Of a DNA stretch of 27,608 nt, positions 1 to 27,608 are shown in pieces (position 1 is the first letter of the stretch; the number at the start of each line of letters is the position of its first letter). The notes beneath the pieces are model-generated. The model saw nothing but the letters and a program-made list of their open reading frames with translations, was not told the origin of the DNA and ran no database searches. The DNA comes from a virus: positions 1-27,608 of the IMG/VR virus record IMGVR_UViG_3300024520_000407; one strand, written 5' to 3'. The translations under genes and the position numbers were made by a program.

Positions 1-18
1 GTATGGTGGGGACAATAA
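1..18 (+). CDS. 3' end of a gene cut by the left edge (possibly the major capsid gene)
   Basis: Read from base 1 the window gives five codons (VWWGQ) and a TAA stop at 16-18, then 27 A-rich bases before the next ATG. Nothing in five residues identifies a family. The inference that this is the end of the major capsid gene rests on context: the capsid gene at the right edge is cut at a codon boundary, its frame would continue as this frame, and the gene that follows here is a virion structural gene. The other two frames also stop within 36 bases, so the frame choice is uncertain. Confidence 0.3.
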   Translation, partial: VWWGQ

Positions 19-45
19 ATATTAACTGAAAAAAATTAAAAGACA

Positions 46-618
46 ATGGCTTGTAATCTTACAGCTGCGATTGGATTGAACTGTAAAGATACAGTTGGTG
101 GAATCAAGGCAATATATTTTAGTGACTTTCAGGTAGAAGGATATTCAGAAATGACATTTGCTTCTGGTGTGCTAACTGGCATCGGAGTAGCTCAAACTGT
201 TTACAGATATGATGTGCAGCCGAATACAGCTTCACTCACTACAACAGTGACTAATGAACCAGCTGGATCTGCATCATATGATTCAGCTCTGGAGATCACA
301 TTGAATATCTTGAAGCAAACAACATCTGAAGAATTGCAATTGCTAATTCAAACGAGAGTATTTGCTTACATCTTAGATGCGAATGATAATGTGTATTGCA
401 TTGGACTTCAAAATGGATGTACTGTGACTGGTGGAACATTTGTAACTGGAGCAGCCAGAGCAGATATGCAAGGATATACATTAACTGTGACAGCTGGAGA
501 ATCTGAATATCCTCCAACTATAACTCCAACTGATTCTTCAGATATAGATACTTGGCCATTTGATGGTATTAATGCTGGAGCTGGAGCTGCTGACTTTACT
601 GTGACGAATCCAACATAG
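46..618 (+). CDS. Virion structural protein, probable major tail (tube) protein
   Basis: A 190-aa protein without signal peptide or membrane segment, rich in Thr, Ser, Gly, Ala and short beta-strand-like stretches, as expected for a repeated virion subunit. The pattern around residues 118-150 (a Gly-Cys-Thr-Val-Thr-Gly-Gly stretch, then a GxARADMQGYTLT stretch) resembles the C-terminal part of structural proteins that follow the capsid gene in other Bacteroidetes phages and that I take to be tail-tube subunits. That assignment is from remembered family resemblance, not a search. The gene starts behind an A-rich leader with no Shine-Dalgarno site and is followed directly by a strong terminator, as for a highly expressed unit. 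A capsid decoration protein is the main alternative. Of its 18 glycine codons 13 are GGA. Confidence 0.55.
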   Translation: MACNLTAAIGLNCKDTVGGIKAIYFSDFQVEGYSEMTFASGVLTGIGVAQTVYRYDVQPNTASLTTTVTNEPAGSASYDSALEITLNILKQTTSEELQLLIQTRVFAYILDANDNVYCIGLQNGCTVTGGTFVTGAARADMQGYTLTVTAGESEYPPTITPTDSSDIDTWPFDGINAGAGAADFTVTNPT

Positions 619-637
619 AATCTAAAATAACCAACTG

Positions 638-674
638 AAAGAGGGGTGGCGATTCGCTTCTCCTCTTTTTTTTT
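638..674 (+). terminator. Rho-independent terminator after the tail-protein gene
   Basis: AAAGAGG at 638-644 pairs with CCTCTTT at 662-668; the stem continues through G645-T661 and G646-C660, one T-T mismatch, then 648-650 with 656-658 around the loop GATTC. A run of nine T residues (666-674) follows at once. It sits 19 bases after the stop at 618 and 27 bases before the next ATG, so it should separate or attenuate transcription between the tail/capsid genes and the portal genes. Confidence 0.85.
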
Positions 675-701
675 AACTAAAAAAAACATATATTTGAAAA
701 T

Positions 702-1121
702 ATGGTACAACTTACACAAGGAGAAAATATTTTGTATCTTAATATAAGTAATTACAACGATGATCTTGGAGGCATTACACCATCATATAATATCATATTG
801 ACAGATGAATCAACAAATAATTCTAAGACGTTTACACTAGATATTTCTATTGCTGGAGGTGGATGGAATGGAAGAACTTTGAAAGGTCTGGTAACAATAA
901 ATGATACAGTAACTGAAGATGTAGATGAGGCAGAAATATTTTTGAAGCAACCCGAATTTCTGGAGGGATTTTATCAGATGGAAATCCTAGAATATCTTGA
1001 ACATAATTATACAGTCGTCGGAAAAAATTTAGCGCACTTGGAAAGGGTATCTGGAGAAGATGGTTACAATAGATTTGAATCATATAGCGATTCGGTAAAT
1101 TACAAAGCTTATGAAGAATAA
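702..1121 (+). CDS. Putative virion structural protein, beta-rich
   Basis: A 139-aa soluble protein of unknown function. The N-terminal two thirds alternate hydrophobic and polar residues and look beta-stranded (for example ENILYLNISNY near residue 8); the C-terminus from about residue 85 is acidic and aromatic (QPEFLEGFYQMEILEYLE). It lies between the probable tail protein and the portal gene, which it overlaps by 11 bases, so a virion or assembly role (head-tail joining, decoration) is inferred from position only. Its start is 6 bases after a TATATTTG string that could be a promoter box, but there is no matching upstream TTG at a proper distance, so it is more likely just an A+T-rich leader. 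Confidence 0.55.
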   Translation: MVQLTQGENILYLNISNYNDDLGGITPSYNIILTDESTNNSKTFTLDISIAGGGWNGRTLKGLVTINDTVTEDVDEAEIFLKQPEFLEGFYQMEILEYLEHNYTVVGKNLAHLERVSGEDGYNRFESYSDSVNYKAYEE

Positions 1122-2943
1122 TAAAAGCGATTTCTCAGTAATGGGAATGCCAGTGCATGACGTTCCACAATTTGAAGAAGTACAAGGAAAGAATTGGATA
1201 TCATATGGCTCTGATGATTGCTATGGTGACTATCTTGAGAGCTTGTATCTTGGATCTTCAATACATTCAGCAATTGTGAATGGTGTTGGATCTATGATAT
1301 ACGGTAAAGGATTGGATGCGGTTGAAAGAGATGATTCAGATGGTAACAAAGAGCAGTGGTTGAGACTTCAATCTCTTTTGAATAGCAGTGATGATGATTT
1401 GCTCAAGAAATTAGCTATTGATCTGAAGCTATATGGACAATGTTATGTGAATACGATCTGGAATAAAGCAAGAACTTCAGTTGCTCAGATGAAACACTTG
1501 CCAGTGCATACTTTGAGAGCTGGTGTTGCAGATAGTGAAGGCAAGATACATGATTGGTATTACAAAAATTCTTGGGCAAGGTCAAATGATAGAGTAAAAC
1601 CGAATGTATTGAAATCTTTTTCATCTGAAGATCGTACAGCAGCATCCACTGTTCTCCAGATAAAAAGATATGCTCCATCTTTTCATTATTATGGGTTGCC
1701 AGATTACGTTGGATCAACTGGATATATTGAACTGGATCACGAAGTGCAATCTTTCCATTTGAACAACATCAAAAATTCGCTTATGCCAAGTATGATGCTG
1801 AGTTTTTCTAATGGTATTCCAACAGATCAAGAGAGAGCAGATATTGAAAGAAAAGTTTATGAGAAATTCTCTGGAAGCAACAATGCTGGAAAGCTCTTAA
1901 TCACCTTTAATGATGGGCCAGAGACAGCTCCAAAAATTGAGCCAATTGCAAGCAATGGATCTGATGATATGTACACATATTTGAGCACTGAGATCACAAA
2001 CAAAGTGCTTTCTGGTCATAGAGTGACATCACCACTATTATTTGGAGTGAGAGGTGGTGGAAATTCTTGGGGTTCTAATGCTGATGAATTGAATGATTCT
2101 TACAGTTTATTTCACAATACAGTAGTGGAGGAATTTCAAGATATTTTGCTCAAGGGATTAGAAGAAGTGTTTGTTGCAAATGCAATCAATCTTGACTTAT
2201 TCTTTATTCCATCTAAACCAGCTAACTTCATAAATATTGATGATGACACTACGGAGGTTGTAGAGCCACCAAAAGAAGAAATGAGTACTGAGATACCTAA
2301 ACCAGATGAAAGTTGCTTAGATGCTCTTATTTCGCTTGGTGAGGATGCTCCAGAAGGATATGAAGTGATAGATGAGCGTGAAGTGGATTATGATGATGAA
2401 GATAGGCTTGATGGAATGATTCATGGAGTGAATTTAGCTTCAGTTATTCCAGCCACAAGCGATCAATCAAAAGAGCAAGATAATCCACTGTTCAAGATTC
2501 GCTATCAATATGCTCCGTTGAAGATAAATCAGATGGAATATGACAGCAGAGATTTTTGCGTGAAGATGGTTGGAGCTGCAAAGTATTATACAAAGGAAAA
2601 TATCTACAAAGCTGGTAGAACAGCAGTCAATTCTGGTTGGGGGCCAGATGGAGCAAAGAAATACGATATCTGGCTGTACAAAGGAGGTGGATCATGTGCG
2701 CATTATTGGAGCAGATTCACGTTCTTAAAGAAAGATGATTCAAGAATCACTGCAAAGCAAAGACAAGCTATCATAAATGAACTATCTCCTGATGAAAGGA
2801 AAGCAGTAACACCAAAAAAGAATGATCCAAAAGTTGCGAAGCGACCAAGAGATATGGAAAACAGAGGATTCTTACCCTCTAACAAAGCTGCTCAGAATAT
2901 AAAAACTCCAGTGAATTACGTGAAACCAAAAGCAGACAATTAA
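1111..2943 (+). CDS. Portal protein with extra C-terminal domain
   Basis: A 610-aa protein. Residues 1 to about 370 read as a Bacteroidetes-phage portal: an N-terminal WISYGSDDCYGDYLESLY segment, a stem region with HLNNIKNSLMPSMMLSFSNG near residue 215, and GHRVTSPLLFGVRGGG near residue 304. The portal is the dodecameric ring at one capsid vertex through which DNA enters and to which the tail joins. From about 375 to 440 there is an acidic, Pro-rich linker. Residues 480-600 form a second domain: DFCVKMVGAAKYYTKE, an SGWGPDG motif, LYKGGGSCAHYWSRFTF, and a final RPRDMENRGFLPSN. Such a tail occurs on head proteins of other Bacteroidetes phages as far as I recall; its role is unknown. The length is above the usual 400-500 aa for portals. 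The ATG at 1111 overlaps the previous gene by 11 bases; an ATG at 1141 is a possible alternative. Confidence 0.85.
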   Translation: MKNNKSDFSVMGMPVHDVPQFEEVQGKNWISYGSDDCYGDYLESLYLGSSIHSAIVNGVGSMIYGKGLDAVERDDSDGNKEQWLRLQSLLNSSDDDLLKKLAIDLKLYGQCYVNTIWNKARTSVAQMKHLPVHTLRAGVADSEGKIHDWYYKNSWARSNDRVKPNVLKSFSSEDRTAASTVLQIKRYAPSFHYYGLPDYVGSTGYIELDHEVQSFHLNNIKNSLMPSMMLSFSNGIPTDQERADIERKVYEKFSGSNNAGKLLITFNDGPETAPKIEPIASNGSDDMYTYLSTEITNKVLSGHRVTSPLLFGVRGGGNSWGSNADELNDSYSLFHNTVVEEFQDILLKGLEEVFVANAINLDLFFIPSKPANFINIDDDTTEVVEPPKEEMSTEIPKPDESCLDALISLGEDAPEGYEVIDEREVDYDDEDRLDGMIHGVNLASVIPATSDQSKEQDNPLFKIRYQYAPLKINQMEYDSRDFCVKMVGAAKYYTKENIYKAGRTAVNSGWGPDGAKKYDIWLYKGGGSCAHYWSRFTFLKKDDSRITAKQRQAIINELSPDERKAVTPKKNDPKVAKRPRDMENRGFLPSNKAAQNIKTPVNYVKPKADN

Positions 2944-2945
2944 TC

Positions 2946-3527
2946 ATGGCAAGTACAACAATCGTATTGGTATCTCCATCAAGAGTAAAGAGAGATACAT
3001 CACTTGGTGGATCGGTGGATCCAAACGTTCTTTTTCCAGCTATTTTACAAGCTCAAGAAAAATGGATTTTGCCAGTGCTTGGAACAGATCTTTATAACAA
3101 GATAAAAACACTGATTTCTGCTGGAACAATAGATGATGCTGGAAACGAAGTTTACGCAACTTTATTGAATACATACATCATACCATGTTTGGTGCAATTT
3201 AGCTTCATGGAGGTGATACCAGTGTTGAGAGTAAGATTCGTGAATAATGCTGTTGTAGCCATGAATACTGAACAAGGTGGATCAGTATCATATGATGATA
3301 TCAAGCCTCTCATATCAACTGCTAGAGATATTGCATCATGGTATAAAGAAAGATTAATTGACTATCTATGTGCAAATTCCTCAACATATCCAGAATTTAC
3401 AAGCAATACATTTCCAGATGTTTCTCCATCTTCAGCAAACTACACTCAAGGATTAAATGTGGAACAATCTTACAACAAATCAGAAGCAGAAGCATTATTG
3501 AGATTAATTACTGGGCCAAGAGTATGA
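2946..3527 (+). CDS. Head-tail connector protein (DUF6712-like)
   Basis: A 193-aa, mostly helical protein that begins two bases after the portal stop. The segment NVLFPAILQAQEKWILPVLGTDLYNKI (residues 27-53) is typical of the head-completion adaptors that sit below the portal in Bacteroidetes phages, where a short N-terminal segment is followed by helices spanning the neck ring. The C-terminus carries a Ser/Asn-rich tail with aromatic residues. Position directly after the portal supports the role. The family name is from memory; a tail-completion role cannot be excluded. Confidence 0.7.
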   Translation: MASTTIVLVSPSRVKRDTSLGGSVDPNVLFPAILQAQEKWILPVLGTDLYNKIKTLISAGTIDDAGNEVYATLLNTYIIPCLVQFSFMEVIPVLRVRFVNNAVVAMNTEQGGSVSYDDIKPLISTARDIASWYKERLIDYLCANSSTYPEFTSNTFPDVSPSSANYTQGLNVEQSYNKSEAEALLRLITGPRV

Positions 3528-3584
3528 AACCTAATAAGCGCACCAGAGCTAATATCAAAAAATTAAAGAAATATATCAAGAAAC

Positions 3585-4148
3585 ATGGCAACAAAAAAAG
3601 TAACACAACTGACAGCAGCCACAAGTGCTGCGGATTCAGATCTGGTGATGATTGTCGATGTAGATGATACAACTATGTCTCCGGATGGTACGAATAAGCA
3701 GATTACCAAAGCAAATTTATTTACCGGGGTTGGTGGTGGCATCGTGGAATCTGTTAAGATATCACTCGACAATGCCGATATTTTAGCACTACACACTACA
3801 CCCATTCTATTAAAGGCAGCCGAAGCCACAAAAATAATAGTGCCAGTTTCAATGATTGCGGTTTCAACGTATGCGTCAGGTACGGAGTCTTCATCAAATA
3901 GTTTATATATTGGATGGGATGCATCGTCAGCAGGAACAAGTGATTATTGGGCGTATGCAAGACAGTGGATGAATACAATAGCTAGCGGAACACGCACCTT
4001 TGTAACTGGAGGTCAAGCGAACTCAGGTTCTTCAAATGCATTTGAGTTCGATTTGGTAAATAAAGATTTTGAGATTTGGGCAAATGCTGCTTTTAACGGA
4101 GGGTGGAGTTTGGACGTTTATTTTTCATATTATATGCAAGACGAATGA
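3585..4148 (+). CDS. Fibre / appendage protein
   Basis: A 187-aa protein. Residues 3-45 (KVTQLTAATSAADSDLVMIV, then VDDTTMSPDGTNKQITKANLF) match the short N-terminal anchor found on many head and tail fibres, where it docks the appendage to the virion. The rest is Ser, Thr, Gly, Ala and aromatic-rich, with regular beta-like spacing and no coiled coil, fitting a small trimeric fibre head or host-recognition tip. It lies after the neck gene and before the holin-like genes. Its start has an A-rich leader (AAGAAAC). It may be the receptor-binding protein, but no binding motif can be read directly. Confidence 0.6.
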   Translation: MATKKVTQLTAATSAADSDLVMIVDVDDTTMSPDGTNKQITKANLFTGVGGGIVESVKISLDNADILALHTTPILLKAAEATKIIVPVSMIAVSTYASGTESSSNSLYIGWDASSAGTSDYWAYARQWMNTIASGTRTFVTGGQANSGSSNAFEFDLVNKDFEIWANAAFNGGWSLDVYFSYYMQDE

Positions 4149-4351
4149 TGAGTGAAATAATAGTTGTTGCAGTTTCATGCTTTGTGGGAATACTTGGAAC
4201 TTGGATCAAAATGACAAATGATGTCACTGGAATAAAGGCGCGATTATATTCACTGGAGAAACAAGAAGGAGAAGTGAAATCATTACTCAAAGAATTATGT
4301 GTTGGTATGCAAGAAATTAAAATATTATTAGCAGAAAAAGGAATTAAATAA
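4148..4351 (+). CDS. Small membrane-anchored coiled-coil protein
   Basis: A 67-aa protein. The first 20 residues (EIIVVAVSCFVGILGTWI) form one transmembrane segment; residues 25-67 are charged and have heptad-like hydrophobic spacing (LYSLEKQEGEVKSLLKEL), so the protein should expose a coiled coil on one side of the inner membrane. Two adjacent ATGs (4145 and 4148) overlap the stop of the previous gene. It is the first of three tiny membrane genes before the phosphoesterase. A role in lysis (holin, antiholin or spanin-like) is inferred from size, topology and place. Confidence 0.6.
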   Translation: MSEIIVVAVSCFVGILGTWIKMTNDVTGIKARLYSLEKQEGEVKSLLKELCVGMQEIKILLAEKGIK

Positions 4352-4362
4352 ATATATATATT

Positions 4363-4527
4363 ATGACAGATTTTATTATTGAAAACTGGGCAGAGCTTCT
4401 TCTTGGAATTTTAGCTTTCTCCAAAATTATCGTCAATTTGACGCCCACAGAAAAAGACAATCAAATCTTTGGATATCTGGATATACTGATAACAGCTATC
4501 ACTGGGGATCGTAGAAAGAAGAAGTGA
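4363..4527 (+). CDS. Tiny hydrophobic protein, possible lysis-cassette member
   Basis: A 54-aa reading frame. Residues 7-27 (ENWAELLLGILAFSKIIVNL) form one hydrophobic helix, followed by a polar turn, a second shorter hydrophobic stretch (YLDILITAITG) and a basic C-terminus ending RRKKK, which would place that end in the cytoplasm. This is a common holin-like or holin-regulator layout. It starts 11 bases after the previous gene and its last bases overlap the GTG start of the next gene (GTGA). No sequence family is recognised. Confidence 0.6.
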   Translation: MTDFIIENWAELLLGILAFSKIIVNLTPTEKDNQIFGYLDILITAITGDRRKKK

Positions 4528-4745
4528 ACAATGCACTTCTGAAATTGCTATCTAATTTCGATCTATCTCAGATCTTCAAAACAAAAGGAGATTTAAGGAG
4601 ATGGAGTGCAAAACGCTCACTGGGTGGATTGATTTGTATAACAGCTTGTATTCACATAACAGAAAACGAACTAACATGGCAAGGAGTAGCACTTGCCTTT
4701 GTTGGTGTTCTTCCATTGTGCTTATCATTCTATGAAAAAAACTGA
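4524..4745 (+). CDS. Holin-like small membrane protein
   Basis: A 73-aa protein starting with GTG in a GTGA overlap with the preceding gene. The N-terminal 30 residues are amphipathic and basic (KTKGDLRRWSAKRSLGG), followed by two hydrophobic segments at about 34-46 (LICITACIHI) and 52-69 (GVALAFVGVLPLCLSF) and a short polar end. Size and two transmembrane segments match class II-type holins, which permeabilise the inner membrane at lysis. No endolysin lies beside it, so the call is by topology and neighbourhood only. Confidence 0.55.
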   Translation: MNNALLKLLSNFDLSQIFKTKGDLRRWSAKRSLGGLICITACIHITENELTWQGVALAFVGVLPLCLSFYEKN

Positions 4746-4814
4746 ATACTGGACTTCAAATCAGACTACTCACGATGGATTCATTTCAGCGGTTATATTC
4801 ACTTATATTCCTAA

Positions 4815-5513
4815 ATGCGACCGAGATTAAACGGAAACATATTAGAGGCATATAGAAGGCTTGTAAAGTCTGAGAGACGAATCTTAATTATAGGTGACGT
4901 ACATGAGCCATATTGCAAAAAAGGATACAGAGAATTTTGCCAGAAAACGTATATTGAGAATAATTGCAATCAAGTTATCTTCATAGGTGACTTGGCAGAT
5001 CATCAATATGCCTCGTTTCATGATTCAAATCCTGATCTATCTGGAGGGAAAGATGAACTTGAATATGCCATTGCTGAAATCCACAAATGGCGTGATGCTT
5101 TTCCAGTTGCAGATGTAATCATAGGCAACCATGATAGGATCATTGCCAGAAAGCTGTTCAAAGCTGGAGTACCATCACAATGGCTCAAATCATACAATGA
5201 AGTTCTTGGAACAAATTGGAACTGGACAGAGCGCATTGTGTACGATGGAGTGCAATACATACATGGTGAAGGAGGTACTGCATCAACAAAGGCAAAGAAT
5301 GACATGATGAGCACTGTTCAAGGCCATATTCACACTCAATGTTATGTGCAATGGTTCTCAGGTCAGAAAAGGATAATGGCCATGCAGACTGGATCTGGAG
5401 TTGATCGTGATAGTCTTGGGATGTCCTATGCTAAGGCATTCAAATTCCAACAATTAGCTTGTGGAGTAGTTATTGGAGGTCACACAGCATTCAATGTAAT
5501 GATGCCGCTGTAA
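4815..5513 (+). CDS. Calcineurin-like metallophosphoesterase
   Basis: A 232-aa protein carrying the metal-binding signature of calcineurin-like phosphoesterases in order: GDVH (residues 27-30), GDLADH (58-63), GNHD (104-107), an HGEGG motif near 150 and GHIHTQ near 171. These His, Asp and Asn residues bind two metal ions that cleave phosphate esters. The substrate is unknown; phage relatives include 2',3'-cyclic phosphodiesterases, ligase-associated and Mre11-like nucleases, and nothing here chooses between them. The protein lacks a signal peptide, so it should act in the cytoplasm. It is the last gene before the non-coding region with the terminator at 5628, so it is probably transcribed with the late genes or holins. 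Confidence 0.9.
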   Translation: MRPRLNGNILEAYRRLVKSERRILIIGDVHEPYCKKGYREFCQKTYIENNCNQVIFIGDLADHQYASFHDSNPDLSGGKDELEYAIAEIHKWRDAFPVADVIIGNHDRIIARKLFKAGVPSQWLKSYNEVLGTNWNWTERIVYDGVQYIHGEGGTASTKAKNDMMSTVQGHIHTQCYVQWFSGQKRIMAMQTGSGVDRDSLGMSYAKAFKFQQLACGVVIGGHTAFNVMMPL

Positions 5514-5519
5514 CAGAAA

Positions 5520-5605
5520 GAGAGCCACATAATATAAGGCGATATATTGTGCAGCTCTCCAACTAAACAGATGACAAAGCAGAATGGGATACCCTGAAAT
5601 CTGCT
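5520..5605 (+). ncRNA. Structured non-coding region, candidate small RNA or 3' UTR
   Basis: Two hairpins lie between the phosphoesterase stop and the terminator. Hairpin 1: GAGAGC (5520-5525) with GCTCTC (5554-5559), CACA (5526-5529) with TGTG (5548-5551), TATA (5533-5536) with TATA (5543-5546), loop AGGCGA. Hairpin 2: AGCAGA (5578-5583) with TCTGCT (5600-5605), enclosing GGG-ATA-CCC (5586-5594). Neither is followed by a T run, so neither is a terminator by itself. With the terminator at 5628-5653 they would form a 3' UTR or a processed RNA of roughly 135 nt. No known RNA family is recognised. Confidence 0.4.
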
Positions 5606-5627
5606 CAAATATAGCATAAATTTAATT

Positions 5628-5653
5628 AATCCACTAAATGTGGGTTTTTTTTT
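5628..5653 (+). terminator. Rho-independent terminator ending the late block
   Basis: AATCCAC (5628-5634) pairs with GTGGGTT (5640-5646), with one T-G wobble, around the loop TAAAT, and the 3' arm runs into nine T residues (5645-5653). It lies 115 bases after the phosphoesterase gene and about 60 bases before the promoter of the next block, so it closes the late transcription unit. Confidence 0.8.
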
Positions 5654-5714
5654 GCTCTGTATTCTCCAGTAAACACTAAGAAATCAAAGAAATATTAAAG
5701 AAAATCATAATTAA

Positions 5715-5747
5715 TTGTTAAAGTATAGAGATTATCATGTATATTTG
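5715..5747 (+). promoter_or_regulatory. Bacteroidetes-type promoter for the early gene block
   Basis: TTG at 5715-5717 and TATATTTG at 5740-5747 are separated by 22 bases. This fits the published Bacteroidetes/Flavobacterium consensus of TTG(-33) and TAnnTTTG(-7) with a 17-23 base spacer. Transcription would begin near 5751-5754, leaving a leader of under 20 bases before the ATG at 5771. It lies directly downstream of a terminator and upstream of an uninterrupted run of same-strand genes, so it is the probable main early promoter and the best host clue in the window. Confidence 0.7.
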
Positions 5748-5770
5748 TATATAATTAATAAATAAAAAAG

Positions 5771-5926
5771 ATGAAATTTTCAAAAAAACAACTTCAAGTG
5801 ATAGCATACTCAATCTCACTTCTTGAAAGTGATGGAGATAATGAGTTATCAGCAAGTACAAATGTAGATATGCAGCAGATACTTGGAAAATTACAAGAGG
5901 TCGGAATTTGGGGAAACGTAGAATAA
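5771..5926 (+). CDS. Small early protein, unknown function
   Basis: A 51-aa protein, the first gene behind the promoter at 5715-5747, starting after a run of A residues. It has a basic N-terminus (MKFSKKQ), a hydrophobic helix (VIAYSISLLE, about residues 10-19) and an acidic, Asp/Glu/Asn-rich middle, then a short amphipathic segment ending GIWGNVE. The stretch is not long enough to be a clear transmembrane helix. No family is recognised; first early genes often encode host-takeover or anti-defence factors, which is only a positional guess. Confidence 0.6.
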   Translation: MKFSKKQLQVIAYSISLLESDGDNELSASTNVDMQQILGKLQEVGIWGNVE

Positions 5927-5943
5927 TTAATAATCAAATCAAA

Positions 5944-6198
5944 ATGAAAAATTTAGAGCAAAAAATCAAGTCGCTTAGTGAGGGTACAAAGTTTAATATT
6001 CCATTAATTGAATCGCGTGGTAAATTAGAAAGAGTTACAGATAAGGCAATTCAAATTAACTGTGTGAATAATGGAATGGTTTGGATTCCTAAGAGCCAAA
6101 TTTGTGACATAGATGAAACTACTGGAGAAATTCTATTAAGCACTTGGATTGAGCAAAAGATAAACCGACTTGCAAAAACTTCAAGCGGAGCATACTAA
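5944..6198 (+). CDS. Small early protein, unknown function
   Basis: An 84-aa protein, soluble. Residues 1-40 include a basic-acidic helix and then a beta-like segment (KLERVTDKAIQINCVNNGMVWIPKSQI) that looks like a small barrel or KOW/SH3-like fold with a conserved-looking WIPKSQ stretch. The ATG at 5944 is chosen because it has the CAAATCAAAATG leader that recurs at two neighbouring genes; an in-frame ATG at 5908 overlaps the preceding gene by 19 bases and adds 12 residues. Some Bacteroidetes-phage small proteins have a similar WIPKS pattern. Function unknown. Confidence 0.6.
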   Translation: MKNLEQKIKSLSEGTKFNIPLIESRGKLERVTDKAIQINCVNNGMVWIPKSQICDIDETTGEILLSTWIEQKINRLAKTSSGAY

Positions 6199-6216
6199 TC
6201 ATAAAATCAAATCAAC

Positions 6217-6429
6217 ATGAACATTAAAAATATAGCTATTGAAATCATGAACATTGAGCAAATGATTGATGATGAAATAAGCGCAGATGGATCTCCACTC
6301 TCTAATGAAGAATTAGATGCTTTATATTCGGAGCTAAAAAAATTGCACAATCTAAAAAATAAACGTAATCACTTTCAAGATATGGAAGTGGAGATATTTG
6401 ATAATCCTAATTTCAAAATAAAAAAATAA
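6217..6429 (+). CDS. Small acidic coiled-coil early protein
   Basis: A 70-aa protein that is almost entirely helical and charged: an acidic first half (MIDDEISADGSPLSNEELD), then LYSELKKLHNLKNKRNHFQD with heptad-like leucines, and a basic end. It has the shared CAAATCAACATG leader and its stop overlaps the next start (TAATG). Probably a dimeric or protein-binding factor; no family recognised. Confidence 0.6.
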   Translation: MNIKNIAIEIMNIEQMIDDEISADGSPLSNEELDALYSELKKLHNLKNKRNHFQDMEVEIFDNPNFKIKK

Positions 6430-6557
6430 TGAATCCAGAAACGAACACCCGAAACAAAAGAACTTTTACGCCATTACAATGGGCGCACTATAACGGACAA
6501 AAAAACTTAGCAAAGTCTATAGCAAAAAAATTTAACAATAAAACCAAATCAAAATGA
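6429..6557 (+). CDS. Very small basic protein
   Basis: A 42-aa frame, strongly basic (Arg, Lys, Asn-rich), with one motif-like stretch TFTPLQWAHYNGQKNLAKS. It starts within the preceding stop codon (TAATG) and ends four bases into the next gene (ATGA). This tight coupling supports translation, but the peptide is short and could be a nucleic-acid-binding factor or spurious. No family recognised. Confidence 0.45.
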   Translation: MNPETNTRNKRTFTPLQWAHYNGQKNLAKSIAKKFNNKTKSK

Positions 6558-6748
6558 AATTTAATAAATACACACAGAATTTATCTGTCGTTTATAAGGA
6601 TGATGGAAAATATATTAAAAGCTATGACACGCTTGTAGCAAAATGCGAATATCCTAAAATGATTCAGTTAGGGTACTGGAGCATGACAACACAGAAACAT
6701 ATTAATTATGCAGCTAAAGAATTAGGATTAATTTTAATTAAGAAATAA
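6554..6748 (+). CDS. Small conserved phage protein (DUF8033-like)
   Basis: A 64-aa protein of the pattern YTQNLSVVYKDDGKYIKSYD then WSMTTQKHINYAAKELGL. I recognise this arrangement from small proteins widely found in Bacteroidetes phages and recall it as DUF8033; function unknown. It overlaps its upstream neighbour by ATGA and carries the shared CAAATCAAAATG leader; its stop overlaps the next start (TAATG). Confidence 0.65.
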   Translation: MKFNKYTQNLSVVYKDDGKYIKSYDTLVAKCEYPKMIQLGYWSMTTQKHINYAAKELGLILIKK

Positions 6749-6945
6749 TGAAAAGCACACTGGAAGAAAAAATGAAGTATCTGAAGCAAGAAGCAGAATC
6801 AGATATGTTCTATAATAGAGACCGCATGTATGACAACCCAGATACAGATGTCACATACTATGAAAGACGATATGCTGAATCAAAAGCATATTACAGAGGT
6901 ATCATGGACACACTTAATTTAATCGCACAAGATCAAGCAAAATGA
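6748..6945 (+). CDS. Small charged helical protein
   Basis: A 65-aa protein with many Glu, Lys, Tyr and Asp residues. Residues 1-20 form an amphipathic helix (LEEKMKYLKQEAESDMFYNR), the middle is Tyr- and Asp-rich (YDNPDTDVTYYERR), and the end is helical. It is joined to the genes on both sides by short overlaps. It may bind a protein partner; no family or motif is recognised. Confidence 0.55.
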   Translation: MKSTLEEKMKYLKQEAESDMFYNRDRMYDNPDTDVTYYERRYAESKAYYRGIMDTLNLIAQDQAK

Positions 6946-7109
6946 AAAATTTAAACATTTTCTTTGGGCCTTGGGAAAAGAACATGATCCAGATCAACAA
7001 ATTTGAAAATGGAAATGCAGAAGGATATATTGCATTTTTCAGATTGCATATTATATGGTACTGGAAACACAAATCAAATCAGCGTTACCACAAAACAATT
7101 AAATTTTAA
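6942..7109 (+). CDS. Very small aromatic-rich protein
   Basis: A 55-aa frame overlapping the previous stop (ATGA). It has a hydrophobic-aromatic stretch (GYIAFFRLHIIWYW, about residues 28-41) followed by a basic end (KHKSNQRYHKTIKF), so it could insert in or lie along a membrane. It ends just before the ATG of the next gene at 7114. Function unknown. Confidence 0.45.
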   Translation: MKNLNIFFGPWEKNMIQINKFENGNAEGYIAFFRLHIIWYWKHKSNQRYHKTIKF

Positions 7110-7113
7110 TATC

Positions 7114-7431
7114 ATGAAAAATTCAGTAAAAAAAGAACTCAGTGAATACATCACAGAACGAGTTGCAGAGATCCACAAGTATGAAGGTAATGAGATGGAG
7201 GATTTGCACTTTCACTTATTCAATGAGGATTATTACATCATAGGATATTATCAGGCAGCTGAGTGGCTTAAAACACATGGCATCAGTGAATGGGAAGCCA
7301 TCCAAACATGTCAAGAATATGAAAAAGATCACTTTGGAGAATCAACAATATATGACAATGCTGAAAAGACTGTTAATATGTTAGTTTACATCTGGGGTGC
7401 AGAATTACTCAGTGACATGAATTTATTGTAG
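7114..7431 (+). CDS. Small acidic early protein, conserved-looking
   Basis: A 105-aa acidic protein, mostly helical (YITERVAEIHKYEGNEMEDL, then YYIIGYYQAAEWLKTHGIS and EAIQTCQEYEKDHFGE). The segment with GISEWEAIQ and DHFGE resembles small Bacteroidetes-phage proteins I recall but cannot name. The ATG at 7114 is chosen because the in-frame ATG upstream (7003) would run through the previous gene. It closes the first half of the early block; a 35-base gap follows. Confidence 0.6.
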   Translation: MKNSVKKELSEYITERVAEIHKYEGNEMEDLHFHLFNEDYYIIGYYQAAEWLKTHGISEWEAIQTCQEYEKDHFGESTIYDNAEKTVNMLVYIWGAELLSDMNLL

Positions 7432-7466
7432 TTTTATTTGTATCTTTACCATCTAAACAATGACAA

Positions 7467-7730
7467 ATGGACTTAATTGAAACAACAAGAATACTGAAAA
7501 GGATCTTAGAACAAACTGAATACTCTATTGAGTACAATGGCAAGAGGTTGGAAGATGCTAAGAAAGAATGCATCAAGGATTCCAACACGAAGATGTGGAT
7601 AGAAGCGAATGAGGAAAGGATGATTCGCTACAATGAAGAAGTGGATGCTCTCAGACAAGCGATCTACTCTATTGAAAAACAACAAGAATTTCAATATTGG
7701 AAAGAAAATTTAATAACCCCTAAAACATAA
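7467..7730 (+). CDS. Small coiled-coil protein
   Basis: An 87-aa, highly charged helical protein with repeated Glu, Lys, Arg and leucine/isoleucine heptads (EQTEYSIEYNGKRLEDAKKE and YNEEVDALRQAIYSIEKQQE). No other motif is visible. It sits after a 35-base gap that has a poor promoter-like string. A coiled-coil adaptor or inhibitor is possible; function unknown. Confidence 0.6.
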   Translation: MDLIETTRILKRILEQTEYSIEYNGKRLEDAKKECIKDSNTKMWIEANEERMIRYNEEVDALRQAIYSIEKQQEFQYWKENLITPKT

Positions 7731-7733
7731 AAC

Positions 7734-7985
7734 ATGGGAATCAAGAAAAGTGAGCTGAAGCAACTCCAACAAACTGCTTCAAACATGGTCAGTACATTAA
7801 CTGAAATGACTTTACAAACTGGAGAGCTTTCAACAATAGCTACCAAGCTAACAGATCGAGCTGAGGCAAACCAGAAAAAGTCCTCAATTGATATGGCTCA
7901 GGACATGAATGATGTGATGATTGAACTTTCAACATCTCTGGGTATAATCGGATCCGCTTTACAGAAAGCATTAAAAATTAAATAA
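7734..7985 (+). CDS. Small helical protein
   Basis: An 83-aa protein of mixed Ser/Thr/Gln-rich amphipathic helices (ELKQLQQTASNMVSTLTEMT) with a basic C-terminus. It shows no membrane segment and no motif. It lies three bases after the preceding stop and ten before the next start, so it belongs to the same operon. It and the next gene have a similar helical, Thr/Ser-rich composition, but I see no clear homology. Confidence 0.55.
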   Translation: MGIKKSELKQLQQTASNMVSTLTEMTLQTGELSTIATKLTDRAEANQKKSSIDMAQDMNDVMIELSTSLGIIGSALQKALKIK

Positions 7986-7995
7986 ACTAAAACAG

Positions 7996-8385
7996 ATGAC
8001 AAATTTCAATACAGAGATACATGAAAAAGTATCACTACTAGCAAAGGGAACAACCGAGATTATAGATCGCAATCTTTCAACACTAAAATCTGAATCAAAT
8101 CACAAGAGAAAGAAAATGATGATGGGAATGTTGAATGGATCTAAACTGCTATCAATCACGATTGGTAATATGGTCACAACTGAAGATGAGCAGAGTGTAG
8201 TAATTTCAACCTTGATCCAGAGCTTGACGAATACTTACAAGGTATGCTTTCAGTATGGTGTTCAATTTACCACAACTGATGGATTGCTTAATGCATGGCA
8301 GAGTGGATTAAGCTGGGCGCAAAAACGTGAAGCAAAACCAACCTCATCATCAAATGATGTGCTTAATCTATTTGATCATGAGTAA
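7996..8385 (+). CDS. Hypothetical early protein
   Basis: A 129-aa protein. The middle (about residues 33-60) is basic then hydrophobic: NHKRKKMMMGMLNGSKLLSI, and the C-terminus has a Ser/Asn-rich disordered stretch ending NLFDHE. The stretch is reminiscent of an amphipathic or peripheral membrane segment. The following gene overlaps it by eight bases in another frame. Function unknown. Confidence 0.55.
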   Translation: MTNFNTEIHEKVSLLAKGTTEIIDRNLSTLKSESNHKRKKMMMGMLNGSKLLSITIGNMVTTEDEQSVVISTLIQSLTNTYKVCFQYGVQFTTTDGLLNAWQSGLSWAQKREAKPTSSSNDVLNLFDHE

Positions 8386-8686
8386 AGAAAATTTAATCAA
8401 TAGAATAACCTTACTTGATACTGGTTGTTATAGGCGAGATTGTGAAGGTAACATATACAGACACGAACCGCCAAAGTTTAGAAGTACGTTGTTTGAAGTG
8501 TATAATAATCTCAGCGAAGAAAAATTGAAAACTTTGCTCAATACAAGACTAAATAACATTGTAATGAATAAAGAAGATGATCAATTACCATATAGTGACT
8601 GCTGTGGATATGAAACCACAGAAACTGAAATGGGAATATGTCCGGACTGTTTAGAACATTGCGAATTTTTAACTGATGAATCATGA
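8378..8686 (+). CDS. Small protein with a C-terminal zinc-ribbon-like motif
   Basis: A 102-aa protein. Its end has a cysteine pattern (SDCCGYETTETEMGICPDCL, plus EHCEF) that looks like a small zinc-ribbon with CC and CxxC ligand pairs. Amino-terminal residues are charged and helical. It starts at 8378, the first ATG after the overlap with the previous gene; a longer in-frame start at 8327 would put 17 residues on top of the previous gene. Zinc ribbons of this size bind nucleic acids or proteins; the target is unknown. Confidence 0.6.
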   Translation: MSKENLINRITLLDTGCYRRDCEGNIYRHEPPKFRSTLFEVYNNLSEEKLKTLLNTRLNNIVMNKEDDQLPYSDCCGYETTETEMGICPDCLEHCEFLTDES

Positions 8687-8877
8687 GTAAAGAAATAAAC
8701 ACAGAAACAGCTGCTTTTTATCTTCAAGACTACATTGAATCTATTAATCCGGATGGTGCATTTGAAGAATCAAGAAAATATAGCGCACAACAGTATATCC
8801 AGTATATTATTAACTGGCATGTAGAACCAGCTCAGAACGATTCTAAGCGCAATACAGAGCATCATGAACAAAAGTGA
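8683..8877 (+). CDS. Small acidic early protein
   Basis: A 64-aa protein starting in the ATGA overlap with the preceding gene. Composition is Glu, Tyr, Gln, Ile-rich with two likely helices (TAAFYLQDYIESINPDGAFE and SAQQYIQYIINWH). The last residues are polar, and the next gene begins inside its end by 14 bases. No family is recognised. Confidence 0.5.
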   Translation: MSKEINTETAAFYLQDYIESINPDGAFEESRKYSAQQYIQYIINWHVEPAQNDSKRNTEHHEQK

Positions 8878-9106
8878 TAGCAACACAAGGCAAGTGGATA
8901 AAACTCGCTTAAAAGAGGGTTTTACACCTTTACATCATGAAGAATGGATTGAATGCCAAGCGAGATTGAATGCTATAGGATATGAAAGAGAGCGTAAAGG
9001 AGCGCCATATGACAATCCTATGGTTCAGATAGAATTTACTTTGTTTGAAATAGAGTGTAAAACTGAGTTGCTGAAGAAGCTGCTCAATCAATACATATTG
9101 AAATGA
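8864..9106 (+). CDS. Small early protein
   Basis: An 80-aa charged protein, mostly helical (EEWIECQARLNAIGYERERK, then EFTLFEIECKTELLKKLLNQ). The first 18 residues are polar and poorly ordered; they overlap the preceding gene by 14 bases, so the true start could be further in, but no later ATG precedes the helical core. It ends in an ATGA overlap. Function unknown. Confidence 0.5.
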   Translation: MNKSDSNTRQVDKTRLKEGFTPLHHEEWIECQARLNAIGYERERKGAPYDNPMVQIEFTLFEIECKTELLKKLLNQYILK

Positions 9107-9567
9107 GCACCCATATCAGTCCACTCACTGGTGAAGTTGTACAATCTGGTGAAAGTTTAGATGTAAGAGGTAATGTATTAACTACTGACACGATCTCAGC
9201 ATATGAATTGGCACATAAATACAACAAATCAATCACAGCTCTTGTCAATGGTCAATATGTTGGTTGGGGATATACTCCATCTTTCATTCATTTCAAGCAC
9301 AATAGAGAAGATATTGATGATATTTCAGAGATTACATACTGGCATGACTTTCCACATGGAGAATTTTGCCGATATCATGCAATTGTGCTTATAGCTTGTG
9401 GTGGATATGATTCAAAACAATTCTATTCTGATATATCATCAGATCAAGACAATGAAAGATATCTCACTCATGTACGTGGTTCAGTTTTATCTAAGAGTAA
9501 AACACAAAAAATTAATTTCAAAACCAGATATAATGAATCTGGATTCACAATAAAAGAAAAAATCTAA
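9103..9567 (+). CDS. Hypothetical protein, 154 aa
   Basis: A soluble protein without recognised family. It has a mixed alpha/beta look, with aromatic- and His-containing stretches (YELAHKYNKS near residue 34, WHDFPHGEFCRYHAIVLIAC near 80), and a C-terminal basic region (RGSVLSKSKTQKINFKTRYN). Several His and Cys residues (FPHGEFCRYH) could bind metal, but they do not match a named motif. It sits between the small early genes and the OB-fold-like gene, so it may act in DNA metabolism; that is inference from position. Confidence 0.5.
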   Translation: MSTHISPLTGEVVQSGESLDVRGNVLTTDTISAYELAHKYNKSITALVNGQYVGWGYTPSFIHFKHNREDIDDISEITYWHDFPHGEFCRYHAIVLIACGGYDSKQFYSDISSDQDNERYLTHVRGSVLSKSKTQKINFKTRYNESGFTIKEKI

Positions 9568-9968
9568 TGAAAAATTCAAAAATTACTGCTTTACAAAGCA
9601 ACGGAACGTGGCAAACTAAGAGAGGTGATATAATGTATTCCTTTGAGATCCAGTTTGAAGATGGTCAAGTTGGACAATGCAATGCAAAAACAGAAGAACC
9701 ACCATATGCAGTTGGTGACAGTGTATTCTATGAGGTCACAAGAACCACAAACTTTGGTGATACACTAAAAGTGACAAAGAATGATCCAGCTGCATTCAAT
9801 GGAGCACCAAAATCACAAACCACTCAGAAGAATATTGAAAATTCTTGGGCAATTCAGACAGCTGTTCAGATTATCGGAGTATGTCAAGATGAAACATATG
9901 ATGAATATCTTGAAGGTGTAGCAATTTTAGCTCGGATTTTATTATTAGAACGTGATAACTTAAACTAA
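9567..9968 (+). CDS. OB-fold-like protein, candidate single-stranded-DNA binder
   Basis: A 133-aa protein. Residues 1-70 (TALQSNGTWQTKRGDIMYSF, then EIQFEDGQVGQC, then PYAVGDSVFYEV) show the alternating strand-turn pattern of a small OB-fold barrel, like the short OB proteins of other Bacteroidetes phages; the C-terminal third is an acidic helix region. The candidate function is binding single-stranded DNA or RNA during replication. The case is the pattern, not a detected catalytic motif, and it lacks the acidic C-terminal tip of classic SSB. It is joined to its neighbours by TAATG overlaps. Confidence 0.5.
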   Translation: MKNSKITALQSNGTWQTKRGDIMYSFEIQFEDGQVGQCNAKTEEPPYAVGDSVFYEVTRTTNFGDTLKVTKNDPAAFNGAPKSQTTQKNIENSWAIQTAVQIIGVCQDETYDEYLEGVAILARILLLERDNLN

Positions 9969-10192
9969 TGAAAAAGAATAAAAACGGATTCAAATCTTAC
10001 ATAGTTAAGATGTATGGATCTCAAGCGAATATGGCCAGTGCTCTGAAAGTTTCAACGAACACAGTGAACAATTGGGTGCAAAAGAACCCAATGCCACTAT
10101 TGAAACACTCTCAAACTATCTTGAAACAATGTGATACAACAGCACAAGAGCTGATGTCAGAGGTATTATTTCATAATGAGAATATCAAGTGA
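9968..10192 (+). CDS. Small helix-turn-helix DNA-binding protein
   Basis: A 74-aa protein whose residues 12-40 (IVKMYGSQANMASALKVSTN then TVNNWVQKN) fit a helix-turn-helix with the recognition helix at TVNNWVQ. The size is that of Cro-like or YdaS/Cro-family regulators. It lies directly upstream of, and overlapping, the replication initiator gene, so it may repress or tune early transcription. No operator can be named from the sequence. Confidence 0.65.
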   Translation: MKKNKNGFKSYIVKMYGSQANMASALKVSTNTVNNWVQKNPMPLLKHSQTILKQCDTTAQELMSEVLFHNENIK

Positions 10193-10920
10193 AAAGAGAT
10201 CTTTGCTTCAATACAGAAGCAGCTCAGTTGTATGGTGTAGATGGGGCAATCATGCTCCACCACCTTGCATTCTGGGTGTATAGAAACAAGCTCAATCAAA
10301 AGAATGAGATAGATGGACACACTTGGACATGGAACAGCGCATCAGCATTCACTGAGATTTTCCCATTCTGGAAAGATAACCAGATCAGAAGAATCTTGAC
10401 TAATCTTGAAAAAGATGGAGCTATCATTTCAGCAGTTCATAATCGTGCAAGATGGGATAGAACAAAATGGTACACAATTACTGAAAAAGTCCAGCAATTT
10501 TACCAATTCCATAAATCTGAACATGCAAGTAAAGAAATCGTGAAATCGAAGTCTAAGAAAAAGAAAATGGATGTGAAGAAATCTAAACACCAATACCAGA
10601 TAGTAACTTCAGATAAGACACAGATAGTATATCCATATGAAGAAAAGGAATTTGAAAATATATGGAATCTATGGAAACAAGACCGATCCAATCGTAAAAT
10701 AAAAAAATACACAAAGGTTGGAGAACAAACTGCTCTCAAGAAATTGCAAGATGAAAGCGGTGGTGATGTAAATACAGCAATAAAAATGATACAAAACTCA
10801 ATAGCAAATGGATATCAAGGAATCTTCGCAATTAAAAACAACAGAAAACGGAATGCAGCTGTTCAAGGATTCGACAAAGACAAGCTGCTTAATCATCTTG
10901 AACAAACTCGTAACTCTTAA
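10189..10920 (+). CDS. Replication initiation protein (DnaD/DnaT-like)
   Basis: A 243-aa protein with a GTG start in a GTGA overlap. Residues 1-105 form a winged-helix-like domain, with NQIRRILTNLEKDGAIIS as the recognition-helix and wing and Trp-rich ends (DGHTWTWNSA). Residues 117-135 are a Lys/Ser-rich linker (KSKSKKKKMDVKKSK). Residues 155-225 carry FENIWNLWKQDR and AIKMIQNSIANGYQGIF, the C-terminal pattern of DnaD/DnaT-like replisome organisers. Such proteins bind the origin and load a host helicase. No helicase, primase or polymerase gene is visible, which fits dependence on the host machinery. An origin would be expected within or near this gene, but no clear iterons were seen. Confidence 0.75.
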   Translation: MKRDLCFNTEAAQLYGVDGAIMLHHLAFWVYRNKLNQKNEIDGHTWTWNSASAFTEIFPFWKDNQIRRILTNLEKDGAIISAVHNRARWDRTKWYTITEKVQQFYQFHKSEHASKEIVKSKSKKKKMDVKKSKHQYQIVTSDKTQIVYPYEEKEFENIWNLWKQDRSNRKIKKYTKVGEQTALKKLQDESGGDVNTAIKMIQNSIANGYQGIFAIKNNRKRNAAVQGFDKDKLLNHLEQTRNS

Positions 10921-11404
10921 TCCAGTTCAGGCTTGGCAACAAGGCACTAATGTAAGGACTGCAATGAAATGTGATGAAGTGACAACGTTTGCAGCTTTGT
11001 ATGCCATCACAAAAGACATGCTTGATTATCTGGAGATGAATAAAACTCTGAGAACGCAAGAAGAAATACAACATGCAGTATCAGTTTTGTTGAATGAATT
11101 TCCAGCGTATAAATTGGAGGAATGGAAAATAGTCATGGACAGATTCAAAGCTGGATATTATGGTAATATGTTTGAACGTCTAAAATTGCCAGAATTGAGA
11201 GATGCTTTTCTGAAATTTGCTGATGAGAGATCAATCATGATGGAGAATAATTACCATGAGACAAAAAAAATAGAACCAGAGCCATTATCAGATGAGCAAA
11301 GAATCATAATGAAGCAGATAGTGAAAGACCTTAAACTTCCAGAAGATGACACAGATTTCAGAGGTCGCTGGAAGCATATTCACCACCCAAACACAACAGA
11401 ATGA
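10898..11404 (+). CDS. Conserved Bacteroidetes-phage protein (DUF6633-like)
   Basis: Starting with TTG at 10898 gives 168 aa. It resembles a widespread protein of Bacteroidetes mobile elements and phages: KLVTLNPVQAWQQGTNVRTA at the N-terminus, LLNEFPAYKLEEWKIVMDRF and AGYYGNMFERLKLPELRDAF in the core, then an acidic tail. I recall it as DUF6633; function unknown, often near replication genes. The start is uncertain: ATG at 10964 drops the conserved N-terminus, while ATGs at 10853 and 10808 overlap the replication gene by 68 and 113 bases. The TTG retains the conserved KLVTL region with a 23-base overlap and is preferred. Confidence 0.65.
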   Translation: MNKLVTLNPVQAWQQGTNVRTAMKCDEVTTFAALYAITKDMLDYLEMNKTLRTQEEIQHAVSVLLNEFPAYKLEEWKIVMDRFKAGYYGNMFERLKLPELRDAFLKFADERSIMMENNYHETKKIEPEPLSDEQRIIMKQIVKDLKLPEDDTDFRGRWKHIHHPNTTE

Positions 11405-12060
11405 AAATCTTAGTAGCATGTGAAGAATCTCAAGCAGTCACAAAGTATCTGCGAAAATTAGGACATGAGGCATATAGCTGTGATTTGCTGTCATGTAGCG
11501 GAGGGCACCCAGAGTGGCACTTTCAAAAAGATGTGTTTAAGGTTATAGAAAAAGGATGGGAATTAATGATAGCGTTCCCTCCTTGCACACATCTCGCGTC
11601 AAGCGGAGCACGACACTTTGCAAAGAAGATTGAAGATGGGAGACAGCAGCAAGGAATTGATTTTTTCATGGAGCTAATAAACGCACCTATTCAAAGAATA
11701 GCAGTTGAAAATCCTATTGGTGTGATGTCCACAAAATATAGAAAACCAGATCAAATCATACAGCCTTGGATGTTTGGAGATAAAGCACAAAAATCAACTT
11801 GCTTATGGTTAAAAAACTTGCCAAAATTAACTCCAACAGATATTGTGGACAAAGGAGAATTTTTTGAGTTCATATCCAAAAAAGGAGAAAAGAAAAGAAT
11901 GCCTATGTGGTACTATAAAGCTCTGCAAACAGCTAAAACGCCAGAAGAAAGAAGCACACTAAGAAGTAAAACATTTGAAGGTATTGCTCATGCAATGGCA
12001 ACACAATGGACTACTGACACAAAACAATTAAATTTATTTAAACAAAACACAACACTATGA
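11401..12060 (+). CDS. C5-cytosine DNA methyltransferase-like protein
   Basis: A 219-aa protein with a PPC motif at residues 60-62 (in FPPCTHL, the catalytic Cys loop), ENP at 103-105 and an N-terminal VACEESQAVTKYLRKLGHEA segment that would hold the cofactor fold. These are motifs I, IV and VI of C5-cytosine methyltransferases in shortened form. At 219 aa it lacks a large target-recognition domain seen in most such enzymes, as do many phage-borne versions. It would methylate phage DNA to escape host restriction or mark replicated DNA. It starts in the ATGA overlap of the previous gene. Activity is not proven: a degenerate motif I is a caveat. Confidence 0.7.
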   Translation: MKILVACEESQAVTKYLRKLGHEAYSCDLLSCSGGHPEWHFQKDVFKVIEKGWELMIAFPPCTHLASSGARHFAKKIEDGRQQQGIDFFMELINAPIQRIAVENPIGVMSTKYRKPDQIIQPWMFGDKAQKSTCLWLKNLPKLTPTDIVDKGEFFEFISKKGEKKRMPMWYYKALQTAKTPEERSTLRSKTFEGIAHAMATQWTTDTKQLNLFKQNTTL

Positions 12061-12272
12061 ATAGAGAACAAAAAGAAATCCAGGAAGCAATACACAGAAT
12101 GAATATGATTATTGATGATGCAAATGTTGTATTAGATCATTTTAAAAGTGGAAAAGGCATCTCAGATCCAACGAAATGTGCTGACAATGTACACACACAT
12201 CTTTCAAATATTGAGATTGCAATTGACTTGAATGATAATGAATGTTTAACATGGAAAAAATTTACAAAATGA
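12057..12272 (+). CDS. Small protein of unknown function
   Basis: A 71-aa protein with helical, polar sequence (EAIHRMNMIIDDANVVLDHF) and a His/Cys-containing middle (KCADNVHTHLSNIE), which is too sparse to claim a metal site. It overlaps the methyltransferase by ATGA. No family recognised. Confidence 0.5.
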   Translation: MNREQKEIQEAIHRMNMIIDDANVVLDHFKSGKGISDPTKCADNVHTHLSNIEIAIDLNDNECLTWKKFTK

Positions 12273-12427
12273 GATATTTAATCAGTGTTCCATTTTATTC
12301 AGACAATTTGAAAGAGGTTAATGAAGCAATGGATAAGATAGCAGAATCAATTGAAGTACCATATGTATCAGTTAGCGTTGAAAATGATAAAGGAAAGAGA
12401 ACATTTATAAATGAAAAAGAATATTAA
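12269..12427 (+). CDS. Very small protein
   Basis: A 52-aa frame from the ATG in the ATGA overlap with the preceding gene. RYLISVPFYSDNLKEVNEAM and the following VPYVSVSVENDKGKRTFINE look like a beta-alpha-beta fragment of a compact domain. Upstream in-frame ATGs (12242, 12251) would put the protein on top of the previous gene. Function unknown. Confidence 0.45.
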   Translation: MRYLISVPFYSDNLKEVNEAMDKIAESIEVPYVSVSVENDKGKRTFINEKEY

Positions 12428-12428
12428 A

Positions 12429-12899
12429 ATGAAACTCAAACTAATAAGAACCAACAGCAGCGCAAATTCAACAAATGGATTGCTGTATGACATTACATCA
12501 GATCCAGAATTTATGTGCTACACTCTTGAAGATGAACCAAGAGAAGTGAAAGTAAAACATGAGACATGCATTCCAGCTGGTGAATACACTCTTGGATTGA
12601 AAACTCATGGAAGGTTGCATGACAAATACCAATACAGATTTGCAGACATTCACAATGGTATGATTGAGCTTTTAGATGTGCCAAACTTTACAGATATTTT
12701 GATTCACTGTGGCAATACAGACAATCATACTTCCGGATGTTTATTGGTTGGAGATACACAAGAGAACAACAACACAAAAGAATCAGGTTTTATAGGCAAG
12801 AGCACAATTGCTTATTTTAGGATCTACAAAGCCATATCTGAAGCAATAATGTCTGGAGAGCACTGCACAATTAATATCACAGATGATGTTATAATATGA
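12429..12899 (+). CDS. DUF5675-family protein, L,D-transpeptidase-like motif
   Basis: A 156-aa protein. The start at 12429 gives the usual MKLKLIRTN beginning of the family; an ATG at 12411 overlaps the previous gene by 17 bases. The core has YTLEDEPRE near 31, PAGEY near 49 and a HCGN...SGC pair (His93, Ser102-Gly103-Cys104) followed by LLVGD. His plus a downstream [S/T]xGC is the catalytic arrangement of YkuD-like L,D-transpeptidases, and I remember DUF5675 members with this pattern. That suggests peptidoglycan modification, perhaps in lysis, but no signal peptide is present and the biochemical role is unproven. Confidence 0.65.
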   Translation: MKLKLIRTNSSANSTNGLLYDITSDPEFMCYTLEDEPREVKVKHETCIPAGEYTLGLKTHGRLHDKYQYRFADIHNGMIELLDVPNFTDILIHCGNTDNHTSGCLLVGDTQENNNTKESGFIGKSTIAYFRIYKAISEAIMSGEHCTINITDDVII

Positions 12900-13309
12900 G
12901 TGAAAGAAGTAAAGCAAAAAATGCTTGTGACAAAGCATTCAGCAGATTTGTGAGGTTGTCATGTGCTGATAAGTATGGTATGATAAATTGTATTACTTGT
13001 GATAAGCGTAAAAAATGGGATGAAGTTGATTGCGGTCATTTCCAAACCAGAGCAAAATTATCTGTGAGATGGTTATATGATCCAGAAAACGGATTAATCA
13101 ACGCTTCTGCTCAGTGTAAACGATGCAATATGAGTAATGGAGGCCATTCTTATCAGTTCGGCAAGAAGATAGATGCTCTGTACGGCTCAGGACAAGCCGA
13201 TAAAGTCGTTTTCATGTCTAATCAGATACGCAAGTACACAGTGCAAGAGTTAAGGGATATGGCGGCCTCATTTGAAGCGAGAGCAAAAGCCATATTACAA
13301 GAAATTTAG
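12896..13309 (+). CDS. NinG-type recombination protein (HNH-like, zinc-binding)
   Basis: A 137-aa protein starting in an ATGA overlap. It has Cys32/Cys35 (CITC), Cys46-Gly-His48 within DCGHFQTRA, and CKRC at 74-77, followed by a charged C-terminal helix region. This order of Cys and His is that of the lambda NinG (Rap) family, which binds and cleaves branched recombination intermediates; a zinc ion is expected. A role in homologous recombination or resolution of replication junctions is likely. NinG genes are usually late-early genes near replication functions, as here. Confidence 0.75.
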   Translation: MSERSKAKNACDKAFSRFVRLSCADKYGMINCITCDKRKKWDEVDCGHFQTRAKLSVRWLYDPENGLINASAQCKRCNMSNGGHSYQFGKKIDALYGSGQADKVVFMSNQIRKYTVQELRDMAASFEARAKAILQEI

Positions 13310-13328
13310 GAGACAAATATTGTTTTCT

Positions 13329-13336
13329 TATATTTG
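13329..13336 (+). promoter_or_regulatory. Possible -7 promoter box before the sigma-like gene
   Basis: A perfect TATATTTG lies in the 32-base gap before the GTG at 13342, the largest gap in this stretch of tightly packed genes. No TTG element lies 17-23 bases upstream, so this is a half-match. If it is used, transcription would begin at about the GTG and translation might start downstream, for example at the ATG at 13387. Confidence 0.3.
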
Positions 13337-13341
13337 GGGTT

Positions 13342-13872
13342 GTGGTCAGGAACTACATATCCAAAAATTACGATGCTATTAAAAAAATGGCATGTACTAT
13401 TGCCAAAAAAAGTCTGATTGATTGTGAGGAATTATGTCACATTGTGATATTGAGTATTTTAGAAAGCGATCAGAGTAAAATTGAGGAACTGATCAAGAAG
13501 AAGCAGTTGAGATATTGGTTGGCAAGGATGATGATGAATCAATATAACTCAACCACATCACCATATCACTACACATACAGAAAACCAGCTGAAAGACACA
13601 GAGAAGCGAAGCAAGATATTCTGCTGTGGTTTGATTCTGATATTGAAAAGAAGATAAAAGATGAAGAAAAGATTGACTTCATCAATTCTACTCTTTCAGA
13701 GATGCCATATTTTGATAAGACAGTAACAGAGATATATTATGAGCATGGCCATTCATTCAAAACTATGTCAGAGGATACTGGCATCAGTAAAACAACTCTT
13801 TTCAAAGCATTAAAACGCACAAAAAATGAAATCAAAAAAAAAGCCAAGCAAAGGACTTGGAGACACGATTGA
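13342..13872 (+). CDS. Sigma-70-like / helix-turn-helix transcription regulator
   Basis: A 176-aa protein. Residues 10-45 (SKNYDAIKKMACTIAKK, then LIDCEELCHIVILSILE) match the first helices of ECF-like sigma factors; residues 130-165 (VTEIYYEHGHSFKTMSE, then DTGISKTTLFKALKRTKNEI) are a sigma4-type helix-turn-helix. It is preceded by DIEKKIKDEEKIDFINSTLS. It therefore may redirect host RNA polymerase to late promoters, as seen with sigma-like proteins in other Bacteroidetes phages. Sigma region 2.3 is poorly conserved, so a non-sigma activator is also possible. The GTG start is preferred since it keeps the helix NYDAIKK; the alternative is ATG 13387. Confidence 0.65.
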   Translation: MVRNYISKNYDAIKKMACTIAKKSLIDCEELCHIVILSILESDQSKIEELIKKKQLRYWLARMMMNQYNSTTSPYHYTYRKPAERHREAKQDILLWFDSDIEKKIKDEEKIDFINSTLSEMPYFDKTVTEIYYEHGHSFKTMSEDTGISKTTLFKALKRTKNEIKKKAKQRTWRHD

Positions 13873-14197
13873 AAAAGTAACAAAATTCACTGGCTTGAAA
13901 GCTGCTGTGGAATCCATCTTTGGAGAGGATTGTGGATGTGAAGAAAGGAAAGAGAAATTGAACAAACTTTTTCCATATGGAGCACATATGAGTGCAGAGG
14001 ATCGTGATCTATATCACCAACATTTGATTAATTGGAAGAAGGGTGGTTCAGTGACTGCTTCACAGCAACATCTTGCCATTGATATTTGGATCAGAAGCAC
14101 AAACAAGAAAAAGAAGTTTTCCAACTGCACATCGTGTGTAAAGAAATTCTTTGAGGATATTGAAAAACTATATGAAAACAGCTGTGAAAATGACTAA
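13826..14197 (+). CDS. Conserved Bacteroidetes-phage small protein
   Basis: A 123-aa protein beginning inside the end of the preceding gene (47-base overlap in another frame). The N-terminal pattern KPSKGLGDTIEKVTKFTGLK, followed by FGEDCGCEERKEKLNKLFP, recurs in Bacteroidetes phages as I recall. It has several cysteines (DCGC, CTSCVKK), which may bind zinc. Basic at the start. Function unknown. The long overlap is unusual but the recalled family start supports this ATG. Confidence 0.65.
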   Translation: MKSKKKPSKGLGDTIEKVTKFTGLKAAVESIFGEDCGCEERKEKLNKLFPYGAHMSAEDRDLYHQHLINWKKGGSVTASQQHLAIDIWIRSTNKKKKFSNCTSCVKKFFEDIEKLYENSCEND

Positions 14198-14756
14198 ACC
14201 TATCAATAAAATATTTGCACATCCAAAAAATCCTCGATTGATTCGCAATGAAAAATATCTGGAGCAAAAAAAGAGCATAGAAGAAACACCTGAGATGATG
14301 GATCTGAGGCCAGTGATAATTGATGAAGATGATATCATACTTGGAGGACATCAAAGATGGAGAGCATGTAAGGAATTAGGTTGGAAAGATGTGCCAGTGA
14401 TGCAATACACCAGAGAGAAACATTTGAAATCTGAATCATTTACTAAATTCAACAAAACATATGAGCTGGTTTGTGCTGAAATAGTAATCAAGGACAATAC
14501 ACACTATGGAGAATTTGATTATGATATGCTTGCAAATGAATGGGATGAATACCCATTATTAGAATATGGTGTGCCAGTCTGGGAAACTGACATGCAAGAG
14601 CCAAATTTTAATGAACTGACTGAAGAAAATAATAAACCTCCAACAGTTAAAATAACATTTTCAAATGAAAGTGATTTGTTAGAAGCAGAACATGAAATAT
14701 CAAATATAGTAAGTAAATATGAAAAAGCATTTTACTCAGTATCATCTGAAAAATGA
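14190..14756 (+). CDS. ParB/Srx-like nuclease-domain protein
   Basis: A 188-aa protein. The N-terminal 90 residues are a ParB N-terminal domain: PINKIFAHPKNPRLIRN with the conserved N-P-R, LRPVIIDEDDIILGG near 39, then GGHQRWRACKELG (residues 52-64) and WKDVPVM. The GGHQRWRA signature is that of the phage ParB-like proteins paired with DNA modification enzymes, a variant of the GERRxR/GGNxRxxA nucleotide-binding loop. The C-terminal half has no recognised domain. The role is unproven: CTPase or nuclease activity, or targeting of the neighbouring Mom-like protein. The ATG at 14190 is chosen for its short overlap; starts at 14172 or 14151 are possible. Confidence 0.75.
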   Translation: MTKPINKIFAHPKNPRLIRNEKYLEQKKSIEETPEMMDLRPVIIDEDDIILGGHQRWRACKELGWKDVPVMQYTREKHLKSESFTKFNKTYELVCAEIVIKDNTHYGEFDYDMLANEWDEYPLLEYGVPVWETDMQEPNFNELTEENNKPPTVKITFSNESDLLEAEHEISNIVSKYEKAFYSVSSEK

Positions 14757-15337
14757 GATTAGAAAAAGCATCATATAAAGCAATTAAATATGCTTGTTTA
14801 AAATTTCACTATGCAAAAACTGTTCCAGTGAGAAATATATCATATTCTGTATTTAACAAAAACAATGAATGGTGTGGAGTTATATGCTATGGGTTGGGTG
14901 CTTGTGCTAACTTAGGTAAAAAATACAATGCTGTCTCTGGCCAATTTTTAGAATTAACCAGAATGGCTTTAAATGGAAAACAAGAAAGTACAAGCAAAGC
15001 AATGTCAATTTCTATTAAACTTTTGAAAAAGCACAAACCCTTAGTAAAAGTATTAATAAGCTATGCTGACAAAGGTCAAAATCACTTTGGAACAATATAT
15101 CAAGCAACAAATTGGCTGTTTGTAGAAGAAAGCAAAAGCAGTGGAAAAGAATGTTTCTACAAAGGAAAATGGGTGCATGATAGAGGGCCAAGTTCTTTGC
15201 CAAAAGAACAGAGAGAAAAATTGCTATACAGAAAAAAATCAGGTAAATACAAATATATTTTTCCTTTGACAAAAGAGCTTAAAAGAGATTGCCAACAATT
15301 ATCAAAACCATATCCAAAAAAAGAACTACTTAATTGA
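14753..15337 (+). CDS. Mom-like DNA adenine-modification protein
   Basis: A 194-aa protein starting in an ATGA overlap. It matches phage Mu Mom in outline: ISYSVFNKNNEWCGVICYGL near 29, FLELTRMALN near 65, a long amphipathic region (SKAMSISIKLLKKHKPLVKV), then SYADKGQNHFGTIYQATNWL near 108-127. These are the GNAT-like core motifs of Mom, which modifies adenine in phage DNA to block host restriction enzymes. The C-terminus is basic (GPSSLPKEQREKLLYRKKSG), probably DNA-contacting. With the ParB-like gene upstream and the C5-methyltransferase-like gene at 11.4 kb it makes a DNA modification set. Its stop is shared with the tRNA on the other strand. Confidence 0.75.
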   Translation: MRLEKASYKAIKYACLKFHYAKTVPVRNISYSVFNKNNEWCGVICYGLGACANLGKKYNAVSGQFLELTRMALNGKQESTSKAMSISIKLLKKHKPLVKVLISYADKGQNHFGTIYQATNWLFVEESKSSGKECFYKGKWVHDRGPSSLPKEQREKLLYRKKSGKYKYIFPLTKELKRDCQQLSKPYPKKELLN

Positions 15338-15406
15338 GCGATGAGGTCGATTTGAACGCCATCTCTTGACTGGAAGCCAAGTGTGTTACCATTACACTAT
15401 CATCGC
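15337..15406 (-). tRNA. tRNA-Gly (anticodon UCC), minus strand
   Basis: On the minus strand 15406-15337 folds as a 70-nt tRNA. The acceptor GCGATGA pairs perfectly with TCATCGC (7 bp). The D-arm is GTGT-AATGGTA-ACAC. The anticodon stem is CTTGG/TCAAG, with loop CTTCCAG giving anticodon TCC (UCC), which reads GGA glycine codons. The T-loop is TTCAAAT. The T-stem (TGGCG/CGACC) is imperfect, with two mismatches or a bulge, and the variable region is about two bases shorter than in typical bacterial tRNA-Gly. The sequence matches known bacterial tRNA-Gly(UCC) in order and has a U discriminator, with CCA not encoded (next bases CAA). It is opposite to all other genes and overlaps the Mom-like stop by one base. 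Confidence 0.8.
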
Positions 15407-15435
15407 ATATATGAGAGCAATATACACCAAGAAAA

Positions 15436-15783
15436 ATGAATAAAACAGAAATAAAAAAGAAAGCTATGATGGAAGCTCTTGAAAAATCACTTGGTGTAGT
15501 CACTCAAGCATGTAGGATTGCAAGTGTATCCAGAACGCAATACTATCAATGGTTAAAAGATGATCAAGTATTCAAGAAGCAAACAGATGATATTGCAGAG
15601 ATAGCAATTGACTTTGCAGAGAGTAAACTTCATTCTCTTATCAGTCAAGAGAACGTGCCAAGCACAATATTCTATCTCAAGACAAAAGGAAAGAAACGTG
15701 GATATGTAGAATCTCAAGAAATGACTATCTCAGAACCAAACAAAAAGCCAAGCTGGATTACAAGCGAGGATGAAGCAGAGTAA
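15436..15783 (+). CDS. Terminase small subunit
   Basis: A 115-aa protein. LEKSLGVVTQACRIASVSRT followed by QYYQWLKDD (residues 15-43) is the helix-turn-helix of terminase small subunits that recognises the packaging site. The middle helix (AIDFAESKLHSLISQ) would form the oligomer ring, and the end KKPSWITSEDEAE is acidic. It is followed by the large subunit with a 14-base overlap. A 2-residue Pro/Trp patch near the end is typical of terminase partners in Bacteroidetes phages. Confidence 0.85.
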   Translation: MNKTEIKKKAMMEALEKSLGVVTQACRIASVSRTQYYQWLKDDQVFKKQTDDIAEIAIDFAESKLHSLISQENVPSTIFYLKTKGKKRGYVESQEMTISEPNKKPSWITSEDEAE

Positions 15784-16924
15784 ATCATATTATGACTGTA
15801 AGAACTGTGATACTCGTATCCAAGTACATCAAGGAGGAACGAGATCGGGCAAGACGTATTCAATATGTCAGGCATTGATTGAGTGGTGTGTGAACAATAA
15901 GAACTCTGGATGGGTAATTACGATCATAAGAAAGACCATGCCGAGCTTGAAAGCGAGTGTGATGAGAGATTTTTTTCAGATATTAGAGAATGAAGGATGG
16001 TATTCTCCTGCTCATCATAATAAAAGCAACTCACAATATATTTTGTTTGGTAATATGATTGAATTTGTTTCAATCGATATGCCCCAGCGCATCAGAGGTA
16101 GAAAAAGACACATAGCTTTTTTGAATGAGTGCAATGAATTAACCTTTGAAGATTTCACTCAGATAATTTTGAGAACGTCTGAAATAGTAATCATGGATTT
16201 TAACCCCAGCGATGTATTTTCATGGATATATGATAAAGTAATGACGAGAGATGATTGCAGTTTTTTCCAAACAACATATCTGGACAATCCATTCTTGGAA
16301 GAAAACACAATAAAAGAGATTGAATACCTAAAATTAACGGATGCAAATTATTGGAGAATTTATGGATTGGGTGAACGTGGTTTGAACATCGCTGCTATCT
16401 TTCCACATTTCAATCAAGTGGATGAGATACCAGATCGCGCACAATTTATTTCATTTGGTTTAGATTGGGGATTTACAAATGATCCAAGCGCACTCATATC
16501 AGTGTATAAAGATGGGTTGGATCTATATGCTCATGAACACTTGTATGAAACTGGATTGACAAATAATGATTTGATAAGAAAGATGCGAGAAATGGGAATT
16601 GATAGGCAAGAAATAATTGCCGATTCTGCTGAACCGAAATCTATAACTGAACTCTCACGACAAGGATTCTTAATCAAAGGTGCGAAGAAAGGTCAAGACA
16701 GCATCAGATTAGGAATAGACGTAATGAAACGACATAGAATAAATATAAGCAAAGAAAGCACTAATCTAATAAAAGAGATGCAGTCATATAAGTGGAAAAC
16801 AGACCGAGATGGCAACCAAATCAATGAACCAGAAAGCGGAAACGATCATGGAATTGATGCGCTGAGATATGTGTGTTTGAATAAGCTCATGGAAAACTAC
16901 TCTGGCAAATATTACATATCATAA
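15770..16924 (+). CDS. Terminase large subunit
   Basis: A 384-aa protein. The ATPase domain has Walker A GGTRSGKT (residues 22-29), an adenine-binding-type W-V-I-T-I-I-R-K stretch after it, Walker B IAFLNE (115-120) with catalytic Glu120, and the coupling motif near 134-150 (LRTSEIVIMDFNP). The nuclease domain has FGLDWGF near 228, IIADSAEPKS near 284 and NDHGIDALRY near 360, the acidic metal-binding residues of the RNase H-like fold. It packages phage DNA into the prohead with the small subunit. The size is slightly below the usual 400-550 aa. It belongs to the Terminase_3/PBSX type. Confidence 0.95.
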   Translation: MKQSKSYYDCKNCDTRIQVHQGGTRSGKTYSICQALIEWCVNNKNSGWVITIIRKTMPSLKASVMRDFFQILENEGWYSPAHHNKSNSQYILFGNMIEFVSIDMPQRIRGRKRHIAFLNECNELTFEDFTQIILRTSEIVIMDFNPSDVFSWIYDKVMTRDDCSFFQTTYLDNPFLEENTIKEIEYLKLTDANYWRIYGLGERGLNIAAIFPHFNQVDEIPDRAQFISFGLDWGFTNDPSALISVYKDGLDLYAHEHLYETGLTNNDLIRKMREMGIDRQEIIADSAEPKSITELSRQGFLIKGAKKGQDSIRLGIDVMKRHRINISKESTNLIKEMQSYKWKTDRDGNQINEPESGNDHGIDALRYVCLNKLMENYSGKYYIS

Positions 16925-17121
16925 TGAAATTAACAGTACCTTCAGATGAAGTTCTATGTAATGAATGCGAATCTTTTATAAAGCACTACGCTAAAGAGCA
17001 AGTGATTAAGGAGTTAAGTGATTGGGTTCAATTCACGAAATCAATCAAGCCATCTGTGCTAAGTATGATGAAAGATAGAATCAAAGAACTTAAACAGAAG
17101 AAAGTGAATGAACTCACCTAA
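16924..17121 (+). CDS. Small protein after the terminase
   Basis: A 65-aa protein starting inside the terminase stop (TAATG). It is a helical polar protein with CNECESFIKHYAKEQVIKEL and a basic end. The first 18 bases (ATGAAATTAACAGTACCT) differ by only one base from those of the gene at 17145, which is an unusual shared start region. Function unknown; position suggests a tail or packaging accessory. Confidence 0.5.
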   Translation: MKLTVPSDEVLCNECESFIKHYAKEQVIKELSDWVQFTKSIKPSVLSMMKDRIKELKQKKVNELT

Positions 17122-17144
17122 TAGCATAACTAAAAGTGAATAAA

Positions 17145-17675
17145 ATGAAAATAACAGTACCTACATCAGTTGCAGATATTACAGTAAAGAAATGGATTAA
17201 ACTTTCCAAGACAGATGATGTGGTTAAGCGAGTAGCAATCCTCTGTGACATAACACCTAAAACAGTCAAGAGAATGACTATTGAAAGCATGGAAACTGTG
17301 AACTCATTGCTGGAAGAATTAGAAGATCCAAGCCAGACTGAGTTTGAGTTGTTTCCAATCATAGAAATTAAAGGAGAAAAATATGGTATACATCCAAACC
17401 TCTCAGAGCTTACTGTTGGAGAGTATGCTGATCTGGAGACAGCATGCGAAGATTCGGATGAGAACTTGCTTCAGATACTCTCTATTCTGTACAGAAAGGT
17501 CACACACGAATCACAAGACTTCTATCAGATAGCTCCATACACTGGAAGCGAAAACAGAAAGATATTCAATGAGATGAAAATGGACAAAGTTTTCTCACTA
17601 CTCGCTTTTTTTTTGAATATAGGTCTGACCTTTATGAAAGATTCAGTGCGATCTTTGGAGGCGGTGGAGAGGTAG
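17145..17675 (+). CDS. Tail assembly chaperone, upstream product (gpG analog)
   Basis: The zero-frame product is 176 aa from the ATG at 17145; a GTG at 17136 would add three residues. It resembles the tail assembly chaperone proteins of Bacteroidetes phages: VKRVAILCDITPKTVKRM near 26, ESMETVNSLLEELED, FELFPIIEIKGEKYGIHPNL near 70, then LSILYRKVTHESQDFYQIAP. The last part, LLAFFLNIGLTFMKDSVRSL, matches the FFLxLG ending of these proteins. Frame 0 stops at 17673-17675, and a second frame (-1) is open from the T-run at 17606-17614. The protein would bind and prevent early polymerisation of tail tube subunits, helped by the tape measure. Confidence 0.7.
   Translation: MKITVPTSVADITVKKWIKLSKTDDVVKRVAILCDITPKTVKRMTIESMETVNSLLEELEDPSQTEFELFPIIEIKGEKYGIHPNLSELTVGEYADLETACEDSDENLLQILSILYRKVTHESQDFYQIAPYTGSENRKIFNEMKMDKVFSLLAFFLNIGLTFMKDSVRSLEAVER
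17606..17614 (+). promoter_or_regulatory. Slippery T9 sequence, probable -1 ribosomal frameshift site
   Basis: Nine T residues (17606-17614) followed by GAATAT contain T-TTT-TTT and T-TTT-TTG heptamers in the zero frame, the X-XXY-YYZ pattern where tRNAs can slip back by one base. The frame-0 product ends 61 bases later (stop at 17673). Slipping opens the -1 frame that continues to 17848 with no stop. Candidate downstream stimulators are the G-rich stretches between 17655 and 17710, but no stable pseudoknot was proven by eye. Confidence 0.6.
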
Positions 17676-17848
17676 GTTCTTCAATGGCAAATAAATGGGG
17701 TTGGTTCGCTTCAATCTATCATCTGGCGGGTGGGGACATATTAAAAATTGAGGCCGTTACAGAGCTTAAAATTGAACAAGCATTCACTTTTTTGTGTTAC
17801 GAATTAGACCTTTCTATATCTAAGAATAACAAAGACATAATCAAGTAA
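17606..17848 (+). CDS. -1 frame extension of the tail chaperone (gpGT analog)
   Basis: In the -1 frame the reading runs from the T-run to a stop at 17846-17848. Its C-terminal part, MANKWGWFASIYHLAGGDIL and then KIEAVTELKIEQAFTFLCYE, is a good match in style to the T domain that follows the chaperone in other Bacteroidetes phages (KWGWY...LAGGD, then an amphipathic helix). A lone ATG at 17684 would give a free 54-aa protein instead. Fusion by frameshift is more likely since the T domain normally needs to be fused, and the -1 frame is open from 17573, upstream of the slippery site. Two products in a fixed ratio are expected, as with lambda gpG and gpGT. Confidence 0.6.
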   Translation, partial: FFFEYRSDLYERFSAIFGGGGEVGSSMANKWGWFASIYHLAGGDILKIEAVTELKIEQAFTFLCYELDLSISKNNKDIIK

Positions 17849-17849
17849 G

Positions 17850-18326
17850 ATGGAAGCAAATCAATCAGAAACAACTCTATTCAAATTGTTGAAAGCATTT
17901 GATACATACGGAGCAGATAACGCACAAATTAACAGCACTGTAATTGGACCTATTGAAGAAATGGATGTAAAGAAAATGGATTCAACTCTTTTTCCTTGCT
18001 TATTTGTTAATCCAAGTTCTGCGTCAATTGATAAAGGTGAAGCAGAAATTTCACTTGAAATAATTGTTGCAACATTGCAACCAAGTGATTTGGAAGATCG
18101 TGCTTATGTTTTGAGCAATATGTTCTACATAATGAAAGATATCATTGCAATGGGGTATAATCACGCATACGATGATGATCTTTTCATTACCAGATGCACA
18201 ATGGAATTACCAGTCAGTTTAGATCCCTTCATGGTCCGATTTGAAAATATGCTGATTGGATGGTCTGCAATGGCAAATTTCTCAGTAGATAATACAAATG
18301 ATGTTTGCTTAATACCAATGAAATGA
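17850..18326 (+). CDS. Putative tail terminator / tail completion protein
   Basis: A 158-aa protein starting one base after the chaperone stop. The pattern FPCLFVNPSSASIDKG near 48, EISLEIIVATLQPSDLEDRA near 66, then PFMVRFENMLIGWSAMANFS near 127 is that of the small alpha/beta proteins that cap the tail tube in Bacteroidetes phages. The N-terminus is polar and the C-terminus ends CLIPMK. The role is by fold-like pattern and position among tail genes. The next gene overlaps it by ATGA. Confidence 0.55.
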   Translation: MEANQSETTLFKLLKAFDTYGADNAQINSTVIGPIEEMDVKKMDSTLFPCLFVNPSSASIDKGEAEISLEIIVATLQPSDLEDRAYVLSNMFYIMKDIIAMGYNHAYDDDLFITRCTMELPVSLDPFMVRFENMLIGWSAMANFSVDNTNDVCLIPMK

Positions 18327-18892
18327 TCACAATGATGATTGACAATGTGAAGTACGATGCACCACTCACTACAAAGATAATGCATGATGTAGCAATGAGA
18401 TGGAAGAAGAATGCACTTCAGATGTTAAGGAGACAAGGACACAGAGCAACTGGAACACTGGCCAACTCAATGAAATTGGAATGGGAGTTGAATCAAGATA
18501 AAGATGAGTGGACAATTGAACTCACTCCGGATGTTGATTATTGGCAATATGTAGATTCTGGTGTTGATGGAGTAAACAAGAAATATAGTCGGGAGACTTT
18601 CAAATTCCTAAACACAGATACCAGAACATTCAGATTCACAAATAAGAAACCACCACTAAAAGCTATCATGGGATGGTTAAAAGTGAAAGGATATCAAGGA
18701 CGCAATGCTAAAGGACAATTCATAACAGATAGATCATTTGGATTCTTAGTACAGAGAGCAATATTTCAAAGAGGATTAAAACCATCATACTTCATATCTA
18801 AAACTGGTAATAACATACTGAAGAAATACTCAGATCCAATTGCTTCTGCTGTTGGTCAAGATGTTGCAAATATCATAACCAAGATATTGTAA
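18323..18892 (+). CDS. HK97 gp10-like head-tail or tail component
   Basis: A 189-aa protein from the ATG in the ATGA overlap (an in-frame ATG at 18305 lies further inside the previous gene). MRWKKNALQMLRRQGHRATG near 26, GTLANSMKLEWELNQDKDEW, then DYWQYVDSGVDGVNKKY near 75 resemble HK97 gp10-like tail completion proteins, which join the tail to the portal-neck complex. The WQYVDSG turn and the FGFLVQRAIFQRGLKPSYFI helix are typical features. The family name is from resemblance. Confidence 0.6.
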   Translation: MITMMIDNVKYDAPLTTKIMHDVAMRWKKNALQMLRRQGHRATGTLANSMKLEWELNQDKDEWTIELTPDVDYWQYVDSGVDGVNKKYSRETFKFLNTDTRTFRFTNKKPPLKAIMGWLKVKGYQGRNAKGQFITDRSFGFLVQRAIFQRGLKPSYFISKTGNNILKKYSDPIASAVGQDVANIITKIL

Positions 18893-18921
18893 TAAAATAA
18901 CAGAACCGAACATATATAAAA

Positions 18922-20325
18922 ATGGCATACATCGTAGAACAACAACCATCTGAAACAGCTCTCACCAGCACACTACATCCAACTATCTTCACAGTCTCTG
19001 ATGTGGGATATAGTGGATATAAATACAGATTCGCATTAAAGGTGAAAGATGATGCTGGAACAATCTTGACAGTATTAGCATTGCAACCAAATAATAATGA
19101 AGCAGCCACATTCAATATCGCTCAGGTATTAGATAGCTATGTAAAGACAACTGAGATACAAATTCCACTCACTGATTCCAGTCATTCAATTCATCTGTTA
19201 GGTGCTAAGGTATTAACTCAGGTGTGTGCAAAGGGAGCTTTCACAGCAAGAAAATTTCTTGTAGATCTTGGATACATTAAGGCAACCACAGCTTCAGGAG
19301 CAGTATCATATACAGCAGCAGATACTGATAACAAAGTATTTGCATTAAGATGGTCTGGTCATACATCAGACTTTGCAGATTGGAGTGATGTTAAGTTGAA
19401 TGGAGATCTGATATCTGCGTTCTCAGATAATGCTCCATCATATAATACTTCTATGCTAAGTGAAATTCCTTTGAGTGGAACTGCAACATGGCCATCAGGA
19501 TTGAATGCTTTATCAAGTCTATTCAAAGACAATGTGACTATGACATCATTCAGAACATTAGCAACACCAACTGGAACTGCTACTGGATATGATCTGGATC
19601 GTAATCTAAATTACTATAAAATTAGAGTAATGAATGGAGCATCTGAAGTTGGTATTTATGACATAAACATTGCAACCTCTGGTGGAGTGGCATCTGGTTC
19701 AGTTGGATCAGATAGCATGATATCATTTGTAGGAGTTGGCCCGATGAACTTAAAATCACAAACTGCAAATGCAAGTCTTGCCACAGCGATCAACGGCACT
19801 TGGACTTATTATGATGTGGTTGCATATACAACCAGTGGCTTATCAACAGCATATCAACTGTCTGGAATATACAGATACACACAAGTTGATGCACCTTGCT
19901 TATATGATGCATTCACAATTGGATTTCAAAACAGAGCTGGAGCATATGACTACATTGATGTATTAGGAGCACAAACCAACAGCACCAAAGTAACAAGCAA
20001 ATCAAAGTATGTAGGCAAGTCGGGAAACTATCTTGATACGAGTACATCAGTTGATTGGGCATCGTATGGAAGGAATGGAGGCACTACATTCAGAGATGTA
20101 AGATCTAAGAGAGGCATGAAAGTATCAACTGGCTGGTATGATGAAAGCAGAGATGTATTGATGGAATCATTGATAGTATCACGTAAGGTTGTTATGATAA
20201 ATAGTAAAGGAGACATAATACCGATTGTTATTAAGGACACAAACTATCTGGAAAAAACGAGCTTGAAAAATAAGCTATTCGCGTATGATCTGAATATTGA
20301 ATATGCAAAAGAAAGAATATCATGA
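18922..20325 (+). CDS. Large tail structural protein (baseplate/distal tail candidate)
   Basis: A 467-aa protein. It is Ser, Thr, Gly and Ala-rich with short beta-like segments throughout (LHPTIFTVSDVGYSGYKYRF, YDLDRNLNYYKIRVMNG) and a C-terminus (LMESLIVSRKVVMINSKG, then DIIPIVIKDTNYLEK) resembling the ends of tail proteins in related phages. The protein is encoded directly upstream of the 1017-aa gene with an ATGA overlap, so both should form the tail tip. No catalytic motif is visible. Function is inferred from context, composition and the resemblance to Bacteroidetes-phage tail proteins. Confidence 0.55.
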   Translation: MAYIVEQQPSETALTSTLHPTIFTVSDVGYSGYKYRFALKVKDDAGTILTVLALQPNNNEAATFNIAQVLDSYVKTTEIQIPLTDSSHSIHLLGAKVLTQVCAKGAFTARKFLVDLGYIKATTASGAVSYTAADTDNKVFALRWSGHTSDFADWSDVKLNGDLISAFSDNAPSYNTSMLSEIPLSGTATWPSGLNALSSLFKDNVTMTSFRTLATPTGTATGYDLDRNLNYYKIRVMNGASEVGIYDINIATSGGVASGSVGSDSMISFVGVGPMNLKSQTANASLATAINGTWTYYDVVAYTTSGLSTAYQLSGIYRYTQVDAPCLYDAFTIGFQNRAGAYDYIDVLGAQTNSTKVTSKSKYVGKSGNYLDTSTSVDWASYGRNGGTTFRDVRSKRGMKVSTGWYDESRDVLMESLIVSRKVVMINSKGDIIPIVIKDTNYLEKTSLKNKLFAYDLNIEYAKERIS

Positions 20326-23300
20326 TTGAGCTTCAAGTAAGAAATGGAGATCTTTATGATTGGTTTCCTTTGGAACTTTCTGAGGATGCTGCTATACCTT
20401 TAACATATAGCTTTGCAGATCCAGAGAAGTTGATGAGCAGAGAAGCACCCTATTCAGGAACTTTTCTACTACCATTCTCAAACATAAACAATGATTTCTT
20501 TGAGAACTATTTTATGATAGACCTATCACAAGGATCATGGAGCACCGATATTTTCAAGCCAGAGAATCCAGTTCAATGCACTCTGTTGAATGATGGTGTT
20601 GCTTTGATAGAAGGAGTATTGCAATTATTAAGCGTATCTAAAACTGGACAAACGTATGAATGTGCTATCAGTGGAGGTGCAGGTGATCTATTCACTCAGA
20701 TGGGCAATACTAAGCTGAGAGAAGTATTTGCAAATCCAACAGATTACCAGTATGATAATACATCAGCAAATGTCATTGCTTCATGGACAACTGATATAAC
20801 AGATGGTAATGTTGGATCTGGTGTGCTTCGTATTCCATTAGTAGATAAGGCACTCAGTCAAGGAGGGCGGTTGTATGGTGATTTCGGAGTTGATGAAGGT
20901 GTATTCACTTCAAACTATTTACCAGCTACTCACCTCCTACCTTTCATGCAGATAGAACATATCTTCAGAAAGATACTATTTCACTTTGGCTTCTCACTTT
21001 CGAGTACTTTTATGGCAACTTCAATCTGGGCAAATTTGTACATGAGTTTAGGCAATGGAGCTAATGGATTGAAAACAACTCCATACTATGGATTCAAAGC
21101 TGGATTGACATCAGATATCACAGCTGGATCTGGTGGTGAAACTTTTGTGCTACCATTCAACACTACTTCTGGATCGGATCTATATGATCCAGACAATCAC
21201 TTTGACGAAACATCATATTCTTTTATTGTGCCAAGTGATATGTGGGCAGTGTTTGATTTCTCATTTGAAGTAGATAATTCATCACAAGCAGACTTCTGGG
21301 GAATTTTCAATGTTGAATTAAACTCATCTGATACAGTTCTTGCAAGTTTCGGATGGTCAATGGTGCAAGGAAGTCCAATAACACAACCATTCTCATATAC
21401 AATGCCACAATCGGTATTCTTGGAATATGGAATGGAGATTCAACTTACAATCACAACATATATGGAAGGTTGTGTAATTATAGCAGATCCAACAACAACA
21501 TTCTTCAGATGGTTATCATATGAGAGCACACCGATAAGTGGTGAGCCAGTTGATACGATTGCTAATATGCCAGATATCACATGCGCTGCATTTGTGAAAG
21601 ACTTAGTACAGAGATACAATCTTACTCTATTACCATCTACAAGTCCACAAGAACTCATATTAGAGCCATTAAGCGACTATATTGCATCGGGTGATGTATT
21701 GGATTGGTCTGAGAAATTAGATCACTCACAACCGTTTGTTGTAAAACCAGCCACAGAACTCAGAAGCAAAGATATCATATTCAATGACGGAGTAGATAAG
21801 GACTGGCCGAATCAATATCAGTTCACAGAATATGGAACTCCATTAGGTCAATACGGATACAGATCAGATGATACATATGCAGTTGGAACACATCAGAACA
21901 GCTCAGTATTTGGAGCAACAGCAATTCAACAGCTACCAACAGCAGATTGGAACTCAGTTGATGCAAACACGATAATATATCCACGTTTGTTTGGAGAAAG
22001 CAATGGCGCTCAAATACCAGTAGCACACAAACCAAAGATATTGTACTGGAATGGAACACAAACTACTGGAGGTCAAAGTATATACATAGGAACTACATCA
22101 ACAGCGGTTTATGGATGTATGACACCATTTCACACGCTACCAATAACAGATTCAACACAATCAACATATTGGAGGCATACATTAAAACAAGCATCTGGAT
22201 CACCTTTGATTGGTCAAAATTATGCACTTGGATTGGCCAGATCTTATTGGAGTGAATATCTACAACAGATATATTCAGAGGATGCAAGACTTGTGTTATG
22301 CCAGATAGCTATCACTCCAGCAGATATGAATCTCTTGACATTTGATGATAGGATTTTCATAGATGGAATATATTATAGAGTGATTGAGATAAGTGGATAC
22401 AATCCAGTTGATCCAAAACCAACACCAGTGAGGTTGATGAAATTGATAGATATCGGAGCTGTGACTTTGTTTCCTGATGATCAGTGTGTTTTGAATTATG
22501 TATCTTCAAACATAGATGGTACTACAAATTGGGTTGATGCTTCTGGAGTGGCTCAGAATCCAACTCTTGCATGTTGCGAAGCAGAAGGATTAACATATGC
22601 ACTTGATGGTACTACACCTGAATGTTGGTGGGATTGGCATTCAGATGGACATGATCCAGATATAACAGATGCACATCTACACGATGGAAAAAAAGATATA
22701 GGTTCAGGTGTTTCAGGAATACCAACGAGATCATTCTTTCCACAAGTACCAATTCCAGTTGGATCACAACAAGGAACACATCTACTCAGACAAAGCTCCA
22801 AGAATTTCAATATGGCTTGGTCACAGAATGGAACAGCAGCATATGTGAATAATACACTGAATGAAGGCATGGCATCTTCTATGGTCTTTCAATTGATGTG
22901 TGTTACAAATAGCACCACTGCTGTTGTGGCTGGAGTAGAAGGAAAATTGATAAGTGACATCATAATACCTATCAATTCAACAGCTCACTTTAAGATCAAT
23001 GCTCTGGGAGTGATATATGCAGCAGCAACATTACCAATAGGAGGTACATACTTCGTATCTCAATCCATTGTGCTCAAAAATATCAATGGAGTAATATCTA
23101 CAATTTCAGATACAGTGGTTGAGAGCAATCGAGATTCTGGATTGGCTGATCCAACTGTTTCAATAGCTCATGTGAGTGCATCAAAAAGAGATTACGTGCT
23201 GGATATTTCAGTAACGGGAGAAGATGATGTGAATACATCTTGGGTAATGGATGTGAATGTTACATATATGAATATGAGCAGCAGTTCATCAATCGTGAAT

Positions 23301-23375
23301 TTCGGCTTAATGACTGAAGCAAATGATTTCTTCGTATTAGAGAATAAGACTAAACTGGTAACAGAAGCAGCATGA
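20322..23375 (+). CDS. Tail tip / baseplate protein, 1017 aa
   Basis: The largest protein. Residues 1-110 (DWFPLELSEDAAIPLTYSFA, then YSGTFLLPFSNINNDFFENY, then GVALIEGVLQLLSVSKTGQT) match the N-terminal domain of large tail proteins that I recall in Bacteroidetes phages, where an early LTYSFxDPEKL-like stretch leads to a baseplate fold. The middle is beta-rich and aromatic. Residues 751-795 form an unusual Cys/Trp/His/Asp-rich patch (CCEAEGL, PECWWDWHSDGHDPD, DAHLHDG), which may be a metal site or binding patch. From 800 it becomes Ser/Thr/Val-rich, as in fibre tips or carbohydrate-binding ends. It lies before the tape measure, so a baseplate hub or host-binding protein is likely. Confidence 0.6.
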   Translation: MIELQVRNGDLYDWFPLELSEDAAIPLTYSFADPEKLMSREAPYSGTFLLPFSNINNDFFENYFMIDLSQGSWSTDIFKPENPVQCTLLNDGVALIEGVLQLLSVSKTGQTYECAISGGAGDLFTQMGNTKLREVFANPTDYQYDNTSANVIASWTTDITDGNVGSGVLRIPLVDKALSQGGRLYGDFGVDEGVFTSNYLPATHLLPFMQIEHIFRKILFHFGFSLSSTFMATSIWANLYMSLGNGANGLKTTPYYGFKAGLTSDITAGSGGETFVLPFNTTSGSDLYDPDNHFDETSYSFIVPSDMWAVFDFSFEVDNSSQADFWGIFNVELNSSDTVLASFGWSMVQGSPITQPFSYTMPQSVFLEYGMEIQLTITTYMEGCVIIADPTTTFFRWLSYESTPISGEPVDTIANMPDITCAAFVKDLVQRYNLTLLPSTSPQELILEPLSDYIASGDVLDWSEKLDHSQPFVVKPATELRSKDIIFNDGVDKDWPNQYQFTEYGTPLGQYGYRSDDTYAVGTHQNSSVFGATAIQQLPTADWNSVDANTIIYPRLFGESNGAQIPVAHKPKILYWNGTQTTGGQSIYIGTTSTAVYGCMTPFHTLPITDSTQSTYWRHTLKQASGSPLIGQNYALGLARSYWSEYLQQIYSEDARLVLCQIAITPADMNLLTFDDRIFIDGIYYRVIEISGYNPVDPKPTPVRLMKLIDIGAVTLFPDDQCVLNYVSSNIDGTTNWVDASGVAQNPTLACCEAEGLTYALDGTTPECWWDWHSDGHDPDITDAHLHDGKKDIGSGVSGIPTRSFFPQVPIPVGSQQGTHLLRQSSKNFNMAWSQNGTAAYVNNTLNEGMASSMVFQLMCVTNSTTAVVAGVEGKLISDIIIPINSTAHFKINALGVIYAAATLPIGGTYFVSQSIVLKNINGVISTISDTVVESNRDSGLADPTVSIAHVSASKRDYVLDISVTGEDDVNTSWVMDVNVTYMNMSSSSSIVNFGLMTEANDFFVLENKTKLVTEAA

Positions 23376-23557
23376 GAAAAAACTATATAAAAAATATGTT
23401 CATCACAGTTCCTAAAATTATCAAACTTGGAACTATGTCAGATTCTAAAACATATACAAAAGAGACAATTCGCTTTTATGGATATTATGAAGAAACTGGA
23501 TTCTCAGGATTTTTCAAGAAAGTATACATGGGTATAAAAGCCAGATTCAATGTCTAA
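23372..23557 (+). CDS. Small protein between tail tip and tape measure
   Basis: A 61-aa protein with start overlapping the previous gene (ATGA) and end overlapping the tape measure by eight bases. It is basic and aromatic (MRKNYIKNMFITVPKIIKLG, then RFYGYYEETGFSGFFKKVYM) with no transmembrane helix of usual length. No family is recognised. The tight coupling supports translation; a minor tail or chaperone role is a guess from position. Confidence 0.5.
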   Translation: MRKNYIKNMFITVPKIIKLGTMSDSKTYTKETIRFYGYYEETGFSGFFKKVYMGIKARFNV

Positions 23558-25400
23558 GACAGCCACAGTCAAACTCAAAACTGAAGGAGTAACACAACTC
23601 ACTTCAGAGCTAAACAAAGCTGCAAAAGCAGCTGACAATCTGGAAGATTCACTTGATGATACAGCAGAAGCAGCTGATGATGTAGGTGATGCATCTACTC
23701 AGATGAGTGGAGGGTTAGATCGCATGTCTGGTGGCCTGATAGGTATGTTCAAGGGAGCTGTGAAAGGAGCAAAGACATTTGTGCTTGGGTTGAAAACAAT
23801 GAAAGGTGCTATGATAGCAACTGGAGTTGGTGCGCTGGTTATATTGGTGGGATCTCTGGTTGCTTATTTCACGAAAACTAAGAAAGGAGCTGAGTTGCTA
23901 GAAGTTGCAACAGCAGCTCTTGGAGTAGTTATGGGAAAAATTACAGATGTTTTGTCTGATATGGGTGAAATTATGGTTGGAATCTTCACAGATCCAGTTC
24001 AATCAATTAAAGACTTCGGAAAGTTCTTGAAGGAGTTTGTGATGGATCGTGTTCAAAATCTTATGGATGGACTTGGTTTTCTTGGTTCAGCAGTTTCAAA
24101 GCTATTTAAAAGAGACTTTGCTGGAGCTATGGCTGATGCAAAGAAAGGAGTTGAGAATCTTGCAATGGCTAATCCAATGATAGCAGCCACTGTTCTTGTT
24201 GTGGGTGAGTTAGTTGATAAAACAAAAGAGCTTTATGATGAAACAAAGAAAGCTGTTGAAGCTCAAAATGATCTAACAAAATCAACTCAATTATTACGAC
24301 AAGCAGAAAGGGATTTGATAGTTGATGAAGCAGCGAAACTTGCCATAATAGCAAAACAAGAGGTGATTTCTAAAGACATCACAAAGAGTTATGCAGATAG
24401 AATTGCAGCAAATAAGAAAGCACAAGAAGCTGAAGCGTCTGTACATGCTCAGAGAGTTGCGAATGCAAAAGAAGCACTGAGGATTCACCAAGAAGAAATG
24501 GGTTTGACTAAGAGCTTAGAAGAAGATTATCAGCGTGAAGCAGAACTCATTGCAGCAGTAACAAATCTGGATACACAATCAGCAAAACTCAAGAAGAAAT
24601 TTGTGGTTGAAGAAGGTATGTTGCGTGAACAGATGGCTGCTGAAAAGAAAGCAGATGATGATGCAGAGGCTTTAAGGATTGACACATTGAGAAAAGCAAC
24701 ACAATCAGCACAGCAGAATGAGATTGATGTGATTGCAGCGAAGTATATTACTCTGAATGAGATGGCACAAGGGAATGCTGAAATTGAGAAAGCATTGAAG
24801 GAGAAACAAGATGCAGAGCTACTTGCCATCACAGAAAAATATGCTGTAAAAGAAGAAGAAGTTGAAAAAGAGAAGGAAAAAACCAAACAAGAATTAAGGC
24901 AAGAAACCATTGATGCTACTCTTGCAATGACAAATGCAGCATTCTCATTATTCGCTGCACTGGATCAAGGACGCGAAGATGATGATAAGAAAACAGCGAA
25001 GAAAAGATTTCAGAGAGCAAAGAAGATGCAGATTGCTGCTGCTGTTATGAGCACTGGATCAGCAATTGTTGCAGCACTTTCCGCACCTCCAGTAGGATTG
25101 GGAGTTCCAGCTGGTATACCCGGATCAATAGTTGCAGCATTAACTGGTGCAGCTTCAATTGTTTCAATAGCTAAGACTAGATTCGATTCTGGTGATACAA
25201 CTGTACCAGATGGACCAGCTCCACCAAGAGCAGAAAATCTCACATCAGCATTAGTACCAGATACATTTGCACCCAGTTCAACATCACCAACAGATACAGA
25301 ATCCTTAATAGATAAACCAGTGAAAGCATATGTTGTGGCTCAAGATATGACATCACAACAACAACTAGATGCTAACTTATTACATCACGCAACATTATGA
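23550..25400 (+). CDS. Tail tape measure protein
   Basis: A 616-aa protein. The start has polar repeats (LNKAAKAADNLEDSLDDTAE), then hydrophobic membrane-like helices (AMIATGVGALVILVGSLVAY, about 88-110, and others near 190-230), long coiled-coil regions with repeated Ala/Glu/Lys (about 240-450), a further hydrophobic patch (AAAVMSTGSAIVAAL, about 492-510), and a C-terminus (PVKAYVVAQDMTSQQQLDAN) that is the usual end of Bacteroidetes-phage tape measures. Its length sets the tail length: about 0.15 nm per residue gives roughly 90 nm. The position upstream of the capsid module rather than downstream of it is unusual. Confidence 0.85.
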   Translation: MSKTATVKLKTEGVTQLTSELNKAAKAADNLEDSLDDTAEAADDVGDASTQMSGGLDRMSGGLIGMFKGAVKGAKTFVLGLKTMKGAMIATGVGALVILVGSLVAYFTKTKKGAELLEVATAALGVVMGKITDVLSDMGEIMVGIFTDPVQSIKDFGKFLKEFVMDRVQNLMDGLGFLGSAVSKLFKRDFAGAMADAKKGVENLAMANPMIAATVLVVGELVDKTKELYDETKKAVEAQNDLTKSTQLLRQAERDLIVDEAAKLAIIAKQEVISKDITKSYADRIAANKKAQEAEASVHAQRVANAKEALRIHQEEMGLTKSLEEDYQREAELIAAVTNLDTQSAKLKKKFVVEEGMLREQMAAEKKADDDAEALRIDTLRKATQSAQQNEIDVIAAKYITLNEMAQGNAEIEKALKEKQDAELLAITEKYAVKEEEVEKEKEKTKQELRQETIDATLAMTNAAFSLFAALDQGREDDDKKTAKKRFQRAKKMQIAAAVMSTGSAIVAALSAPPVGLGVPAGIPGSIVAALTGAASIVSIAKTRFDSGDTTVPDGPAPPRAENLTSALVPDTFAPSSTSPTDTESLIDKPVKAYVVAQDMTSQQQLDANLLHHATL

Positions 25401-26251
25401 GAACAATTGAATTATTAATAGATGAAGAAATGGAGCTGTCAGGAATAACTGCTGTCAGTTTAGTACGGTTTCCAGCGATAGAGGAAAATTTTGTTTTCTT
25501 TAATCGTGGAGATAAATATGTTATGGCAAAAGTCGATGAAGCAAAAAGGATGCTAGTCGGGCCAGCACTCATTCCAGATAAAATGATTGCTAGATATGAC
25601 GAAGAAGAAGATGAAGAATATGAAGTTTTCTTTTCAGCTGAAACAGTCAGACAAGCATCACAGCTTTATATGAGAGAAGAAAAAACCAACTCACACACAT
25701 ATGAGCATGTTGATGATATCTCAGGATTGACAGTTGTAGAATCATGGTTGATTGAAGATCCAAAAAGAGATAAAGCTGCTTTATATGGATTTGATCTACC
25801 AATAGGAACATGGATGTTAGCAATGAAAATTTGGGATGAAAATATCTGGAATGCTATCATTGAAAAAGATGTTCGCGGTTTCAGTATTGAAGGATATTTC
25901 ACAGATGAATTGGTGAAAGCACAGAAGCTGGAAAGAGTGCCATGTCCAAACTGCCCAAAAGATACAGAAACTCTTGAGCAATTGAAATCACTTGTATTAG
26001 AAGAAATGGAAGCTGTATTCAGTCTTGATGGAAAACCTCTGTGGAGTACGATTGAAGAAGCAGAGTTGTATGGAGAGCTATTCAATAGATGTATTGGATA
26101 CCATGAGCATACAGTTGATGATATCGTGCTCTATATGGCTTGTGATAGTCATGAGACAAATGATAAAACACCATCACAAACAAATGCTCCATCATCTAGT
26201 AAATCACCAGCACCAAAACCACCGAGTAAACAATCACCCACTTCAAAGTAA
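25397..26251 (+). CDS. Prohead serine protease (XkdF-like, S78_2 type)
   Basis: A 284-aa protein starting in an ATGA overlap. The pattern of SLVRFPAIEENFVFFNR near 21, MLVGPALIPDKMIAR near 51, then KTNSHTYEH near 96 (putative catalytic His), VVESWLIEDPK near 113, and GTWMLAMKIWDENIW then VRGFSIEGYF near 137-169 (Ser near 165) fits XkdF-like Peptidase_S78_2. It would cleave scaffold and capsid during maturation. A CPNC motif follows near 181 and the C-terminus is a Ser/Pro/Lys-rich disordered tail. Gene order protease-scaffold-capsid supports the call. Confidence 0.8.
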   Translation: MRTIELLIDEEMELSGITAVSLVRFPAIEENFVFFNRGDKYVMAKVDEAKRMLVGPALIPDKMIARYDEEEDEEYEVFFSAETVRQASQLYMREEKTNSHTYEHVDDISGLTVVESWLIEDPKRDKAALYGFDLPIGTWMLAMKIWDENIWNAIIEKDVRGFSIEGYFTDELVKAQKLERVPCPNCPKDTETLEQLKSLVLEEMEAVFSLDGKPLWSTIEEAELYGELFNRCIGYHEHTVDDIVLYMACDSHETNDKTPSQTNAPSSSKSPAPKPPSKQSPTSK

Positions 26252-26305
26252 TAGCAAAGGGAACGGATTTAAGAAATTTATATATGTATTTGAACAAGTA
26301 ATATC

Positions 26306-26926
26306 ATGAGCAAAACAATTGACAAGATCAGAGGGTTGTTAAACCTTCCAAACCTCACCAAATTCTATGCTGAAGCAAGATTGGATGATGGTCGCTTAGT
26401 AGTAACAGAAGCTGAATCATTAGCTGTTGGAGTAGAGATCAGTGTGATGTCTGATGAGGGCAATGCAGACTATCTTGATGATGGTACATATGCTCTTGAG
26501 GATGGAACAGTACTTGTTGTTGCTGAAGGTCGCATAACACAATTAGGTGAAGATGAACCAGAAGCAGAAGAAGAAGTTGATGTTGAAGTGGAGATGGCTG
26601 AAGGTGATGAAGCTGATGTACAAGATTGGGATGGTATGGAGAAACGTATTCAGAATCTTGAAGATGCTGTTGCGGATCTCAAGCGAGAAAAAGAAGGAGG
26701 TGATGATGAAGTATCTGAAGAACTGAGTGAATTATCTTCTGAAATTAATGCAGCATTTGAGCACATGATGGAACGTCTTTCAGCTATTGAAAACGAACCA
26801 GCTTCTCAAGGTGTGAATCACTCACCGACAAAAAATAATAGTAAGGACATGAATCAAGAAACCTTTTCATCTTTGAAAACTGGAGACCGAGCACATGCAA
26901 TCATTTCAAACTTCGCAAAAAACTAA
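26306..26926 (+). CDS. Capsid scaffolding protein
   Basis: A 206-aa acidic protein between protease and capsid genes. Residues 17-87 are a small beta-like domain (LTKFYAEARLDDGRLVVTEA, EDGTVLVVAEGRITQL); residues 90-135 are strongly acidic (EDEPEAEEEVDVEVEMAEGD); residues 112-165 form a coiled coil (MEKRIQNLEDAVADLKREKE and SEINAAFEHMMERLSAIENE). It ends with a basic, Asn-rich tail. This is a typical scaffold layout: helical and acidic, assembled inside the prohead and removed by the neighbouring protease. The start follows an A+T-rich leader. Confidence 0.8.
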   Translation: MSKTIDKIRGLLNLPNLTKFYAEARLDDGRLVVTEAESLAVGVEISVMSDEGNADYLDDGTYALEDGTVLVVAEGRITQLGEDEPEAEEEVDVEVEMAEGDEADVQDWDGMEKRIQNLEDAVADLKREKEGGDDEVSEELSELSSEINAAFEHMMERLSAIENEPASQGVNHSPTKNNSKDMNQETFSSLKTGDRAHAIISNFAKN

Positions 26927-26927
26927 A

Positions 26928-27608
26928 ATGAAGTATATTAAAAAAACCTCATTCAACGCAGAGGAAAAAAGTGTTGCAAATAAGTATGAGTTTGATGGCC
27001 CGACATTAACTTCCCCAACATACGCTGGAGAGTTAGCTTTGCCATTCGTAAGTGCTGCTTTGAAAAGTGGAACTACATTAGCAAATGGATACATCAGAAC
27101 CATTGATGACGTATATTACAAAGCTGTTATCAATCAAATTGCTGGAGCTTCATTAATAGCTGATGCAACATGCGATTTCACAGATGCTGGATCTGTAACA
27201 ATTACAGAGAACGTATTGACTACAAAAGAACTAGCTGTCAATATTGATCTTTGCAAAAAGACAATGCGACAGTCATGGTTAGCATCTGAAACTGGAAACA
27301 GTCTCAATTCAAATATGCCAACAGCATTCACAGATTATGTCATTGGACATATCGCTGGATTAGTTGCTCAACAAGTTGAGAATGATATCTGGACTGGTGC
27401 TGATGGAACAGCTGGAGAATTTGAAGGATTCACAACAGCTACAACTGGAATCTTAGTCACAGATTCAACTGTGAATGATGTAACATTGACAACAACTTTC
27501 TCAGCTTCAAATATCGTTGCAGAATTTATGAAAATTCTTAATGTAGTCACATCTCCAGTTCTTGGAAAAGCAGATTTCGCATTGTACTGTTCTCCAAAGA
27601 CTTTATTC
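26928..27608 (+). CDS. Major capsid protein, truncated by the right edge
   Basis: The first 227 codons of a gene that runs off the window in frame. It follows the scaffold stop by one base. The sequence has FVSAALKSGTTLANGYIRTI, then DVYYKAVINQIAGASLIADA near 63, TENVLTTKELAVNIDLCKKT near 90, and an Ala/Thr-rich stretch (WTGADGTAGEFEGFTTATTG) typical of the central domain of HK97-fold capsid proteins in Bacteroidetes phages. Expected full length is about 330-350 aa, so roughly 100-120 residues lie outside. The place after protease and scaffold supports the identity. The 5-codon frame at the left edge could be its end. Confidence 0.8.
   Translation, partial: MKYIKKTSFNAEEKSVANKYEFDGPTLTSPTYAGELALPFVSAALKSGTTLANGYIRTIDDVYYKAVINQIAGASLIADATCDFTDAGSVTITENVLTTKELAVNIDLCKKTMRQSWLASETGNSLNSNMPTAFTDYVIGHIAGLVAQQVENDIWTGADGTAGEFEGFTTATTGILVTDSTVNDVTLTTTFSASNIVAEFMKILNVVTSPVLGKADFALYCSPKTLF

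Follow-up and report, generated by a model that had tools for sequence, protein, structure and literature searches.

A tRNA-Gly accompanies Mom and its ParB-like partner at an exchangeable DNA-modification locus of phages and is a candidate glycine donor for adenine modification

The Mom enzyme of phage Mu yields N6-carbamoylmethyladenine, a glycinamide whose composition is that of adenine plus C2H3NO, i.e. the atoms of one glycyl residue. To our knowledge, the question of the donor used in this step has stood for decades, and we know of no proof for any candidate. The adjacency of a ParB-like gene and mom is, as such, not new, as it is already annotated in Enterococcus phage phiEf11, Microbacterium phage Appa and a Lactobacillus plasmid prophage. 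The first-pass annotation of the DNA studied here could attribute the pair to no described system; no paper treating ParB-Mom as a system was found, in a search that left subscription journals and bioRxiv mostly outside. Literature on Mom with glycyl-tRNA, or on tRNA-dependent DNA modification, was likewise not found (subscription journals and preprints mostly outside the search), and the Mom donor may already have been published.

We analysed a window of 27,608 nucleotides, by which we mean the whole stretch of DNA considered, for which megablast of positions 11000-23000 against phage records returned no match. This window is a linear IMG/VR record that may be incomplete, and its initial description as a lytic-looking 28-kb phage is thus not established. 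Evidence from Pfam, PHROG, PDB profiles and a structure model identified the 194-aa product of the ORF at 14753..15337 (plus strand) as Mom, a GNAT-fold adenine-modifying enzyme. Residues 4-189 of the 194 match Pfam PF25680 (1.9e-35, 122.8 bits for a cut-off of 27.1), the ORF matches phrog_1384 (8.9e-46), the family profile matches phage Mu Mom, PDB 8bv8 (1.1e-59), and the model superimposes on the same structure (Foldseek 3.5e-12; structure alignment Z 19.7). Residues S81 and D106 align with S124 and D149 of Mu Mom, S124A being described as an inactive mutant in the PDB title of 8bv8. On these comparisons the second ORF of the pair is a true Mom, as its motifs had first suggested, and its placement by homology favours this family over an unrelated GNAT family. 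Among the matches listed, the Foldseek/VIA neighbours of the model are CoA-dependent GNATs; aminoacyl-tRNA transferases do not appear among these listed neighbours, which excludes nothing, and the usual CoA P-loop motif is absent near its expected helix in the Mom sequences examined, which is weak evidence. The window Mom would modify adenine in phage DNA and thereby protect it from restriction.

The preceding gene (14190..14756, plus strand) encodes a protein of 188 aa counted from its ATG, in which GGHQRWRACKELG is found, and is assigned to the ParB/Srx fold. The Pfam ParB_N match is slightly below the cut-off (1.9e-5), PHROG ParB families are matched at 1e-14 or better, ParB structures are matched by profile at 2.6e-13, and the best Foldseek matches of its AF2 model (pLDDT 88) are CTP-type ParB/Noc structures (2e-5). 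A conserved N-domain of NTP-binding type (residues ~1-125) precedes an enzyme-specific C-terminal tail (~131-188), the model showing a weak linker over residues 131-150; the fold of this N-domain and its retained nucleotide-binding motifs (NPR, GGHQR at nt 14343-14357, and N103) indicate membership of the ParB/Srx superfamily. Identity as a partition ParB (ParABS) was rejected, since the Pfam scan of the 188-aa protein returned ParB_N and one sub-threshold match only, with no HTH for parS and no C-terminal dimer domain, and since no ParA-like product was noticed by inspection among the window ORFs read. A coupling of modification to replication, as first suggested, or to partition is not supported, on the same grounds. 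In other lineages, Mom-linked ParBs end with a single CPxCG (L001:4490-5011, L086:3517-4023, L115:4420-4995), a tail that perhaps forms a zinc-bridged dimer, and a tandem pair of overlapping ParB-like genes was observed at L177:3058-4199.

The two ORFs overlap by the ATGA that ends the ParB-like gene (14756) and starts mom (14753). Across window-type Mom loci from IMG/VR, window included, ParB lies directly 5' of mom in 81/81 cases, with a 4-base ATGA-type overlap in 73 of the 81, and a set of 51 bacterial-genome loci shows the pair again in Bacteroidota, Bacillota and Enterobacterales. The Mom partner in Acidobacteriota-type loci is a divergent ParB-like gene with the end CPECG, and the order is reversed in Chloroflexi-type genomes, Mom then ParB; the existence of two gene orders points to a functional link rather than to inherited order. 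Both the overlap read in the first-pass annotation and the conservation of the pair across phages, which it had proposed as a check, are thus confirmed. A chance pairing peculiar to the window was rejected on the 81/81 adjacency, and it is very unlikely that the ParB-like partner is a chance neighbour of Mom.

A two- or three-part DNA modification set, including a C5-methyltransferase-like gene, had been envisaged; Mom with its ParB-like partner is what remains of it. The ORF with PPC and ENP motifs does exist at 11401-12060 and matches the phrog_757 'DNA methyltransferase' family (3.7e-66; no Pfam methyltransferase match), but ParB and Mom lie 3' of such a gene in only 1 of 54 informative phrog_757 loci (3.6 kb downstream available), and it was rejected as a third part of the cassette. 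Elsewhere, 424-aa Mom-domain ORFs were observed closely 3' of phrog_757 methyltransferase-like genes (L270:2320-3594, L271:4144-5418). The cassette of the window is flanked shortly 5' by a sigma-factor-like gene (13342-13872; phrog_1740, 1.2e-8) and directly 3' by the terminase small and large subunit genes (15436-16924).

The third part of the cassette, overlooked by the first reading, is a tRNA-Gly(UCC) encoded on the minus strand at 15336..15406 (ARAGORN; Rfam tRNA 51.6 bits); its T-stem contains a bulged A, and its 3' end shares 2 nt with the mom stop codon. The tRNA scores 88.2 bits with R1, a covariance model built from 26 mom-linked tRNA-Gly, which match by construction, most matches lying outside them. 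Our locus survey revealed, in many loci, a tRNA-Gly close to or at the 3' end of mom, on one strand or the other, other tRNA species being nearly absent; R1 matches 81/81 window-type Mom loci, in which the tRNA lies where mom ends or slightly past it, in either orientation, and about a third of the tRNAs (32/95 loci) lie on the minus strand. A ParB-seeded search of viral contigs, metagenomic contigs whose loci were picked by similarity to these ParBs, provided a comparison with other enzymes: among the matches listed, R1 detected the tRNA in 26/26 Mom or Mom2 loci whose 3' side is complete (a 27th Mom locus, L190, cut by the contig end, was left out) vs 0/51 other-enzyme loci, and the Fisher value of 4e-21 for this association, among the matches listed, is computed on loci that are not independent. 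Likewise, R1 matches one of 80 phrog_757 control loci, the sole one with ParB and Mom. Searching in reverse with a T-arm pattern recovered 40 tRNAs, of which 39 have Mom within 1.5 kb and the last lies 253 nt from a contig end (an earlier tRNA-wide DNA pattern, too strict, had produced zero matches).

Matches of R1 extend to Acidobacteriota, Chloroflexi (in the order tRNA-Mom-ParB, the tRNA being 5' of mom), Bacteroidota and Clostridium, and to two actinophages, Arthrobacter phage BarretLemon and Microbacterium phage Appa. With Mom clustered at 70% identity, 33 of 58 clusters carry the tRNA, in every member of each. The R1 search detected no mom-linked tRNA near mom in Mu, phiEf11, Paenibacillus, Yersinia or Listeria, nor, with filters off, in nine Bacteroidota/Clostridia-type loci (L089, L092, L095, L096, L097, L099-L102); ParB was not detected in L102, the other eight of these related loci being ParB-Mom. 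No tRNA was found anywhere in Mu, the Lactobacillus prophage, Staphylococcus Alsa_2, Listeria LP-026 or Salmonella VSiP, phiEf11 holds a tRNA-Asn match only, and the tRNAs present in LP-124 and Vibrio F100 are distant from mom. Taken together, there is a strong link of tRNA-Gly to Mom and not to the other ParB-coupled enzymes.

The window tRNA displays the full tRNA-Gly identity set (cloverleaf, G1-C72, C2-G71, G3-C70, U73 and C35-C36). In the alignment of 26 mom-linked tRNAs, 98.1% of cells are paired vs 72% when shuffled, with 149 compensatory cells vs 42 shuffled; these are real RNAs whose stems are kept by compensatory changes. The elements GCG...CGC-U73 occur in 92 of 93 distinct mom-linked sequences and C35-C36 is invariant in the 26 aligned, suggesting that the signals for glycyl-tRNA synthetase are retained. 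By contrast with a standard translating tRNA, the five-pair T-stem of the window tRNA is broken by the bulged A, a trait shared by 26/26 aligned tRNAs and 88/97 by script, kept around an altered T-loop in seven further mom-linked tRNAs (by eye), predicted unprompted by RNAfold, and lacking in the two actinophage tRNAs. This bulge was used as the discriminator because R1 alone does not separate mom-linked from ordinary tRNA-Gly, host genes also scoring ~60 bits: control loci around host or other phage tRNAs contained 13 tRNA-Gly with an unbroken T-stem, and their only bulged tRNA-Gly (L320, L321) are both Mom-linked. Several mom-linked tRNAs are further marked by ACC or odd-sized anticodon loops, and four were seen by eye to keep the bulged A without a standard TTC T-loop (L057:4542-4614, L061:1379-1452, L068:1407-1480, L154:5098-5171). 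EF-Tu binds tRNA at the T-stem; with the stem bulged at this binding site, these tRNAs look chargeable with glycine yet translation-avoiding, and the bulged tRNA-Gly is probably poor in translation.

Besides Mom, the ParB N-domain was found to precede with a short overlap, among the matches listed, the Mom2 type, a TAGT glycosyltransferase, an ABC-GNAT, an FkbM-type methyltransferase and a C5-methyltransferase, and it is fused to an N6/N4 methyltransferase in some loci; six or more kinds of modifying enzyme are fused or coupled to it. This domain can be up to 100% identical before different enzymes, and the N-terminal part of phrog_498, a family of ParB-methyltransferase fusions, matches the Mom-linked ParBs. 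Among the matches listed, N-domain similarity averages 0.64 for different-enzyme pairs and 0.61 for same-enzyme pairs, whereas tail similarity is 0.58 within an enzyme class vs 0.21 between classes. On short trees of the same listed matches, enzyme class is distributed almost randomly over the N-domain (41 changes; shuffled mean 45) and in an orderly manner over the tail (8 changes; shuffled mean 31). The exchange is visible in the DNA itself: a Mom locus (L147) and a TAGT locus (L162) share 94% identity as far as roughly codon 115 of ParB, have no match over tail, enzyme and tRNA, and resume 91% identity right after the L147 tRNA, and further locus pairs from different metagenomes break in the same manner. 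Over 2,695 different-enzyme pairs among the matches listed, the DNA breaks at a median of 64 codons past GGxxR, the weak linker of the AF2 model directly following this boundary; between the window and its relatives, DNA similarity begins within ParB and continues through Mom. The exchanged unit in otherwise alike phages is thus the ParB tail plus the enzyme, plus the tRNA where the enzyme is Mom, and the window cassette represents the conserved three-part Mom allele of an exchangeable modification locus. From this association and domain shuffling, the ParB-like protein is most likely an NTP-binding adaptor common to several enzymes. The ParB-seeded loci also include ABC-ATPase and GNAT domains in one ParB-coupled chain (L148:4522-5577, L169, L171, L182, L199, L203, L207), a candidate new acyl-type DNA modifier, as well as scanned ParB-coupled 3' genes without Pfam match (L166:4578-5375, L191:4681-5469, L185:707-1723) and a likewise coupled homologue of the L166 gene (L194:4575-5372), which are candidates for modification enzymes of new kinds.

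That a tRNA-Gly travels with Mom suggests that the Mom donor is a glycine-loaded tRNA, and we consider it probable that the locus is a horizontally exchanged cassette of three parts, a ParB-like adaptor, Mom and a dedicated tRNA-Gly feeding Mom. The host synthetase would charge the tRNA, which, with its bulge (and the aberrant T-loops or anticodon loops of relatives), would constitute a private glycine pool little used by translation. Mom would transfer the glycyl group from this tRNA onto N6 of adenines in phage DNA; in the resulting N6-glycyladenine, the glycyl amine would attack C6 via a five-membered ring, a rearrangement yielding N6-carbamoylmethyladenine, the Mu product having the very atoms of adenine and a glycyl residue. 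The ParB N-domain would load on, or recognise, phage DNA and bring Mom to it, the tail fitting one enzyme type, and a swap of tail and enzyme (with the tRNA) would change the DNA chemistry. The association of Mom and tRNA is strongly evidenced, and the donor role is well motivated by it: most likely, glycyl-tRNA is the donor, and the product would arise by rearrangement, two steps that we infer. The main gap of this proposal is the many Mom genes without a nearby tRNA, Mu included, which would draw on host glycyl-tRNA; the CoA-dependent GNATs listed as structural neighbours of the model and the unbulged T-stems of the two actinophage tRNAs also speak against it. We incline, with some reserve, to the wider generalisation that Moms are glycyl-tRNA-dependent, that many phages supply a private tRNA-Gly shy of translation, and that the ParB N-domain is a universal socket for exchangeable anti-restriction enzymes.

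Other readings of the tRNA deserve consideration. Since tRNA genes often serve phages as integration sites, and since in many loci this one marks the right border of the exchanged segment, it could be no more than a boundary or recombination site (att-like or a homology joint) delimiting a mobile cassette, with Mom using another donor such as glycyl-CoA. We regard this as distinctly unlikely: cassettes with other enzymes swap at the same place without a tRNA, the tRNA is encoded on either strand and, in Chloroflexi, 5' of mom, it is always a tRNA-Gly with stems kept by compensatory changes, and none of the host tRNAs sampled showed its T-stem bulge. The window anticodon UCC reads GGA, the most frequent of the window's glycine codons (238/417), which argues against a private pool and would suit a tRNA supplementing the translation of GGA codons in phage genes. 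This reading appears very improbable given that the tRNA is absent from near-identical backbones with another enzyme, that no other tRNA species accompanies it, and that relatives display ACC or odd-sized anticodon loops, altered T-loops and the T-stem bulge.

The ParB-like protein is likewise amenable to other interpretations, among which a nuclease or nickase acting against unmarked DNA, as in a restriction-modification-like pair, is unlikely, though less so than the readings of the tRNA above. Nicking-nuclease activity has been reported for some ParB-domain proteins, one of them fused to an adenine methylase (PMC5512222), but the conserved residues here are the ParB nucleotide-binding motifs, and the same N-domain accompanying six or more kinds of modifying enzyme is explained at least equally well by common targeting. 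The overlap of parB with the mom start, where com is found in Mu, recalls instead a Com-like regulator of mom expression, with the tRNA as a regulatory element of the mom mRNA. Such regulation seems the least probable of all, as the minus-strand tRNA of 32/95 loci lies outside the mom message, and as many unrelated enzymes have ParB in front of them and, in Chloroflexi, ParB comes after mom.

Under the preferred reading of a glycyl-tRNA donor, the tRNA-Gly travelling with mom offers a specific and directly testable answer to the Mom donor question; if true, DNA would join the known acceptors of aminoacyl-tRNA, with the first aminoacyl-tRNA donor for a DNA base modification. A swappable ParB and enzyme locus would also explain how phages change their DNA chemistry by one recombination and, as it lies immediately ahead of the terminase genes in these phages, would give a predictable genome position at which new modification enzymes can be sought.

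Compared with described systems, the window Mom shares with phage Mu Mom (8bv8, PF25680) its family, fold and the residues aligned with S124 and D149, whereas Mu has Com, no ParB and no nearby tRNA in place of the ParB and tRNA-Gly of the window. The ParB N-domain belongs to the subfamily of the ParB-methyltransferase fusions (phrog_498; Bce_0392 type), from which the window differs by a separate, translationally coupled ParB whose tail is particular to the Mom type. As in the window, the ParB gene of Enterococcus phage phiEf11 overlaps mom, but this phage lacks a mom-linked tRNA and its ParB ends in a CPxCG tail. Closest in content are gp46-gp48 of Microbacterium phage Appa, with adjacent ParB, Mom-like protein and tRNA-Gly; unlike that of the window, the Appa tRNA-Gly(CCC) has an ordinary T-stem and was probably acquired independently. 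In staphylococci, a non-proteogenic tRNA-Gly feeds the Fem cell-wall transferases, so that, by function, a tRNA-Gly withheld from translation supplies a transferase of GNAT-like fold; the Fem acceptor is peptidoglycan and not DNA, and the likeness to the cassette proposed here is one of way of working.
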